Shown here piece after piece: positions 1-64,000 of a stretch of DNA of 64,000 nucleotides. The notes under the pieces were generated by a model. It did no database searches, had not been told where the DNA came from, and saw nothing but the letters and a program-made list of their open reading frames with translations. Position numbers and translations under genes: made by a program. The number at the start of each line of letters is the position of its first letter. Position 1 is the stretch's first letter. Source of the DNA: an uncultured Croceitalea sp. (lineage in GTDB: Bacteria; Bacteroidota; Bacteroidia; Flavobacteriales; Flavobacteriaceae); contig CANLXH010000001.1 of NCBI GenBank assembly GCA_947495075.1, positions 248,001 through 312,000 of the forward strand, written 5' to 3'.

Positions 1-2
1 AA

Positions 3-1121
3 ATAGTACAATTGTTTAATAGAGAAGAAATAGAGAAAGAGAAATTTAGAGGTATAAACGAAAAACACCAAAATGCTTGGCTCAGAACAGTTTGGTATAA
101 CTCTATATTTTTTGCAGTAGCAGAGTTATTAGGAGCGGTAAGTATTGGACTTATTGTTTGGTTTGGAGGGCTACAAAACGTTACAGGAATCGATGCAGGT
201 GAGTATGGTGATATTTTTACTTTTATTCTTTTTTCCGGAATGTTATTTAGACCGCTTAGACAAATTGCGGATAAGTTTAATACGCTGCAGATGGGTATGG
301 TCGCGGCTAATCGAGTATTTAACATATTGGATACAGAAAGTAAAATTCTTAATAAAGGAACTGTTGAAAAACAAGAAATGAAAGGAGCTATTAAATTTTC
401 AGATGTCCGTTTTGGATATATAGAAGATGAAGAAGTTTTGCATGGGATTTCTTTTGATGTAAAAGCTGGAGAAACTATAGCAATTGTTGGTTCTACTGGC
501 GCTGGGAAATCTACGATTATTAATCTTTTAAACCGTTTCTACGAGATTAACTCAGGAACTATTCTAATAGATGGTATAGATATTCAAAAATATACACTAG
601 AGTCGCTTCGTTCTCATATCGCCGTGGTACTTCAAGATGTTTTCCTTTTTGCCGATACAATCGCCAACAATATTTGCTTGAAGGATAAAACCATAGCTAT
701 TAAGGACATTGAGGCAGCAGCAAAGCAGATTGGAGTTCATGAATTTATTTCAAGCTTACCAGGGAGGTATCAATATAATGTAAAAGAACGAGGGACTATG
801 CTTTCTAGTGGTCAACGACAGCTCATTGCATTTTTAAGAGCTTATGTAAGTAATCCAAGTGTTTTAGTATTAGATGAAGCCACCTCTTCAATAGATACCT
901 ATTCTGAGCAATTAATTCAACAAGCAACTGAGAAAATTACGGAAGGTAGAACCTCCATTATAATTGCACACCGTTTGGCTACCATTAAAAAGGCTGATAA
1001 AATTTTAGTTATGGATGCTGGCAAAATTGTGGAGAGTGGTACCCATAAAGAACTTCTTGAAAAAGGTGGTTATTATAGCAATTTATATGAAGCGCAATTT
1101 TTAGCAGAGGAAGTGGCTTAA
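3..1121 (+). CDS. ABC transporter permease/ATPase, C-terminal part (5' truncated)
   Basis: This is the C-terminal part of an MsbA/MdlB-type ABC exporter half-transporter; the reading frame is open to the window edge, so the start lies upstream. Numbering from the TTG codon at 12, residues 1-100 are the end of the membrane domain with hydrophobic segments near 30-55 and 68-80. The nucleotide-binding domain follows. It has Walker A GSTGAGKST (160-168), the Q-loop Gln208, a signature LSSGQ (264-268), Walker B VLVLDE (284-289) and the H-loop His320. These proteins use ATP to export lipids, peptides or drugs across the inner membrane, but the substrate cannot be read from this part. The gene converges on the DUF3667 gene with one base between them. 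TTG at 12 is internal and should not be taken as a start. Confidence 0.93.
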   Translation: MVQLFNREEIEKEKFRGINEKHQNAWLRTVWYNSIFFAVAELLGAVSIGLIVWFGGLQNVTGIDAGEYGDIFTFILFSGMLFRPLRQIADKFNTLQMGMVAANRVFNILDTESKILNKGTVEKQEMKGAIKFSDVRFGYIEDEEVLHGISFDVKAGETIAIVGSTGAGKSTIINLLNRFYEINSGTILIDGIDIQKYTLESLRSHIAVVLQDVFLFADTIANNICLKDKTIAIKDIEAAAKQIGVHEFISSLPGRYQYNVKERGTMLSSGQRQLIAFLRAYVSNPSVLVLDEATSSIDTYSEQLIQQATEKITEGRTSIIIAHRLATIKKADKILVMDAGKIVESGTHKELLEKGGYYSNLYEAQFLAEEVA

Positions 1122-1122
1122 T

Positions 1123-1893
1123 TTATTTTTGAATAAAATCTTCTAGATTTATAGTTCCAAAAATTAATCCAATTATTATAGCTAAAACGCCAATACCCAT
1201 CATTACAATAAGAAACATAAAGAAATAACCGAAAGCTCGCAAAATAGCACTTCCTGCTCCAATTTTATGAGCTCTTTTCAGAACATAAAATTGATAGCCA
1301 ATAGAAAAGGTTAAAAAAATCCAGTTAAAAATATCATAACGAAATTCAAAAATGCTGAAAACAATAAGCCCCAAAATTACTTGAACAAATGATATTTGTC
1401 CTGTGGTATAAGCATTAGTTATCAAATGTTCTGTATAATTGAGTTTTCTTTTATCTAAGAATAATATCCATGTCATTAAGGCATAAACAGGAATTAATAA
1501 ATATGAAATTATGGCTTGATAGTCGATTACAAAATCCATGTTGGGTGTAGAAGCATTCTCAGGATTAAAGCTGCTTTCGGTAAGGTTTATATGGTATATA
1601 TCCCTTAAAACAAAAAATAAAACACCAGATAGTGTAATTGCAATTGCAAAAAAGCTAATTGGATTCATATATTTTTTACGTGCTCCAGAAATAAAACTTT
1701 CTATAACGACTTCTGGTTTAGTAAAAAGATGTTTTATGGTTTTAAATAGCGTATTATCAAGGTCAAAAACTTGAAATTTTAAATCTTGCCAAATATTTTT
1801 TAAGGTTAATCGATTACGGATTATTTTTCCCCCACAGTTTGGACAGTAACTAAAATCTGAACGAAGACTATTTTCGCATGTTTTACAAATCAT
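1123..1893 (-). CDS. DUF3667 family membrane protein
   Basis: This 256-residue protein opens with a zinc-ribbon-like knuckle: Cys3-x2-Cys6, then CPNC at 17-20. Next comes an amphipathic stretch with a TIKHLFTKPE segment, and then about five hydrophobic segments between roughly residues 78 and 245. That layout matches DUF3667, a family common in Flavobacteriia with no assigned function. It overlaps the end of cdaA by one base (TAATG type), so the two are probably co-transcribed, with cdaA first. The hydrophobic segments make it an inner-membrane protein. Any link to c-di-AMP signalling rests on position alone. Confidence 0.82.
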   Translation of the reverse strand: MICKTCENSLRSDFSYCPNCGGKIIRNRLTLKNIWQDLKFQVFDLDNTLFKTIKHLFTKPEVVIESFISGARKKYMNPISFFAIAITLSGVLFFVLRDIYHINLTESSFNPENASTPNMDFVIDYQAIISYLLIPVYALMTWILFLDKRKLNYTEHLITNAYTTGQISFVQVILGLIVFSIFEFRYDIFNWIFLTFSIGYQFYVLKRAHKIGAGSAILRAFGYFFMFLIVMMGIGVLAIIIGLIFGTINLEDFIQK

Positions 1894-2678
1894 TACTCCA
1901 AATCCTTTTTAATCATTTCGGTAAGTTCTTCTAGATTTTTATAGAGTACAAACTCTCCATTCTTAATATAGGATATAAGACCGGTTTCTTCACTAACTAC
2001 CAGACACATAGCGTCTGTTTTCTCCGTAATACCTACTGCTGCCCTATGTCGCAAACCAAAGCGGAGAGGAATGTTACGTTCGTTAGATACAGGTAAAATA
2101 ACCCTAGTGGCAGTTATATAATTATCCTGTATCACCGCAGCTCCATCGTGTAAAGGGCTATTTTTATAGAAAATACTCTCAATAATTGGTTGTGTAATTT
2201 CTATACTCATTTTATCTCCAGAAGACTTCACAAAATCTAAATTATTATTGCGCTCAATAACCAGAATGGCACCAGTTTTACTAAGGCCCATTTTTTCGCA
2301 GGCATTGACAATTGCTTGTACATTAGTTTCTGTAGGAAGACCTTCTTGACGTAAAAATTTGAAATGTCTAATAAAATTACGCTTAGACGCAAAATTAGTA
2401 GAACCAATCATTAATAAGAATTTTCGAATTTCTTGTTGAAATACTATAATAAGGGCTATTAATCCAATATTCATAAAGCCACCAACCATACTACTTATCA
2501 TTTTCATTTGTAGTAGCTCCGTTAGTTTCCAAAGTGCCCAAACAATAACTATCCCTATAAAAATATTAATTGCTACTGTTCCTCTTACCAGTTTATAAAC
2601 ATAATAGAGAAGTACAGCAACTAAGATAATGTCTATAAAATCTGTGATTTTAAATTCGAGAAAGTTTAGGAAATCCAA
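1893..2678 (-). CDS. cdaA: Diadenylate cyclase CdaA
   Basis: This is a membrane-bound diadenylate cyclase that makes the second messenger c-di-AMP from two ATP. The 261 residues match the usual CdaA length. There are three N-terminal transmembrane helices at about 13-30, 36-55 and 66-85. The DisA_N catalytic domain follows, with the conserved DGA (178-180) and RHR (210-212) motifs that bind ATP and metal. Most CdaA genes in Firmicutes are followed by cdaR and glmM; neither is here. Instead folP lies upstream and a DUF3667 gene downstream on the same strand, an arrangement I associate with Bacteroidota. c-di-AMP generally controls potassium and osmotic balance and wall stress; that role here is inferred from the family. 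Confidence 0.93.
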   Translation of the reverse strand: MDFLNFLEFKITDFIDIILVAVLLYYVYKLVRGTVAINIFIGIVIVWALWKLTELLQMKMISSMVGGFMNIGLIALIIVFQQEIRKFLLMIGSTNFASKRNFIRHFKFLRQEGLPTETNVQAIVNACEKMGLSKTGAILVIERNNNLDFVKSSGDKMSIEITQPIIESIFYKNSPLHDGAAVIQDNYITATRVILPVSNERNIPLRFGLRHRAAVGITEKTDAMCLVVSEETGLISYIKNGEFVLYKNLEELTEMIKKDLE

Positions 2679-2719
2679 ACGCTGTGTTTTTGTAAAATTA
2701 ACAATTTTGAAAGAACCAT

Positions 2720-3556
2720 TTAAGATTTATTCGCTGCCTCTAATTCATTAAAAAGCGTAATACATTCTAAAGCTTCTTTTACATCATGAACTCTTAAAAT
2801 AGAAGCACCGCTATTCAAGGCTAACATATTAAGTGCAGTTGTACCATTTAATGCTTCTTGAGCTGTATTTTTAAGGGGCTTGTAAATCATAGATTTTCTG
2901 CTTAGACCAGCAAGAATTGGTAAATCAAAAGTTTTTAAAAGATTAAGATTAGCTAGTAACCTATAATTTTGTTGTATGTTTTTTGCAAAACCAAAACCAG
3001 GGTCAAGAATAATATCATTTATTTTTTTGCTCCGCGCTGCTTGTACTCTTTCAGAAAAATAGAACAAAATATCTTTTAATAAATCGTCATAATTAGTCAT
3101 CTCCTTCATGTTTTGGGGATTTCCTTTCATATGCATCATAATATATGGAACTTGGTATTTAGCAACTGTATCTAACATTTGTTCGTCCAGTTTCCCAGCA
3201 GAAATATCATTTATAATACTAGCTCCCATTTCTATGCATCTTGCAGCTACTTTACTACGAAAAGTATCTATCGAAATTAATACTTGTGGGAATTTATTTA
3301 AGACAAATTCGATAATTGGTGTTATTCTTTTTAATTCTTCCTCTTCAGAGATATTAGTTGCTCCCGGTCTAGAACTATATGCGCCAATATCAATAAAAGT
3401 GGTGCCTTCAAAAAGCATTTTTTCTACTTTTTTTAGAATGTCAGATTCACTTTTATATTTACCTCCGTCATAAAAAGAATCAGGAGTAAGATTTAAAACT
3501 CCCATAACTTTTGGTGTGGATAAGTCAATAAGGTCTCCTTTACAGTTTATGGTCAT
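2720..3556 (-). CDS. folP: Dihydropteroate synthase
   Basis: The 278-residue protein condenses para-aminobenzoate with dihydropterin pyrophosphate to give dihydropteroate, in folate synthesis in the cytoplasm; it is the sulfonamide target. It shows the N-terminal GVLNLTPDSF motif near residue 19, the DIGAYSSRPGA loop near 57, the ISIDTF motif near 95, INDISAG near 115 and DPGFGFAK near 187. The C-terminal motif LRVHD sits where the family has its RxH substrate loop. Length and motif order are normal. It lies 41 bases upstream of cdaA on the same strand and is divergent from the DUF1599 gene. Confidence 0.95.
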   Translation of the reverse strand: MTINCKGDLIDLSTPKVMGVLNLTPDSFYDGGKYKSESDILKKVEKMLFEGTTFIDIGAYSSRPGATNISEEEELKRITPIIEFVLNKFPQVLISIDTFRSKVAARCIEMGASIINDISAGKLDEQMLDTVAKYQVPYIMMHMKGNPQNMKEMTNYDDLLKDILFYFSERVQAARSKKINDIILDPGFGFAKNIQQNYRLLANLNLLKTFDLPILAGLSRKSMIYKPLKNTAQEALNGTTALNMLALNSGASILRVHDVKEALECITLFNELEAANKS

Positions 3557-3584
3557 AAAAAATGTTCGCTTTATTAGGTTTGTT

Positions 3585-3592
3585 TATCTTTG
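3585..3592 (+). promoter_or_regulatory. Bacteroidota-type -7 box (TATCTTTG)
   Basis: TATCTTTG matches the Bacteroidota -7 consensus TAnnTTTG. It sits about 54 bases before the proposed DUF1599 start at 3646, in the gap between divergent folP and DUF1599. No clear -33 TTTG is present, so support comes only from the box and its position. Confidence 0.45.
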
Positions 3593-3645
3593 GCAAAGTG
3601 CATTTGCACTGATAAAAGTTGAAATTTACGCAAATAAGCGCTTAC

Positions 3646-4182
3646 ATGCAGCAGACCTCTAAACAGTACGATGCGGTAATACACACCTGTAGAGAATTAT
3701 TCCTTAAAAAAACAAAAGATTACGGTACCGCTTGGCGAATACTTAGATTACCGTCTTTAACAGATCAAATTTTTATAAAAGCGCAGCGTATACGTGGCCT
3801 TCAAGAAAATATAGAACACAAAGTAGATGAGGGAGAACAGTCAGAATTTATAGGGATTATCAACTATTCTATTATGGCTTTAATACAAATTGATAAAGGG
3901 ATTGCAGAACAGCCAGATTTGGATATGGACGAGGCTATTCAACTTTATGATGTTAAAGCTTCTCTGACCAAGAAACTTATGGAAGACAAAAATCATGATT
4001 ATGGTGAGGCTTGGCGAGAAATGCGCGTTAGTTCTTTAACAGATTTAATTTTACAAAAATTACTTAGGGTAAAACAAATTGAAGATAATAAAGGCGAAAC
4101 CTTGGTTAGTGAAGGTATAGATGCGAACTATCAAGATATAATTAACTATGCTGTTTTTGCGCTAATTCATTTATCAGAATAA
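3646..4182 (+). CDS. DUF1599 domain protein
   Basis: This is a DUF1599 protein, a conserved Bacteroidota family of unknown function. The protein is an internal duplication: a motif of the form KTKDYGTAWRILR near the N-terminus is repeated as KNHDYGEAWREMR in the second half. Each copy is followed by SLTD, a helix, and a segment of the type INYxxxALI. I chose ATG at 3646 (178 aa, MQQTSKQYD...) rather than TTG at 3619 because the extra nine residues look like untranslated leader. The stop codon overlaps the ATG of the next gene, so it likely heads an operon with the DoxX-like gene, tpiA and prmA. Confidence 0.82.
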   Translation: MQQTSKQYDAVIHTCRELFLKKTKDYGTAWRILRLPSLTDQIFIKAQRIRGLQENIEHKVDEGEQSEFIGIINYSIMALIQIDKGIAEQPDLDMDEAIQLYDVKASLTKKLMEDKNHDYGEAWREMRVSSLTDLILQKLLRVKQIEDNKGETLVSEGIDANYQDIINYAVFALIHLSE

Positions 4183-5276
4183 TGAAGTATTTAGTAGGTT
4201 TTTCAAGGATTTTTGTTGGAGTTTTATTCATTATTAGTGGCTTAATAAAGTTAAATGACCCAATAGGTTTTTCATTTAAATTAGAAGAATACTTTAGCCA
4301 AGGAGTCCTCGACTTACCTTTTTTTGAGCCATACGCACTTTTAATTGCTATTGTAGTAGTTATTATTGAAGTTTTATTAGGTGTAGCTTTATTAATAGGA
4401 TATAAACCAAAATTTACTGTTTGGAGTTTATTGGTAATGATTGTCTTCTTTACTTTTTTGACGTTCTATTCTGCATATTTTAATAAGGTTACAGACTGTG
4501 GTTGTTTTGGAGATGTTGTGAAACTTACACCATGGGAGTCTTTTACTAAGGATATTATTTTATTAGTATTGATTCTAGTCTTGGTGCCAGGAGTAAAATT
4601 TATAAAATCGATATTTAGAAACGCTACTGGAGCAGTAGTAATGATATTTTCGCTTTTAGGCTGTATTATATTCTGCTATCATGTTTTAAATCATTTACCT
4701 GTCAAAGACTTTAGGCCTTATAAAATTGAAGCTAATATTAAAAAAGGTATGTCGGTGCCAGATGATGCTCCTAAAGCTTTGTATGAGTATGCTTGGAAAT
4801 TTAATGTAGGTGGAAAAGAAAAATTAATAGTTACAAATGGAGATTACCCAAGTGTTGAAGGAGAATTTATAGGTGTAGAAACTACTGAGATTCAAAAAGG
4901 GTACGAGCCACCGATACATGATTTTACTATAGAGAAAGATGGTGAAGACTTTACAAACTCTTTAGTAGAGGAAGATAAATTAGTGATGGTTATAGCTTAT
5001 GATCTAGATAAGAGCAATAAAGAAGTTTTTAAAGAAGTTAAAAAAGCTACTGATGAAGCAGTTTCTAAAGGCTATAAAATAGTTGGCATGTCTGCTTCAA
5101 GTTTGGAGAAAGCAAGCACTCTTATTGAAGAAAACAAACTTAATTTTGAGTTTTATTTCACCGATGAGACAACTTTAAAGACAATAGTTAGATCTAATCC
5201 TGCAATTCTAGTTTTAGAGAAAGGAACTATTTTGCAAAAAGTACATTATAACGATTTAGATAAACTTACATTTTAA
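4182..5276 (+). CDS. DoxX/MauE-like membrane protein with C-terminal thioredoxin-like region
   Basis: This 364-residue protein resembles the BT_3928 family of Bacteroidota. Residues 1-145 hold four hydrophobic helices of DoxX/MauE type, with a Cys pair TDCGCFGD near residue 105 as in MauE-like redox membrane proteins. A fifth helix lies near 150-170. A soluble region follows, and its last 120 residues (LVMVIAYDLDKSN onward) look like a thioredoxin/AhpC fold with no CxxC. It begins on the last base of the upstream DUF1599 stop codon and precedes tpiA by 17 bases. A role in envelope thiol-disulfide chemistry is an inference from the Cys pair and fold, not shown. Confidence 0.78.
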   Translation: MKYLVGFSRIFVGVLFIISGLIKLNDPIGFSFKLEEYFSQGVLDLPFFEPYALLIAIVVVIIEVLLGVALLIGYKPKFTVWSLLVMIVFFTFLTFYSAYFNKVTDCGCFGDVVKLTPWESFTKDIILLVLILVLVPGVKFIKSIFRNATGAVVMIFSLLGCIIFCYHVLNHLPVKDFRPYKIEANIKKGMSVPDDAPKALYEYAWKFNVGGKEKLIVTNGDYPSVEGEFIGVETTEIQKGYEPPIHDFTIEKDGEDFTNSLVEEDKLVMVIAYDLDKSNKEVFKEVKKATDEAVSKGYKIVGMSASSLEKASTLIEENKLNFEFYFTDETTLKTIVRSNPAILVLEKGTILQKVHYNDLDKLTF

Positions 5277-5293
5277 ACAATAAAAATAGAGCT

Positions 5294-6043
5294 ATGAGGG
5301 CCAAAATAGTTGCAGGAAACTGGAAAATGAATAAAAATGCACAGGAAACAGAATCGCTTTTAGCAGAACTATTTGCAAAGCTACCTGATACTGAGGCTGA
5401 GGTAATTGTAGCTCCAACCTTTGTAAACTTAGCAACTGCGGTTAGTTGTTTAGAAAATTCGATAATTCAGGTAGCGGCTCAAAATATGCACTTTGCGGAG
5501 AATGGTGCGTTTACAGGGGAAATTTCTACGGATATGTTGCTAAATATAAATGTTGATGTAGTTATTCTAGGACATTCAGAGAGACGTTCACACTTTGGTG
5601 AGACTGATGATTTACTTTCTAAAAAAGTACAAACTGCTTTAGAAAAAAACATGAGAATTATATTCTGTTTTGGAGAAGAATTGGAAGATAGAAAATCAGA
5701 CAATCATTTTGGCGTTGTTGAAAGTCAATTGAAAAATGCACTTTTTAGTTTAGACGCTTCTGCTTTTAAGAATATAGTTTTAGCTTATGAACCTGTTTGG
5801 GCAATTGGCACAGGAGAAACTGCAAGTCCAGAACAAGCGCAAGAAATGCATGCTTTTATTAGAGAGACCATTGCTTCTAAATATGATTCTTCTACCGCGA
5901 ATAATGTATCTATTTTATATGGTGGTAGTGTAAAACCCGCGAACGCAAAAGAGATTTTTTCTAAACCTGATGTTGATGGAGGATTAATAGGAGGGGCTTC
6001 TTTAAATAGTGATGATTTCATTGCTATAATTAGAGGTATATAA
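5294..6043 (+). CDS. tpiA: Triosephosphate isomerase
   Basis: The 249-residue cytoplasmic enzyme interconverts dihydroxyacetone phosphate and glyceraldehyde 3-phosphate in glycolysis and gluconeogenesis. It begins with the standard AGNWKMN motif containing the catalytic Lys. The catalytic His lies in LGHSERR (residues about 94-100) and the catalytic Glu in AYEPVWAIGTG (about 163-173). The phosphate-binding ends ILYGGSVKP and GGASL are in place. Length and all catalytic residues are normal. It is part of the same-strand run DUF1599, DoxX-like, tpiA, prmA, with gaps of 17 and 7 bases on either side. Confidence 0.98.
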   Translation: MRAKIVAGNWKMNKNAQETESLLAELFAKLPDTEAEVIVAPTFVNLATAVSCLENSIIQVAAQNMHFAENGAFTGEISTDMLLNINVDVVILGHSERRSHFGETDDLLSKKVQTALEKNMRIIFCFGEELEDRKSDNHFGVVESQLKNALFSLDASAFKNIVLAYEPVWAIGTGETASPEQAQEMHAFIRETIASKYDSSTANNVSILYGGSVKPANAKEIFSKPDVDGGLIGGASLNSDDFIAIIRGI

Positions 6044-6050
6044 GTATTAC

Positions 6051-6881
6051 ATGACCTATCTAGAATTTGATTTTAAGGTTAGTCCTTTGCCAATTGGTTC
6101 CGAGATACTTATTGCCGAGTTAGGTGAAGTTGGTTTTGAGAGCTTTGTTGAAAACGATTCTGGTTTTCTTGCCTACATCCCTGAACAGGACTTTGTAGAG
6201 AATGTGTTTAAGGAGATTCAACTTTTGAAGAATCCTGACTTTACAATTACATGGGATGCTAAAACAATAGAACAACAAAATTGGAATTCTGAGTGGGAAA
6301 AGAACTTTCATCCTATTAAAATTGATAATCAATGTATGGTAAGAGCACCTTTTCATGAAAAAGAAGAGGTCCAGTATGATATTATCATTGAGCCCAAAAT
6401 GAGTTTTGGTACTGGACATCATGAAACTACCCATATGATGTTGCAACATATATTAAATTACGATTTTGAAGATAAATCTGTCTTAGATATGGGCTGCGGT
6501 ACAGGTATTTTGGCAATATTGGCCGAAATGAGAGGTGCTAAACCTATTGAGGCTATTGATATTGATAACTGGTGTTATCTAAATTCTATTGAGAATGTAG
6601 AACGCAATAATTGCGTTAATATCAAAGTTTTTGAAGGTGATTCTAATTTATTAGATGGAAAAAGATTTGATATTATCATTGCCAATATTAATAGAAATAT
6701 TTTGTTGGATGATATACCAAAATATTCGAGATGTCTTAGTAAAGAAGGTTTGTTATTCCTTAGTGGCTTTTATGAATCAGACTTAAAAACAATATCTTCA
6801 AAGTGTGATGAATATTCCTTGGAGTATGCTCATAATCTAGAAAAAAATAATTGGGTTGCTGCAGTTTATCGAAAAAGGTAA
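6051..6881 (+). CDS. prmA: Ribosomal protein L11 methyltransferase
   Basis: PrmA methylates lysines and the N-terminus of ribosomal protein L11 using S-adenosylmethionine. The 276 residues contain an N-terminal recognition domain, then the SAM-binding domain with motif I VLDMGCGTG (144-152). Upstream sits the family motif MSFGTGHHETT (about 117-127). Motif II acidic residues lie in EAIDID, and IIANINRN is the NPPY-like substrate motif as usually seen in PrmA. Seven bases separate it from tpiA. The palindrome and T-run just downstream may terminate this operon. Confidence 0.95.
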   Translation: MTYLEFDFKVSPLPIGSEILIAELGEVGFESFVENDSGFLAYIPEQDFVENVFKEIQLLKNPDFTITWDAKTIEQQNWNSEWEKNFHPIKIDNQCMVRAPFHEKEEVQYDIIIEPKMSFGTGHHETTHMMLQHILNYDFEDKSVLDMGCGTGILAILAEMRGAKPIEAIDIDNWCYLNSIENVERNNCVNIKVFEGDSNLLDGKRFDIIIANINRNILLDDIPKYSRCLSKEGLLFLSGFYESDLKTISSKCDEYSLEYAHNLEKNNWVAAVYRKR

Positions 6882-6895
6882 AGAATTATCTATTT

Positions 6896-6922
6896 TACGA
6901 AAACGTTTTCGTACTTTTTTTT
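6896..6922 (+). terminator. Palindrome with T-run after prmA (terminator or operator)
   Basis: Bases 6896-6913 form a perfect 18-base palindrome, TACGAAAACGTTTTCGTA. As RNA it can fold a 7-bp stem with an ACGT loop, followed by a run of eight T, which fits an intrinsic terminator for prmA. The same DNA also looks like a LacI-family operator just upstream of the M57 protease gene. The two readings are not exclusive. Confidence 0.55.
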
Positions 6923-6966
6923 CGCATTGAAATAACCACTTATTTTTTAACCCAAAACTTTTTACT

Positions 6967-7827
6967 ATGAAAGATTTAAAACTCTTATCATGCGCTCTTG
7001 CGTGTGTATTTATTTTCTCAGCTTGTGAGAAAGATTCTGTTGATGAAACAGTTGTAGAAGCTAACAATGAAGGAGTAGTGCTTGATGCTGACTTATCACT
7101 TTCAGAAGATGTGCTTACTACACTTAAAACAAGTAATTTTAATACTAGTGAAGTAAAAGTGATTAATTTTCACCTGCCTGATGGTTCCATTCAGAAGCGT
7201 TACCAGTTAGAAGGAGATATTGCCTTATCAAAAGTCCAGATGGACCAATTTATTGCTCTTAAAAGTAATAATGATAGGAATTACCATACTAATAACTTGG
7301 TTAACCCTAGGACACTTTCCATTATTGGATATACTGGTGGTAATTTTGCCTTAAGCAATAAAGAGAGAACCGCTTTGCAATGGGCGGTTAATAATTACAA
7401 TCGTTTGAATCTGGGAATCCGATTTAACCTAACATTTGGGACTAATTTCCAAGATAAGGATATGGTTGTTTACAATAATACCACTAATAACCCTGGAGTT
7501 AGTGGTGGTGTTGCAGGTTTTCCAAGTAATGGTAACCCAAACAAGTTTATTCAAATTTATGGCTTAAGCGGTTTCTCTACAAATGTAAATGAGCATGTTA
7601 TTACACATGAAATGGGGCATTCTGTAGGTTTTAGGCATACAGATTGGTTCAGTAGGCAAAGCTGTGGAGAAAACATTAACGAGGGAGCAGGAGCTATTGG
7701 AGCGAATCCTATTCCTGGAACTCCAGCAGGGTATGACCCAACTTCACTAATGCTGGCTTGTTTCAGTTCATCAGTAGATGGTGAATTTAACAGTAATGAC
7801 GTTACAGCACTTAATTACTTATATTAA
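6967..7827 (+). CDS. M57-family (HEIGH-type) metalloprotease lipoprotein
   Basis: The 286-residue protein has a lipoprotein signal (lipobox FSAC, Cys20), so it is anchored in the envelope, and no obvious retention signal was noted. A 100-residue pro-like region is followed by a catalytic domain with the extended zinc motif HEMGHSVGFRH, His214, Glu215, His218 and His224. This matches the metzincin-like pattern HExxHxxGxxH of peptidase family M57 (dual-action HEIGH metallopeptidase). A Met in SLMLACF further on may form the metzincin Met-turn. The substrate is unknown. It appears to be a single-gene unit, flanked by a palindrome upstream and a strong terminator downstream. Confidence 0.85.
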   Translation: MKDLKLLSCALACVFIFSACEKDSVDETVVEANNEGVVLDADLSLSEDVLTTLKTSNFNTSEVKVINFHLPDGSIQKRYQLEGDIALSKVQMDQFIALKSNNDRNYHTNNLVNPRTLSIIGYTGGNFALSNKERTALQWAVNNYNRLNLGIRFNLTFGTNFQDKDMVVYNNTTNNPGVSGGVAGFPSNGNPNKFIQIYGLSGFSTNVNEHVITHEMGHSVGFRHTDWFSRQSCGENINEGAGAIGANPIPGTPAGYDPTSLMLACFSSSVDGEFNSNDVTALNYLY

Positions 7828-7866
7828 TTATCCAATTTTTTAATAATCAAGGTTACGACAATGTAA

Positions 7867-7900
7867 AAGAAGCACCATAATTGGTGCTTCTTTAATTTTT
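7867..7900 (+). terminator. Intrinsic terminator after the M57 protease gene
   Basis: A perfect 10-bp stem, AAGAAGCACC (7867-7876) with GGTGCTTCTT (7883-7892), plus an A-T closing pair, is followed by a T-rich tail (TTAATTTTT). It lies 40 bases after the protease stop. Confidence 0.88.
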
Positions 7901-7961
7901 TCTATTGTTTTTTGGGTCAAAAGGTTTAATTCAATACATTTATTCAAAAGAAAGGGTAATC

Positions 7962-8240
7962 ATGTTTAGTACTAAAGAAAAGATTTCCGAAGAACTACTA
8001 CTTGAAGAAGAAACTGTTAAACAAAGCGAAATTGTGCTTTTTAATGATGATGTGAATACATTTGATCATGTTATAGATACCCTAATAGCAGTCTGCGAAC
8101 ATACTCCTGAACAAGCGGAACAATGTTCTATAATTGTTCATCATAATGGTAGATGTACAGTTAAAACAGGTGAATATGATGATTTAAAGCCTAAGTGTTC
8201 AGGATTATTACAAGCTGGTCTTAGTGCTGAAATTATATAG
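7962..8240 (+). CDS. clpS: ATP-dependent Clp protease adaptor ClpS
   Basis: ClpS delivers N-degron substrates to the ClpAP/ClpCP protease in the cytoplasm. The protein has a charged N-terminal tail, then the core motif VLFNDDVNTFDHV and the region around VHHNGRCTVKTG, both standard for the N-end-rule binding pocket. I set the start at ATG 7962 (92 residues): AAAGGG lies six bases upstream, and the alternative TTG at 7905 would add 19 unrelated residues that overlap the terminator tail. It stands alone between that terminator and the glucan-locus regulator. Confidence 0.93.
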   Translation: MFSTKEKISEELLLEEETVKQSEIVLFNDDVNTFDHVIDTLIAVCEHTPEQAEQCSIIVHHNGRCTVKTGEYDDLKPKCSGLLQAGLSAEII

Positions 8241-8302
8241 TGTCCTTTATACTTTAGGTCGCTACATATCTATTTTCATTATATTTAGAAAAAGCTGCTC
8301 TT

Positions 8303-11110
8303 ATGCGTAAGCAAACTGCATTCACTTTATTTCTTATAATTCTATTAAAGGTTGCATTAGTTTTTTCTCAGGAAAACTTTCCTATTCAGAATTTTCTTCC
8401 ATCAGAATATGAAGGTGAAAACCAAAATTGGTCTATTTCTCAATCATCAGATAAATTAATATATGTAGCTAATAGTAAAGGTTTATTAGAGTTTAATGGC
8501 GCTAGCTGGGTACTTTATCCATCACCAAACGAAACTATAATGCGTTCTGTAAAAGTTGTTGCAGATCGGATTTATACTGGGTGTTTTATGGAATTTGGCT
8601 ATTGGCTAAAAAACGACCTTGGGATTTTAGAATACAACTCTTTATCAAAAAATATAAGTGTTGAATTGATTGAAGATGAAGAGTTTTGGAATATTATAAG
8701 TGTTGATGAATACATTGTCTTTCAATCTTTAAAACGAATTTATATTTATAATATAGGGGATAGTTCTTTGAGTACAATTAATTCTGACAGTACCATAACT
8801 AAAATGTTTAAGATTGGTCAGAATATTTATTTTCAAAGGATAGGGGAAGGTCTATATAAAATTGAGGCTGGGAAGGATTTTTTGTTATTGGAGGATACTA
8901 TTGTAAAAGAAGACGAGGTTATTAATTTGTTTGAAAGTGAAAAAGGCTTATTAATTCTTACAAAACATAATGGTTTTTATAGTTTAGAAGATAATACATT
9001 AGGCGTTTCCAATGAATTTCCAAATGAGTTTTTATCTAGCCTTAGCTTATATGATGGATTACAGTTAAGAAACAAAAGTTATGTTTTAGGGTCCATATCT
9101 AATGGTTTAATCCATATTTCTGAAGATGGTAATGTGCTTTCTCAAATTAATCAGAATACAGGATTGTCCAATAATACTGTTCTTTCTCTATTCGAAGATG
9201 TTGAAAGTAATATATGGTTAGGATTAGATTACGGTATTAGTTATGTAAATATTGATGCTCCTTTTAAGGTTTTTAATGACACTAGAGGAGTTTTAGGCAG
9301 CGTATATGCATCTGCGATTCATAAAGAAAATCTGTATTTAGGGACAAATCAAGGATTGTTTTATAAGAAGCTTAATAGTAAGGAGAGTTTCAGTTTTATA
9401 GCTGGTACTCAAGGACAAGTATGGTGTTTAAAAAAAATAGAGGATACGCTATTTTGTGGTCATAACACAGGAACTTTTTTAATTAATAATAACCAAGCGA
9501 AGAAAATATCTAGTGTTCAAGGAACATGGGATATCTCTAGGCTAGGTGATAGAACAGATTTACTATTACAGGGGAATTATGATGGATTGTATATTATTGA
9601 AGAAATAAACAATTCTTGGAAATTAAGGAACAAGATAAAAGGCTTTAATAACTCATCAAGATATTTTGAAACTCTTGGTAATCAGATTTTTGTAAATCAT
9701 GAGTATAATGGTGTTTTTGAATTAACTGTAGATAACTCTTTTTCAGAAGTTAAAAATATTGTTATAGACACTGTAATAAGAGGTTCTAATTCTGGTATTG
9801 TAAGATATAATAATGATTTATTGTATGCATATAGAAAAGGTATTTTTAAGTATGATGATAATACCAAAGAATTTAAAAGAGACTCTCTACTAAGTAGTAT
9901 TTACAATGAAAAAGAATATGAGTCAGGTAAATTAATAGTAGATGAAAGAGATAATAGGTTATGGGTTTTTAATAAATCTAATATAAGCTTTGTTGCATCA
10001 GTAGGTTTAACCAACACGCCTAAAATCAAAAAAATACCACTTAATAAGGAAATGAGAAATGGTATTTTGGGCTATGAGAATATTATTAGGCTAGATGATT
10101 CTGAAAGTTATCTACTAGGTAGCACAACAGGGTACCTGACTATAGATACCAATAAGTTAGTTGATGATGAATTTCAAGTTTTTATCAGTAGTTTAAGCAC
10201 AGGTGAAATAAATGCTGAAAGAAAATTTATAAATAAAAATGTAAATGGGAGCTTTAACAGTAATGAAAATGATTTTAAGTTCTCCTTTTATGCCCCAGAG
10301 TACAATAAGTATTTAAAAACAGAATATGCATACAGATTACTTGGTATATATGATGATTGGAGCGATTGGTCGGACAAATCTGAAGTATTATTTGAAAATT
10401 TACCCTTTGGGGATTATGAGTTTCAGGTAAAAGGGAAAATTGGAAATACCTTTTCAAATAATACCGCATCTTACAATTTTAATATTGCCAAACCATGGTA
10501 TATATCTAATACTATGATTACTCTTTATATTGTTAGTATTTTATTATTCTCATTTTTTATGCATACAATGTATAAGAGGCATTATAAAAAACAACGTCAA
10601 AAATTAATTGAGAAAAATAGGCAAGAATTAGAACTGGCTCAAGTGCAAAGTGAAAAAGAAATCATTAAAATAAAGAATCAACAGTTAGAGTTAGATAATA
10701 AAAATAAAGGGAAAGAATTAGCAGCTTCGACAATGAGTATTATTAAAAAGAACGAACTGCTTACAGCCATAAAAGATGAACTAAATACAATAGATAATCA
10801 GGAATCTGTTAAACCAGTAATTAAAATTATTGATAAGAGTTTAAAGAAAAATGATGATTGGGAGCTTTTTCAAGAAGCATTTAATAATGCGGACAGTAAA
10901 TTTTTAAAAAATGTCAAAGCTATGCATCCTTCATTATCACCAAATGACCTAAAATTATGTGCCTACCTTAGATTAAATCTTTCCTCCAAAGAAATAGCAC
11001 GACTCTTAAATATTTCACCAAGAAGTGTCGAGATAAAACGATATCGTTTGCGTAAAAAGCTGGATTTAAAACATGAAGATAATCTAGTTAACTACATTTT
11101 GGGCATGTAA
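8303..11110 (+). CDS. Sensor/transcription regulator: propeller, Y_Y_Y domain, TM helix, LuxR-type HTH
   Basis: This 935-residue one-component regulator spans the inner membrane. A signal peptide (cleavage near FSQ, about residue 23) is followed by about 700 periplasmic residues of two-component-propeller type, with repeats such as NNTVLSLFEDVESNIWLGLDYG. A Y_Y_Y-like beta domain ends near residue 730 (YRLLGIYDDWSDWS). A transmembrane helix spans about 740-755. A charged coiled coil lies near 765-815, and a C-terminal LuxR-type helix-turn-helix follows (LSSKEIARLLNISPRSVE, about 892-909). There is no histidine kinase, so the signal would pass directly across the membrane. It sits immediately upstream of the beta-glucan genes on the same strand and is their likely activator; glucan oligomers as the signal is inference. 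Confidence 0.85.
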   Translation: MRKQTAFTLFLIILLKVALVFSQENFPIQNFLPSEYEGENQNWSISQSSDKLIYVANSKGLLEFNGASWVLYPSPNETIMRSVKVVADRIYTGCFMEFGYWLKNDLGILEYNSLSKNISVELIEDEEFWNIISVDEYIVFQSLKRIYIYNIGDSSLSTINSDSTITKMFKIGQNIYFQRIGEGLYKIEAGKDFLLLEDTIVKEDEVINLFESEKGLLILTKHNGFYSLEDNTLGVSNEFPNEFLSSLSLYDGLQLRNKSYVLGSISNGLIHISEDGNVLSQINQNTGLSNNTVLSLFEDVESNIWLGLDYGISYVNIDAPFKVFNDTRGVLGSVYASAIHKENLYLGTNQGLFYKKLNSKESFSFIAGTQGQVWCLKKIEDTLFCGHNTGTFLINNNQAKKISSVQGTWDISRLGDRTDLLLQGNYDGLYIIEEINNSWKLRNKIKGFNNSSRYFETLGNQIFVNHEYNGVFELTVDNSFSEVKNIVIDTVIRGSNSGIVRYNNDLLYAYRKGIFKYDDNTKEFKRDSLLSSIYNEKEYESGKLIVDERDNRLWVFNKSNISFVASVGLTNTPKIKKIPLNKEMRNGILGYENIIRLDDSESYLLGSTTGYLTIDTNKLVDDEFQVFISSLSTGEINAERKFINKNVNGSFNSNENDFKFSFYAPEYNKYLKTEYAYRLLGIYDDWSDWSDKSEVLFENLPFGDYEFQVKGKIGNTFSNNTASYNFNIAKPWYISNTMITLYIVSILLFSFFMHTMYKRHYKKQRQKLIEKNRQELELAQVQSEKEIIKIKNQQLELDNKNKGKELAASTMSIIKKNELLTAIKDELNTIDNQESVKPVIKIIDKSLKKNDDWELFQEAFNNADSKFLKNVKAMHPSLSPNDLKLCAYLRLNLSSKEIARLLNISPRSVEIKRYRLRKKLDLKHEDNLVNYILGM

Positions 11111-11376
11111 CCTGCACAACATTTCTTAAATTAACCTCAACAGCAATTATTAATACCTCAACATTACCTATACATCTATATTTTAAACGATATTTTTTTG
11201 TTTAGCGATACTATTAAAAATTCGATTTTTTATGAATTATCATTAAACAAAATGCCTTAAAAATGGAAAATTGATAAAATGATATCCCTATAAATATCAT
11301 GTATACTTTTTGTAGGGGTTTATTTTATGGAATTCGCATCCTTTACATATATATTGCAAAGACCAAATAAAACTAA
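11111..11376 (+). promoter_or_regulatory. Intergenic region upstream of the beta-glucan operon
   Basis: This 266-base AT-rich gap separates the regulator from the first glucan gene. It contains a small inverted repeat, GATAT-N8-ATATC (11281-11298), and a weak -7-like TATATTGC at about 11350. These make it the probable operon promoter and operator, but nothing matches the TAnnTTTG consensus exactly. No open reading frame was seen. Confidence 0.4.
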
Positions 11377-14300
11377 ATGGATACAATTCGAAAAAATTTA
11401 CTCCAACTTACATTTTTGTTGCTTACATCATTTGCATTTGGGCAAACGGCAAACGTTTCAGTTGTTAATGATGCTAATGGAACAAAATTAGTTGTTAATG
11501 GAGAGGACTTTATGATTAATGGTATGAATTGGGATTATATACCAATTGGAACCAACACGGTAAACGCTAATTTTTGGAAAAAGTCTGATGATGTAATCAA
11601 GGCCGGTCTTGATACAGAGATGTCACTTTTAAAAAATATGGGTGTTAATGTAATACGCCAATATACCGGCGTTCCTGCGAAATGGATTCAGTATATCTAT
11701 GAAAACTATGGTATCTATACCATGCTTAACCATTCTTTTGGTCGCTATGGTTTAACATTAGATGGGGTATGGACACCTGTAACTATTTATGACGACGAAA
11801 AAACTGCTGAGTTTTTGATGTCCGAAATGGAAGAATTAGCAAAAGGTTACAAAGATACTCCTGGTCTTCTTATGTATTTGTTAGGGAACGAAAATAACTA
11901 TGGATTGTTTTGGGCAGGAGCAGAAACAGAAGACTTTCCTGATGATGAAAAAGAGAAACAATTTATTGGCGAAGAACGTGGACGGCCTATGTATAGGTTG
12001 ATGAATGATGCTGCTAAAATGATGAAGTCGATAGATTCATCACATCCTGTAGCTATTTGTAATGGGGATGTTCTTTTTATAGATATCGTAGCCGAGGAAT
12101 GTCCTGATGTAGATATTTATGGAACTAATACTTATCGCGGGGCTTCTTTTGGCGATATGTTTCAAGTTGTAAAAGAAAAGCTTAATAAGCCTATAATGTT
12201 TACAGAGTTTGGAGCAGACGCCTTTAATGCTGTCGAAAATAAAGAAGATCAATACTCACAGGCCTACTACATGGTAGAGAACTGGAAAGAGATATATCAA
12301 AATGCTGCGGGATTGGGTATAGCGAATAACTCCATTGGTGGTTTTACATTTCAATTTAGTGATGGTTGGTGGAAGTTTGGTTTTGATGATAGGAAAAATG
12401 CAGACGTCCATGACAATAATGCTTCATGGTCTAATGGGGGCTATGCTCGTGATATATTAAAAGAAGGAGATAATAATATGAATGAAGAGTGGTTTGGTAT
12501 TTGTGCAAAAGGACAAACGGACCCTAGAGGACTTTATCAACTTTACCCTAGAGCTGCATATTACGCATTAAAAGATGCGCATCAACTAAACCCATACGAA
12601 GAAGGTGTTAATCTAGATTTTATTAAAAATCATTTTAACAATATTCAGTTAATGGATGCAGTGCTTAAAGCACGTGGAGATAAAGCTGCTTTAACTTCAG
12701 AACAGAGTAATTTGTTGCGAATAAGCAACCTACAAGCAAAATTTTCAACTTTTAGTACTGGAGGTAATTTACTTACTACACCACAAAATGCAGATCCTGA
12801 TGACCCCAATACCTTCCCAAACCAGTTAGGGTTTGATCACATGCAATCTTACTTTTTAGGTATTGAAGGAAATCCTGCACCAAATATGAGAGCAGAGGTT
12901 AATGTTAATGTTGTAGGAAACGTAGCCCAAAATCCTATTAACGAAATTTTTTATGAGAATAATTCTAGACCTATTGAGGTTAACACGGATCAAGGAAACG
13001 TACTGGTACAAGATGTAAATAGAGTAAGAGTCTATCAGGCAGAATTTGAGTGGAATGCTAAAGAATTTGATTTAAGAGGTTTCTACAGAACAGGGCATTA
13101 CCATTGGGGTTATGAAGGAGACTTTTTCGGTTTCTATCCAGAAGCTAATTATGGTCCTAACCTTGATATATATAATGGTGAGATACTAGGAATGGAGGTT
13201 GATGGAAAAGGAGCTTTAAAAGGCTTAAAAGCTGCTATTGGACCACAGTTATGGTGGGGTGCAAATCCAACAATGTTATTTAAATACAGTACTCATCTTG
13301 GTAAGTTTGGTGTAACTGGTATTTATCATAGAGATTTTGAAAAAGATGTTGTTTTAGATGATAATGGGAGAAGAGTTTTAGATGTAAACCAAACACGAAG
13401 TGGAGTTATACCCGCATGGCCTACTGAAAGAGCTTCAATTGCTATAGAAAGAGAATTTGGAGATTTTGAAGTTGCTGTTGGAGGAATTTGGAGTGGTAGT
13501 CCACTAAATGGTATAGGTTTTCAGGACGTTCGAGGTACATCAGAAAACTATGTTGTTTTTAGAGATAGAATCCAATCAAGCGATAACTGGGGAGGTAAAG
13601 TTAAAATCACCTATGAAGGAGGAAAGTTTAATTGGTATGGGCAGGCTGCGGCTATGGGTTTAATTGCTAATGGCGGCGCAGACCAAACACTAACATTTAC
13701 TGGCTGGAAATTAAGGGATTCTGGTAGCGGAAATCAAGCAAATATTTTATCTGGCTTTACGTATGCCACAGGCAATTTTCAAATTGCACCAAACTTTTTA
13801 TGGCAAAAACCATTGGTAGATGCTATACCAAATGATGTGGAAGGACCTGGACGTTTAAGAAATATCATAGATGATCCATTTTCTGTACGTGCAAATCGTG
13901 AAACTGTAGGCGGTGAGATACTATTTACTTTTGACCCAACCCCAGGAACATGGATGTACGAGTGGGATAATGATAGATCAGAAGATGCCAAGTTCGCTGC
14001 GAATTTAGGTTTTGTGTATCGCCATCTTCCTACTACGCAAGATGCAGCTATTGGTTTCTTGGCTAATCGTACCTTTTTCGCTTTCCCTAACTCTGCACCA
14101 GCAGAAGATTTATGGGAAGTCCATTCAAGAATGGTATCTAAGTTAGGGTCTGATTTCGGGATAATTGGAAATTTTTACTATGGTAACGGACAGGCAAACG
14201 GAGATAGTGATCGATTGATAAAACGTTTTGGTGGTGATATTAGAATGTTGTACAAAAAATGGAAAGTACAGTATACACAAAAGATTAACGATTGGGGTCC

Positions 14301-14571
14301 TTTTGATTATCATAGAGATTTCAACTTAACTTATCCGGTTCAACTAATGTTAGATTTATCTACAACGCTTGGAAAACCAGACTGGTTTATACTACCAAGT
14401 ACACAAGTAGGTATAAGAGGTACATGGCGTTCATTAAATCAATTTTCGCCAAGATATCTTCCTAATGCTGCTTTAGAGTTTGCAACAGAACCTATTATAA
14501 GTCCTACTGGCTTTGGTAATGGTAGCGAATGGGAAATAATGACTTATGTACACATCAATATTGGGAAATAA
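11377..14571 (+). CDS. GH2-like TIM-barrel glycosidase fused to an outer-membrane beta-barrel
   Basis: The 1064-residue protein has a signal peptide (residues 1-22, ending AFGQ). Residues about 30-410 resemble the TIM barrel of clan GH-A enzymes such as GH2 or GH72: GVNVIRQY near 89, an acid/base candidate in LLGNENN (Glu172) and a nucleophile candidate in MFTEFGA (Glu277). From about 450 to the end the sequence changes to short alternating amphipathic strands with aromatic girdles and Gly/Asp-rich turns (for example FGVTGIYHRDF, FEVAVGGIW, DFGIIGNFYYG), ending in EIMTYVHINIGK. That is the look of an outer-membrane beta-barrel. It leads an operon that lacks SusC/SusD. The glycosidase class and barrel function are inferred; a beta-glucanase or transglycosidase is most likely. 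Confidence 0.72.
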   Translation: MDTIRKNLLQLTFLLLTSFAFGQTANVSVVNDANGTKLVVNGEDFMINGMNWDYIPIGTNTVNANFWKKSDDVIKAGLDTEMSLLKNMGVNVIRQYTGVPAKWIQYIYENYGIYTMLNHSFGRYGLTLDGVWTPVTIYDDEKTAEFLMSEMEELAKGYKDTPGLLMYLLGNENNYGLFWAGAETEDFPDDEKEKQFIGEERGRPMYRLMNDAAKMMKSIDSSHPVAICNGDVLFIDIVAEECPDVDIYGTNTYRGASFGDMFQVVKEKLNKPIMFTEFGADAFNAVENKEDQYSQAYYMVENWKEIYQNAAGLGIANNSIGGFTFQFSDGWWKFGFDDRKNADVHDNNASWSNGGYARDILKEGDNNMNEEWFGICAKGQTDPRGLYQLYPRAAYYALKDAHQLNPYEEGVNLDFIKNHFNNIQLMDAVLKARGDKAALTSEQSNLLRISNLQAKFSTFSTGGNLLTTPQNADPDDPNTFPNQLGFDHMQSYFLGIEGNPAPNMRAEVNVNVVGNVAQNPINEIFYENNSRPIEVNTDQGNVLVQDVNRVRVYQAEFEWNAKEFDLRGFYRTGHYHWGYEGDFFGFYPEANYGPNLDIYNGEILGMEVDGKGALKGLKAAIGPQLWWGANPTMLFKYSTHLGKFGVTGIYHRDFEKDVVLDDNGRRVLDVNQTRSGVIPAWPTERASIAIEREFGDFEVAVGGIWSGSPLNGIGFQDVRGTSENYVVFRDRIQSSDNWGGKVKITYEGGKFNWYGQAAAMGLIANGGADQTLTFTGWKLRDSGSGNQANILSGFTYATGNFQIAPNFLWQKPLVDAIPNDVEGPGRLRNIIDDPFSVRANRETVGGEILFTFDPTPGTWMYEWDNDRSEDAKFAANLGFVYRHLPTTQDAAIGFLANRTFFAFPNSAPAEDLWEVHSRMVSKLGSDFGIIGNFYYGNGQANGDSDRLIKRFGGDIRMLYKKWKVQYTQKINDWGPFDYHRDFNLTYPVQLMLDLSTTLGKPDWFILPSTQVGIRGTWRSLNQFSPRYLPNAALEFATEPIISPTGFGNGSEWEIMTYVHINIGK

Positions 14572-14583
14572 AAAAATAGAAAA

Positions 14584-15984
14584 ATGAAGAATAAAAAATA
14601 TATCAATTTACGTTTTATAGTTCTTTTAAGTCTAGGAATTATTTTTTCCAGTTGTGAAAGAGGATTCTCAGATGACGTGGAATTTGCAGAATTCCCTTCT
14701 AATGGCGATGTTTTTTTAGATGCTTTTTCAGCAGGATTGGATTACTTCCCTTTTGTTGATGCAGGAGCGGATCCAGAGGCATTTAGTGTGGAAACTGAAG
14801 AAGTATTTGAAGGAGACGCTGCCATGCGTTTTGACGTTCCCTCGTTTGGTAATGGTTTTGTAGGGGCTACTTTCAATACAACGGCCAGAAGAAATCTTTC
14901 AGGTTTTGACGCACTTACCTTTTATGCAAAAGCCTCTCAAGCTGCATCAGTTGATGCTGTAGGTTTTGGAATTTCTGGAGAAACAGGTAATCAATTTCAA
15001 GTAACGCTTAACGGTTTGCAAGTTAGTACCAGATGGCAAAAGTATGTTATACCAATACCAGACGCATCTAAGTTAATTGCGGAAACAGGATTATTTTGGT
15101 TGGCAGAGGGAGCTTCTTTTGAAGGTGATGAAGGTGGTTATACGTTGTTTTTTGATGAAATTCGTTTTGAAAAGCTAGGTACCATTGCTCAGCCTAGTCC
15201 AGCAATTTTTGAAGGAACAAATGCTGTTGAAAATACATTTACTGGTTCCACTCTTGCAGTCAGTGGACTTACACAGACTTTTAATTTAGATAGTGGAATT
15301 AACCAAACTGTTACGGTAGCCCCTTCTTATTTTGATTTTACGTCTTCAGATACCGATGTCGCTATAGTTAATGAAAGAGGAGAGATTTCAGTAATTGGAG
15401 AAGGAACAGCTCAAATATCGGCGATTCTTGCAAATGTTGCCGCAAGTGGTGGTTTAGAAATTAACTCTGGGGGTGGGTTGCAAGCTGCTCCTACACCAAC
15501 TTTGCCACAAGCGAATGTGAATTCAATTTTTAGTGATGCCTATGTTAACGCTACCGAAAGTAATTTCACTCCGGGTTTTGGTGGTTCTACTACAGAAGTT
15601 ACTACCACATCTGCCAACGGTGATGCGGTTCTATCTTATGTAAATAACAACTTTACGGGAATTATTTTCGATACAACAGTTGATGGATCTGCGAGAACCT
15701 TTTTACATGTTGATGTTTTTGCCCAAGAGGCAAATGTTGAAGTAGAGCTTCAAATTAGGGATGTTGGAGCCAACCAAACCATAGAGTCCGATAATAACGG
15801 TTTTCCAATAGCAGATGATGTTGATTTTAGGTTTACTCTAAATAACCTAACCGTAGGTGAATGGACGTCTTTTAATATTCCTCTTTCAGGAGATATCACA
15901 AATCAGAAAAACAACTTAGGGGCACTTATTCTTGTTGGTGGACCAAATTTCTTATTGGATAACATCTATTTTTTTAGCGAGTAA
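14584..15984 (+). CDS. Glycan-binding surface lipoprotein (CBM-like and BIG_2-like domains)
   Basis: This 466-residue lipoprotein has its lipobox at about residue 23 (FSSC). Residues 45-210 form a beta-sandwich resembling CBM11-type modules (FDALTFYAKASQ, then GGYTLFFDEIRFEK). Residues about 215-305 look like a bacterial Ig-like BIG_2 domain (SDTDVAIVNERGEISVIGEGTA). The last 150 residues form a second sandwich ending with LLDNIYFFSE. There are no catalytic motifs. Twelve bases separate it from the barrel-fused glycosidase, and the GH16 gene follows after 23. It probably holds glucan at the cell surface, taking the role SusD-type and SGBP proteins play in standard loci. The binding target is inferred from the neighbours. 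Confidence 0.75.
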   Translation: MKNKKYINLRFIVLLSLGIIFSSCERGFSDDVEFAEFPSNGDVFLDAFSAGLDYFPFVDAGADPEAFSVETEEVFEGDAAMRFDVPSFGNGFVGATFNTTARRNLSGFDALTFYAKASQAASVDAVGFGISGETGNQFQVTLNGLQVSTRWQKYVIPIPDASKLIAETGLFWLAEGASFEGDEGGYTLFFDEIRFEKLGTIAQPSPAIFEGTNAVENTFTGSTLAVSGLTQTFNLDSGINQTVTVAPSYFDFTSSDTDVAIVNERGEISVIGEGTAQISAILANVAASGGLEINSGGGLQAAPTPTLPQANVNSIFSDAYVNATESNFTPGFGGSTTEVTTTSANGDAVLSYVNNNFTGIIFDTTVDGSARTFLHVDVFAQEANVEVELQIRDVGANQTIESDNNGFPIADDVDFRFTLNNLTVGEWTSFNIPLSGDITNQKNNLGALILVGGPNFLLDNIYFFSE

Positions 15985-16007
15985 AAAGAAATTTTAAAAC
16001 AGAGAAA

Positions 16008-16835
16008 ATGAAATTAAAAAATAAGATATATAAAATATTAGGAACTTTTGTTCTTGTAATTTTCATGGGTGCTTGCGATACTGAAGATGAACAAAGGGTA
16101 GTAAACTTTACTCAATTAGTAGTTGCAGATGAGTTTAGTACAGATGGAGCACCCAATAACAATATATGGGGTTTTGATATTGGTACAGGAGAAAATGGTT
16201 GGGGCAATAATGAGCTTCAATATTATACAGATAGAACAAGTAACGTTAAGGTAGAAAACGGTGTGTTGGTTATAACTGCACAAAGAGAAAATTTTGAAGG
16301 TTCTGCTTTTACTTCTGCCAGATTGCTTACCAAAGATAGATTTGAGCAAAGATATGGTCGTTTTGAAGCCAGAATTCGACTTCCATTCGGACAAGGAATG
16401 TGGCCAGCATTTTGGATGCTTGGTGCAGATATAGATGAAAATCCATGGCCCGCGGCTGGTGAAATAGACATCATGGAATACAGAGGGCAAAACCCTACTG
16501 TTCTTATAGGTAGTGTGCATGGACCGGGTTACTCTGGGGGTAATGCTATTTCAAAGGAATATGTTTTAGAGAATGACCGATTTGATACCGGTTTTCATGT
16601 ATTTGGTATAGAATGGGGACCAGAAGCTGTTAACTTTTATGTGGATGATGTGCTGTACAACCAAATTACTCGTGAGGATGTAACAGGAGAATGGGTTTTT
16701 GATAAGCCTTTCTTTATGCTAATGAATCTTGCCGTAGGAGGCACATTTGTAGGCTCGCCAAACGAAGAGACCATTTTTCCGCAATCTATGTTAGTAGATT
16801 ATGTCAGAGTGTATGAAAATACGAACGAGAACTAA
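16008..16835 (+). CDS. GH16 endo-beta-1,3-glucanase (laminarinase) lipoprotein
   Basis: The 275-residue enzyme is a lipoprotein (MGAC, Cys23) with a single GH16 domain. The catalytic signature is GEIDIMEY, giving nucleophile Glu152, Asp154 and acid/base Glu157. The extra Met is the beta-bulge form found in laminarinases, as opposed to the bulge-free form of lichenases, agarases and carrageenases. WGNNELQYYTDR (about 65-76) and MWPAFWMLG (about 131-139) are also typical of laminarinases. It hydrolyses internal beta-1,3 bonds of laminarin-type glucan, most likely on the outer surface. It is part of the compact lipoprotein set of the glucan operon. Confidence 0.93.
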   Translation: MKLKNKIYKILGTFVLVIFMGACDTEDEQRVVNFTQLVVADEFSTDGAPNNNIWGFDIGTGENGWGNNELQYYTDRTSNVKVENGVLVITAQRENFEGSAFTSARLLTKDRFEQRYGRFEARIRLPFGQGMWPAFWMLGADIDENPWPAAGEIDIMEYRGQNPTVLIGSVHGPGYSGGNAISKEYVLENDRFDTGFHVFGIEWGPEAVNFYVDDVLYNQITREDVTGEWVFDKPFFMLMNLAVGGTFVGSPNEETIFPQSMLVDYVRVYENTNEN

Positions 16836-16865
16836 AAAACAAACTAATACTAAACTATAACTATT

Positions 16866-19511
16866 ATGAAATATTTAATGAATAAGACCAAGTTCATTTT
16901 CTTATTTATTTTAAGCATTTCCTTTTTGGGGTGTGAAGAAGATGATGAGGCAAATTTGCCTGAAGTAGTTGCTGGGTTTACTTTTATACAAAGTGAAACC
17001 ACGGGTACTGTTACATTTACAAATATCTCGGAAGAAGCTCAGCGTTATGAGTGGAATTTTGGAGACGGAACTACTTCAACGGAAATTAATCCAATAAGAA
17101 CTTTCGCTGAAGGAACTTTTACAGTCTCTTTAAAGGCTTCCAATATTGCTGGTGCATCTAATGTATTTGAAGATCAGATTACTGTTGATATTCCTGATAC
17201 TATGCCAGATTTTGATTCTGGATTATTGACTAACGGTGATTTTGAAGCTGGTGGAGATTCTTGGACAGGTAATGCGTTGAATGTGCAAACAGAAGGTGGT
17301 AATAGCTTTAATTTAGCCAATGTTGAGACGGCAGGAAATGCCTTTGATGTGAATCTAAGCCAAGTCGTTGCAATTACTCAGGACACGAACTATATCTTAA
17401 CTTTTGATGCAAGTTCTGACCAAGCTCGAACTATGTTGGCAGGTATAGGATTGAACGAGGCACCTTTTACCAATACAACTGTAGAGATAGACCTAACAAC
17501 AGACACGCAAACATTTACACTACAGTTAAGCGCCGCTGATTTTGGAGGAGCTAACAGTAGGGTCTTATTTGATATGGGAGCGGATGTAGGTGTAGTAGTA
17601 ATTGATAATGTGTCGTTAGTAGAAGGCGGTGATGGTAGTGACTCTAATACTGGAGGAAACGGCTTTGATTCAGGCTTGTTAACAAATGGAGATTTTGAGA
17701 ATGGTAGCGAACCATGGATAGGTAATGCTGTAAATGTTCAGGAAGACAGTGGTAATAGCTTCAACTTTGCAGATGTACAGACAGCTGGAGACGCTTTTGC
17801 TGTCAACCTAAGCCAGGTTGTAGCGATTACCCAGGGTACGAACTATATTTTAACTTTTGACGCTTCGTCTGACCAAGCGCGAACAATGTTGGCAGGCATA
17901 GGACTAAACGAGGCACCATTTACCAATACGGCACCAGAGGTAAACTTAACTATGGATACCCAAACATTTACACTACAGTTAAGTGCTGCTGATTTTGGAG
18001 GAGCAAACAGTAGAGTCTTATTTGATATGGGTGCAGCCGTAGGTACAGTCGTCATCGATAATGTTTCGCTGGTAGAAGGTGGAGATGGCAGTGATACCAA
18101 TGGTGGCGGAGGCACCTTCGATTCAGGCTTATTGACAAATGGTGATTTTGAAAATGGTGCAACTCCTTGGATAGGAAACGCATTGAATGTACAAACAGAA
18201 GGAGGTAATAGCTTCAACTTTGCAGATGTACAGACAGCTGGAGACGCTTTTGCTGTGAACCTAAGTCAGGTTGTAGCAATTACCCAAGGCACGAACTATA
18301 TTTTAACTTTTGATGCCTCATCTGACCAAACACGAACAATGTTGGCAGGAATCGGGTTGAATGAAGCACCATTTACCAATACGGCACCAGAGGTTAATTT
18401 AACAACCGATACCCAAACATTTACACTACAGTTAAGTGCTGCTGATTTTGGAGGAGCAAACAGTAGAGTCTTATTTGATATGGGAGCGGCTGTAGGTACA
18501 GTCGTCATCGATAATGTTTCGCTGGTAGAAGGTGGAGATGGCAGTGATACCAATGGTGGCGGAGGCACCTTCGATTCAGGCTTATTGACAAATGGAGACT
18601 TTGAAAATGGTGCGACTCCTTGGATAGGAAACGCATTGAATGTACAAACAGAAGGAGGTAATAGCTTCAACTTTGCGGATGTACAGACAGCTGGAGACGC
18701 TTTTGCTGTCAACCTAAGCCAGGTTGTAGCGATTACCCAAGGTACGAACTATATTTTAACTTTTGACGCTTCGTCTGACCAAGCGCGAACAATGTTGGCA
18801 GGCATAGGACTAAACGAGGCACCATTTACCAATACGGCGCCAGAGGTTAATTTAACAACCGATACACAAACTTTTACATTGCAGTTGGCAGCCAATGATT
18901 TCGGCGGAGCCAATAGTCGTGTATTATTTGATATGGGAGCGGCTGTAGGTACAGTCGTCATCGATAATGTTTCGCTGGTAGAAGGTGGAGACGGTAGTGA
19001 TACCAATGGTGGTGGAAGTACAAGTGGAGAGTTAGCAACCAATGGTGATTTTGAAACTGGTGATGCAACTGGATATGATGTATTCCAGAACGGTGGATCT
19101 GCTACATTGGATAATACAATCAATAACGGAGGTACATGGTCTGGTAGAATAGCTACGAACGGACCTAGTAATCCTGCTTTTAAACAGGAACGAATAGGTT
19201 CTGGAACAGTTCAGGCTGGTGATGTGGTTCAAATAGTGTTTGATCATATCGGTTCTGTAGTGCAACCAGGAGCAGTATTTAATGTATTGCTTTTTGGCGA
19301 AGGTGCGACCGGAGTATCGTTTACACATGTATTCAATCCGGCTCCTTCGTTATCTAGTAGTTGGACCACTTTCACAGGAACATTTACTATACCATCAGGG
19401 ACTGACGTTAGTGAAGGTATCTCATTCCTTATAGAAGGGGTTTGTGGTGGCGATACCGGTTGTAGTGTTATAGCAAATATTGATAATATTTCAGTTACAT
19501 TGAATCCATAA
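16866..19511 (+). CDS. Multi-CBM surface lipoprotein: PKD domain plus five CBM4/9-like modules
   Basis: The 881-residue lipoprotein has its lipobox at FLGC (Cys23). A PKD domain spans about 34-113 (YEWNFGDGTTS). Four nearly identical 151-residue modules follow, each starting DSGLLTNGDFE and ending VIDNVSLVEGGDGS, and then a fifth, diverged module (about 721-881) starting ELATNGDFETGD. The modules resemble CBM4/9-type carbohydrate-binding domains. No catalytic residues are visible. Tandem modules would give high-avidity binding to long glucan chains at the surface. A possible terminator lies between this gene and the phosphorylase gene, so surface and cytoplasmic genes may be expressed at different levels. 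Confidence 0.83.
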   Translation: MKYLMNKTKFIFLFILSISFLGCEEDDEANLPEVVAGFTFIQSETTGTVTFTNISEEAQRYEWNFGDGTTSTEINPIRTFAEGTFTVSLKASNIAGASNVFEDQITVDIPDTMPDFDSGLLTNGDFEAGGDSWTGNALNVQTEGGNSFNLANVETAGNAFDVNLSQVVAITQDTNYILTFDASSDQARTMLAGIGLNEAPFTNTTVEIDLTTDTQTFTLQLSAADFGGANSRVLFDMGADVGVVVIDNVSLVEGGDGSDSNTGGNGFDSGLLTNGDFENGSEPWIGNAVNVQEDSGNSFNFADVQTAGDAFAVNLSQVVAITQGTNYILTFDASSDQARTMLAGIGLNEAPFTNTAPEVNLTMDTQTFTLQLSAADFGGANSRVLFDMGAAVGTVVIDNVSLVEGGDGSDTNGGGGTFDSGLLTNGDFENGATPWIGNALNVQTEGGNSFNFADVQTAGDAFAVNLSQVVAITQGTNYILTFDASSDQTRTMLAGIGLNEAPFTNTAPEVNLTTDTQTFTLQLSAADFGGANSRVLFDMGAAVGTVVIDNVSLVEGGDGSDTNGGGGTFDSGLLTNGDFENGATPWIGNALNVQTEGGNSFNFADVQTAGDAFAVNLSQVVAITQGTNYILTFDASSDQARTMLAGIGLNEAPFTNTAPEVNLTTDTQTFTLQLAANDFGGANSRVLFDMGAAVGTVVIDNVSLVEGGDGSDTNGGGSTSGELATNGDFETGDATGYDVFQNGGSATLDNTINNGGTWSGRIATNGPSNPAFKQERIGSGTVQAGDVVQIVFDHIGSVVQPGAVFNVLLFGEGATGVSFTHVFNPAPSLSSSWTTFTGTFTIPSGTDVSEGISFLIEGVCGGDTGCSVIANIDNISVTLNP
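17214..19025 (+). repeat. Four 453-bp in-frame tandem repeats
   Basis: Repeat units start at 17214, 17667, 18120 and 18573, each exactly 453 bases (151 codons). Units 3 and 4 are almost identical at the DNA level, while unit 1 is the most diverged. A fifth, clearly divergent module begins near 19026. The pattern points to recent duplication or gene conversion of one CBM-type module. Confidence 0.92.
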
Positions 19512-19578
19512 TTAGTAATGGAAATTATAGTACTACAAATATTAGTATGAGTTTTTGCAAATAATCATAAAAATAAGT

Positions 19579-19615
19579 AAGGGCTAGTCTGGAACAATAT
19601 TCAACTAGCCTTTTT
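19579..19615 (+). terminator. Intrinsic terminator or attenuator inside the glucan operon
   Basis: The stem AAGGGCTAGT (19579-19588) pairs with ACTAGCCTTT (19604-19613), with one G-T pair and a 15-base loop, followed by T-rich sequence. It lies between the multi-CBM lipoprotein gene and the phosphorylase gene, all read in the same direction, so it may attenuate transcription within the locus. Confidence 0.65.
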
Positions 19616-19677
19616 CAACCAAAATCAATCAAAAAAGAGATGCCGCTTTGTGGTATGTCAAAAAGTAGAACTAATCA

Positions 19678-22600
19678 ATGAGTTCCAAAAGAATTAAAGG
19701 CAAGCAGGTTAAGTTCGAAAACGAAAATTTTTATAAAATTTCGAACAGTGATAAGATGCGACCGTTTTTCATGAGCATCGTAAGTGATTCCAATCATTGG
19801 ATGTTTATTTCCAGCAATGGAGGATTAAGTGCGGGACGAAAAAATAGTGACTATGCCTTATTCCCTTATTACACAGATGATAAGATAACAGAGTCTTATG
19901 ACCTTACTGGTAGTAAAACTATTTTTCAAGTAATTATTTCTGATAAAAAAAGAATCTGGGAACCTTTCTCGGAGAGATACACTGGCATATATAATTTTAC
20001 AAGGAACTTGTACAAAAATGAGGTTGGTAATAAAGTCATTTTTGAAGAAGAGAATCATGATTTGGGACTCACATTTCAATACCAATGGAATTCAAGCAAT
20101 CGTTTTGGTTTTGTAAGAAAGAGTAAACTAACCAATATTTCTAAAAATGTTGTAGAAGTAAAAGTTTTAGATGGTATCCAAAATATTATGCCTTATGGTG
20201 TGGGTGCTGCTACTCAACAATCAAGTAGCAACTTGGTAGATGCATATAAAAGGAGTGAATTAATAAAAGATTCTGGTTTAGGGATTTTTGCACTTAGTGC
20301 TATTATTGTAGATAAAGCGGAACCAAGTGAAGCCTTGAAAGCGAATGTAGTTTGGAATTCTGGGCTTCAAAAGCCTAAAATTTTACTATCATCATTACAG
20401 CTAGATAGTTTTAGGAATGGCAACACAATTAAGGAAGAAGAGGATGTTAAGGCAGAAAAAGGGGCATATTTTGTTGTTACAGATTTAAAGATTCAGTCCA
20501 ATGAAGAAAAGAATTGGATGATAGTCGCAGATGTAAATAAAAGTTCAGCCAAGGTCTTAAATCTTTCAAATGAGATAAAAATAAATAGTGAACTTTCCAC
20601 AGAAGTTTTTGAGGATATCCAATTAGGAACAAAGAACCTAATTACACTTACAAATGCATCAGACGGGAAACAACTTACAGCTGATAAAAGAAACAATACT
20701 AGACATTATTCTAATGTGGTGTTTAATATCATGCGTGGTGGAATTTTTGACGATAACTATACTATCGAAAAAGAGGATTTTACATGCTATTTAAGAAAAG
20801 CAAACAAAAGTTGTTTTAAGGAGAATAAAAAATTGTTAGGTGAACTTACAAACAAGTTCGCTTATAAAGATTTAAAAGAAGTAGCTGCTAAAAGTGACGA
20901 TAAGAATTTTACTAGATTATGTTTAGAGTATTTACCACTAAAATTTAGTAGAAGACATGGCGACCCAAGTAGACCTTGGAATAAATTTTCAATTAACACT
21001 ACTACAGAGGAGGGTGAAAAAGTTTTGGATTATGAAGGTAATTGGCGTGATATATTTCAAAACTGGGAAGCTTTAGCACATTCTTATCCTGAATTTATTG
21101 AGAGTATGATTCATAAGTTTTTGAATGCTACTACGTTTGATGGATATAATCCTTACCGAGTTACTAAAAGTGGTTTTGATTGGGAAATTATTGAGCCAGA
21201 CGACCCATGGTCTTACATTGGATATTGGGGAGATCACCAAATTATTTACCTACTTAAGTTTTTGGAGTTTAGTGAGAATCATTATCCAGGAAGTTTAGCA
21301 AGTTATTTTGATAAGAAAATCTTTGTGTATGCTAATGTCCCCTATAAAATTAAAAGTTATCAGGATATTTTAGATAACCCAAAGGATACGATTCTTTTTG
21401 ATCAAAAGTTGGACGCTCAGATTAGCAAAGAACGAAATCTAATAGGTGCCGACGCCACTCTTTTAAGAGGTCAAGATTCAAAAGTTTACAAAGTAAACTT
21501 GCTTGAAAAGTTATTAGCAACAGTATTAGCAAAAGTATCTAATTTTATTCCAGAAGCCGGGATTTGGATGAATACCCAAAGACCGGAATGGAACGATGCC
21601 AACAATGCTTTAGTTGGTAATGGGGTTTCCATGGTTACATTAAATTATTTAAGAAGATTCTTGAATTTTTTTGAAAAACTAGTTGAAGACGTTTCCTTAG
21701 AAAATTATGAAATTTCCAAAGAGTTGATAACTTTTTTCAATGAAGTTAGGGCTACGCTCATCGATAATATGGCTATACTTATTAATGTAATATCCAATGC
21801 AGATAGAAAAAAAGTAATGGATAGCTTGGGTAATGCTGGCAGTAACTTTAGAAACAAAATTTACAATAGCAGTTTTACTACTAAAACGGGAAAATTAAAT
21901 AAAGAGGATATTCTACAATTTATTCAAATAACCTCAAGGTATTTAGAGCATAGTATTAGAGCCAATAAACGAGAAGATAATTTATATCACGCCTATAACT
22001 TGATGACTATTGACAATGAAACAGAGGTTTCTATTTCATACTTATCAGAAATGTTAGAAGGTCAAGTAGCTGCATTGAGCTCTGGTTATATTTCAGGGAA
22101 AGATTCATTAGCGTTATTAGATGGGTTAAAGAGTAGTGCCTTATTTAGAGAAGATCAGTTTAGCTATCTACTTTATCCCAACAAGCAATTACCAAAGTTT
22201 GTTGATAAGAACAACATCCCATCCAAACAAGCTGAGAAGTCAACATTAATCCAACAGCTATTAAAAGATGGAAACTCAACGATTGTTGAGAAAGATACTC
22301 AAGGAAATTATCATTTTAATGGCTCGTTCAATAATGCAGAAAGTCTAAAAATTGCATTATCCAAGTTGCCAAAAGCAGCATATAGCGAGTTAATCAGAAA
22401 AGAGGAAGATTTACTCCTATCAATTTTTGAAGAAATATTTGACCATAAATCCTTTACGGGTAGATCAGGAACCTTTTTTGGTTACGAAGGTCTAGGTTCA
22501 ATTTACTGGCATATGGTTTCTAAACTACTTCTTGCTGTACAAGAAACTTGCATAAGAGCTATTGAAGAAAAAGAAAGTAATGAAACAATAGGTAGACTTT

Positions 22601-23094
22601 TAGAGCATTATTATGAAATTAATGAAGGCATTGGGGTTCATAAATCACCAGAACTATATGGCGCATTCCCAACAGATCCATATTCGCATACACCAGCAGG
22701 TAAAGGAGCGCAGCAACCAGGTATGACTGGTCAAGTGAAGGAAGATATTTTAAGCAGATTTGGAGAACTTGGGGTTTTTGTGAAAAATGGAAAGCTAACT
22801 TTTAAACCGGACTTATTACGAAAAGATGAGTTTTTAAAAGAAGCGCTTCCATTTGAATACACTAGTTTAAGCGGTAATCAAGAAAAGATTTTATTAGAAA
22901 AGGATAATCTTGGTTTTACCTATTGTCAAGTACCAGTAGTTTATAAACTTTCTGAAGAAGAAAGTTTACAAGTTCTTTTTAATGATAATTCTAGAGCAGA
23001 GTTCAATAGTTTAACATTAGATGTACCTACAAGTAAAAAGATTTTTGGGCGAACAGGTGAAGTTAACCAAATTCAGGTATCAATTAAGAAGTGA
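19678..23094 (+). CDS. Beta-1,3-glucan phosphorylase, GH149-like
   Basis: This 1138-residue protein has no signal peptide and so acts in the cytoplasm. Its N-terminal beta domain contains HWMFISSNGGLSAGR and ALFPYYTDDK, as in the GH94/GH149/GH161 phosphorylase group. The central helical barrel has RPEWNDANNALVG, in which Asp640 aligns with the catalytic Asp of the WND motif of GH94 enzymes. Length and neighbours (GH16, GH17, GH30) fit GH149, whose members cut beta-1,3-glucan with phosphate to give glucose-1-phosphate; GH161 is the main alternative. It would save ATP compared with hydrolysis. ATG at 19678 is preceded by an A-rich leader. The family call is from memory of motifs, not a search. 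Confidence 0.75.
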   Translation: MSSKRIKGKQVKFENENFYKISNSDKMRPFFMSIVSDSNHWMFISSNGGLSAGRKNSDYALFPYYTDDKITESYDLTGSKTIFQVIISDKKRIWEPFSERYTGIYNFTRNLYKNEVGNKVIFEEENHDLGLTFQYQWNSSNRFGFVRKSKLTNISKNVVEVKVLDGIQNIMPYGVGAATQQSSSNLVDAYKRSELIKDSGLGIFALSAIIVDKAEPSEALKANVVWNSGLQKPKILLSSLQLDSFRNGNTIKEEEDVKAEKGAYFVVTDLKIQSNEEKNWMIVADVNKSSAKVLNLSNEIKINSELSTEVFEDIQLGTKNLITLTNASDGKQLTADKRNNTRHYSNVVFNIMRGGIFDDNYTIEKEDFTCYLRKANKSCFKENKKLLGELTNKFAYKDLKEVAAKSDDKNFTRLCLEYLPLKFSRRHGDPSRPWNKFSINTTTEEGEKVLDYEGNWRDIFQNWEALAHSYPEFIESMIHKFLNATTFDGYNPYRVTKSGFDWEIIEPDDPWSYIGYWGDHQIIYLLKFLEFSENHYPGSLASYFDKKIFVYANVPYKIKSYQDILDNPKDTILFDQKLDAQISKERNLIGADATLLRGQDSKVYKVNLLEKLLATVLAKVSNFIPEAGIWMNTQRPEWNDANNALVGNGVSMVTLNYLRRFLNFFEKLVEDVSLENYEISKELITFFNEVRATLIDNMAILINVISNADRKKVMDSLGNAGSNFRNKIYNSSFTTKTGKLNKEDILQFIQITSRYLEHSIRANKREDNLYHAYNLMTIDNETEVSISYLSEMLEGQVAALSSGYISGKDSLALLDGLKSSALFREDQFSYLLYPNKQLPKFVDKNNIPSKQAEKSTLIQQLLKDGNSTIVEKDTQGNYHFNGSFNNAESLKIALSKLPKAAYSELIRKEEDLLLSIFEEIFDHKSFTGRSGTFFGYEGLGSIYWHMVSKLLLAVQETCIRAIEEKESNETIGRLLEHYYEINEGIGVHKSPELYGAFPTDPYSHTPAGKGAQQPGMTGQVKEDILSRFGELGVFVKNGKLTFKPDLLRKDEFLKEALPFEYTSLSGNQEKILLEKDNLGFTYCQVPVVYKLSEEESLQVLFNDNSRAEFNSLTLDVPTSKKIFGRTGEVNQIQVSIKK

Positions 23095-23121
23095 ATTACA
23101 GAACAACTAAATAATAGGAGC

Positions 23122-24396
23122 ATGAAAAACTTTTTTAAAATATGTAGCTACATTACAGTGATATGTTTGGTTTTTTCATGTAAAGACAACACCAAATCAG
23201 AAAATAAAGAAGCTATAGTGAATCAAGAATCAAGCAGAAACGCAAAAGATATTTTAGGTAATCCAGCATATTTGGCGATGTCTTATGGAGGTTATAGAGA
23301 AATCGACCATGGCGTAGAGCCAACGATAATGCAGTTAAAGGAGGATATGAAGATTCTAAGTGCGATGGGGGTTAAGGTATTACGTACATATAAAGTACAT
23401 CTACCCCATGCTGCAAATGTTTTAAAAGCAATTAGTGAACTTAAACAAGAAGATGCAAATTTTGAAATGTATGTAATGCTTGGTGCTTGGATTGACTGCA
23501 AAAACGCTTGGACAGACCAAGAACCCGATCATAATCAAGAAAGTGAACGCAATGCAGTAGAGATTAAAGAAGCGGTTAGGCTTGCAAACAAATATCCAGA
23601 TATAGTTAAAGTCATTGCAGTTGGTAATGAGGCAATGGTAAAATGGGCTGCTAGTTATTATGTACAACCATGGGTAATTTTAAAATGGGTGAATCATCTT
23701 CAAGAATTAAAGAAATCTGGGTCACTTTCAAAAGATTTATGGATTACCAGTTCTGATAATTTTGCCTCATGGGGTGGAGGAGATGCAGAATACCATGTTG
23801 AAGATTTAAACAAACTAATTGCAGCAGTTGACTTTCTTTCCGTACATACATATCCCATGCATGATACGCATTACAATCCAGTTTTTTGGGGAGTTTCAGC
23901 CTCTGAAAAAGAATTATCTGATATAGAAAAAATTGATGCTTCTATGTTAAGGGCAAAAGAATATGCTATGTCACAGTACAACAACGTATCCAAGTATATG
24001 AAGAGTTTAGGTACAGATAAACCTATTCACATTGGAGAAACAGGTTGGGCAACTACTTCAAACGGACATTATGGTCCCGAAGGTTCAAAAGCGACCGATG
24101 AATATAAAGAAGCATTGTATTATAAACATATGCGAGAATGGACCAATGAAGAAGGTATATCATGCTTTTATTTTGAAGGCTTTGATGAACAATGGAAGGA
24201 TGCTGCCAATCCTTTAGGTTCAGAAAATCATTTTGGACTAATAAATTTAGAAGGAGAAGCAAAGTATGCCCTTTGGAACTCGGTAGATAATGGAATTTTT
24301 GAGGGTCTAACTAGAGATGGTAAACCAATTACCAAGACCTATAATGGCAACAGGGAAGAATTAATGAAGGAAGTTTTGGTACCACCATATAAATAA
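23122..24396 (+). CDS. GH17 beta-1,3-glucanase lipoprotein
   Basis: The 424-residue protein is a lipoprotein (VFSC, Cys20) with a single GH17-type TIM barrel. Catalytic residues are visible: acid/base Glu170 in AVGNEAM and nucleophile Glu306 in HIGETGWAT, both classical GH17 positions. The family cuts beta-1,3-glucan chains or transfers glucanosyl units. It starts 27 bases after the phosphorylase gene, and its stop codon overlaps the start of GH30. The second GH17 of this locus is shorter and lacks a signal, so the two are likely split between periplasm (or surface) and cytoplasm. Confidence 0.88.
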   Translation: MKNFFKICSYITVICLVFSCKDNTKSENKEAIVNQESSRNAKDILGNPAYLAMSYGGYREIDHGVEPTIMQLKEDMKILSAMGVKVLRTYKVHLPHAANVLKAISELKQEDANFEMYVMLGAWIDCKNAWTDQEPDHNQESERNAVEIKEAVRLANKYPDIVKVIAVGNEAMVKWAASYYVQPWVILKWVNHLQELKKSGSLSKDLWITSSDNFASWGGGDAEYHVEDLNKLIAAVDFLSVHTYPMHDTHYNPVFWGVSASEKELSDIEKIDASMLRAKEYAMSQYNNVSKYMKSLGTDKPIHIGETGWATTSNGHYGPEGSKATDEYKEALYYKHMREWTNEEGISCFYFEGFDEQWKDAANPLGSENHFGLINLEGEAKYALWNSVDNGIFEGLTRDGKPITKTYNGNREELMKEVLVPPYK

Positions 24397-25931
24397 TGAA
24401 TATAAAGAGATTTCAAAATAGTAGTTTACCTATAAAGGCTAATAGAATTAGTGTAATGGTTGTATTTATAACCTTAATGCTAAGTGGTTGTATGGATAAA
24501 GAAAAAAAATTGGAAGTTACAGTATATGAAACAAGTTCTAGCGGAAAAAAGTTAGAGAAAATAAAGGAATTTCTGGAGACCAGTAATGCCATACAACTTA
24601 CGGTTTTGCCAAATAAAGAATACCAAAAGATTACTGGTTTCGGAGGCTCTTTCACCGAATCTTCAGCATATCTATTAAATCAACTAGGAAAAGAAAATAG
24701 AAGGAAGATTATTGAGGCTTATTTTGGAGAGAGTGGAGCAAAATATTCTTTGACCAGAACCCATATGAATTCTTGTGATTTTTCGCTTAGTAACTATTCG
24801 TATGCTCCAGTAGAAGATGATTTAATGCTAGAGCATTTCAGTATTGTAGAAGATAAAGATGATATTATTCCTATGATTAAAGATGCCATGAAGGTATCAA
24901 AAGAAGGCTTTAAGATTCTATCCTCTCCCTGGACAGCTCCACCATGGATGAAAGATAACAAAGATTGGAAAGGTGGAAAATTACTGCCAGAATATAATGA
25001 TGTCTGGGCACTGTTCTTTTCAAAATATATTGAAGCATATAAAAAAGAAGGTATTGATATATGGGGATTTACCGTTGAAAATGAACCTCTTGGAAACGAT
25101 AACAATTGGGAAAGTATGCATTTTACTGCTGAAGAGATGACCCAATTTGTTCAAAACCACCTAGGACCAAAATTGGAAGCAAATGGACATGATGTGAAAA
25201 TATTAGGTTATGACCAGAATAGAGAACACTTAAATGAATGGGTAGACACTATGTATGCTACTGAAAATACTTCTAAATATTTTGATGGAACAGCTATACA
25301 TTGGTACGCTAGTACCTATGAAGTTTTTCCAGAAGCTTTGCAATATGCACATAAAAAAGCTCCTAATAAATATTTAATACAGACGGAGGCCTGCGTTGAT
25401 GCCGAAGTGCCAAAATGGAAAGATGATGCATGGTATTGGAAGAAAGAAGCTACTGATTGGGGCTGGGATTGGGCACCTGAAAAAGATAAATACCTACACC
25501 CAAAATATGCCCCTGTAAATAGATATGCAAGAGATATTATTGGTTGCCTTAACAATTGGGTAGATGGCTGGATAGATTGGAATATGATTTTAGATAAGCA
25601 AGGTGGACCAAATTGGTTTAAGAATTGGTGTGTCGCTCCTGTAATAGTTGACCCAGAAAATGATGAGGTCTATTTTACCCCTGTCTATTATACATTGGTT
25701 CATTTTAGCAAATTTATACGACCTGGAGCCACAAGAATAGGATTGTCTATGACAGATGATTCAATTATAGCAACGGCTTGTAAAAACCCAGATGGTTCAA
25801 TTGCAGTTGTGGTATTTAATCAGGATAAAGACAAGAAGAGCTTATCACTTTCTTTAGGTGAAAGAAATACAGCTATACAGATTGATGCTCAAGCCATTCA
25901 AACGATAATAATAAATGAGGTAACGAAATAA
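24396..25931 (+). CDS. GH30 glucanase (probably beta-1,6-glucanase)
   Basis: The 511-residue protein begins with a lipoprotein-type signal (LSGC, Cys32). A GH30 barrel follows, with the N-terminal KITGFGGSFTESS motif near residue 78, acid/base Glu230 in TVENEPL and nucleophile Glu331 in LIQTEAC. The C-terminal beta domain ends with QAIQTIIIN. GH30 subfamilies in laminarin loci commonly cut the beta-1,6 side branches, and the neighbours make that the best guess; glucosylceramidase annotation by homology would be misleading. Its ATG overlaps the stop of the GH17 gene (TAATG), so they are translationally coupled. Confidence 0.88.
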   Translation: MNIKRFQNSSLPIKANRISVMVVFITLMLSGCMDKEKKLEVTVYETSSSGKKLEKIKEFLETSNAIQLTVLPNKEYQKITGFGGSFTESSAYLLNQLGKENRRKIIEAYFGESGAKYSLTRTHMNSCDFSLSNYSYAPVEDDLMLEHFSIVEDKDDIIPMIKDAMKVSKEGFKILSSPWTAPPWMKDNKDWKGGKLLPEYNDVWALFFSKYIEAYKKEGIDIWGFTVENEPLGNDNNWESMHFTAEEMTQFVQNHLGPKLEANGHDVKILGYDQNREHLNEWVDTMYATENTSKYFDGTAIHWYASTYEVFPEALQYAHKKAPNKYLIQTEACVDAEVPKWKDDAWYWKKEATDWGWDWAPEKDKYLHPKYAPVNRYARDIIGCLNNWVDGWIDWNMILDKQGGPNWFKNWCVAPVIVDPENDEVYFTPVYYTLVHFSKFIRPGATRIGLSMTDDSIIATACKNPDGSIAVVVFNQDKDKKSLSLSLGERNTAIQIDAQAIQTIIINEVTK

Positions 25932-25965
25932 CAGTTATGTAGCGCTACTAACTAAACAAACAACT

Positions 25966-27531
25966 ATGAGTCAAGTAAAAACCCTTTCAAAAGATAAAGT
26001 CCCTATGGGGCAAAAATCAGCTTTTGGAGCTGGACACTTTATATTGAATATCTTACCGGGAACGCTCGGAGTGTTTATTCAGTTTTTTTTACTGACGGCG
26101 TGGGGAGTTGACCCTCTATGGGCTGGACTTTTAGGCGGCTTGCCTAGAATATTTGATTCAATTACAGACCCGATAATGGGTTTCATTTCTGATAATACAA
26201 AATCAAGATGGGGGCGAAGAAGACCTTATATTTTTGTTGGTGCAATTATAAGTGGAATACTCTTCTTTTTAATGTGGCAAATAGATGATAATGCGACGCA
26301 ATCCTATATTATTTGGCATGTAATGGTACTCCAATTATTATTTCTTATTGGTAACACCATGTTTGCAACGCCATTGGTTGGGTTGGGTTATGAAATGACT
26401 TCGGATTATAATGAACGTACACGTTTAATGGCTTTTTCTAATACAATGGGCCAAATAGCTTGGATTATTGTTCCATGGTTATATGTTATTATTCCAGATA
26501 CAGAAACATTTAATACCCAGACGGAAGGTGTAAGAACGATGGCACTTATTGTTGGGGCTATGTGTATAGTATTTGGTATTCTGCCAGCTATATTTTGCAA
26601 GGGAATAGATTCTGCAAATATGGAGAATCGGGTAGAAATCAATTTTAAAACCCTAGCATCTAATCTAAAAGAATTATTGAAAGGTATTGTTCAAGTCTCA
26701 AAGAACAAACCGTTTATGAAATTATGTGGAGCCACTTTTTTAGTTTTTAATGGTTTTCAACTTGTTGCGGCATTTGGAGTTTTTATCATAGTATTTTACA
26801 TGTATAGTGGTAGCTATGAATTAGCAGGAACTTGGCCGGCGTGGTTTAATACCATTAATGCAATAATAACGGCATTTTTAGTGATACCTATCATTTCTAG
26901 AATGGCAAACAAATGGGGAAAACGAAAAGCTTTTATTATCTCTACGATTTTATCCATTATTGGTTATATCTTAAAATGGTGGGGCTTTGATAAAGAATTA
27001 AATAGTGAGTTTAATCAAACTGGATTTGGTGAAAGTTTAAACTCTGGTATTGGTTCTCTTTTTGAGTGGTTGAATCCAACACTTGATAGTATTGGTATGT
27101 CTTGGTTTTCAATAGATCCTGGGAGTGAAGTTCCATGGTTAATATTTGTTCCAATTCCTTTAATCGCTTTTGGAATGGGCGGTTTATTCACTTTAATGAT
27201 GTCTATGACTGCAGATGTATGTGATTTAGACGAATTGAAAAACGGTATGCCAAGGAAGGAAGGAACTTTTGGTGCTATCTATTGGCTTATGGTTAAAATA
27301 GGGCAGTCCATTGCACTTGTTTTAGGAGGTGTTATTTTGAGTATCGTAGGATTTGACCCTAATGTAACAGAGCAAACTCTTGATACAATGACTAATCTTA
27401 GGATAGCCGATATAGTGGTCCCATCAGTAACAGCTGCACTAGCTGTTTGGGTAATGTGGAAGTATAGTTTAAATGAATCAAGAGCAAAGGAGATTAAGGC
27501 AGAATTAATAGAGCGAAGAGGCGAATTATAA
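25966..27531 (+). CDS. MFS/GPH-family sugar:cation symporter
   Basis: The 521-residue inner-membrane protein has about twelve hydrophobic helices. Between helices 2 and 3 it carries the signature loop DPIMGFISDNTKSRWGRRRP of the glycoside-pentoside-hexuronide symporters, and a related motif lies in the second half (ADVCDLDELKNGMPRKEGTFGA). An insert of about 55 residues around 340-395 is longer than in typical GPH proteins. It is placed between periplasmic enzymes and a cytoplasmic glucanase, so it probably brings glucose or short beta-glucan oligomers into the cytoplasm for the GH17 and phosphorylase. Specificity cannot be read from sequence. Confidence 0.88.
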   Translation: MSQVKTLSKDKVPMGQKSAFGAGHFILNILPGTLGVFIQFFLLTAWGVDPLWAGLLGGLPRIFDSITDPIMGFISDNTKSRWGRRRPYIFVGAIISGILFFLMWQIDDNATQSYIIWHVMVLQLLFLIGNTMFATPLVGLGYEMTSDYNERTRLMAFSNTMGQIAWIIVPWLYVIIPDTETFNTQTEGVRTMALIVGAMCIVFGILPAIFCKGIDSANMENRVEINFKTLASNLKELLKGIVQVSKNKPFMKLCGATFLVFNGFQLVAAFGVFIIVFYMYSGSYELAGTWPAWFNTINAIITAFLVIPIISRMANKWGKRKAFIISTILSIIGYILKWWGFDKELNSEFNQTGFGESLNSGIGSLFEWLNPTLDSIGMSWFSIDPGSEVPWLIFVPIPLIAFGMGGLFTLMMSMTADVCDLDELKNGMPRKEGTFGAIYWLMVKIGQSIALVLGGVILSIVGFDPNVTEQTLDTMTNLRIADIVVPSVTAALAVWVMWKYSLNESRAKEIKAELIERRGEL

Positions 27532-27558
27532 ATTAGATAATTAAATAAGAATACGAGA

Positions 27559-28467
27559 ATGTCATACAGAGAAGGTCATCATTTTTCTTTAGCAAAGAAC
27601 AATTATAAGGGTCATTCAGGGGTAGACTTTAGTCAGGTTAGTGTAGAAGAGTTAAGAGAGTTGTGGCTAGAGGTCTTGCAGAATGGAATGCATGGACTTT
27701 GCTTTAGTATGTATGAAGATGGACAAAAGCCAGGTGATGTAATCACTGTAGAACAAGTTCAACGGAGAATAAATATCATTAAGCTTTATACAAAATGGGT
27801 GCGTTCATTTTCATGTATCGAAGGGAATGAGCATATACCAAGAGTTGCAAAAAAGAACGGTCTTAAAACACTTGTTGGAGCATGGTTAAGTGATGATTTA
27901 GAGATGAATGAAACCGAAATAGAAGCACTTATAGCACTTGCAAATGAAGGTTGTGTGGATATTGCTGCTGTGGGGAATGAGGTTTTATATCGTAACGATT
28001 TAACCAAAGAACAGTTATTAGAGTATATCAATCGGGTAAAACAAGCGCTACCAGATATTCAAGTTGGTTATGTAGATGCGTATTATGAGTTCACGCAACA
28101 TCCAGAAATCGTAGATGCTTCAGATGTAGTACTATCTAATTGTTATCCTTACTGGGAGGGTTGTCCTATTGAACATTCTCTCAACCATATGCAACAGATG
28201 TTTGGGCAGGCTACTGATGCTGCTAGGGGTAAAAAAGTAATAATTACCGAAACGGGATGGCCCAGCCAAGGTAGTAGTTTAAAAGGAGCCGTTTCAAATG
28301 CAGAAAATGCTATGAAGTATTTTATAAATTCTCAAGTTTGGTCTGCAAAAGATAATGTGGAGATATTTTACTTTTCTTCTTTTGATGAATCCTGGAAAGT
28401 TGGTTCTGAAGGAGATGTTGGTGCCTATTGGGGTTTATGGGATAAAAATGAAAAGTTGAAATTTTAA
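27559..28467 (+). CDS. Cytoplasmic GH17 beta-1,3-glucanase
   Basis: This 302-residue GH17 barrel has no signal peptide. Acid/base Glu141 is in AVGNEVL and nucleophile Glu231 in IITETGW. It follows the symporter gene by 27 bases and is the last gene of the glucan operon. The location suggests it trims imported oligosaccharides or transfers glucosyl units before phosphorolysis. It shares the catalytic motifs with the upstream GH17 lipoprotein but little other sequence, so the two are not a recent duplication. Confidence 0.87.
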   Translation: MSYREGHHFSLAKNNYKGHSGVDFSQVSVEELRELWLEVLQNGMHGLCFSMYEDGQKPGDVITVEQVQRRINIIKLYTKWVRSFSCIEGNEHIPRVAKKNGLKTLVGAWLSDDLEMNETEIEALIALANEGCVDIAAVGNEVLYRNDLTKEQLLEYINRVKQALPDIQVGYVDAYYEFTQHPEIVDASDVVLSNCYPYWEGCPIEHSLNHMQQMFGQATDAARGKKVIITETGWPSQGSSLKGAVSNAENAMKYFINSQVWSAKDNVEIFYFSSFDESWKVGSEGDVGAYWGLWDKNEKLKF

Positions 28468-28496
28468 TTTTCTCTAATTATTTTTATTATTACCAA

Positions 28497-28525
28497 TTGT
28501 CAAATTTAAGATTCGATTAAATTTG
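28497..28525 (+). promoter_or_regulatory. Bacteroidota-type promoter (TTG-N18-TAAATTTG)
   Basis: A TTG at 28497-28499 and TAAATTTG at 28518-28525 are 18 bases apart and end 10 bases before the next gene's ATG. This fits the TTTG/TAnnTTTG consensus and separates that gene from the glucan operon. With so short a leader the start would lie at or very near the ATG. Confidence 0.6.
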
Positions 28526-28535
28526 CAGTTGTCTA

Positions 28536-29189
28536 ATGAGTTTCCCTGTAAATTTTTCTATTGCCCAGCCAACGATGAGCCAGTTTTTTAAAGCTGAATT
28601 AAAAGACAAGTTTCTACAGTATGCATCTGAAAGAGATGATTACTTTGAAATACAGTTACTTTATGACGAATTCTTGCGACCTAATTATAGTCTGGAATTT
28701 GCTGAGAAACTGGTCCGAGAGATTATAGATTACAATCCTGAACTACTTGATATTATGAGTGGTAATGGTTCTCAAATATTTATGCTGTCTTCAACAGCAA
28801 TTACGGAAGAATTTGTTGAAGAGGGTGGTTTTAAAGATATCTACATTTCTGAAGAAGAAAAATGGGATGTCTTTTTAGAGCAGTTATCTAATACTAGAAA
28901 ACTTACTACAGAAGAAAAAGCTAATCTAGGTAAGACTGAGAAGAACACCTATAAAAGGGAACGAAGCCTGTTGTATTTTTTAATAACTGCCGTTACTGTT
29001 AGTTTTTTATTTACGCTATTTAGTTTAGGTACCTATATATTTTCAGGTAAAAAAAGAATAACAACTTCTGAATTAGAAAATAAAATTTTAGAATTGGAAC
29101 ATCAGGCTGTGGAAGAAAAAAGTATGCTCTTAAAAGAAATTGAATCTTTAAAACTAGAAATTTCAAAAATTCAATCTAATGAGAAATAA
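28536..29189 (+). CDS. Hypothetical protein with one TM helix and a C-terminal coiled coil
   Basis: I do not recognise this 217-residue protein. Residues 1-135 are soluble, helical and acidic, with no signal peptide. A single transmembrane helix spans about 147-168 (LLYFLITAVTVSFLFTLFSL). A C-terminal coiled coil with regular Leu/Ile spacing follows (ITTSELENKILELEHQ, continuing to about 212). The arrangement suggests an inner-membrane protein with its large domain in the cytoplasm, though topology was not tested. It has its own promoter, so it need not belong to the glucan locus. A second possible start is the Met at residue 14 (MSQFFKAEL). Confidence 0.65.
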   Translation: MSFPVNFSIAQPTMSQFFKAELKDKFLQYASERDDYFEIQLLYDEFLRPNYSLEFAEKLVREIIDYNPELLDIMSGNGSQIFMLSSTAITEEFVEEGGFKDIYISEEEKWDVFLEQLSNTRKLTTEEKANLGKTEKNTYKRERSLLYFLITAVTVSFLFTLFSLGTYIFSGKKRITTSELENKILELEHQAVEEKSMLLKEIESLKLEISKIQSNEK

Positions 29190-29316
29190 AATATCATAAA
29201 AGGGAAATTTCTTTTTTAGATTAATATCTGCCCCTTTTTTTATTTACTGTAACTCTAGCTTATAAAAGGACATTATCATTAATCAATTCAAATCTTATTA
29301 TGGTCCAGAAACAATG

Positions 29317-29348
29317 AAACCTTGCAAATCATAGATTTTGCAAGGTTT
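29317..29348 (-). terminator. Hairpin downstream of tRNA-Arg
   Basis: A perfect 12-bp stem, AAACCTTGCAAA (29317-29328) with TTTGCAAGGTTT (29337-29348), has an 8-base loop. It lies 26 bases beyond the tRNA 3' end on the minus strand; the T-tracts at both ends of the stem are short. It probably terminates the tRNA transcript and may serve the plus strand as well. Confidence 0.6.
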
Positions 29349-29374
29349 TGTATTCGTTTGGAGTTTCCTCCTAG

Positions 29375-29448
29375 TGACCTCGGCAGGATTCAAACCTGCA
29401 ACCTTCTGAGCCGTAATCAGATGCGCTATTCAGTTGCGCCACGAGGCC
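29375..29448 (-). tRNA. tRNA-Arg (anticodon ACG)
   Basis: The minus strand folds into a 74-base cloverleaf. The acceptor is GGCCTCG with CGAGGTC (one G-T pair) and discriminator A. The anticodon stem is TCTGA/TCAGA around loop TTACGGC, giving anticodon ACG, read as inosine-CG after editing. The T arm is GCAGG/CCTGC with loop TTTGAAT. CCA is not encoded. A TATATTTG promoter box lies just upstream. Confidence 0.95.
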
Positions 29449-29462
29449 GTTTTAATGGGGTG

Positions 29463-29493
29463 CAAATATATTTCTTTTTACTTTTACAACAAA
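29463..29493 (-). promoter_or_regulatory. Promoter of tRNA-Arg
   Basis: On the minus strand TTTTG (29494-29490) is followed after 19 bases by TATATTTG (29470-29463), a good match to the Bacteroidota promoter. The tRNA 5' end lies 15 bases downstream. Confidence 0.62.
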
Positions 29494-29512
29494 ACCCTAG
29501 CAATTAAAACTA

Positions 29513-30025
29513 ATGGATTTTGAGCCCTATATAAGAGATGTTTTAGATTTTCCTAAACCAGGTGTAGTTTTTAAGGACATTACACCACTATTAAATAATG
29601 CAAAAGTACTTCAAGCGGCTTGCGAAACATTATTCCAGAAAGTAAATGAGCAACATATAGATAAAGTTGTTGGCGTAGATAGCCGAGGATTTATTTTTGC
29701 TCCACTTTTTGCTTCTAAACTTAATGCAGGGTTTGTTCCAGTGCGTAAAAAAGGAAAGTTACCCTATGAAACCCTTGCCGAATCTTATGAGCTAGAGTAT
29801 GGAACTGATATATTAGAAATCCATACTGATGCCATCAAAAGGGGGGAAAAAGTGTTGGTGCATGATGATGTTTTGGCTACTGGTGGTACTGCAGAAGCAG
29901 TATGCAAACTGGTAGAAAGATTAGGTGGAGAAATTGTACAATGTAATTTTTTAATCCAGTTAGACTTTTTAAATGGAGCTGAGAAGTTAAAGGGCTATGA
30001 TATCCAAGCTTTGTTAAATTATTAG
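29513..30025 (+). CDS. apt: Adenine phosphoribosyltransferase
   Basis: The 170-residue cytoplasmic enzyme salvages adenine to AMP with PRPP. It has the N-terminal DFPKPGVVFKDITPLL motif, the GVDSRGFIF segment and the PRPP-binding loop VLVHDDVLATGGTA (about 114-127). Length and motifs are standard. Its 3' end overlaps by four bases the end of a small convergent gene on the minus strand. Confidence 0.97.
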   Translation: MDFEPYIRDVLDFPKPGVVFKDITPLLNNAKVLQAACETLFQKVNEQHIDKVVGVDSRGFIFAPLFASKLNAGFVPVRKKGKLPYETLAESYELEYGTDILEIHTDAIKRGEKVLVHDDVLATGGTAEAVCKLVERLGGEIVQCNFLIQLDFLNGAEKLKGYDIQALLNY

Positions 30026-30174
30026 CCTAAAGCTTTTGTGGTAACAAAATAGCGCCAACCAATAATTGCCAATTGAAATTTACTCGCTTTCGCTAAATCC
30101 AATCTTTTTTTAGTAAAAGAAGGAAGAACTACTTTATTGATTTTTGCTAAAATTTTAAATAACGATTTTTCCAA
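30022..30174 (-). CDS. Small basic conserved flavobacterial protein (50 aa)
   Basis: This reading frame encodes 50 residues: MEKSLFKILAKINKV, continuing with VVLPSFTKKRLDLAKASKF and ending WRYFVTTKALG. It begins at TTG, the only start available because an in-frame stop lies two codons upstream. I recall very similar short proteins in many Flavobacteriaceae, sometimes labelled SsrA-binding protein, a label that looks wrong for a 50-residue protein. It is strongly basic with no membrane segment. A terminator for minus-strand transcription lies just upstream, suggesting its own promoter. The protein overlaps the end of apt by four bases. Confidence 0.75.
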   Translation of the reverse strand: MEKSLFKILAKINKVVLPSFTKKRLDLAKASKFQLAIIGWRYFVTTKALG

Positions 30175-30196
30175 ATTTTAATTTTTGGCAAAGTAC

Positions 30197-30227
30197 AAAA
30201 AAATAAAACCCGCTATTTAGCGGGTTT
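30197..30227 (-). terminator. Intrinsic terminator on the minus strand
   Basis: A 9-bp GC-rich stem, AAACCCGCT (30206-30214) with AGCGGGTTT (30219-30227), has a 4-base loop. Read on the minus strand it is followed by TTTATTTTTTT. It ends whatever is transcribed from 30400 leftwards, possibly the 20-residue reading frame next to it. Confidence 0.75.
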
Positions 30228-30230
30228 ATG

Positions 30231-30280
30231 ATTGATTGATGATTTTTTGTTGATTGATGATTTCTTTTTGATTGATGATT
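30231..30280. repeat. Short degenerate TTGATTGATGATT repeats
   Basis: Three copies of a TGATTGATGATT-like unit are separated by T-rich spacers. No function is evident. The run also creates a low-complexity minus-strand reading frame that is not a convincing gene. Confidence 0.6.
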
Positions 30281-30326
30281 AAAAAGAAGGTTTGTGTTGG
30301 AGTATTTGACTTGAGTTAAATATTGA

Positions 30327-30389
30327 TTAAATAAATAAGCCCACAATACTCATAAAGACTAGAACGATAAATTTTACAATGGCTATCAT
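30327..30389 (-). CDS. Possible 20-residue hydrophobic peptide
   Basis: ATG at 30389 opens a 20-residue frame, MIAIVKFIVLVFMSIVGLFI, which would be a single membrane helix. It has an A-rich leader (CTAAAAAATTAAACAT) and is followed 100 bases later by a good minus-strand terminator. Tiny membrane peptides are common, but such frames also arise by chance, so this is a candidate only. Confidence 0.3.
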   Translation of the reverse strand: MIAIVKFIVLVFMSIVGLFI

Positions 30390-30399
30390 ATGTTTAATT

Positions 30400-30700
30400 T
30401 TTTAGTTGAAAATTGATTGTTTTGACTAATTGTTTTTTGAATATATGATGATAATTATCATGTTTCCAAGGATTTGTAGCGAAAACGATACAATTGCATA
30501 CGAAATTGAAAGTTTTTAAATAGGATAACCTTCGAAAAATACGTGACTCTCTACAAAAAAATTACATATTGTAATATTAAAACGTAATATGGTTATAATA
30601 TATAATATTTGTAGGGGCTATTTTGTAGTGTTTTTGAAAAGCAAGGGGCGTTTCATTTAAAACAATAGCTTTTTTGAAGATTTCATCTTTTGGTTTCATA
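30400..30700. other. Gene-free AT-rich stretch
   Basis: About 300 bases between the small minus-strand frames and the M56 gene. I see no credible gene, tRNA or consensus promoter. It contains AT-rich alternating sequence near 30560-30615 and a weak GAAGAT/ATCTTT pairing near 30676. Confidence 0.5.
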
Positions 30701-30730
30701 AAAAAACCAGTCAATTAGATGACTGGTTTT
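30700..30730 (-). terminator. Intrinsic terminator of the BlaI/M56 operon
   Basis: The stem AAAACCAGTCA (30703-30713) pairs perfectly with TGACTGGTTTT (30720-30730), with a 6-base loop. On the minus strand it is followed by a continuous T-run. It lies 26 bases after the M56 gene stop. Confidence 0.9.
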
Positions 30731-30755
30731 CGACTAATTCGGAGGTAGTTTTGAG

Positions 30756-33179
30756 CTAGTTTTTCTCTTTTGTAATAATTTCAACTACACCGTTTTTTCC
30801 TTTTCTACCGTATTTTTTTCTTGCTGCTTTACTCTTTAGAACGCTAACAGATTCAATTTCGTTCGGATTGGTATTTTTTATTTTTTTCACTTGCTTACCA
30901 TTTACTATATAAATAGGTTTAGGACCCTTTGATACAAATTTTATATCATTATCATAGTCCCCAGCTTCATCGGTATTAATAATAAAAACGTTCTCATCTT
31001 CTTTAATTTCATCATCAGAATTTTTAAAGATGATAACCTCACCTTTACCTTTTGTTTTAACTTCTACCACGCCATCACTTCCGAGCTTACCATATTTTTC
31101 CTTAGCAGCTTTTCCTTTTAAAACATTTACTGATTTAATTTTGTTAGATTTTAATTTTGCCATCTGTTTTTTAGTGGCCTTTTTGCCATCAATATAAATT
31201 AAGGGCTCTTTTTCATTATCAGAATATGAAGAACGCACTTTAATTTTTGTCTGGTTATCATCATCGTCTCTTATAATAAAGACACCTCCATTACCGTCTT
31301 GATTATCGTCATAATCAGAATCAATATAGAATTTCATGTTGTTAGATTTTCCATCTTTACTAATAAAAATCTTCATGTCTTCTAATTCTTCTTCATCTAT
31401 TTCTTTTCCATCAACAGTTATAATTTTCTTGCCATTTATTTTTTTGATTTCAATTTGCTTTGGATTATCCTCGTCATCAGAATCTATCCAAACCATAGTA
31501 TTCTGGTTCTTGTTGAACTTTTTAAAAGTAGATTTACTATTCCAAAAAGAGACTGCATTACTCTCATCATCATAAAGAATAGTAATTGGATATATAGGAG
31601 AGTCGGAACTTGTATTATAGTTGCCATTAAACTTTTTTCCATTAGTCCCCGTTCCTGTTATTTGAATACTGATATCTATAATTTCTTTGCTACTATTTCT
31701 AACAACCGTATATGAAAAGTCTGTAGCATCTTTTGCTAAATCACTTTTCATCTTTTCAAGTGATTCGTCCGTAGTATTTTTATCGATCTTCAGTTCGATT
31801 GTTTTTACGGTTTTTGAATAGCTTGGTTTGTTTAGTGAACTATTCTTCTGTTTTTGAACTTCATTTTTTGTCGTTTTAAATGGAATAAAACTAGCTGGGT
31901 TTACTGGTTTGTCCTTTTTCAGAATTTCAAAGTGTAGATGTGGTCCAGTAGACTTGCCAGTATTTCCAACATGCCCAATCGTTTTACCAGAACTTACTTT
32001 TTCACCAGGAGTTACATTTCTATCTCGTAAATGCATGTATTTGGTACTGTACCCTTCGCTATGCTCAATAACAACATAATTTCCATTCTCCTCATTTTCG
32101 GTTGCTTTTTTTACAATACCATCGGCACTTGCCATAACATTTTTACCTGCTCTTCCGACCAAATCTATTCCATTATGGAATTTGACGCCGGTAGCGGTAT
32201 TGGTTTCTCCAAAGCCAAATGTTACCCGCTCTATATCCTCTTGTTTTAGGGGGCTAATAAATTCTGGTAATTCTTCTGTTAAAGATGTCTCAGTATATGT
32301 TGGTTCAGAAAACTTAAGAACCTCCTTAGTATTGAACCCAAATAGGAACAGACCTAGAAAGGGAAGTACTAGCAAAAGTTTTAGGCGATTGATTGATTTC
32401 GATTGATTTTGATTTAACATGACTATTCGTTTTTTGATAATTGAATTATAAAATGGATTTGCGATTGAAATATTGTGATTTCCTAAAGCTTGCTTAAGCA
32501 TTAAGTATTGGTAGTTCTTTTTGTCTTGATCTAATGCACAGGTCTTTGCGTCTGCTAAAAATTCTAAGTTTTGTTTAATGATTATTCTGTAAAACCAAAT
32601 AATAGGATTAAACCAAAGAATGATAAACAAGATTTCTGTCAATAAAATATCAATAGAGTGTAACTCGCGAGCGTGTACTTTTTCGTGTTCAATAATGGTT
32701 CTTAGTTCTGCGCCTTTGAACTGTTTAGGAAAATAAAAGATGTGTTTGAAAAACGAAAAGGGTGAAATCTGCTTTTTGGTCTTTACATGATAGAAATTAT
32801 CATCTTCTATAATATCACTAGTTTTTTTAATTTTTTTAATGGTACTAAGTTGAATAAGCAACTTTACAGCAAAATATGAAACTCCTAAAAGATAAATAGT
32901 TAGTATAAGGGATGTCCAATTAAATGATGCAGTACTATTTACATTAGTTGCTACTTCCTCAATCATGTACAAATCGTTTTGCGCTAATGGGGCAGGTGCT
33001 ACTAATATGGTTTTGGTAATAGTTATAAAAGGTAAAACTATAGCTATTAGAAGGCCAGAGATAAGAAACAGTCTATTGCCATTAAAAAAGGTTTCTTTTC
33101 GTAAAAAAAGATAATATGATAACAGAAACAAAAGCAGAATGCTGGATGATTTTAAGAGATGCATAAAAAACGGTTCCAT
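30756..33179 (-). CDS. BlaR1-type M56 metallopeptidase fused to an M23 peptidase domain
   Basis: This 807-residue protein starts like BlaR1/MecR1 sensors. It has membrane helices near 8-25, 37-55, 88-108 and 183-200, and the M56 zinc site HEKVH (165-169) with Glu206 as third ligand. After a helix near 266-282 comes an extracytoplasmic M23 (LytM-type) domain with a full zinc site: His335 and Asp339 (HNGID), His383, and His414/His416 in PHLHFE. A long acidic C-terminal part carries two repeats of a plug-like module, each with IYI-GK and a VEV/VEI end. The BlaI gene precedes it and overlaps by one base. M23 enzymes cut peptidoglycan cross-links, so this sensor may cut or bind wall itself. Confidence 0.88.
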   Translation of the reverse strand: MEPFFMHLLKSSSILLLFLLSYYLFLRKETFFNGNRLFLISGLLIAIVLPFITITKTILVAPAPLAQNDLYMIEEVATNVNSTASFNWTSLILTIYLLGVSYFAVKLLIQLSTIKKIKKTSDIIEDDNFYHVKTKKQISPFSFFKHIFYFPKQFKGAELRTIIEHEKVHARELHSIDILLTEILFIILWFNPIIWFYRIIIKQNLEFLADAKTCALDQDKKNYQYLMLKQALGNHNISIANPFYNSIIKKRIVMLNQNQSKSINRLKLLLVLPFLGLFLFGFNTKEVLKFSEPTYTETSLTEELPEFISPLKQEDIERVTFGFGETNTATGVKFHNGIDLVGRAGKNVMASADGIVKKATENEENGNYVVIEHSEGYSTKYMHLRDRNVTPGEKVSSGKTIGHVGNTGKSTGPHLHFEILKKDKPVNPASFIPFKTTKNEVQKQKNSSLNKPSYSKTVKTIELKIDKNTTDESLEKMKSDLAKDATDFSYTVVRNSSKEIIDISIQITGTGTNGKKFNGNYNTSSDSPIYPITILYDDESNAVSFWNSKSTFKKFNKNQNTMVWIDSDDEDNPKQIEIKKINGKKIITVDGKEIDEEELEDMKIFISKDGKSNNMKFYIDSDYDDNQDGNGGVFIIRDDDDNQTKIKVRSSYSDNEKEPLIYIDGKKATKKQMAKLKSNKIKSVNVLKGKAAKEKYGKLGSDGVVEVKTKGKGEVIIFKNSDDEIKEDENVFIINTDEAGDYDNDIKFVSKGPKPIYIVNGKQVKKIKNTNPNEIESVSVLKSKAARKKYGRKGKNGVVEIITKEKN

Positions 33180-33544
33180 TATTTTTTCTTTTCTATAAGT
33201 TGAATAATTTCTTTTAGCTCTTCTATTGATATCTTTTCCTCTTTAGCGAAAAAAGAAACAAGGCTCTTGTAGGAATTATCGTAATAATCTGCTATAGTTG
33301 AATTTACAAAGGTTTTCCGGTAATCCTCTTTGGTAACTATGGGATAATAACGATGTGTATTCCCAAATGCCTCATAACCTACATATTTTTTTTCTTCTAG
33401 ATTTCTTACAATCGTAGAAAGGGTATTGTAGTGAGGTTTATCACCTGAAATTTTGGCAAGAATCTCTTTTACAAAAGCTTTTTCTAGTTTCCAGAGAATT
33501 TTCATTACTTCTTCTTCCTTATTGGTTAATTTTTGCATTACCAT
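33179..33544 (-). CDS. BlaI/MecI/CopY-family repressor
   Basis: The 121-residue winged-helix repressor shows the family start LTNKEEEVMKILWKL, the recognition region HYNTLSTIVRNLEEKKYVGYEAFG and a C-terminal dimerisation helix. In the BlaR/BlaI system the membrane peptidase causes repressor loss and derepresses the operon. Here the M56 gene follows directly, sharing one base with the stop. Two starts are possible, ATG 33544 and ATG 33538. An array of half-sites lies immediately upstream, as expected for autoregulation. Confidence 0.93.
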   Translation of the reverse strand: MVMQKLTNKEEEVMKILWKLEKAFVKEILAKISGDKPHYNTLSTIVRNLEEKKYVGYEAFGNTHRYYPIVTKEDYRKTFVNSTIADYYDNSYKSLVSFFAKEEKISIEELKEIIQLIEKKK

Positions 33545-33574
33545 AGATTTTAGATTTCAAACATACTAAGTAAA

Positions 33575-33622
33575 AAATAGTTACACAACTATTTTTATAG
33601 TTATTTAACTATTTATTTAGTT
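33575..33622. promoter_or_regulatory. Helically phased operator array upstream of blaI
   Basis: Bases 33575-33594 form a perfect 8-bp inverted repeat, AAATAGTT-ACAC-AACTATTT. Overlapping it are AACTAT-TTTT-ATAGTT (33587-33602) and ATAGTT-ATTT-AACTAT (33597-33612), and another AGTT lies at 33619-33622. Successive dyad centres are 10 bases apart, one helical turn. It fits cooperative binding by BlaI dimers. Confidence 0.7.
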
Positions 33623-33701
33623 TTTATGTTTTGACCATGAATTATTAGTATATTCCTATTAAGAAAATTGTACTTAATTTATAACCGTTAAAATTTAAAG
33701 A

Positions 33702-36197
33702 ATGGTAAAACATCTTTTTAAGACATTTGCTCTTTCATTGTTTTTTATACTTTTTAGTAAAGGGTTAGTTGCGCAAGAGAGAGCAGAAAATTTAGAATTA
33801 TCATTCCAACAGCGTTTATCCCAATATTTTAATCTTCATAGAGAGCAAGTTTATCTGCATTTGAACAAAAGTATTTTTGTTGAGGGCGAGACACTTTGGT
33901 TTAAAGGTTATGTGTACGATTTTTCTCAAAAAAAACCATCAGTTGCTACTAAAAATATTGAGGTAGGCTTGTATGATAAAGAAGGTGATTTAGTCACAAA
34001 AGCATTATTTTATGGAGAGAAGGGATACACTCGCGGACAGTTCTTGTTGGATTCAGTATTCAGTCCTGGCGAATATTATATTCGTGCAACTACCAATTGG
34101 TTGCGTAATTTTAAGGAAGACCATGATTATCTTCAGAGAATAAAAATTCTTGGAAAAGAAAATCGTGAGATTATAAATGATAATCAAGAGATTAGTTATG
34201 ATTTACAATTTATGCCAGAAGGTGGGTATTTAATTTCAGATTTGGAGAATAGCGTGGGAGTACTTTTAAAAGATGATAAGGGTAAAGGAGTCTCTTTTAA
34301 AAAGGGTGTTATTTTTGACGAGAATGGTAATAAGGTAACAACTTTTAAGTCCAATTTATTTGGAATTGGTAATTTCTTACTGAATACCCAGATAGGAGCT
34401 AATTATACTGCTAAAGTATTTATGGAGAATGGTACCATAGTTGAATCTGACCTTCCTTCAGTAGAGAATCAAGGTTTAGCCTTAAGAGTGGTGAATACGC
34501 CTAGCAAGGGTAGGTTTTTGGAAATTAGGACAAACCTAAAAACTTATAAGAAGATTGAAGGATTTCCATATTATATCATGTATCATCAGGATGGAAAAAG
34601 TAGTTTTGGTGAGGTATCATTCAATAACGGTGAACTAATGTTAAGAGTTCAAATAAAGGATGAAAACCTGTACGACGGTGTGAATACGGTAACTTTATTC
34701 GATTTACATGGCAAGCCGCTATTAGAGCGGCTTATTTTTAAGGATACTAAGTTTCTAGAAAACAACGTGGCGCTTGAGGCGGTCAAAAATTCAAGGTCAG
34801 GTGATTCAATTTCGTTTTATTTTTCCAGTAATAAAAAGAGTTTATCTGGTGAGAACAAATTAAATATCAGTATATCCGTACTCCCCGAAAATACAGTTTC
34901 TTACAATCATCAAGATAATATTATCTACTCTTTTTTATTGAAACCATATGTAAAAGGTTACGTTGAAAATCCGGACTATTACTTTAAGTACCCTTCCAAG
35001 AAGAAGTTTTTTGAATTAGACCTCTTGCTTCTGACGCAGGGGTGGAGCAGATATGACTGGAATAATATATTTACCTCACCTCCAAATGCGCAGTACAAAT
35101 TTGAACAGGGCATTTCTATAAGTACCTCGGTACAAAAGAACGCATTTTTAAAAGCCGCGAAAAAACTCAGTACTAAGGAAGAAGAGATTAAGAACGTTTT
35201 ATTTTATCTATACCCCACTAAGAGGCAAAAGCCCATAGTCGCGCAGGTAAAAGATGATAACAGGGTTTTTCTTAATAACCTTTACTATGCTGAGGGTGAT
35301 ACTCTAAAATATTCCATCGTGAATCCAGAGGGCAACTTTTTTAAATCAATGGCTAATATTGAAATAAAACCAGTAAATAGAAAGGATAAATTAGATGTTC
35401 CAGAATATTTAAATCTAATAATTTCTAGAGAATTAAACGACTATGCTTTATCTGAATCTGAATTGTTAGAGTTTTACAAAAATATTATTTCTTTAGACGA
35501 GGTCGTTGTGTCAGAGGAAGCTGCACCCAAAAAAAATAGCAAATACAATTCAACACTTTACTCTCGGGAATCAGAAACGCAGATAGACGCGAAAGCTATC
35601 ATTACCTTTCCTTTATTGATTGATGTGATAAGGTTCAAGGGTTTTAGGGTATCATATAACCCACGTACTTTTCAACTGGACATAACGCAAAATTTCCCAA
35701 CTTTTTCACCTGGTGGCGCTACCTATCTACGACCAATAATTTTTTTGGACGGTACTAGGCTGATAGATTTCGATATCTTGGTTAATATGAGAACGGATGA
35801 GGTAGAAAAATTATATGCGAACCCTAGAGATATTTCCTATGGTATGCGAAGCGCAGGCGGTGCAATACGGATAACCTCACGCAGAACGGCGATTGATTAT
35901 GGTTCATTGTCCTTTTCAGATGAGGTAGATAACTATAGAGCAGTACCCATTGATTTTCCTTTCAAAATTGCAAAAGAGTATTACAGACCTATTTACAATA
36001 ACTATGACAGTGCCTTTTTTGATCTCTACGGGGCGATTCATTGGGAGCCAGAAATTGATTTTAATGAAAGAGGTGATTTTGTTGTCTCCACCATATTTAT
36101 ACCCAACAAAAAATACAATTTTTACTTTGAGGGTATGGGCGAAGGGGGTAAATTACTTTCAGCGAAAATTACTATTGACCCTAACCAAAATAAATAA
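33702..36197 (+). CDS. Secreted MG2-like protein with C-terminal TonB-plug-like domain
   Basis: The 831-residue protein has a signal peptide (about 1-24, ending LVAQ). Residues about 48-150 resemble the macroglobulin MG2 fold (REQVYLHLNKSIFVEGETLWFKGYV). The middle section is beta-rich. The last third contains a plug-like region (PIIFLDGTRL, then VEKLYANPRDISYG, GAIRITSRR) as in TonB-dependent receptor plug domains, but no 22-strand barrel follows. Proteins of this layout are common in Bacteroidota, with no defined role. It is divergent from the BlaI/M56 pair and shares the operator-bearing intergenic region, so the same repressor may control it. Confidence 0.75.
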   Translation: MVKHLFKTFALSLFFILFSKGLVAQERAENLELSFQQRLSQYFNLHREQVYLHLNKSIFVEGETLWFKGYVYDFSQKKPSVATKNIEVGLYDKEGDLVTKALFYGEKGYTRGQFLLDSVFSPGEYYIRATTNWLRNFKEDHDYLQRIKILGKENREIINDNQEISYDLQFMPEGGYLISDLENSVGVLLKDDKGKGVSFKKGVIFDENGNKVTTFKSNLFGIGNFLLNTQIGANYTAKVFMENGTIVESDLPSVENQGLALRVVNTPSKGRFLEIRTNLKTYKKIEGFPYYIMYHQDGKSSFGEVSFNNGELMLRVQIKDENLYDGVNTVTLFDLHGKPLLERLIFKDTKFLENNVALEAVKNSRSGDSISFYFSSNKKSLSGENKLNISISVLPENTVSYNHQDNIIYSFLLKPYVKGYVENPDYYFKYPSKKKFFELDLLLLTQGWSRYDWNNIFTSPPNAQYKFEQGISISTSVQKNAFLKAAKKLSTKEEEIKNVLFYLYPTKRQKPIVAQVKDDNRVFLNNLYYAEGDTLKYSIVNPEGNFFKSMANIEIKPVNRKDKLDVPEYLNLIISRELNDYALSESELLEFYKNIISLDEVVVSEEAAPKKNSKYNSTLYSRESETQIDAKAIITFPLLIDVIRFKGFRVSYNPRTFQLDITQNFPTFSPGGATYLRPIIFLDGTRLIDFDILVNMRTDEVEKLYANPRDISYGMRSAGGAIRITSRRTAIDYGSLSFSDEVDNYRAVPIDFPFKIAKEYYRPIYNNYDSAFFDLYGAIHWEPEIDFNERGDFVVSTIFIPNKKYNFYFEGMGEGGKLLSAKITIDPNQNK

Positions 36198-36288
36198 CCT
36201 AGGCCTAGCAAAGAAAACAGGTTATATCCCCTAAATTAAATAGGATTAGGATGAAAGTGATTCTTTATTAAAGGTTGATATTAGTTCT

Positions 36289-36318
36289 GTTGTAAGAAAT
36301 ATTGTTAGTTTATATTTG
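36289..36318 (+). promoter_or_regulatory. Bacteroidota-type promoter before the antiporter gene
   Basis: TTG at 36290-36292 and TATATTTG at 36311-36318, with an 18-base gap, lie 17 bases before ATG 36336. This is a good match to the family consensus. Confidence 0.62.
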
Positions 36319-36335
36319 CGCTAAACAAACCATTA

Positions 36336-37274
36336 ATGCAAAACTTACTTTTTATAATCCTCGGTCTTGTTTTGTTGATTTTAGGTGGTAATTGGCTGTT
36401 AAAATCTGCAGTAGCACTATCGCTCAGATTGGAAATTCCTAAAATAGTTATTGGGATGACCGTTGTTTCTTTTGCCACATCTGCACCTGAGCTTATTGTA
36501 AGTATAAAGGCAGCTTTAGATGGTTTTCCAGATTTGGCATTAGGTAATGTCATTGGCTCTAATATTGCCAATTTAGGCTTGGTCTTGGCTATTACTATAT
36601 TATTAGGAAGTATAGATGTGCGCAAAAGCTTTTATACCACGGATTGGCCGGTAATGATGGTAGCTTCAGTTCTATTTGTAGGTTTTATTTATTTTGATGG
36701 AACACTACAACGATATGAAGGAATAATAATGCTAGTCTTTCTTTTTGCATTCCTAATATATATACTTCGATTTCAAAAAACTGCTGTTGTAGATGAGTTG
36801 CCGGAAGATGATAAACCGCTGCCATTGTATAAAACAGCACTCTTTTTAGGGTTAGGTGGTGTAGCACTTTGGGGCGGATCGGAACTTTTGATTGATGGTG
36901 CTATAGGTCTGGCCTCTAAGTTTGGAGTAAGTGATAGGATAATTGGAGTTACGGTGGTTTCCGTAGGTACCAGTATACCAGAATTAGCAGCTTCTATTAT
37001 AGCGGTTATTAAAAAGGAAAAAGCAATATCCTTAGGGAATTTAATTGGCTCTAATATTTTTAACCTATTGGCAGTTTTAGGAATAACTTCAATTATTACA
37101 CCTATAAATGTTGTGGATCAAGGCTTGTTGACCAATGATATCTTTTGGATGCTTGGGATATCCTTTTTAATACTACCATTGGTACTACTGCCTAAAGGAC
37201 TTCGTTTGGGATGGAGAGATGGTATGGTTCTCATTGTAGTTTATATTGCTTTTGTGTATCTTACTATTACTTAA
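36336..37274 (+). CDS. Calcium/sodium antiporter (CaCA family, YrbG-like)
   Basis: The 312-residue inner-membrane protein has about ten hydrophobic helices and the two alpha-repeats of the CaCA family. These are TVVSFATSAPELIVS with GNVIGSNIANLGLV in the first half, and TVVSVGTSIPELAAS with GNLIGSNIFNLLAV in the second. Both acidic Glu residues of the ion sites are present. It exchanges Ca2+ for Na+ or H+ across the membrane. Length is typical of YrbG-type members. Confidence 0.95.
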   Translation: MQNLLFIILGLVLLILGGNWLLKSAVALSLRLEIPKIVIGMTVVSFATSAPELIVSIKAALDGFPDLALGNVIGSNIANLGLVLAITILLGSIDVRKSFYTTDWPVMMVASVLFVGFIYFDGTLQRYEGIIMLVFLFAFLIYILRFQKTAVVDELPEDDKPLPLYKTALFLGLGGVALWGGSELLIDGAIGLASKFGVSDRIIGVTVVSVGTSIPELAASIIAVIKKEKAISLGNLIGSNIFNLLAVLGITSIITPINVVDQGLLTNDIFWMLGISFLILPLVLLPKGLRLGWRDGMVLIVVYIAFVYLTIT

Positions 37275-37279
37275 ATGCA

Positions 37280-37606
37280 ATGATTAAGAAAGATATTATT
37301 TCCTTTTTTATTTTTCTATGCTTGCCCTTTTTTTTGTTGGGACAAAATTATATTGATTTTTTAAATGGTTTATTACTAGAAGAATCTACTCGAGAACCAA
37401 TTGCTTTCGCAACTATTCGCATAAAGGACAAAGCAATAGGCATAATTTCTAACAACGATGGTAGTTTTCGAATACCAAAATCGTTTCAAGAAAAGGGTGA
37501 TTTTATAGAAATATCGTCCATGGGGTATGAAACTAATACGATAGAAATATCTTCCTTAAATGAAGAAGGAATAAATCTGTTTTTTTTTGAAACCTGCGGT
37601 TTATGA
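37280..37606 (+). pseudogene. Carboxypeptidase-like regulatory domain protein, N-terminal part (frameshifted)
   Basis: This is the 5' part of a gene broken by a frameshift. ATG 37280 (MIKKD) gives a signal peptide ending in LLGQ and then a CarboxypepD_reg-like beta domain (GLLLEESTREPIAFATIRIKD to SSMGYETNTIEI). The frame fails at a run of nine T at 37580-37588 and stops at 37604-37606. Removing one T lets the frame run on as NLFFLKPAVYELNEV, directly into the downstream frame, which matches the expected join. It begins five bases after the antiporter gene. Confidence 0.82.
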
Positions 37607-38906
37607 GCTTAATGAGGTAATACTTAAAGGCAGCTTGAAAACACTTGCTGCAAAGGATATTATAAGATATGCTATAAATAATATAAAAGTCAATTACCCG
37701 CTGGATAAATTCGCTTATGTTGGTTACTACCGTGATTACCAACTAAAAGGAAATCAATATGTGAACTTAAACGAAGCTATTGTTAAAGTTTTAGACCAAG
37801 GATTTAATACTGTAGATACTATTTTATCTGATTTTTTAATTTATGATTATCGGAAGAATTTGGATTTTGAGATTGATTCATTTGCAGCAAAACCATATGA
37901 CTATCAAAAATTTAATAAGATAATTCCGGAAGCGTCAATTAAAAGTTATGGCGGTAACGAATTAATTTTATTAAGAGTTCATGATGCAATCAGGAGTCAT
38001 AGAATTAGGAGTTTTTCTTTTATATATCAATTGTCAAAAGATTTTATTGATAATCATGATTTTACTGTTAAAAGAACAACATACTACCACAATAAACCCG
38101 TTTATGAAATTTCTATTTTTAAGAAGAATGAAAAGTATAGGGTGGTGGGTTCCATTTACATTGATAAAAAGAGTTTTGCAATTAGAAAATTAGACTATGC
38201 AGTCTTTAAATATTACAAAAAAGCAAGGACTCGTGAGACTAGGGATATACCTTATGATAATGATAGGGATGCAAAAGCGATTTCTTCAAACGATGAGCTA
38301 CTATTTGAAATTCAGACTGAATACCGAGAATCACAAGATCAAAAGATGTATCCTAACTACATTTCTTTTCACAACATGTTTCAAATTACTAGACCTCCAA
38401 AATTTAGGATTAACAAGGTGGTTTTAAATGAATCTAAGGGACAAATAGAGATAGGGTTTAATAGAAATACTGTAAACTACTTAGGTTTAAAATTATCAAA
38501 TTTTAGACTTTTTTATAATTCCAAAAAAGTCCAACTAAAAAAACTAGAAAAAATTTCACCCAAGAAATTTGTTTTAAGTACAGGTATCGTAAAAAACAAA
38601 AAGCAACAGGAACTTTTGAAGCTTTTGTTTTCTAAAGAATATGACCCAGAGAAAATAGAATTACAAATAAAAATAAATCGGGCAAGAGACCGTGATGATA
38701 ATTTGATAAATAAACAAGAAACGGAGCAACTAAATCAATTTAGAGAGTTTTTTACTCAAGAGGTAGTGCCATATCCTAAGAAAAATATAGCAAAGGATAG
38801 TTTAATGTTAAAGAGTAGATTTATGGATAGTAACCAGCCTGTTTTTAATGCCAACAATAAAGAACAATACTGGATGAACACTCCTTTAAAAAAGGTTAGT
38901 AATTAA
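37587..38906 (+). pseudogene. Carboxypeptidase-like regulatory domain protein, C-terminal part
   Basis: This is the 3' part of the same gene, in the +1 frame relative to 37280-37606. In-frame residues AVYELNEVILKG continue the regulatory domain's last strand. About 420 residues of mixed alpha/beta sequence follow (YAINNIKVNYPLDKFAYVGYYRDY near the start), a region that usually follows such a domain in Bacteroidota secreted proteins of unknown function. ATG at 37587 is inside the domain and has no leader, so it is not a credible independent start. Whether the break is real, a sequencing error, or slippage-controlled is open. Confidence 0.8.
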
Positions 38907-38910
38907 AAAA

Positions 38911-38935
38911 ACCGCCTTATTGCTAAGACGGTCTT
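38911..38935. terminator. Terminator between convergent genes
   Basis: The stem ACCGCCTTA (38911-38919) pairs with TAAGACGGT (38924-38932) with one mismatch and a 4-base loop. It is flanked by A-run and CTTAT and can serve both the frameshifted gene and GSII. Confidence 0.7.
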
Positions 38936-38964
38936 ATATAAAATCAACAACTAATTAATTTTAT

Positions 38965-39981
38965 TTAAATTTTTGCAGATTTCACTGTTTTAATGATTCT
39001 ACCTGCAATCTTGTATGGGTCACCATTAGAAGCTGGTCTTCTATCTTCTAACCATCCTTTCCATCCACTCTCTACAGTAGCGATTGGAATACGGATAGAT
39101 GCCCCACGATCAGAGATACCAAAACTAAATTCGTTTATCGACTGTGTCTCATGATCTCCGGTCAAACGCTGATCATTAAATTCACCATATACGGCAATGT
39201 GTTCTTTTACTACCGGACGGAAAGCTTCACATATTTTCTCGTAGGTTGCTTTATCTCCACATGTTCTTAATGTAGTATTAGAAAAATTGGCATGCATTCC
39301 AGAGCCATTCCAGTCCATATCTTTGCCTAATGGCTTAGGATGATATTCTATATAATACCCATATTGTTCAGTTAATCTATCTAAAAGATATCTAGCTACC
39401 CAAATTTCATCACCTGCTTTTTTGGCACCTTTTGCAAATAATTGAAACTCCCACTGTCCAGAAGCTACCTCTTGGTTAATTCCTTCGAAGTTGATTCCAG
39501 CTGCGATACATAAATCCGCATGCTCTTCAACCAAATCTCTACCGTGTGTGTTTTTACCACCAACAGAGCAGTAATACATTCCTTGTGGAGCAGGATAACC
39601 ACCAATAGGGAAGCCTAAAGGTAATTGAGTTGCATTGTCCATTATAAAATACTCTTGCTCAAAACCAAACCAGAAATCATTATCATCATCATCAATTGTA
39701 GACCTACCATTAGAAACGTGTGGAGTTCCATCAGCATTTAAGACTTCAGTCATTACTAAAAATCCATTATTTCTTGCAGGATCTGGGAAGATAGCAACTG
39801 GCTTTAATAAACAATCTGAAGAACCTCCTACAGCTTGCCTTGTTGAACTTCCATCAAAAGACCACATTGGACAGTCTTCTAGTTTACCACTAAAGTCGTT
39901 CACTACTTTAGTCTTGCTTCGCATGTTTTGCGTTGGAAAATAGCCATCCAACCAGATGTATTCTAATTTTGCCTTACTCAT
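38965..39981 (-). CDS. glnII: Glutamine synthetase, type II (eukaryotic-like)
   Basis: The 338-residue enzyme makes glutamine from glutamate, ammonia and ATP. It has the beta-Grasp start (KLEYIWLDGY), the DGSSTRQA loop near 43, FGFEQEYFI with the metal-binding glutamates near 107, the NGSGMHANFS motif near 229 and a C-terminal SIRIP segment. Short length and motif order mark GSII, without the adenylylation site of GSI. It is divergent from a GSIII gene, with a 204-base gap to that gene's likely ATG. Confidence 0.95.
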   Translation of the reverse strand: MSKAKLEYIWLDGYFPTQNMRSKTKVVNDFSGKLEDCPMWSFDGSSTRQAVGGSSDCLLKPVAIFPDPARNNGFLVMTEVLNADGTPHVSNGRSTIDDDDNDFWFGFEQEYFIMDNATQLPLGFPIGGYPAPQGMYYCSVGGKNTHGRDLVEEHADLCIAAGINFEGINQEVASGQWEFQLFAKGAKKAGDEIWVARYLLDRLTEQYGYYIEYHPKPLGKDMDWNGSGMHANFSNTTLRTCGDKATYEKICEAFRPVVKEHIAVYGEFNDQRLTGDHETQSINEFSFGISDRGASIRIPIATVESGWKGWLEDRRPASNGDPYKIAGRIIKTVKSAKI

Positions 39982-40089
39982 AATACTGGGTAGTTTACTT
40001 TTTAATTTAAATAAGGCGTAAAAATAATTATTTTCTTTAAGTGTTTCATTTTTAGGGGAAGTAAATCGTTAAAAGTTATCAAAAATTTG

Positions 40090-40115
40090 TTAACCCCCAT
40101 TTTAAAGGGGGTTAA
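40090..40115. promoter_or_regulatory. Inverted repeat TTAACCCCC/GGGGGTTAA between the two glutamine synthetase genes
   Basis: TTAACCCCC (40090-40098) and GGGGGTTAA (40107-40115) form a perfect 9-bp inverted repeat with an 8-base spacer in the shared upstream region of GSII and GSIII. It is GC-rich in an otherwise AT-rich gap. It could be an operator or an RNA hairpin in one leader. Confidence 0.55.
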
Positions 40116-40185
40116 TTAATAAAATATCATTTTATGAGCTATATATTGCTAAATTGTTAATTTTACAATCTTAAATTTGTTCAAA

Positions 40186-42372
40186 ATGTCTAAAATGAGA
40201 TTCGATGCGTTGGTAGATAGCCTTAAAAGAGAGAAAATATTGATTAATGAGACTGGGAAACGCTCAGATTTATTTGCTAAGAATGTTTTTAATGATGCAA
40301 AAATGCTTCAGTTTTTGACAAATGAAGCTTATAAAAAAGTAAAATCAGCAATTTTATCAGGTAGTAAAATAGATAGAAAAATTGCAGATCAGGTTGCAGA
40401 AGGTATGAAGGGATGGGCTCTTTCCATGGGAGCCACGCATTACACACACTGGTTTCAGCCTCTTACAGGTGCTACGGCAGAAAAACATGATGCTTTTTTC
40501 GATTTATTACCAGATGGTAGAGCGATGGAAAAGTTTGGCGGTAGACAATTGGTACAACAAGAACCAGACGCTTCCAGTTTCCCCAGTGGTGGAATCAGAA
40601 ATACTTTTGAAGCAAGAGGGTACACCGCTTGGGACCCTACATCTCCTGCCTTTATTTATAAAACTACACTTTGTATTCCTACGATTTTTGTTTCCTACAC
40701 TGGAGAAGCCTTAGATAATAAAGCACCATTATTACGTGCATTACATGCTGTGGATGAAGCTGCTACTGGGGTAGCTCAATATTTTGATAAAAATGTAAGA
40801 AAAGTGAATGCTACATTAGGTTGGGAGCAGGAGTACTTTTTAATTGATAAAGCATTAGCCCAATCACGTCTAGATATTTTAATGACGGGTAGAACATTAG
40901 TGGGTAATTCTGCTGCTAAAGGACAACAATTAGATGATCATTATTTTGGTGTAATTCCAAGTAGGGTTTTGAGTTTTATGAGCGAGTTAGAAAAGGAATG
41001 CACTCAATTGGGAATTCCGGTTAAAACAAGACATAATGAAGTTGCTCCAAATCAGTTTGAATTAGCACCTGTTTTTGAAGAGGCTAATTTGTCTGTAGAC
41101 CATAACCTTCTGCTTATGGATGTCATGGATGAAATCGCAGATAAACATGGTTTTAAAGTCCTTTTTCATGAGAAGCCTTTTGCAGGCATAAATGGTTCTG
41201 GCAAACATAATAATTGGTCATTGGCTACAGATACAGGAATAAATCTATTGAGTCCTGGAAAAACACCAATGAAAAATTTACAGTTTTTAACCTTTTTTGT
41301 AAATACAATTAAAGCAGTCGATACCTATGAGGAATTGTTACGTTCTTCAATCGCTTCGGCAAGTAATGACCATCGTTTAGGAGCTAATGAGGCACCACCA
41401 GCAATAATTTCAATATTTGTTGGAAAACAACTTGGAGAGGTTTTAGATGAATTGGAAGGTGTTTCTAAAGGAAAACTATCTCCCCAAGAAAAAACGGAGC
41501 TAAAACTGAATGTTGTTGGTAAAATCCCTGAAATTCTTTTAGATAATACAGATCGCAATCGTACTTCACCTTTTGCTTTTACAGGAAATAAATTTGAGAT
41601 GCGTGGCGTAGGTTCAAAAATGAACTGTGCTAAACCAATGACTATTTTAAATACTATAGTTGCAAAGCAATTAACCGATTTTAAGAAAGAGGTCGACGAA
41701 CTTATTGATAAGAAAAGTTTAAAAAAGGACGAAGCTATTTTTAATGTACTACGCGAGTATATTAAAAACTCTAAGCGTATTCGTTTTGATGGTGACGGTT
41801 ACAGTATTGATTGGGAAGAAGAAGCACGACGCAGAAAACTGAGTCATAATAAAAATACGCCAAAAGCACTTCAGGTGTTAACCTCAAAAGAAAGTATTGC
41901 TCTTTTCAATGTTACAGATGTGATGAATGAAAAAGAATTGGCGGCACATCAAGAGGTAGAGCTAGAAAATTATGTATTTCATATTCAGATAGAGGGTAGG
42001 ATTTTGAGTGAATTGATCTATAATCACATCATTCCTTCTGCTATTAAATATCAAAATCTACTTTTAGAGAATGTAGCAGGACTAAAACAGGTATATGGTG
42101 CAGCTCATAAAAAGATTACCGAACCACAATTGAATATCCTTGAGAAAATAGCAGAGCATATTATGGAAGTCAAAAAACTTACGGACGCTATGCTGCTTAC
42201 AAAAGATAAGGCACATAAATTAAGTACAATTGCTAAAAAAGCGCAGGCATATTGTGAAGATGTAAAACCATATTTTGATAAAATTAGGGCAGAAGCAGAC
42301 GGATTAGAACAATTGGTTGCAGATGATTTATGGCCCTTGACCAAATATCGTGAGTTATTATTTGTAAAATAA
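40186..42372 (+). CDS. glnN: Glutamine synthetase, type III
   Basis: The GSIII-type enzyme of about 728 residues makes glutamine like GSII but belongs to a separate, much larger family of Bacteroidota and cyanobacteria. It shows GATHYTHWFQP near 87-97, WEQEYFLIDKA near 213, RHNEVAPNQFELAP near 287 and GINGSGKHNNWS near 342. I use ATG 40186; TTG 40177 lies three codons upstream. TAAATTTG at 40172-40179 is a -7-like box so close that transcription would begin at or beside the ATG. Confidence 0.93.
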   Translation: MSKMRFDALVDSLKREKILINETGKRSDLFAKNVFNDAKMLQFLTNEAYKKVKSAILSGSKIDRKIADQVAEGMKGWALSMGATHYTHWFQPLTGATAEKHDAFFDLLPDGRAMEKFGGRQLVQQEPDASSFPSGGIRNTFEARGYTAWDPTSPAFIYKTTLCIPTIFVSYTGEALDNKAPLLRALHAVDEAATGVAQYFDKNVRKVNATLGWEQEYFLIDKALAQSRLDILMTGRTLVGNSAAKGQQLDDHYFGVIPSRVLSFMSELEKECTQLGIPVKTRHNEVAPNQFELAPVFEEANLSVDHNLLLMDVMDEIADKHGFKVLFHEKPFAGINGSGKHNNWSLATDTGINLLSPGKTPMKNLQFLTFFVNTIKAVDTYEELLRSSIASASNDHRLGANEAPPAIISIFVGKQLGEVLDELEGVSKGKLSPQEKTELKLNVVGKIPEILLDNTDRNRTSPFAFTGNKFEMRGVGSKMNCAKPMTILNTIVAKQLTDFKKEVDELIDKKSLKKDEAIFNVLREYIKNSKRIRFDGDGYSIDWEEEARRRKLSHNKNTPKALQVLTSKESIALFNVTDVMNEKELAAHQEVELENYVFHIQIEGRILSELIYNHIIPSAIKYQNLLLENVAGLKQVYGAAHKKITEPQLNILEKIAEHIMEVKKLTDAMLLTKDKAHKLSTIAKKAQAYCEDVKPYFDKIRAEADGLEQLVADDLWPLTKYRELLFVK

Positions 42373-42419
42373 TTTCGAGTTGTGATTCCTGCAAAATCGG
42401 GAATCTATATTTTTATAGA

Positions 42420-43412
42420 ATGCAATTAGGAATCAAGGATATTGAACAAGCGAAGAAAAGGATTGTCCCATATATCAATAAAACACCCATTCTCACCTCA
42501 TCTTTGCTGAATGAATGGTTAGGTCATGAGATTTATTTTAAAGCAGAAAACTTTCAAAAAATAGGTGCTTTTAAGGCTAGAGGAGGTGTAAATACCTTAG
42601 GTTGGCTTCTAGAAAATGGACATAAGCCTAAACACATTGTTGCCAATAGTTCTGGTAACCATGCGCAGGCGGTAACCTATGCTGCAAAGCAGTTTCATAT
42701 TCCTGCTACGATATTTATGGCAGCCTATTCTTCAAAAGTAAAGGTGCAGGCAACCAAGGCCTATGGTGCTGAAGTTGTGCTTAGTAAAACCCGAGATATA
42801 ACAGATGCAAAAGTTGCTGAAGCTGCTAGGCAAGAAGGTACTTTTTGGATTCCCCCATTTAATCACGAGCAGGTCATTTGTGGCCAAGGTACCGCAGTTT
42901 ATGAAGCATTAACAGAATTAGATGATATAGATGCTGTATTTACCCCTTGCGGTGGCGGTGGACTTACCTCAGGGTCTTTAATTGCTACCCGAGCATTAGC
43001 CCCTAAAGCTAAAATGTTTGGGGTTGAGCCCTTGAATGCCAATGATGCTGCAGAATCGTTGCGAAAAGGAAGTATTCAACGGTTATCGAGAGTTCCAGAT
43101 ACCCTTGCGGATGGCGCTATGACCATGGCCGTAGGTGACATTACTTTTGAATATCTAAAACAACTGGATGGTTTCTATGAAATAGAAGAGGAATATTTGG
43201 TGTATTGGACACAATGGCTTACCCATTTGCTTAAATGTAGAATAGAACCCACCTGTGCAATGCCTATGGAAGCTATTCGCAGATGGTTAAGAACCCAAAA
43301 AACAAAGCAACGAGTTTTAATGGTAATTTCTGGAGGAAATGTAGATCAACCAACTACTCAAAAAATTTGGAAGAAAGATTGTTTGCAAATTAAACCTGAA
43401 CTATTCGAATAA
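42420..43412 (+). CDS. PLP-dependent threonine/serine dehydratase family enzyme
   Basis: The 330-residue fold-type II PLP enzyme has the Schiff-base lysine in GAFKARGG (about residue 53), the substrate loop NSSGNHAQA (about 78) and the phosphate-binding GGGGLTSG (about 182). It fits threonine/serine ammonia-lyase or serine racemase families. There is no regulatory ACT domain, so it resembles catabolic forms. It follows GSIII by 48 bases in the same direction, which may suggest a shared nitrogen role, but that is inference. Confidence 0.88.
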   Translation: MQLGIKDIEQAKKRIVPYINKTPILTSSLLNEWLGHEIYFKAENFQKIGAFKARGGVNTLGWLLENGHKPKHIVANSSGNHAQAVTYAAKQFHIPATIFMAAYSSKVKVQATKAYGAEVVLSKTRDITDAKVAEAARQEGTFWIPPFNHEQVICGQGTAVYEALTELDDIDAVFTPCGGGGLTSGSLIATRALAPKAKMFGVEPLNANDAAESLRKGSIQRLSRVPDTLADGAMTMAVGDITFEYLKQLDGFYEIEEEYLVYWTQWLTHLLKCRIEPTCAMPMEAIRRWLRTQKTKQRVLMVISGGNVDQPTTQKIWKKDCLQIKPELFE

Positions 43413-43533
43413 GTGTTATAATTTATCTGCTGGGAAAAGTTTATCGGATTTACCTTGCATTATTTTTCTATCACTTAATTTATTTCTCATTAAATTAATT
43501 TTTATGCAAAATCATGTGATACTAAATAAAGAA

Positions 43534-43932
43534 ATGGGTAAAGTACTATTATTTACAATCCTTTTAAGCTTTTGCTCTTTTGCTCAAGGACAACAAAATG
43601 ATAAAATTTCTACAATTGAATTTGTTCAAATAGTGAATAGTAATAAGGAAGAAGCTATTTTTTATTTTCAGAATAATTGGGGAATTCTAAGAAAGATGGC
43701 TGTTGAAAGAAATTATATTCATTCGTATGAACTTTTGGAAACTCCAGTCAGCGAAAAAGGACCATTTCAATTAATGCTTATGACAACTTATTTGAACGAA
43801 AAACAATATAAATTGCGAGAAGAACATTTTGAAGCACTTATAAACGAGAAAGGTTCTTTAAAATTATTAAATGATAAAAAACCTTCGGAATTCAGAAAAT
43901 CTTTGTTTAGCAAAACAAGTATCCATCATTGA
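43534..43932 (+). CDS. Small secreted hypothetical protein
   Basis: I do not recognise this protein of 132 residues. From ATG 43534 the sequence MGKVLLFTILLSFCSFAQG is a clear signal peptide. An ATG at 43504 would add ten residues with polar and charged positions in front of it, and TAAATAAAGAA before 43534 is a typical leader. The mature part is a single alpha/beta domain (EAIFYFQNNWGILRKMAVERNY). No membrane helix or catalytic motif. It stands alone with no shared operon partner. Confidence 0.65.
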   Translation: MGKVLLFTILLSFCSFAQGQQNDKISTIEFVQIVNSNKEEAIFYFQNNWGILRKMAVERNYIHSYELLETPVSEKGPFQLMLMTTYLNEKQYKLREEHFEALINEKGSLKLLNDKKPSEFRKSLFSKTSIHH

Positions 43933-43990
43933 TAATAATAAAAGAAAAAGTAAAAACTTATAGTATTATAAAACCTTTAAACCAACCACC

Positions 43991-44404
43991 ATGAAAATTA
44001 AAATTAGCTTTTTACTTATTGTATTTGTTATTCTATTAAGTTGTCAGAAAAATAACACTACAGATAGTCCTGAAATAAAAGAAGGAATGATTAAGGTTGC
44101 CATCTTCTATGAAAATGCAGAAGGCAAAACATTTGACATGGATTATTACTCAAATAAGCATATGCCCATGGCAGCAAGTTTATTTGGAGATGCTTTAAAG
44201 GCAATGATTATTGATAAAGGAATGGCTAATGGAACTCCAGATTTACCTGTCCCATATTTAGCGATAGGATATTTTTATTTTGAGGATATGGATTCTTTTA
44301 AAAATGCAATGGGTCCAAACTCAGATCAACTTAAGGCAGATGTTCCTAATTACACCAACATTCTACCCATGATTCAAATTAGTGAAGTATTAACTGTGGA
44401 ATAG
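43991..44404 (+). CDS. EthD-domain lipoprotein
   Basis: The 137-residue protein has a lipoprotein signal (LLSC, Cys18). A ferredoxin-like alpha-beta EthD domain follows, with the usual MIKVAIFYENAEGKTFDMDYYSNKHMP pattern around residues 33-59. EthD proteins are small dimeric alpha-beta barrels; most are cytoplasmic, so a lipid-anchored form is somewhat unusual. Substrate unknown. Confidence 0.83.
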   Translation: MKIKISFLLIVFVILLSCQKNNTTDSPEIKEGMIKVAIFYENAEGKTFDMDYYSNKHMPMAASLFGDALKAMIIDKGMANGTPDLPVPYLAIGYFYFEDMDSFKNAMGPNSDQLKADVPNYTNILPMIQISEVLTVE

Positions 44405-44432
44405 GCAACGATTTTAATTCCATCTATTATTT

Positions 44433-44467
44433 TTTGGATTTACAATCAAGTACTTTCCTTATTTTTG
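44433..44467 (+). promoter_or_regulatory. Bacteroidota-type promoter of purM
   Basis: TTTG at 44433-44436 and TATTTTTG at 44460-44467, 23 bases apart, lie 16 bases before ATG 44483. The spacing is at the long end of the consensus. Confidence 0.55.
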
Positions 44468-44482
44468 CGCAAAACAGAATAC

Positions 44483-45661
44483 ATGTCATCAGACACTAGT
44501 AAAAGATATGCGCAACGTGGAGTTTCCGCTTCAAAAGAAGATGTTCACAATGCTATCAAAAATATAGATAAAGGACTTTTCCCAAAGGCATTCTGTAAAA
44601 TAGTTCCAGATTATTTAACTGGTAGTCAGGACCATTGTCTGGTTATGCATGCAGATGGAGCTGGGACTAAATCCTCTCTAGCCTATATGTATTGGAAAGA
44701 AACCGGTGATATTTCTGTCTGGAAAGGTATTGCACAAGACGCACTCATCATGAATATTGATGATTTAATTTGCGTTGGTACTACAGATAATATTATGCTT
44801 TCCTCTACCATTGGCCGCAATAAAAATTTAATTCCCGGTGAAGTTATTTCTGCCATAATTAATGGTACTGAAGAACTTATTTCAGATTTAAAAGAACATG
44901 GAATGACGATTCATTCCACAGGAGGTGAAACTGCTGATGTGGGTGATTTGGTAAGAACTATAATTGTGGATTCTACAGTTACCGCGAGGATGAAACGAGA
45001 TGAGGTTATAGATAATGCAAATATAAAAGCTGATGATGTTATTGTAGGGCTTGCCTCTTTTGGACAAGCTACCTATGAAAAGGAATATAATGGGGGTATG
45101 GGCAGTAACGGACTCACCTCTGCGCGACATGATGTGTTTTCTAAATATTTAGCTAAAAAATATCCTGAAAGCTTTGATGCTTCAGTTCCTGAAAAACTTG
45201 TGTACTCTGGGAATACTAAACTAACAGACACAGTTAAAGATTCACCTTTAGATGCAGGGAAATTAGTTTTATCTCCAACTAGAACTTATGCTCCCATTGT
45301 AAAGAAAATCTTAGAAAAATATACTTCGAAAGAAATTCATGGAATGGTACATTGTAGTGGTGGCGCACAAACCAAAATTTTACACTTTATAGAGGCGCTA
45401 CATATTGTAAAAGACAATATGTTTCAAGTACCACCATTGTTCAAATTAATTCAGGAACAATCTGGTACAGATTGGAAAGAAATGTATCAAGTATTTAACT
45501 GTGGTCATCGTTTAGAATTATATGTAAAACCTGAAGTTGCAGAAGATCTAATTGCAATTACAAAGTCGTTTAATGTGGATGCACAAATAATAGGTAGAGT
45601 AGAAGAAAGTCCTTCTAAAAAACTTACTATTAAAAGCGAATACGGAACATTTGAGTATTAG
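44483..45661 (+). CDS. purM: Phosphoribosylformylglycinamidine cyclo-ligase (AIR synthetase)
   Basis: PurM closes the imidazole ring of AIR from FGAM and ATP in purine synthesis. From ATG 44483 the protein has 392 residues. It contains the conserved start KRYAQRGVSASKEDV, MNIDDLICVGTTD for the ATP site and a GGETADV segment near 147-153. C-terminal motifs include HGMVHCSGGAQTKILHF. The upstream TTG 44465 overlaps the promoter box, so ATG 44483 is the better start. The protein is longer than E. coli PurM (345 aa) but typical of Bacteroidota. Confidence 0.93.
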   Translation: MSSDTSKRYAQRGVSASKEDVHNAIKNIDKGLFPKAFCKIVPDYLTGSQDHCLVMHADGAGTKSSLAYMYWKETGDISVWKGIAQDALIMNIDDLICVGTTDNIMLSSTIGRNKNLIPGEVISAIINGTEELISDLKEHGMTIHSTGGETADVGDLVRTIIVDSTVTARMKRDEVIDNANIKADDVIVGLASFGQATYEKEYNGGMGSNGLTSARHDVFSKYLAKKYPESFDASVPEKLVYSGNTKLTDTVKDSPLDAGKLVLSPTRTYAPIVKKILEKYTSKEIHGMVHCSGGAQTKILHFIEALHIVKDNMFQVPPLFKLIQEQSGTDWKEMYQVFNCGHRLELYVKPEVAEDLIAITKSFNVDAQIIGRVEESPSKKLTIKSEYGTFEY

Positions 45662-45710
45662 TCATACGATTTGTTAAAATCTCACGTTCTTTTAATAAAC
45701 ATATTACGCT

Positions 45711-46169
45711 ATGGAAAGAAAAGAATTTTTGAGAAGTCTTGGGGCTGGCGCCGCTTTTGCCCTTACATTCCCTTGTTTAAATGGTTGTTCTTCAGATTCG
45801 GAAGATTTAGAACAGTTTCCTGAGCCTACTGGTATTGATTTCACTGTAGATTTAACAGCTCCAGAATCAGCCCCATTAGCCAATAATGGAGGTTTTATTT
45901 TAGCAAAATCTGACCCAGGAGCAAGACTTACAGATATTGTTGTTGCAAGAAACTTGGAAGGTAATTTTGTTGCAGCTAGTCAAATTTGTAGCCACCAACA
46001 AACAGATGGAGTTCGTTTTTTAAGTGAAGATGGCGGTATTTTTAGATGTTCTACTCATGGATCACGCTTTAGCCAAACAGGAACACCTTTAAATTCAGTT
46101 ACCAGTAATCCACTTAAAGTATTTCAAACAGAGCTAAATGGAGATATTCTTCGTGTTTTTGAAAGTTAA
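45711..46169 (+). CDS. Rieske [2Fe-2S] lipoprotein
   Basis: The 152-residue protein begins RKEFLRSLGAGAAFALTFPCLNGC, a twin-signal-like N-terminus with a Cys at about 26 that may be lipidated; twin-Arg is not perfect. The mature part is a Rieske domain with CSHQQTDG (Cys and His ligands 1 and 2) and CSTHGSRF (ligands 3 and 4). It lies immediately before a thioredoxin, an ApbE flavin transferase, DUF4266 and DUF3570 genes, all read in one direction. It is thus the probable electron-transfer member of that envelope cluster. Confidence 0.88.
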   Translation: MERKEFLRSLGAGAAFALTFPCLNGCSSDSEDLEQFPEPTGIDFTVDLTAPESAPLANNGGFILAKSDPGARLTDIVVARNLEGNFVAASQICSHQQTDGVRFLSEDGGIFRCSTHGSRFSQTGTPLNSVTSNPLKVFQTELNGDILRVFES

Positions 46170-46190
46170 ACCTTAATCTTGAATCTTATT

Positions 46191-46622
46191 ATGAAATACT
46201 TACTAGTCATTTTCATGCTTTTTTTTTCGGTTTTGGTTTCAGCTCAAGACTGGAAACAAAATTATAACGAAGCCCTAGAACAAGCCATTGCAGAAGACAA
46301 ACCTTTAATTCTTGTTTTTTCTGGTTCGGATTGGTGTCCACCATGTAAGCGATTGGATAAAACGATTTGGACATCAGAAGAGTTCAAAAAAATTTCTTCA
46401 GAAAAGTATGTGCTTTATAAAGCGGATTTTCCTAGAAAGAAAATTAATAAACTCCCCCAAGAGCAGTTAAATCAAAATAAAAAATTAGCTGAAAGATTTA
46501 ATCCTAAAGGCCATTATCCATTGGTCTTGGTTTTAGATGAGTCAGAACAGGTTCTTGGTACAACTGGCTACCAAAAAATAAGCCCAGAAGCTTATATTGC
46601 TGTTCTGAATTCTTTCTTATAA
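46191..46622 (+). CDS. Secreted thioredoxin-fold protein
   Basis: From ATG 46191 (143 residues) there is a signal peptide ending in VSAQ, then a thioredoxin domain with active site WCPPC (about 47-51). The cis-Pro region lies in GHYPLVLVLDE. The fold is like thioredoxin_7/DsbD-gamma types that handle periplasmic cysteines. TTG 46179 would add four residues before the signal and is less likely. Its stop overlaps the ATG of the ApbE gene, so the two are coupled. Confidence 0.88.
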   Translation: MKYLLVIFMLFFSVLVSAQDWKQNYNEALEQAIAEDKPLILVFSGSDWCPPCKRLDKTIWTSEEFKKISSEKYVLYKADFPRKKINKLPQEQLNQNKKLAERFNPKGHYPLVLVLDESEQVLGTTGYQKISPEAYIAVLNSFL

Positions 46623-47617
46623 TGAAACAACTCCCCGTTATCTTTTGCTTTTTTTGTTTGCTGTCTTATAGTCAGGAGCGAGAAAAATTGGTAACAGTTA
46701 AAAAGGTTTTAAAACTAATGGGAACTCGGTTTGAGTTAACAGTAGTCGCTCAAAATGAGGAGATTGGTTACATAAATATTCAAGAAGCGGTTGCAGAAAT
46801 CATTCGAATAGAGAAAATGATTTCATCTTGGGATGCAGACAGCGAAACCTCATTAATCAATAAAAATGCAGGGATAAAACCTGTTAAAGTTAGTTCAGAA
46901 TTATATAGACTAATAGAACGTTCCAAGAAAATTTCCGAGATTACAGATGGTGCTTTTGACATATCCTATGCCTCAATGGATAATATTTGGAAGTTTGATG
47001 GAACAATGGATAGACTCCCAATAGATTCTAAGATAAAAACGTCTATTTCTAAAATAGGACATGAAAAGATAACTCTAAACAAAGAAGCCCAAACTGTTTA
47101 TTTAGAGGAAGAAGGAATGCGTATTGGTTTTGGTGCTATTGGCAAAGGGTTTGCTGCAGATAAAACTAAAGAACTTTTAATTTCTAAAGGTGTAAAAGCA
47201 GGACTTATTAATGCCTCAGGAGATTTAACTACTTGGGGGACCAAAGCAACAGGTGAAAAATGGATGATTGGTATAGCTAACCCATTGAGTAAAAATAGGG
47301 TTTTCTCATGGTTACCTATTGTAGAATCCTCTGTTGCTACATCAGGGAATTATGAAAAGTATTTGATTTTTAATGGTGAAAAATATTCCCACATAATTGA
47401 CCCTAGAACAGGTTATCCAACAAAGGGTATTAATAGTGTTTCCATTTTTGCAAAGGATGCTGAATTGTGCGACGCTTTAGCAACGGCGGTCTTTATATTA
47501 GGAAGAGATAGTGGTATACATTTAATAAATCAAATACCAGGAGTAGAAGTGGTGGTTGTAGATGGGGCGAACAAGATTCATAAAAGTTCAGGTATTTTGT
47601 TTGATAATAATCAGTAG
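46622..47617 (+). CDS. apbE: FAD:protein FMN transferase
   Basis: ApbE attaches FMN through a phosphoester bond to Thr or Ser of envelope proteins. The 331-residue protein has a short signal (LLSYSQ), then the family motifs KLMGTRFELTV near 32, a FDISYA segment near 114, GFGAIGKGFAAD near 167 and INASGDLTTWG near 191. The C-terminal region has the IIDPRTGYPT motif and DAELCDALATAVF, which carry the metal-binding residues. Adjacent genes are thioredoxin, DUF4266 and DUF3570, so its flavin target may be one of them or a protein elsewhere. Confidence 0.93.
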   Translation: MKQLPVIFCFFCLLSYSQEREKLVTVKKVLKLMGTRFELTVVAQNEEIGYINIQEAVAEIIRIEKMISSWDADSETSLINKNAGIKPVKVSSELYRLIERSKKISEITDGAFDISYASMDNIWKFDGTMDRLPIDSKIKTSISKIGHEKITLNKEAQTVYLEEEGMRIGFGAIGKGFAADKTKELLISKGVKAGLINASGDLTTWGTKATGEKWMIGIANPLSKNRVFSWLPIVESSVATSGNYEKYLIFNGEKYSHIIDPRTGYPTKGINSVSIFAKDAELCDALATAVFILGRDSGIHLINQIPGVEVVVVDGANKIHKSSGILFDNNQ

Positions 47618-47625
47618 TTTTAGAT

Positions 47626-47835
47626 ATGCGTAAGTTGTTCATTTTAATGATATTATTAGTTTTCTCTAGTTCTTGTATAGCTGTAAAAGAGTATGACAAG
47701 GTTTATTTAAATGATAGTGACATGCAGTTAGGTGCGAGGGGTGCAGAACGTTTTGAAACTAATTTTCAATTATATCGTGAAGCTTCATCGGGTGCAAATG
47801 GAGGAAAAACAGGTGGAGGTTGCGGATGTAATTAA
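47626..47835 (+). CDS. DUF4266 small lipoprotein
   Basis: This 69-residue protein has a lipoprotein signal (SSSC, Cys17). A short conserved stretch LNDSDMQLGARGAERFETNF follows, and the tail is rich in Gly with two closely spaced Cys (GGGCGCN). The layout matches DUF4266. The tail also contains SSGAN, close to but not identical with the flavinylation pattern [S/T]GA[S/T]. It sits eight bases after ApbE and before DUF3570. The Cys pair could bind a metal or be a thioredoxin substrate; none of this is shown. Confidence 0.85.
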   Translation: MRKLFILMILLVFSSSCIAVKEYDKVYLNDSDMQLGARGAERFETNFQLYREASSGANGGKTGGGCGCN

Positions 47836-47879
47836 GTGAGACTCATTTTTAGCTTTGCTGAAAATGTATAGTCAAACTT

Positions 47880-47901
47880 ACCCTGAGCGAAGCCGAAGGG
47901 T
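47880..47901. repeat. REP-like palindromic repeat
   Basis: ACCCTGAGCGAAGCCGAAGGGT is an imperfect palindrome (ACCCT/AGGGT arms) between DUF4266 and DUF3570. Sequences of this form recur in intergenic gaps of many marine flavobacterial genomes, from memory. Confidence 0.6.
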
Positions 47902-47979
47902 CTTTTGAAATGATATGAAAGTTGATAACCGAAGTGGCTTTCAGTTTAAAAGCCAAATAATTTTACGAGAATTCTTGTT

Positions 47980-49260
47980 TTGAAGAAACTGTTTTTTATT
48001 CTAGCTTGTATCCTTTTTAATATTGTTTTGCATGCGCAGCAAAATGATACTTCATATAAGAAGAAGGTGCTTGAAACAAGTGAATTGGATGTACTTTTTA
48101 GCTACTATAATCAAGATGGGCAAAATGCGGCTGTAACAGGAGGTGAAGGTACAGAAAAACTAACAGATGCTACTTCTACATTGGTACTTCGAATACCATT
48201 AAATGTAGATGATGTTTTAACGGTAGATGTTGGTTTATCCGCTTACACTTCGGCATCATCCAGTAATGTAAACCCTTTGGACGGCACAAATCCCAACGTA
48301 AGTCCTTTTGATGCTTCTTCTGGTGAATCTCGTAAAGATTTACTGGCATATTTTAACCCTACTTACCAACATAATTCGACAGATAGAAATTCTACTTGGA
48401 GTGCAAATGCTTACATTTCGAATGAGTATGATTATTTTTCAATAGGTTTTGGCGGGTCGTATGCTAAATTATTTAATGAGAGAAACACAGAAATTTCAAT
48501 AAGTTGCAGAGTGTTTTTAGATAAATGGAATTCCCAATATCCAATAGAATTAAGACAAGGTTTTTTTGATGATAGAGTTACGGGAACAGGAAGTTATACA
48601 CCAAATTTTTCAGAATTTATAGATGAAAATAGAAATACGTATTCGGTCTCGCTATCTTTTTCGCAAATTTTGACTAAGAAATTGCAAGGTTCTTTATTTG
48701 TGGATTTGGTTTCTCAAAATGGACTATTGAGCACGCCATTCCAAAGAGTATATTTTGGAGATGTAAATAATTTTTTTATAGATGATTTTCAGTTAGCAGA
48801 TGATATAGAACGGCTTCCAGATTCACGATTTAAAATACCAGTAGGAGGAAGACTAAATTATTATCTAAATGATGTGATAGTACTCCGTTCTTATTATCGA
48901 TTTTATTATGATAATTGGGGAATTACATCACATACAGCTAATATTGAAGCACCTATAAAATTTAATGATAAATTTACATTGTATCCTAGCTATCGTTACT
49001 ATACTCAAACAGCTGCGGATTATTTTTATGCTAAAGAAGATGCTTTGTCTACTTTTGATTTTTATACTTCAGATTATGATTTATCTGCTTATCAAGCAAA
49101 TCAACTTGGTTTTGGTGTGCAGTACAAAGATATTTTTAATAATGCTAGGATATTCTTTTTTGGATTAAAAACAATTGATTTGCGCTATAGTTATTATAAT
49201 AGGAGCGACGGTTTAAATGCATCTATCTTTACTTTAGGAACTACTTTTATTTTAGATTAA
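47980..49260 (+). CDS. DUF3570 outer-membrane-type protein
   Basis: The 426-residue protein has a signal peptide (HAQ, about 20) and a body of repeated amphipathic beta strands with aromatic residues (SANAYISNEYDYFSIGFGGSY, YSVSLSFSQIL). It ends in a typical outer-membrane strand, NASIFTLGTTFILD. This matches DUF3570, a family seen with ApbE and DUF4266. TTG 47980 is the start used; no ATG lies nearby in frame. It would form a beta-barrel, perhaps an envelope anchor or channel for the cluster. Its function is not known. Confidence 0.87.
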   Translation: MKKLFFILACILFNIVLHAQQNDTSYKKKVLETSELDVLFSYYNQDGQNAAVTGGEGTEKLTDATSTLVLRIPLNVDDVLTVDVGLSAYTSASSSNVNPLDGTNPNVSPFDASSGESRKDLLAYFNPTYQHNSTDRNSTWSANAYISNEYDYFSIGFGGSYAKLFNERNTEISISCRVFLDKWNSQYPIELRQGFFDDRVTGTGSYTPNFSEFIDENRNTYSVSLSFSQILTKKLQGSLFVDLVSQNGLLSTPFQRVYFGDVNNFFIDDFQLADDIERLPDSRFKIPVGGRLNYYLNDVIVLRSYYRFYYDNWGITSHTANIEAPIKFNDKFTLYPSYRYYTQTAADYFYAKEDALSTFDFYTSDYDLSAYQANQLGFGVQYKDIFNNARIFFFGLKTIDLRYSYYNRSDGLNASIFTLGTTFILD

Positions 49261-49329
49261 ATCTATTATTTTTCTGAAAAATACCCCACCAAAAAAATCG
49301 TAAATTCGCATTTTAAGTAGGAGTAAACT

Positions 49330-50406
49330 ATGCTAGATAAGCTTAATATAGTAAAGCAACGTTTTGATGAGGTATCGGACTTGATTATTCAACCAGATAT
49401 CATTTCAGACCAGAAGCAATACGTGAAATTAAATAAAGAGTACAAAGATTTAAAGGCGCTTGTAGATAAGCGAGAGAAATATATAACACTTACCAATAAT
49501 TTGAGTGAGGCCGAAGAAATTATTTCTGATGGTAGCGATGCTGAAATGGTTGAAATGGCTAAAATGCAGTACGATGAAGCTAAAGATGCCATTCCCAAGC
49601 TCGAAGAGGAAATAAAGTTCATGCTTATTCCAAAAGACCCAGAGGATGAAAAGAATGTGGTGATGGAAGTAAGAGCAGGGACTGGGGGTGATGAAGCGAG
49701 TATTTTTGCAGGAGATTTATACCGTATGTATGCTAAATACTGCGAGTCTAAAGGTTGGAAAACCAATATTATAGATTTAAACGAAGGTACCAGTGGGGGA
49801 TATAAAGAAATTCATTTTGAAGTCACGGGTGAAGATGTTTATGGTACGCTAAAATTTGAAGCTGGTGTACACCGTGTACAACGTGTTCCGCAAACAGAAA
49901 CCCAAGGTCGTGTGCATACTAGTGCGGCAACTGTAATGGTAATTCCAGAAGCGGAAGACTTTGATGTTCAGATTGAACCAAAGGATGTGCGAATAGATTT
50001 CTTCTGTTCTTCTGGCCCTGGCGGACAATCGGTAAATACTACGTATTCTGCAGTACGATTAACACACGTGCCAACTGGTTTGGTGGCACAATGTCAAGAC
50101 CAGAAATCGCAGCATAAAAACAAAGAAAAAGCATTTAAAGTACTACGTTCTAGATTATATGATTTAGAACTAGCAAAAAAGCAAGAAGAAGATGCTGCAA
50201 AAAGAAATTCGCAAGTGAGCAGTGGAGACCGTTCTGCTAAAATTCGTACTTACAATTATCCTCAAGGTAGGGTTACGGACCATAGAATTGGTTTAACCCT
50301 ATATGATTTACAAAATATCATCAATGGTGATATTCAAAAAATTATTGATGAATTGATGCTAGTTGAGAACACAGAGAAATTAAAAGAAGCCTCAGAGATA
50401 TTTTAA
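49330..50406 (+). CDS. prfA: Peptide chain release factor 1
   Basis: The 358-residue factor ends translation at UAA and UAG. The peptidyl hydrolysis motif GGQ is in [11 protein letters not shown] (about 229-239). The N-terminal helical domain is full length. An unusually good Shine-Dalgarno sequence, TAGGAG, lies seven bases before the ATG, rare for this phylum. A palindromic repeat lies between it and pyrF. Confidence 0.96.
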
Positions 50407-50433
50407 ATAAACAAAATAATTTTATTTGTCCGT

Positions 50434-50492
50434 TCGAGCGCAGTCGAGAACTATAGGGCACTTTGGTTCAATAACCTCTCGACTGCGCTCGA
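50434..50492. repeat. REP-like inverted repeat, 16-bp perfect arms
   Basis: TCGAGCGCAGTCGAGA (50434-50449) is perfectly mirrored by TCTCGACTGCGCTCGA (50477-50492) around a 27-base spacer that itself has GGTT-CAAT-AACC. It is GC-rich against the AT-rich background. It lies between prfA and pyrF and may also act as a terminator or as a mobile palindromic element. Confidence 0.82.
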
Positions 50493-50506
50493 GGAGACAT
50501 TTTTTT

Positions 50507-51328
50507 ATGACTATTGAAGAATTAGTAAAACAAATCCGTCTAAAAAAATCCTTTCTATGTGTTGGTTTGGATACGGATTTAGAAAAGATCCCTAAACACC
50601 TTTTGCAGGAAGAAGATCCTATCTTTAGTTTTAATAAAGCAATTATTGATGCTACGCAGGATTTTTGTGTAGCTTATAAGCCTAATATCGCTTTTTATGA
50701 AGCATATGGTCTTAAAGGATGGAAATCTCTAGAAAAGACTATTAAATACTTAAATTCCAATTATCCAGAGCAATTTACTATTGCTGATGCTAAAAGAGGA
50801 GATATCGGAAATACGTCTAGCCGTTACGCTAAAGCTTTTTTTGAAGAATTGGCTTTTGATGCTATAACTATAGCTCCTTACATGGGGCGTGATTCTGTTG
50901 AGCCGTTTTTAGAGTTTAAAAATAAACAGACTATTTTGCTGGCCCTAACATCAAATAAGGGTGCTTTTGATTTTCAAACAAAAAAAGTCGATCAAAAAGA
51001 GTTGTACAAAGAGGTGTTAAACGTTTCTAAGAGTTATAAAAATTCAGAAAACCTGATGTACGTTGTTGGCGCTACAAAAGCTGAATACCTTAAAGATATT
51101 CGTGAAATAGTTCCTGATAGCTTCTTATTGGTGCCAGGTGTTGGCGCACAGGGTGGAAATTTACATGATGTATGTAAATATGGGATGAATTCTAGCGTAG
51201 GTTTATTAGTGAATTCTTCACGTGGGATAATTTACGCCTCTAGCAAAGAAAATTTTGCAGCTGAAGCTGCTCAAAAGGCTAAAGAGATTCAAATACAAAT
51301 GAAGGAAGAGTTAGATAAGTTAAACTAA
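50507..51328 (+). CDS. pyrF: Orotidine 5'-phosphate decarboxylase
   Basis: PyrF converts OMP to UMP in pyrimidine synthesis. From ATG 50507 the protein has 273 residues, typical of the longer type-2 form in Bacteroidota. It shows [14 protein letters not shown] near the start, [15 protein letters not shown] with the catalytic Asp-Lys pair, and VPGVGAQGG near the C-terminus. The reading frame upstream to 50426 runs through the palindromic repeat and is not part of the gene. Its 3' end overlaps by nine bases a small gene on the other strand. Confidence 0.95.
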
Positions 51329-51514
51329 ATCCTCCAGTATTTTCTTAATATTTTGAGCCTTACGTTCAAAAAATTCACCTAAGGTTGTACCCATATAGTT
51401 GGCATCCATAGCTTTACTTAAAAAGTTCTCATATCGGTATTGTAGTACCGCTATAGAATGGCTTCCACTTGTTATTGGAGTCACAGCTCCAACTCTACAA
51501 TATTGATTTTCCAT
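51320..51514 (-). CDS. Small conserved hypothetical protein (64 aa)
   Basis: The 64-residue protein starts [19 protein letters not shown] and continues with [10 protein letters not shown]-like sequence and a basic helical end. There is no signal peptide or membrane helix. I cannot name a family. Support for a real gene comes from a TATCTTTG box on the minus strand (51543-51536) about 21 bases before the ATG, normal codon use, and the short overlap with pyrF rather than full enclosure. Confidence 0.65.
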
Positions 51515-51535
51515 AATTCAAAAGATTTGTTCTAA

Positions 51536-51543
51536 CAAAGATA
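51536..51543 (-). promoter_or_regulatory. Bacteroidota -7 box (TATCTTTG)
   Basis: TATCTTTG read on the minus strand matches TAnnTTTG and ends 21 bases before the 64-residue gene. No clear -33 element. Confidence 0.5.
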
Positions 51544-51693
51544 CGTTTGAAACGAGGTTTTAGACTATAAGAGAATTGTCTACACATCTAAAAATCAGGT
51601 AGTTTGTCTAATTTTAACTAACAATTAATAACAAGAAGCTGTTTCGTAGATTTCGTTGGGTAAAAATTAACGTACTTTTATAAAAATTTAAAC

Positions 51694-52476
51694 TTGCTTC
51701 ATTATACCAAATATTTACACAAATCTTCTAATGAATGGGTAACCTTTGTACATGGAGCTGGAGGTAGTTCTACAATTTGGTACAAACAGTTAAGAGATTT
51801 TAAAAAGCACTTTAATATTCTTCTTTTGGATTTAAGGGGACACGGGAACTCCAAGCCCAATCTAAAAGATGCTTTTAGTGATAAATACACATTTGATTCT
51901 ATTACAGATGATATTGTTGAAGTAATTGATTTTGAGGGTATAAAAAAATCCCATTTTATAGGAATATCATTAGGTACCATTTTAATACGAAACCTAGCTG
52001 AAAAGTACCCTACTCGTGTAGCTAGTATGGTTATGGGAGGAGCAATTATGAAATTAAACCTACGTTCTCAGGTATTAATGCGATTGGGCGTAATTTTTAA
52101 ATCTATTGTACCTTATATATGGTTATACAAGTTTTTTGCCTTTGTGATAATGCCAAATAAGAACCATAGAGAATCTCGTTTGCTATTTGTGAGAGAAGCT
52201 AAAAAGTTATACCAAAAAGAGTTCATACGTTGGTTTAAACTCACTTCAGAGATTAATCCACTACTGCGATTCTTTAGAACAGTAGATATCGAAATTCCTA
52301 CTTTATACATAATGGGTGGTGAAGATTATCTTTTTCTTCCTACCATAGAAAAAGTGGTGAAGTCTCACCGTATGTCTCAACTTGCTGTTATTGAAAATTG
52401 TGGTCATGTTGTGAATGTTGAACAACCAGTTATTTTTAACGATAGAGTAATTCAATATTTATCTGATTTGAGATGA
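51694..52476 (+). CDS. Alpha/beta-fold hydrolase
   Basis: The 260-residue cytoplasmic protein is an alpha/beta hydrolase with HGAGGSSTIW (oxyanion loop), nucleophile Ser92 in the elbow GISLGT, acid Asp in the MGGEDYLF segment and the catalytic His in NCGHVVNVEQP. The start is TTG 51694; no ATG precedes it in frame before stops. The substrate is unknown. Its stop overlaps the next gene by four bases. Confidence 0.87.
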   Translation: MLHYTKYLHKSSNEWVTFVHGAGGSSTIWYKQLRDFKKHFNILLLDLRGHGNSKPNLKDAFSDKYTFDSITDDIVEVIDFEGIKKSHFIGISLGTILIRNLAEKYPTRVASMVMGGAIMKLNLRSQVLMRLGVIFKSIVPYIWLYKFFAFVIMPNKNHRESRLLFVREAKKLYQKEFIRWFKLTSEINPLLRFFRTVDIEIPTLYIMGGEDYLFLPTIEKVVKSHRMSQLAVIENCGHVVNVEQPVIFNDRVIQYLSDLR

Positions 52477-52985
52477 TTTCTATAAAAGGTTTATTTACGC
52501 CGATAATACTTCTTTTATCTTTTAGTATCCAATCACAAATAAAGGATTGTAATTGTTGTTCTGATAATCATAAAGCTTTTGATTTTTGGTTAGGTAGTTG
52601 GACTGTCACTAATGTAGATGGCTCAAAAGCTGGTACCAATACAATTACGAAAGATCAGGACAATTGTATTTTACAGGAAAATTGGATTAGTGCCAGTGCT
52701 GGTTATACAGGTACAAGTATTAATTTCTATAATTTGAAAACTGCACAATGGGAACAGCTCTGGATTGATAATTCTGGTAATCATTTAAAGTTAAAGGGTA
52801 ATAGAGTAGGCAATAAAATGATTCTTTCCTCTAACGAATTTAAAGGTGTTAATGGTAAACTACATGTGAACAGAATTACATGGACTATAAATGATGATGG
52901 CACAGTTAGACAATTATGGGAAGTGTTAGAAGGTGATAAAGTAGTAAGTACAGCTTTTAATGGTTTGTACTCTCCTAGGAAGTAA
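52473..52985 (+). CDS. Secreted DUF1579-like (lipocalin-like) protein
   Basis: The 170-residue protein has a signal peptide (ending SIQSQ) and then DCNCCSDNHKAFDFWLGSWTVTNVDG. The FDFWLGSWxV motif at the start of an eight-strand beta fold is typical of DUF1579-type lipocalin-like proteins. An extra Cys trio (CNCC) near the mature N-terminus is unusual. It overlaps the alpha/beta hydrolase gene by four bases and converges on a minus-strand leader-like element. Confidence 0.72.
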   Translation: MISIKGLFTPIILLLSFSIQSQIKDCNCCSDNHKAFDFWLGSWTVTNVDGSKAGTNTITKDQDNCILQENWISASAGYTGTSINFYNLKTAQWEQLWIDNSGNHLKLKGNRVGNKMILSSNEFKGVNGKLHVNRITWTINDDGTVRQLWEVLEGDKVVSTAFNGLYSPRK

Positions 52986-52993
52986 ACTATATA

Positions 52994-53178
52994 AAGACAG
53001 CTCTGAAGTTTTTGATAGCTAATTCAAATAAATCACCCTAAAAATGAGACATAAAGTTTTTTAGAAGTATGTATCAGAGCCGCCTTATATAGTTAAGTTG
53101 AGTGTAAATAAATACCATAAATAAAACACTTTAGGTAATCCTTATAAACCATTACTTAGTCCCGATATATAATTACCT
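52994..53178 (-). other. Orphan second copy of the susC leader element
   Basis: On the minus strand this region is homologous to the susC upstream region. It has a 13-bp stem with two G-U pairs: 53086-53074 AAGGCGGCTCTGA pairs with 53006-52994. Shared blocks inside the loop are GTCTCATTTT (53050-53041) and TTATTTGAATTAG. It also shares the upstream block TATCGGGACTAAGTAATGGTTTATAAGGA near 53140-53166. No susC-like gene follows; the end of the DUF1579-like gene does. It lies beyond the end of the susCD operon in the same orientation. Confidence 0.72.
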
Positions 53179-53210
53179 CTACCATATCTAGCAACCTTTT
53201 AATCTAGCTC

Positions 53211-53906
53211 TTATTTAAAATAAAAGTTTAAAATTTTAATTATGTCTTCTTCCGAATCTATTTTAAGTTTCTGTGTTTTTATAAACTTGCTTATTTCATT
53301 TGATCTTGCCCCAAAAAAATTGAGTAAGGCTTTCTTTTTTCTAGGAATTTCAACAAGATGACCTGGATTGTCAATAAGATTCATTAAAAAATAAGCATCT
53401 TCAAGTTTCACAAACTTTGCACTTTTTTCAGGTTCATAACTACTTTTTGCTGGTTTAGCAGGTAGAAATTTTATACGTTGTTTCTTATAGAGTAAAAATC
53501 TATCTGTGGTATGTTTTTTCTCAAAAAAAGTATTTCCAATTTCACCTTCAGTATTAATAAATCGATGTGTTTCATAACTACCAGAACCATCTAACAACAC
53601 AATCTTATATTGATATTTTTTGGAGAGACTTAATATTTTATTATCCTCTTTTTTAAGTTGAATAATATTGTCTACTGGGTCTAACCTAATTAAATGTGAC
53701 CCAGTAAGACCTTCAATTTTTGCAAGTTTAAACTCCTCAAATATATATTTGGAACCTTCTGCATTTGCATATTTTTTATTATTTACATCAATAAAAAATG
53801 CAAGGTCTTGCAATGTACTATTACCATTTGGCGGTTGCAGTTGCGAGTAGCTTGTTAAGGTATATAAGACCATTAAACAGAAAATTATTCTTTTTGAAGT
53901 GTACAT
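53211..53906 (-). CDS. Secreted hypothetical protein, third gene of the susCD operon
   Basis: From ATG 53906 the protein has 231 residues with a signal peptide (ending TSYSQ). I do not recognise the family. The mature part is alpha/beta with several Lys-rich strands (KYQYKIVLLDGSGS, KFVKLEDAYFLMNLIDNPG) and no lipobox, CAZyme motif or membrane helix. It follows susD by 74 bases on the same strand, so it is probably co-expressed and may assist the receptor. The annotated TTG 53963 would add 19 residues with no signal character. Confidence 0.62.
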   Translation of the reverse strand: MYTSKRIIFCLMVLYTLTSYSQLQPPNGNSTLQDLAFFIDVNNKKYANAEGSKYIFEEFKLAKIEGLTGSHLIRLDPVDNIIQLKKEDNKILSLSKKYQYKIVLLDGSGSYETHRFINTEGEIGNTFFEKKHTTDRFLLYKKQRIKFLPAKPAKSSYEPEKSAKFVKLEDAYFLMNLIDNPGHLVEIPRKKKALLNFFGARSNEISKFIKTQKLKIDSEEDIIKILNFYFK

Positions 53907-53980
53907 ATCCTTTAATTTATGAAAAAACCACCACACAATTAAAATTGAATGATGGTTTCTCAATTGATTGATGAAATTAT

Positions 53981-55396
53981 TTAAAAATTACCCGGATTTT
54001 GGGTAATATTAGGATTATTGTTAATCTCATCATCGACTATCGGGAATATTACTTTATCAGCTCCTGGAGCTGATTCAGGACCCCCACCAGGTCTCAAATT
54101 AAGATTATTACGCAGTAAATCCATTCTACGGTGTCCTTCAAAACAAAGCTCTTTTCTTCTTTCTAATGATATTGCTGCGAGATCAACAGAACCCAAGTTG
54201 GCCAATCCAGCTCTGTTACGCAGTAGGTTAATATCATTTAATGGACTATCTCCAACAGATGAGCCATTTCTTAAGTTTGCCTCCGCTCGTATCAAATACA
54301 TTTCTGTGATACGCAGCACCATTCCATCTGATGCATTATTTACGATATCAGGATACTTAGTGGTAAAAAACGTGTTATTTCCTCCAGCGTCCGAAGCAGC
54401 CTGAGATAGTTCATCAAACCTTCTATCCCCTGCTTCTGCGGCAAAAGCATCTATTAAATTTTGACTAAATGGCGCATCGCCCCTTCCACCAGGAGCAGGG
54501 TTGAAAAAGTTCACATAAACTTCATCGGAGCCTGCGGCTTCTTGAGGACCATCTGTTGGTGTATTTATGGTTACAAAAATATGTTCAGAAGAGTTGGGGT
54601 TGTCATCATAAAAGTCATAGTCGCTTGCAAGTGTATATTCTCCAGAAGAAATTACTTGGTTTGCCAGATCTGCTGCTTGTGCCCACTGCTCTCTATATAA
54701 ATAAAGCCTTGCCAACAAGGCTCTAGCTGAACCAGCTTCTGCTCTAGTTCCATTATCTTCTGGTAATGCAGCTGCGGCATCCAATAAATCTTGTTCTATA
54801 AATGTGTGGACTTCATTTACCGTGGAACGCTCCAACTGAAATTCTGAGATATCACCACCTTCAAAAAAAGCAGTAACTATAGGCACTCCTAAATTTGTAC
54901 CTGCTGAAAATTGGAAAGGCTGTGCAAACAGATTCACCAATTGAAAATAAGTCAATGCCCTTAGAAACTTAGCTTCGGCAATAAAAGTAGTTTTCATGTC
55001 TTCTGTAAGACCGGTAACATCTTCTGTGCTTACATCGGGTAAATTTTGGATGACATTATTGGCTGCAGCTATTAGCTCATAACCATCAAACCAAGTATTA
55101 TCTATAGTAACATTGGTAGCAAGCGTTTCATATTGATCAATTTCCTGTAATGAAGGAAAACTACCCACAAAGTTTACGTTATCCGACATAAATTCGGATA
55201 TTAATTGGGGGTTTCCATTTAAATCACCACTTTGATTTTTACTATAAATACCTACTACAAGACCATTAATAGTTTCTAAACTACTAAATACCGTGCTCGA
55301 TGCAACATTATCCTCTGGTACAACTTCTAACCTATCTTCACACGAAATGGTAAAGACTATTGCTAGAAATGCTATTATTGTTTTTATCGTTTTCAT
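53981..55396 (-). CDS. susD: SusD/RagB outer-membrane nutrient-binding lipoprotein
   Basis: The 471-residue lipoprotein (ISCED, Cys19) is the substrate-capping partner of SusC. It shows the SusD family pattern: EVVPEDN near the start, TPR-like helices in the middle (EAKFLRALTYFQLVNLF, ARALLARLYLYREQW) and the C-terminal RITEMYLIRAEANLRNG and ERRKELCFEGHRRMDLLR segments. Its gene starts 15 bases after susC. Substrate cannot be assigned, and no glycoside hydrolase adjoins it. Confidence 0.95.
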   Translation of the reverse strand: MKTIKTIIAFLAIVFTISCEDRLEVVPEDNVASSTVFSSLETINGLVVGIYSKNQSGDLNGNPQLISEFMSDNVNFVGSFPSLQEIDQYETLATNVTIDNTWFDGYELIAAANNVIQNLPDVSTEDVTGLTEDMKTTFIAEAKFLRALTYFQLVNLFAQPFQFSAGTNLGVPIVTAFFEGGDISEFQLERSTVNEVHTFIEQDLLDAAAALPEDNGTRAEAGSARALLARLYLYREQWAQAADLANQVISSGEYTLASDYDFYDDNPNSSEHIFVTINTPTDGPQEAAGSDEVYVNFFNPAPGGRGDAPFSQNLIDAFAAEAGDRRFDELSQAASDAGGNNTFFTTKYPDIVNNASDGMVLRITEMYLIRAEANLRNGSSVGDSPLNDINLLRNRAGLANLGSVDLAAISLERRKELCFEGHRRMDLLRNNLNLRPGGGPESAPGADKVIFPIVDDEINNNPNITQNPGNF

Positions 55397-55411
55397 TTCT
55401 ATTTTTTTTAG

Positions 55412-58400
55412 TTAAAATTGTATTCTTGCTCCGAATGAGTAAGATTTTGCCTGTGGTGCTGTAAAGAAAGACTCTCCTTGAAATAAAGGATCAATGTCAT
55501 CGGTTACCTCGGGATCAATACCATCGAGTTCATCACCTTTTATCGTAAATAAGTTGGTGGCCGTAGCATATAATCTAATTCCGCTAAAAACCCCACCTAA
55601 TCTATCCAAAGTGGATTGTGGTAAACTGTATCCCAAAGTAATGTTCTTTAGCCTTAAATAAGACCCGTCTAACTGCTGTTGATCTGACCTCTGGTTGAAC
55701 AGATTAAAAGTTGAGCTAGTAGGACTAGGTAAGAATGCATTATCACCGGGCTGCCTCCAATAGTTTAAGTTTTGTCTTCTAATATTTACAATACCACCAA
55801 TAGCATCATTTCCATCTGCGAATCGTAATCCGTCAATAACAATATCATTTCCGTAGGAATAATTCATCAAGAATGAAAGGTCAAAGTTCTTATAGGTTAT
55901 GGTATTGGTAATACCACCAGAAAAGTCGGGTAATGGACTACCGGTTACGACCCGATCTCCCGAGCCAGGGTTGTTGGTAATGTTTCCATTAACATCCAAC
56001 CACTCTGCATCTCCTGTTTGTGAGTTTACACCCACGTAACGTATCAAAAAGAAATTATTTAATGATTCGCCTTCAATAGCTCTTTGAATTGCACCGTCTA
56101 TGATTCTTCTTCCTTGGGCATCTGTTGTGGCATCCTCATTTAATCTAAGAACAGTATTATCAATAGTGGTTAAATTGAAACTTGTACGCCATTGAAAATT
56201 CTCGCTTTGCACATTTACCGTATTTAGTTCAAATTCCCACCCTGTATTTTCCATCTCACCTACATTTCTGCTTATACTAACAAATCCGGTTAGTGGTGGT
56301 AGTACTTGATTTAAAAGTAAATCTCTTGTAGTCTTTTTAAAATAAGAAGCATTAAAAGTAATTCTACCATTCAAGAAAGTAGATTTTAAACCAACGTCCA
56401 AGGTCTCACTTTCCTCCCATTTAAGGTCTGAATTTTCTGGTTGATTGGGAATCACGCCAGATTCTGCATTATTATCGGCAATTGCACCTGCATTAAATAG
56501 CCCTAGAGAAGGAAAAGTACCTAAACGATCATTACCAACGGTACCTATACTAGCTCTAAGAGATAAGAAGTCAAAAAAGTTTAAATCTTTTATAAAATCC
56601 TCTTCGGATAAGGTCCATCCGGCAGCGGCAGACCAGAAATATCCAAATCGGTTATTGGCACCAAACCTTGAAGACCCATCCCTTCTAATAGACCCTTCAA
56701 CAATATACTTACCCTTATAATCGTAAGTAGCTCTTGAAAATAACCCGAACAGTCTAGTTGGAAAACGATCGCCATTCAATACGGTTGGAGTAGACCCAGA
56801 ACCTAAGTTTCTAAGCCCATCAGTTAAAAAACCTGTCGAAGATACGTTTAAGCGCGTTCTTAGCGTTTCTTCATAGTTTAAACCAAGTAAGAGGTTCAAA
56901 TTATGATCTTCACCTATACTAGGACTATAATTTAAGGTTTGATTGGTCAACCATCTTTCTTCTCTAACACTAACTACTTGAGCTAGACCACCTGGAGTAT
57001 TGAATGCGGCCTCTCGGGTTGTCTCTTCAGTACTCAACCAATCTACCCCAAACTCAGAACGCCAAGTAACTCCTTCAAAAGGAGTAACTTCTGTAAAAGC
57101 ATTACCAATGACTCTGAAAGTTTTTAATTCCCTTGTGTCTAAGGCTACTCTAGCAAAAATATTTGGAATAAAAGACCCTGATTGTAGAAAATTACCCTCA
57201 TCATCAAATGCTCTAACAACAGGACTTTGAAGAAATGCAGTAGTAAAAGGGGCATCAATTTCGTTTTCTACAAAAACCCTTGCCAAGCGATTATTGGTAA
57301 TCCCTAAATTCATTCCAGCTTTGAGCCAACTGTTAACATCTGTATCAATGTTGATTCTAGCTCCTGCGCGTTGTTGATCATTTCCTATTATAAAGCCTTC
57401 AGTATTTTGATAATCCAATCCAAAGAAAAAGGAAGTTTTTTCGCTACCTCCTCTTACACCAAGGTTATAGTTTTGTGATATACCAGTTCTCTGAACACCG
57501 CCGAGCCAATCTGTTCCTCCAGAGCCTATAGCTCCCAATCCAAGATCTTCTGGTGAAGTAGGAGTGCCATTTTGTAAAGTAGCTACTTCAGATTTGAACT
57601 GGCGAAATTCATCAGCAGTTAATATATCTGGTACGTCTGTAGATTCTGAATATTGTGTGTTTACATCTAATGTAACTGTAGTTGCTGAGTTTCTTCTACC
57701 CTTTTTAGTGGTAATGAGAATAACTCCATTGGCTCCACGAGAACCATAAATAGAAGTTGCACCAGCATCTTTTAACACTGTTAATGATGCAATATCATTT
57801 GGGTTAACATAGGATAAAGGATTAATACCCGTATTTCCACCTCTATTTAAGGTATTTTGACTATCAGTAATAGGTACACCATCAATAACAATCAAAGGTT
57901 GGCTACCAGAGTTAATGGAGTTTACGCCTCTGACCCTAATAACGGCAGCTGATCCTAAAACCCCGGATGCGTTTACAATCTGTGTACCTGCACTTTGTCC
58001 TTGTAATAATTGATCGGCAGAAACCACTTGTAAGTTTTCAATGGCTTCTTCTTTAACAATTCCAACGTTTTGAATAATCTTTCGTTCTTCTTGGTTACCG
58101 TAACCAATAACTACTACTTCTTCCAGTGCTTGGGTATCTTGATCCATTTGTACATTAATAGTGTTGGATGCACCAACTGTACGTTCAACCGTTTTTTGTC
58201 CTATGTAAGAGAAAACCAATACATCTCCCTCATTTGCTTGGATTATATAATTTCCATCAAAATCAGATTGTGTTCCTGTAATGGTACCTTTTACCAAAAT
58301 GTTTACTCCGGGCAACGGTAAGCCCTCAAAATCGGTCACTACTCCCGATACGTTCTTTTGCTGTGCGAATGCGGAGAAAATGCCCATTAAAAAGAGCATA

Positions 58401-58426
58401 TACAACCATTTAGTCCTGTTTTTCAT
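55412..58426 (-). CDS. susC: SusC/RagA TonB-dependent outer-membrane transporter
   Basis: The 1004-residue TonB-dependent transporter has a signal peptide (FAQ, about 22). A CarboxypepD_reg-like N-terminal domain follows (about 25-100, GVVTDFEGLPLPGVNILVKGT), then a plug domain with IRVRGVNSINSGSQPLIVIDGVP and ASIYGSRGANGVILITTKKG, and a long barrel ending in SFGARIQF. It forms a gated complex with SusD that imports a glycan, peptide or other ligand using TonB energy. It heads the operon with SusD and the 231-residue protein. Upstream lies a conserved structured leader and a membrane-bound AraC regulator. Confidence 0.97.
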   Translation of the reverse strand: MKNRTKWLYMLFLMGIFSAFAQQKNVSGVVTDFEGLPLPGVNILVKGTITGTQSDFDGNYIIQANEGDVLVFSYIGQKTVERTVGASNTINVQMDQDTQALEEVVVIGYGNQEERKIIQNVGIVKEEAIENLQVVSADQLLQGQSAGTQIVNASGVLGSAAVIRVRGVNSINSGSQPLIVIDGVPITDSQNTLNRGGNTGINPLSYVNPNDIASLTVLKDAGATSIYGSRGANGVILITTKKGRRNSATTVTLDVNTQYSESTDVPDILTADEFRQFKSEVATLQNGTPTSPEDLGLGAIGSGGTDWLGGVQRTGISQNYNLGVRGGSEKTSFFFGLDYQNTEGFIIGNDQQRAGARINIDTDVNSWLKAGMNLGITNNRLARVFVENEIDAPFTTAFLQSPVVRAFDDEGNFLQSGSFIPNIFARVALDTRELKTFRVIGNAFTEVTPFEGVTWRSEFGVDWLSTEETTREAAFNTPGGLAQVVSVREERWLTNQTLNYSPSIGEDHNLNLLLGLNYEETLRTRLNVSSTGFLTDGLRNLGSGSTPTVLNGDRFPTRLFGLFSRATYDYKGKYIVEGSIRRDGSSRFGANNRFGYFWSAAAGWTLSEEDFIKDLNFFDFLSLRASIGTVGNDRLGTFPSLGLFNAGAIADNNAESGVIPNQPENSDLKWEESETLDVGLKSTFLNGRITFNASYFKKTTRDLLLNQVLPPLTGFVSISRNVGEMENTGWEFELNTVNVQSENFQWRTSFNLTTIDNTVLRLNEDATTDAQGRRIIDGAIQRAIEGESLNNFFLIRYVGVNSQTGDAEWLDVNGNITNNPGSGDRVVTGSPLPDFSGGITNTITYKNFDLSFLMNYSYGNDIVIDGLRFADGNDAIGGIVNIRRQNLNYWRQPGDNAFLPSPTSSTFNLFNQRSDQQQLDGSYLRLKNITLGYSLPQSTLDRLGGVFSGIRLYATATNLFTIKGDELDGIDPEVTDDIDPLFQGESFFTAPQAKSYSFGARIQF

Positions 58427-58449
58427 ACTTAACTATTGTTTTGAGTTAG

Positions 58450-58566
58450 AATGTAAATGCAGCCCTGACGTATTGATGACTAATTCAAATAATTACTCTT
58501 GTAGAAAATGAGACCAAAGTCTAGTCTTTTTCGTGTAAGTGCAAATGTCTCAGGGCTGCCTACATT
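58450..58566 (-). promoter_or_regulatory. Structured leader RNA upstream of susC
   Basis: The minus strand folds with GCAGCCCTGA (58559-58550) pairing perfectly with TCAGGGCTGC (58468-58459), and a lower stem ATGTA/TACAT after a bulge. The loop carries blocks shared with the copy at 52994-53086: GTCTCATTTT and TTATTTGAATTAG. One stem pair is T-A in the other copy and C-G here, so both sides changed together. It lies 24 bases from the susC ATG. Confidence 0.72.
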
Positions 58567-58615
58567 TTTAAGTTATTAACTCCAAATTAACAGTGCTAGC
58601 AGTGGTTTTCAGGAA

Positions 58616-58651
58616 AGTCCTATAAACATTTACTTATCCGATAAATGTTTA
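58616..58651 (-). promoter_or_regulatory. Conserved upstream block of the susC promoter
   Basis: AAACATTTA (58625-58633) and TAAATGTTT (58642-58650) are a perfect 9-bp inverted repeat around CTTATCCG-type sequence, abutting the AraC-type gene stop. The block TATCGG-ATAAGTAAATGTTTATAGGA is shared with the orphan copy and is a candidate operator for the neighbouring AraC-type regulator. It may also end that gene's transcript. Confidence 0.55.
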
Positions 58652-60196
58652 CTATTGATTTACTTGTAGTTGTGGCGTTCTTCTTTGAAATTGACTTGGA
58701 GTTAATTGTGTATCCTTTTTAAAAGCTTTGTTAAAAGTTACCTTATTATTATAGCCAACTTCATATGCTACATCTATAATGTTAAGATTTCTTTGTTGAT
58801 CATTGGTTAATATTCTTTTAGCTTCTTCAATTCTATATTTATTTACCAATTCATGAAAGCTAACTTTAAAGTGTTCATTAATAACCTGCGAAGCATTATG
58901 CCTAGAAGTATTTAATCTATGTGCAATCATTTCTAAACTGATGTCATTTTCTTTGTAAATCATATCATTCTTGAAAAGATGCTCTAAGTGATTTTTAAGC
59001 TCAAGTGATAGACTAGGTGTAAGTCCAGATTTTTCATATTTTGGGAATAAGCTGTTGCGATTGGTATACGTAATAACACCGTTAAAAACGTTTGGTTGGA
59101 TATTTGCAGAATAGCCAATGTAAAGGACCATTAAGGCCATACTCCCCAGCTGAAAATGATAGAAAAACCCAGAGGATACGGAATTACTAATCAATATTCC
59201 ATAAATAGCGTAAGCAAAAATGTATAGAAAATGTATATAGTATAGATTTCTTTGCCACAATCTATTAGGTTTTACAATGCCATTTCTTTTAATACTTTCT
59301 ATGTATAATTTTCGGATGAAGTATCCATATATAGCTAATGAAGCTAGTTTTAATAGAACGATTACTATAAGGAATTCTGAATCAGAAGCATTAAGTCCAT
59401 TCTTAACCCTACTTAACATTAAATCTAATTTCTCATTTTTAGAAAGGGAATATATAGGAACAATATAAATTAAAAATAATAGCGTAGGTATTAAATGTAG
59501 TAAATCGTTATACTTAAAAGAATGTTTATGAACTACTTTTTTAAAGTATAGAAAAAGTAAGGGGCCATACAAAAAAGAGAAACAAGTAGACATTAAATAG
59601 GAATGAGGATATTGGTATTGATAGTTAGATATAACCAAACTTATATGGAAAATAAAGAAGGAGTGAATAAAAATAAAACCACTTATTAATAATCTAGCAG
59701 ATGGTCTTATTCTCTTGTTGAAATTTAGCATTAATACTGTGTAAAAACCTACGAATGCTATAAAAAAGTAAAAGAAAGACCAAAAATTTAATCTGGGATT
59801 GTATTTTTTAATTATGATGTTAAATTCTTCCGAACTTCGTATTTTATCAAAACCTTCATGATTTAGAAAGTCTGTATTAAAATCTGCTAGGAGGTATGAT
59901 TCTAAATAATCTGTAGATTTCACTGTATTGCCAAGACCAGCCTCGCTAAGAGCTAACTTCTTTAGAAATTTTATTTTGTTTACTCCTTTTCGATTTAAAC
60001 CCTTTTCATATAAAGTGATTGCTTCTTCAAAGCGTTGAATATTATAATAATAATCTGCCCAGCGAATAGAGTCCTGCGAATAAGCCAAGTTAATTTTATT
60101 CTTTTCTAATATTGTATTCTCTGGTGTGATTGCACCGAATACAATTTTTGTGGCTAGCAGGAACAAGAGAAATGTGTTTGCTTTCAATGGTCCCAT
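58652..60196 (-). CDS. Membrane-bound AraC-family regulator (TPR-like, 7TM, HTH)
   Basis: The 514-residue protein has a signal-like segment and about 130 extracytoplasmic residues with a TPR-like repeat (YNIQRFEEAITLYEKGL). Seven or so hydrophobic helices lie between about 137 and 365. The last 110 residues are an AraC-type DNA-binding domain (SLEMIAHRLNTSRHNASQVINEHF and the second helix-turn-helix, IIDVAYEVGYNNKVTFNKAFKK). It is directly upstream of susCD on the same strand and is its probable regulator; the 225-base gap between them holds the leader and operator block. It is a different class from the LuxR-type regulator of the glucan operon. Confidence 0.87.
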   Translation of the reverse strand: MGPLKANTFLLFLLATKIVFGAITPENTILEKNKINLAYSQDSIRWADYYYNIQRFEEAITLYEKGLNRKGVNKIKFLKKLALSEAGLGNTVKSTDYLESYLLADFNTDFLNHEGFDKIRSSEEFNIIIKKYNPRLNFWSFFYFFIAFVGFYTVLMLNFNKRIRPSARLLISGFIFIHSFFIFHISLVISNYQYQYPHSYLMSTCFSFLYGPLLFLYFKKVVHKHSFKYNDLLHLIPTLLFLIYIVPIYSLSKNEKLDLMLSRVKNGLNASDSEFLIVIVLLKLASLAIYGYFIRKLYIESIKRNGIVKPNRLWQRNLYYIHFLYIFAYAIYGILISNSVSSGFFYHFQLGSMALMVLYIGYSANIQPNVFNGVITYTNRNSLFPKYEKSGLTPSLSLELKNHLEHLFKNDMIYKENDISLEMIAHRLNTSRHNASQVINEHFKVSFHELVNKYRIEEAKRILTNDQQRNLNIIDVAYEVGYNNKVTFNKAFKKDTQLTPSQFQRRTPQLQVNQ

Positions 60197-60275
60197 TTTT
60201 TGATTGATGAATTAGCACTAACTACAAGGTAAAAAATATGATAAGTCGAAATCTTAAAAAAACCTTAAAAAAAGT

Positions 60276-60299
60276 AAATCCCGATAAGAAATTACCTTT
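60276..60299 (-). promoter_or_regulatory. AraC-type gene upstream motif (AGGTAATT-N3-TATCGGGA)
   Basis: The minus strand reads AGGTAATTTCTTATCGGGA (about 60296-60278). The same 16 fixed bases, AGGTAATT-N3-TATCGGGA, occur in the orphan leader copy at 53177-53159. It lies about 80 bases upstream of the AraC-type gene. A shared regulator site is the simplest explanation. Confidence 0.55.
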
Positions 60300-60374
60300 T
60301 CAATGAGAAGATTGTAGGAAAAATAATTAAAATTTATAATTCTGATTGTCAGATACTTGAGTGTTTAAAACTAA

Positions 60375-60398
60375 AAAACCGATGCGAACATCGGTTTT
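60375..60398 (-). terminator. Intrinsic terminator of the purU/DUF4197 operon
   Basis: AAAACCGATG (60375-60384) pairs with CATCGGTTTT (60389-60398). Read on the minus strand the loop is TTCG, a stable tetraloop, and a run of six T follows. It is 109 bases beyond the DUF4197 stop and upstream of the AraC-type gene. The rest of the gap 60197-60506 holds the AGGTAATT motif and no gene. Confidence 0.82.
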
Positions 60399-60506
60399 AA
60401 ACTAACTAACTCAAAAAAATGCTAACTCAAATAATTTTAGTAATAATATTTTATTACTGTATATTTCTTATAAGTATAACGCCATTTTTTGCGTGTTATT
60501 GTTTGT

Positions 60507-61208
60507 TTAATCCTGTAGGACAAAAACCTTCTTTAACAAATCTGTTGTTCTTGAGGATACTTTAGTTCTAATTTCTTTTTCTTCAACTTCAATCATGGTG
60601 TAGACACCAGTAAGTGCTTGTTGTGTTACATAATCGGTTAAATCGGGATTAACATCATTTGTTAAAGGCAAATTATTATACTTATTTATTAAATTACTCC
60701 AGATTTTATCTGCACCAACTTTTTCGAAAGAGCTTTTAATTATTGGGTTGAATTTATCATATAGTTTAGTTTCGGTCCCTTGTTTTAAATAATTGGTTGC
60801 GGCATTGTTATTTCCAAGGAGAATGTTTTTAGCATCATTAAAAGTAATTCCTTTAACAGCATCAATAAATATAGGAGTTGCTTCACCAACTGCTTCCTCT
60901 GCAGCTCTATTTAGGACTTTTAGCCCTTCGTCTGCTAAGTTTCCTAATCCTACTTTTCGTAGAGTATTATCAACTTTTATAAGCTCTTCAGGTAGTAAAA
61001 TTTTTACTAGTTCATTTTTATAAAAACCATCCTTTAAGGTTAGTTTGCTAACTTGTTTTTCTATACCCATATTAAGAGCTTCTCTTAAACCATTTGCTAT
61101 TTGGTCATTACCTAAAGCTCCACCTTGGGGTAGCTGGTTTACAACTTGCTGTAGTTCTGAACAGCCAAAAAAGCTTATTATAATAATTAACGCTACTATT
61201 TTTTTCAT
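60507..61208 (-). CDS. DUF4197 lipoprotein
   Basis: The 233-residue lipoprotein (FFGC, Cys16) matches DUF4197, a helical family of unknown function in Bacteroidota and Proteobacteria. It shows IANGLREALNMGIEKQVSKL near 41-60, LLPEELIKV near 74, AITFNDAKNILLG-type sequence near 125-137 and a C-terminal ALTGVYTMIEVEEKEIR segment. It follows purU by 11 bases on the same strand. It has no membrane helix other than the signal. Confidence 0.88.
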   Translation of the reverse strand: MKKIVALIIIISFFGCSELQQVVNQLPQGGALGNDQIANGLREALNMGIEKQVSKLTLKDGFYKNELVKILLPEELIKVDNTLRKVGLGNLADEGLKVLNRAAEEAVGEATPIFIDAVKGITFNDAKNILLGNNNAATNYLKQGTETKLYDKFNPIIKSSFEKVGADKIWSNLINKYNNLPLTNDVNPDLTDYVTQQALTGVYTMIEVEEKEIRTKVSSRTTDLLKKVFVLQD

Positions 61209-61219
61209 GTAAGTAATAT

Positions 61220-62068
61220 TTATGTAAAAACTACAGTTTTATTATTGCAAACCATAGTCTTGCGATTTATATGAAGTTTTACTCCTGTTGATAATACAAT
61301 CTTTTCTAAATCCTTCCCTTTAGTTATAAAATCCTTCACGGAGTGAGAGTGAGAAACTGTAGTGACCCCTTGCTCAATTATAGGACCTGCATCCAATTCT
61401 TCCGTTACGTAATGACTTGTAGCCCCAATAATTTTAACCCCTCTTTTGTACGCCGCATGATAAGGTTTGGCTCCTGTGAATGCTGGTAAGAATGAATGAT
61501 GAATATTTATTATTTTATTTGTGTAGGCACTAATAAGTCTGGAAGAAACAATTTGCATATACCTAGCTAATACTATAAAATCTACTTTGTGTTTTTTTAA
61601 TAACCTTAACTGCTCTGTTTCTGCACTATCTTTAGTTTCTTTAGCGACTGGAACATGATAGAACGGAATCTTAAATTGGTTTGCTATGTATTCTAAATCT
61701 TTATGATTGCTAAGAATAAATGGTATTTCTACAAGTAACTCTCCAGAATTGTGTCTGCTAAGTAAATCATAAAGACAGTGATTATACTTAGAAACAAAAA
61801 TTGCCATACGTGGTTTTACTTCTTGTTGATGAGAACTCCATTGCATACTAAAAGGTTTCCCAATTAAAGAATTAAATTCTAAATCAAAATCTTCTTTTTC
61901 AAAACTAGAATCAAATTCAGATTCAAGTCGCATAAAAAACACTTCAGTCTCTTCATCTACATGTTGATCAAGATAAATAACGTTACCCTTCTTATTATAT
62001 AAGAATTGCGTAACCGCACTTATTATTCCAACTTGGTCGGAGCAATGTATTAATATAATAAGTCTCAA
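61220..62068 (-). CDS. purU: Formyltetrahydrofolate deformylase
   Basis: PurU hydrolyses 10-formyl-THF to formate and THF, balancing one-carbon pools. The 282-residue protein has an N-terminal ACT-like domain (LIILIHCSDQVGIISAVTQFL) and a C-terminal formyltransferase fold. NIHHSFLPAFTGAKPY carries the catalytic His and PGF-like loop, and GATSHYVTEELDAGPII contains the second His and the Asp. Length is normal. It is divergent from icmF with a 143-base gap that shows no clear promoter. Confidence 0.94.
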   Translation of the reverse strand: MRLIILIHCSDQVGIISAVTQFLYNKKGNVIYLDQHVDEETEVFFMRLESEFDSSFEKEDFDLEFNSLIGKPFSMQWSSHQQEVKPRMAIFVSKYNHCLYDLLSRHNSGELLVEIPFILSNHKDLEYIANQFKIPFYHVPVAKETKDSAETEQLRLLKKHKVDFIVLARYMQIVSSRLISAYTNKIINIHHSFLPAFTGAKPYHAAYKRGVKIIGATSHYVTEELDAGPIIEQGVTTVSHSHSVKDFITKGKDLEKIVLSTGVKLHINRKTMVCNNKTVVFT

Positions 62069-62211
62069 AACCTCAAATTTATTCCTTCAAAATTATGGTA
62101 TTCAAAAAAGGCAGACCTCTTAGCCGCTAATTTTTATAAAATTCTAAATACAAACCTTTTTTCTTTGCATTTATCGTAAATTGCGCCTTTAAATTCTACT
62201 CTTTTTTGCTA

Positions 62212-64000
62212 ATGGAACAACAAACACCTTATCGGCCAAAACATAAAATTAGAATTGTTACCGCTGCATCTTTATTTGATGGTCATGATGCCGCAATTAA
62301 TATCATGCGCAGAATTATTCAGGCCACTGGTGTTGAAGTAATTCATTTAGGTCATGACCGCAGTGTTGCAGAAGTTGTAGATTGTGCAATTCAGGAAGAT
62401 GCAAATGCAATTGCAATGACGTCTTACCAAGGTGGTCACAACGAGTATTTTAAGTATATGTATGATTTGCTTAAAGAAAGAGGAGCATCACATATAAAAA
62501 TATTTGGAGGTGGGGGAGGAGTAATTCTTCCTGAAGAGATTAAAGAATTGATGGATTATGGAATCACCAAAATCTATTCTCCAGATGATGGTCGTAAAAT
62601 GGGGCTACAGGGCATGATTAATGATTTAGTAATGAAGTCCGATACTGCAGTTCCAAAATTAAATGTTGATACTAAAGATTTAGCTACACTTATAAAATCA
62701 AAAGATGTTAATTCTATTGCCAGGATGATTTCACTAGCTGAAAATAGGCATGAAGAATTTGAAAATTATTTTTCAAGTTTAAAGACATCAAGCAGAAAAG
62801 TTCCAATATTAGGTATTACAGGTACTGGTGGCGCTGGAAAATCTAGTCTTGTAGATGAATTGGTACGTAGGTTTTTAATAGATTTTCCTGGCAAAAAACT
62901 TGGGATTGTTTCTGTTGATCCATCAAAACGTAAAACAGGTGGAGCATTACTAGGAGACCGTATTCGTATGAATGCGATTAATAATGCACGTGTTTACATG
63001 CGTTCTTTAGCTACGAGACAGTCTAATTTAGCACTTTCCAAATATGTAAGTGAAGCAGTAGATATTTTAAGAATTGCTGAGTTTGATTTAATTATTTTGG
63101 AAACTTCTGGAATAGGGCAATCAGATACCGAAATTCTTGAACACAGTGATGTTTCTCTTTATGTAATGACTCCAGAATTTGGAGCTGCTACTCAATTAGA
63201 AAAAATTGATATGCTAGACTTCGCAGATATTGTAGCAATCAATAAGTTTGATAAGAGAGGTTCTTTAGATGCGTTGCGTGATGTAAAAAAGCAATACATG
63301 CGTAATCATGGACTTTGGGATGTAAAACAAGAAGATTTGCCTATATATGGAACCATAGCTTCTCAATTTAATGATCCAGGAATGAATCGATTGTATAAAT
63401 CGATTATGAATATTTTGGTTGAGAAGGCAGGTGCTGAGCTAATCTCTAATTTTGAAGTAGGAAATGAGATGGCGGAGAAAATCTTTGTTATTCCTCCTGC
63501 TAGAACAAGATACCTTTCAGAAATATCCGAAAACAATCGTTCTTATGATTTACAGTCTAAAGAGCAAGCTAGTGTTGCACAACGTTTATACGGTATTTTT
63601 AAAACAATCTCTTCTGTTTTAAATTTAAAATCAGACAAAGAAGAATATTCGATTTTAGCTAAATCTGGGCTAGATGAAGTTAAAATAAATAATCTAAGTA
63701 ATGCAAGTGATAAAGAACTGCTTAAGCTTTTGTTGAAAGAATTTGATAAAGTTAAAATGAATTTAAATCCGCACTACTGGGATTTAATTTTAAACTGGCC
63801 AAACAAACTTGAAAGCTATAAAAACCCTATTTACTCCTTTAAAGTAAGGGATAAGGAAATTAAAATAGAAACGCACACAGAATCACTATCACATTCTAAA
63901 ATACCAAAAGTTGCCTTACCAAAATATAAAGGTTGGGGAGATTTGTTGGCATGGATGTTACAAGAAAATGTTCCAGGGGGTTTCCCATACACTTCAGGGC
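62212..64000 (+). CDS. icmF: Fused isobutyryl-CoA mutase (IcmF), N-terminal part, 3' truncated
   Basis: This frame starts at ATG 62212 and is open to the window end, 596 codons here of an expected 1100 or so. Residues about 10-140 are the cobalamin-binding domain with the base-off motif SLFDGHDAA. A G3E GTPase (MeaB-like) domain follows, with P-loop GITGTGGAGKSS (about 201-212) and VDPSKRKTGGALLGDR. The acyl-CoA mutase region begins near residue 530. IcmF interconverts isobutyryl-CoA and n-butyryl-CoA, the fused GTPase protecting the cobalamin cofactor; methylmalonyl-CoA mutase-type labels for this family are common but less exact. No B12 riboswitch was seen in the 143-base leader. Confidence 0.92.
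   Translation, partial: MEQQTPYRPKHKIRIVTAASLFDGHDAAINIMRRIIQATGVEVIHLGHDRSVAEVVDCAIQEDANAIAMTSYQGGHNEYFKYMYDLLKERGASHIKIFGGGGGVILPEEIKELMDYGITKIYSPDDGRKMGLQGMINDLVMKSDTAVPKLNVDTKDLATLIKSKDVNSIARMISLAENRHEEFENYFSSLKTSSRKVPILGITGTGGAGKSSLVDELVRRFLIDFPGKKLGIVSVDPSKRKTGGALLGDRIRMNAINNARVYMRSLATRQSNLALSKYVSEAVDILRIAEFDLIILETSGIGQSDTEILEHSDVSLYVMTPEFGAATQLEKIDMLDFADIVAINKFDKRGSLDALRDVKKQYMRNHGLWDVKQEDLPIYGTIASQFNDPGMNRLYKSIMNILVEKAGAELISNFEVGNEMAEKIFVIPPARTRYLSEISENNRSYDLQSKEQASVAQRLYGIFKTISSVLNLKSDKEEYSILAKSGLDEVKINNLSNASDKELLKLLLKEFDKVKMNLNPHYWDLILNWPNKLESYKNPIYSFKVRDKEIKIETHTESLSHSKIPKVALPKYKGWGDLLAWMLQENVPGGFPYTSG

Follow-up and report, generated by a model that had tools for sequence, protein, structure and literature searches.

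Why should a susCD operon be bracketed by two diverged copies of one structured element, when only one of the copies has a receptor gene after it? The question arises in the window, the 64,000-nucleotide stretch of DNA that was analysed (C1:248001-312000 of a 3.7 Mb genome in 15 contigs). The gene order is purN, a DUF4197 gene, a regulator with an AraC-type domain, element B, susC, susD, a gene for a 250-aa protein and element A. Beyond element A lie convergent genes for a 170-aa protein and a hydrolase, then pyrF and prfA; purN, pyrF and prfA are names that we presume from the protein sequences. Element B stops 22 nt short of the ATG of the window susC, and A is placed behind the operon, facing the convergent 170-aa gene. 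The features are as follows.

52473..52985, plus strand: convergent 170-aa gene, which bounds A on its distal side in many relatives
about 52985..53092, minus strand: element A, a structured RNA of the CT type (GAATTAGCTA), whose antisense blocks fit the class-1 susC elsewhere in the genome
53093..53178, minus strand: block upstream of A, TCGG..TAAGTAA..TTTATA, a probable promoter or activator region
53211..53963, minus strand: 250-aa gene, third gene of the operon, without a Pfam match
53981..55396, minus strand: susD
55412..58426, minus strand: susC, with little complementarity to A or B at its own start
about 58449..58568, minus strand: element B, a structured RNA of the TC type (GAATTAGTCA), susC leader, whose antisense blocks fit the class-2 susC elsewhere in the genome
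58569..58651, minus strand: block upstream of B, TATCGG..TAAGTAA..TTTATAGGA, a probable promoter or activator region
58652..60196, minus strand: regulator with a C-terminal AraC-type DNA-binding domain

We consider it likely that A and B are antisense RNAs that block the translation of other SusC transporters, one of them doubling as a susC leader.

Structure and covariation of the elements

The original prediction held that two diverged copies of a structured element lie on the minus strand with a compensatory change in the stem. Both copies are present with their shared blocks, and they are identical at 82 of 121 aligned columns. The stem change also holds, a T-A pair being replaced by C-G and a G-U pair by A-U, and the outer stem is longer than had been said, with 17 pairs in a model from 16 aligned copies. 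The minus strands of the two copies fold with z values of -4.60 and -4.62 and the plus strands with -3.28 and -3.67; none of 200 shuffles is as stable as the native sequence in any of the four folds. The strand had been argued from G-U pairs. G-U/U-G pairs are indeed frequent on the minus strand (27 of 92 rows at one pair, for example), and the opposite strand would therefore have A-C mismatches. Blocks, stem and folding together bear out a minus-strand structured RNA.

Searched for exactly, the two-block pattern is present at 2 places in the own genome and in 15 of 299 family genomes, the own included, and the reversed control in 0. Of its 20 places in the family genomes, 16 can be aligned with the stem and 4 are without it. 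The upstream block TATCGG..TAAGTAA..TTTATAGGA is visible by eye in 15 of the 16 aligned copies, both window copies included. Ten of the 17 stem pairs show double-sided change among these 16 copies, and 88.5% of the stem cells are paired in their MAFFT alignment, compared with 35-50% when the stem is slid. The covariance model built from the 16 stem-bearing copies, R1, picks out 33 of the 397 genomes of the family as carriers of the element, with further matches near susC genes, which is what a covariance-model search had been proposed to look for; two copies lie 5-8 kb apart in 14 of the 33 positive genomes. Covariation extends to more copies as well. All 27 modelled pairs are doubly changed in 95 matches from named relatives, 87.3% being paired versus 39-52% in the control, in an alignment made by fitting to the model. 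Both window copies could also form a third inner hairpin (TAATT/AATTA); judged by eye it is broken in several relatives, and we do not claim it.

A second subfamily has a different stem sequence, kept by double changes of its own, and was modelled as R2. Two of 217 genomes of the class are matched by R2, the own genome and one genome of the same family, the latter partially. In many genomes R2 gives partial matches to susC starts, too, on their minus strand, and its tally of 228 of 397 genomes is a mixture of RNAs and targets rather than a count of RNA genes. A full-length R2 match (70.6 bits) at G086:C12:191996-192115 (L183) overlaps a target-like motif with a frame of just 12 aa; this site is probably one more RNA gene, outside the usual locus. 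At gathering score, Rfam gave nothing but tRNAs in the window and in six subfamily-2 loci, and weaker matches are far below the cut-offs. The tRNA gene at window positions 29375-29448 (minus strand) is the sole such match of the window.

Complementarity to other susC starts

The four pattern places without a stem (L005, L013, L014, L019) are gene starts on the opposite strand, three of them of susC genes, and this leads to an antisense reading that goes beyond the original prediction. Taken with their flank, the two conserved loop blocks, GTCTCATTTT and TTATTTGAATTAG, are the reverse complement of sequence at the 5' UTR and the start codon in other susC genes. A small RNA had been one of the options offered, and this complementarity favors it. 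The start at L005, about 1501-1537 (G164:C18:85183-85219), is that of a non-susC gene (MRLVALALCWCSASLFAQ..) with a bipartite complement and is possibly a further target or a chance occurrence.

The own genome has 12 full-length SusC genes, of which 2 start with the reverse complement of the blocks: class 1 (..TTAGCTAATTCAAATAATTTAACAAATGAGA..) at C1:91703-94894 and class 2 (..TTGACTAATTCAAAATTCAAATAAATGAGA..) at C2:1313151-1316150. Genome-wide, the pattern CTAATTCAAA..ATGAGA occurs at 4 places in the own genome, which are the two elements and these two susC starts; the reversed control occurs at 1. Pairing energies are -33.5 (class 1) and -26.1 (class 2) kcal/mol for A, and -37.4 (class 2) and -25.5 (class 1) kcal/mol for B, so that among the 12 full SusC starts class 1 is the best for A and class 2 the best for B. 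The window's own susC reaches -22.0 and -24.1 kcal/mol with the elements, and its complementary runs of at most 7 are like those of several non-targets. Among 540 pooled gene starts, which include many foreign susC starts, class 1 of the own genome comes 50th for A and class 2 of the own genome 18th for B.

The class-1 susC, which may be a housekeeping importer, is divergent beside the gene for ribosomal protein S7 (L424, 7201-10467 and 11304-11780) and is followed by a SusD-like_2 gene. The class-2 operon is paralogous to that of the window (SusC 54%, SusD 54% and third gene 32% identical), and B, the leader of the window operon, therefore appears from the sequences to be aimed at that operon's paralogue. 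Antisense in the second subfamily extends into the coding sequence of a susC in the genome that carries the RNA, the best value being -59.4. There, CCATTAAGTTTTG RNAs face susC genes with CAAAACTTAATGG, and CACTAAACTTTG RNAs face CAAAGTTTAGTG.

Complementarity was followed across genomes in a collection of 71 elements and 74 target starts, in which 68 elements come with a target start from their own genome and 3 with none in the collection. The element search gave 69 matches, of which 51 (E up to 0.011) were kept, the others being mirror-strand or weaker; genomes found with R2 contributed one element each, although some have more. Targets L183 (12-aa frame) and L300 (no frame) were dropped, as were L211, L212 and L214, which are not SusC-like; L281, not SusC-like, was retained among the 74. 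The mean energy of own pairs is -41.6 versus -35.5 (sd 0.72) with permuted genome labels, and 0 of 5000 permutations are as low (68 of 71 elements). Against unrelated gene starts the mean z is -5.0, with values below -2 in 65 of 68, a measure made partly circular by the use of a motif to collect the targets.

The type of an element is given by the two bases adjoining the GAATTAG block, and these bases lie outside the patterns used for target collection. Type and target class agree in 31 of 31 genomes with one main type and one class (12 CT/AG, 19 TC/GA). An AG target is present in the same genome for 28 of 28 CT-type elements, and for the 37 TC-type elements a GA or GG target was collected in 29 cases and AG alone in 8; these counts, like the others across relatives, are not independent, because relatives share history, and the rarer types CC, CA and TA (one each with a collected target) stand outside the type match. 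A hidden class-2 susC was predicted in the 8 genomes with a TC-type RNA and no GA target in the collection. The prediction was not borne out, a search of these genomes finding no close class-2 orthologue. Co-change thus keeps RNA and target complementary, as in a trans-acting antisense sRNA.

The target site is wider than the RNA. If the elements are included in the count, 162 of the 397 genomes contain the target pattern, and 37 contain control matches. G176, of the window's genus, has a class-1 target site at G176:C12:304499-304524 (L210) and no element by R1 or R2. In such genomes either other RNAs use the site, or the leader serves a function of its own, of which the RNA takes advantage. 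Conservation of the site in genomes without a detected element, where something else may use it, would also fit a decoy or sponge, an RNA that pairs with the conserved susC 5' UTR or mimics its partner, frees it and raises expression. We regard such a raising effect as quite improbable, given that the pairing spans the start codon, which as a rule blocks initiation, and that no other partner was found.

Architecture of the locus in relatives

Eighty named loci (the best 80 of 103, to which all counts out of 80 refer) were anchored on the regulator protein and not chosen by the RNA. With R1 and R2, an element lies less than 1 kb after the regulator in 62/80 and more than 2.5 kb downstream of it in 37/80; both places are occupied in 30 and neither in 11, one of these element-free loci covering only 2 bases of tail. 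A further 4/80 have two copies in tandem before susC. Two-copy loci of this set contain one CT and one TC element in 34/34, in either order. The 14 two-copy R1 genomes, which overlap the named set, include 13 with one element of each type and G082 with two TC copies; weaker matches in G392 are also two TC copies.

That the elements form a family of leaders, another option of the original prediction, is in part correct. Elements do lie near susC, and B is a susC leader, as had been proposed. The description is too narrow, since no susC was found within 6.7-8 kb downstream at 14/80 loci that keep an element. Regulator and RNA remain at these 14 loci, which are mostly from Flagellimonas or Allomuricauda. 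The same loci bear on the possibility that the elements are cis-acting, attenuator- or riboswitch-like leaders of the downstream susC, A being a spare and the complementarity incidental or inherited. The 22 nt between B and susC and the regular position of the second-subfamily element before susC would suit a leader of this kind. A leader of this kind should always be followed by susC. At the 14 loci none was found, A itself lies behind the operon, and RNA and foreign target co-change; we think such a leader unlikely. Nor is the distal copy the relic of a second susCD unit, the remaining option, for it stands in the same place in many genera and has its own conserved upstream block and a distinct, conserved specificity.

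The SusC at the locus is between about 90% and about 25% identical to that of the window (by best segments), and the flanking genes are constant. What lies between the regulator and the convergent genes, the susCD operon, differs among species (window 53211-58426, L082-L114, L341-L420). The locus gives the impression of a site where importer operons are exchanged. Direct repeats allowing susCD cassettes to swap between the AraC regulator and the 170-aa gene would explain such variation between constant flanks and the existence of single-copy loci without susCD. As the whole function of the elements this is very improbable: covariation in the stem and co-change with the target call for a function as RNA, the window copies are diverged and of different types, and copies stand in tandem before susC in the 4 loci noted above. 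Recombination need not compete with the antisense function that we prefer and could be a by-product.

The sequence GTAA N10-18 GTAA lies upstream of 43/107 motif places at regulator loci, compared with 2/107 shuffled and 1/107 downstream, and is consistent with a shared activator site.

A model and its relation to known systems

The model builds on structure, covariation, complementarity, co-change of RNA and target, and two types per locus, all read directly from the sequences. A and B would be structured RNAs of about 105-120 nt from the minus strand, in which a long closing stem displays the two antisense blocks. Over a stretch of about 30 nt the blocks would pair with the mRNA of another susC, one at the 5' UTR and the other at the start codon, and thereby prevent its translation. 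A is predicted to act on the class-1 susC and B on the class-2 susC. The adjacent AraC-type protein would drive both RNAs. We infer transcription, release of the RNAs, their 3' ends, the AraC-type drive, repression, and cross-silencing with the own susC spared. Given transcription, this drive and repression, inducing the window susCD would turn two other SusC transporters down and spare its own SusC. No intrinsic terminator-like site was found near A or B, so B may be released from the susC mRNA by cleavage or may function while still joined to it. A sigma-70 promoter scan, which does not cover Bacteroidota promoters, gave no more than chance. A search for a link of the CRISPR type turned up nothing relevant among the matches listed.

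A broader version, on which our judgement is evenly balanced, is an importer switch in one locus. The regulator would induce susCD together with a pair of sibling antisense RNAs, each with a fixed specificity different from the other's and one serving as the leader of the operon, which silence two other conserved SusC transporters; the operon would be exchangeable between species, and the RNAs would co-evolve with their targets.

Flavobacteriaceae are major degraders of marine organic matter. They can carry many SusC-type importers (12 full-length here), and the ranking among these importers is what is at stake. If the antisense reading is true, switching on one importer may turn others down. 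The elements offer a concrete model of cross-control at the RNA level, with RNA and target sequences from 50 genomes and natural compensatory changes. No description of such RNAs in Flavobacteriaceae was found in the open-licence PMC papers searched.

Several known RNAs resemble the elements in part. DonS-type RNAs of Bacteroides PULs exert antisense control on polysaccharide-uptake operons and are cis-encoded opposite their target; in contrast, A and B are not encoded opposite their targets, which lie elsewhere in the genome, on C1 and C2. OmrA and OmrB of enterobacteria are, like A and B, a sibling pair of RNAs aimed at outer-membrane protein mRNAs. They are not known to have sequence kinship to A and B or to be leaders of a receptor operon. 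In the same bacterial family, the Rfp RNAs of Flavobacterium psychrophilum are likewise structured small RNAs, and Rfp18 has metalloprotease and adhesin targets (PMC9723704). Unlike for A and B, no susC-directed one is named in the available part of that report (PMC9723704).

The closest comparison is with FopS of Bacteroides thetaiotaomicron, for which a translational block by pairing over the 5' UTR and start codon has been found experimentally (PMC11697453). The elements share with it a putative antisense to the start codon and 5' UTR of susC, here by sequence only. To go by the available part of the FopS report, structure, promoters and copy number differ (PMC11697453): here one or two copies are tied to one locus with two fixed specificities, one copy is a susC leader, the seeds lie inside a long closing stem, no terminator-like site was found, and the elements were met in one family only in the searches done. 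The FopS family is further marked by binding of the RRM protein RbpB and by an Rfam model that its authors deposited. Rfam gave no match for the elements in the window or in the six subfamily-2 loci, and the Rfam copy used may not include that model. By analogy, we propose that the elements work like FopS, which is no claim that they belong to the FopS family. Together with FopS, they suggest that antisense control at the start codon of susC arose more than once in the Bacteroidota.
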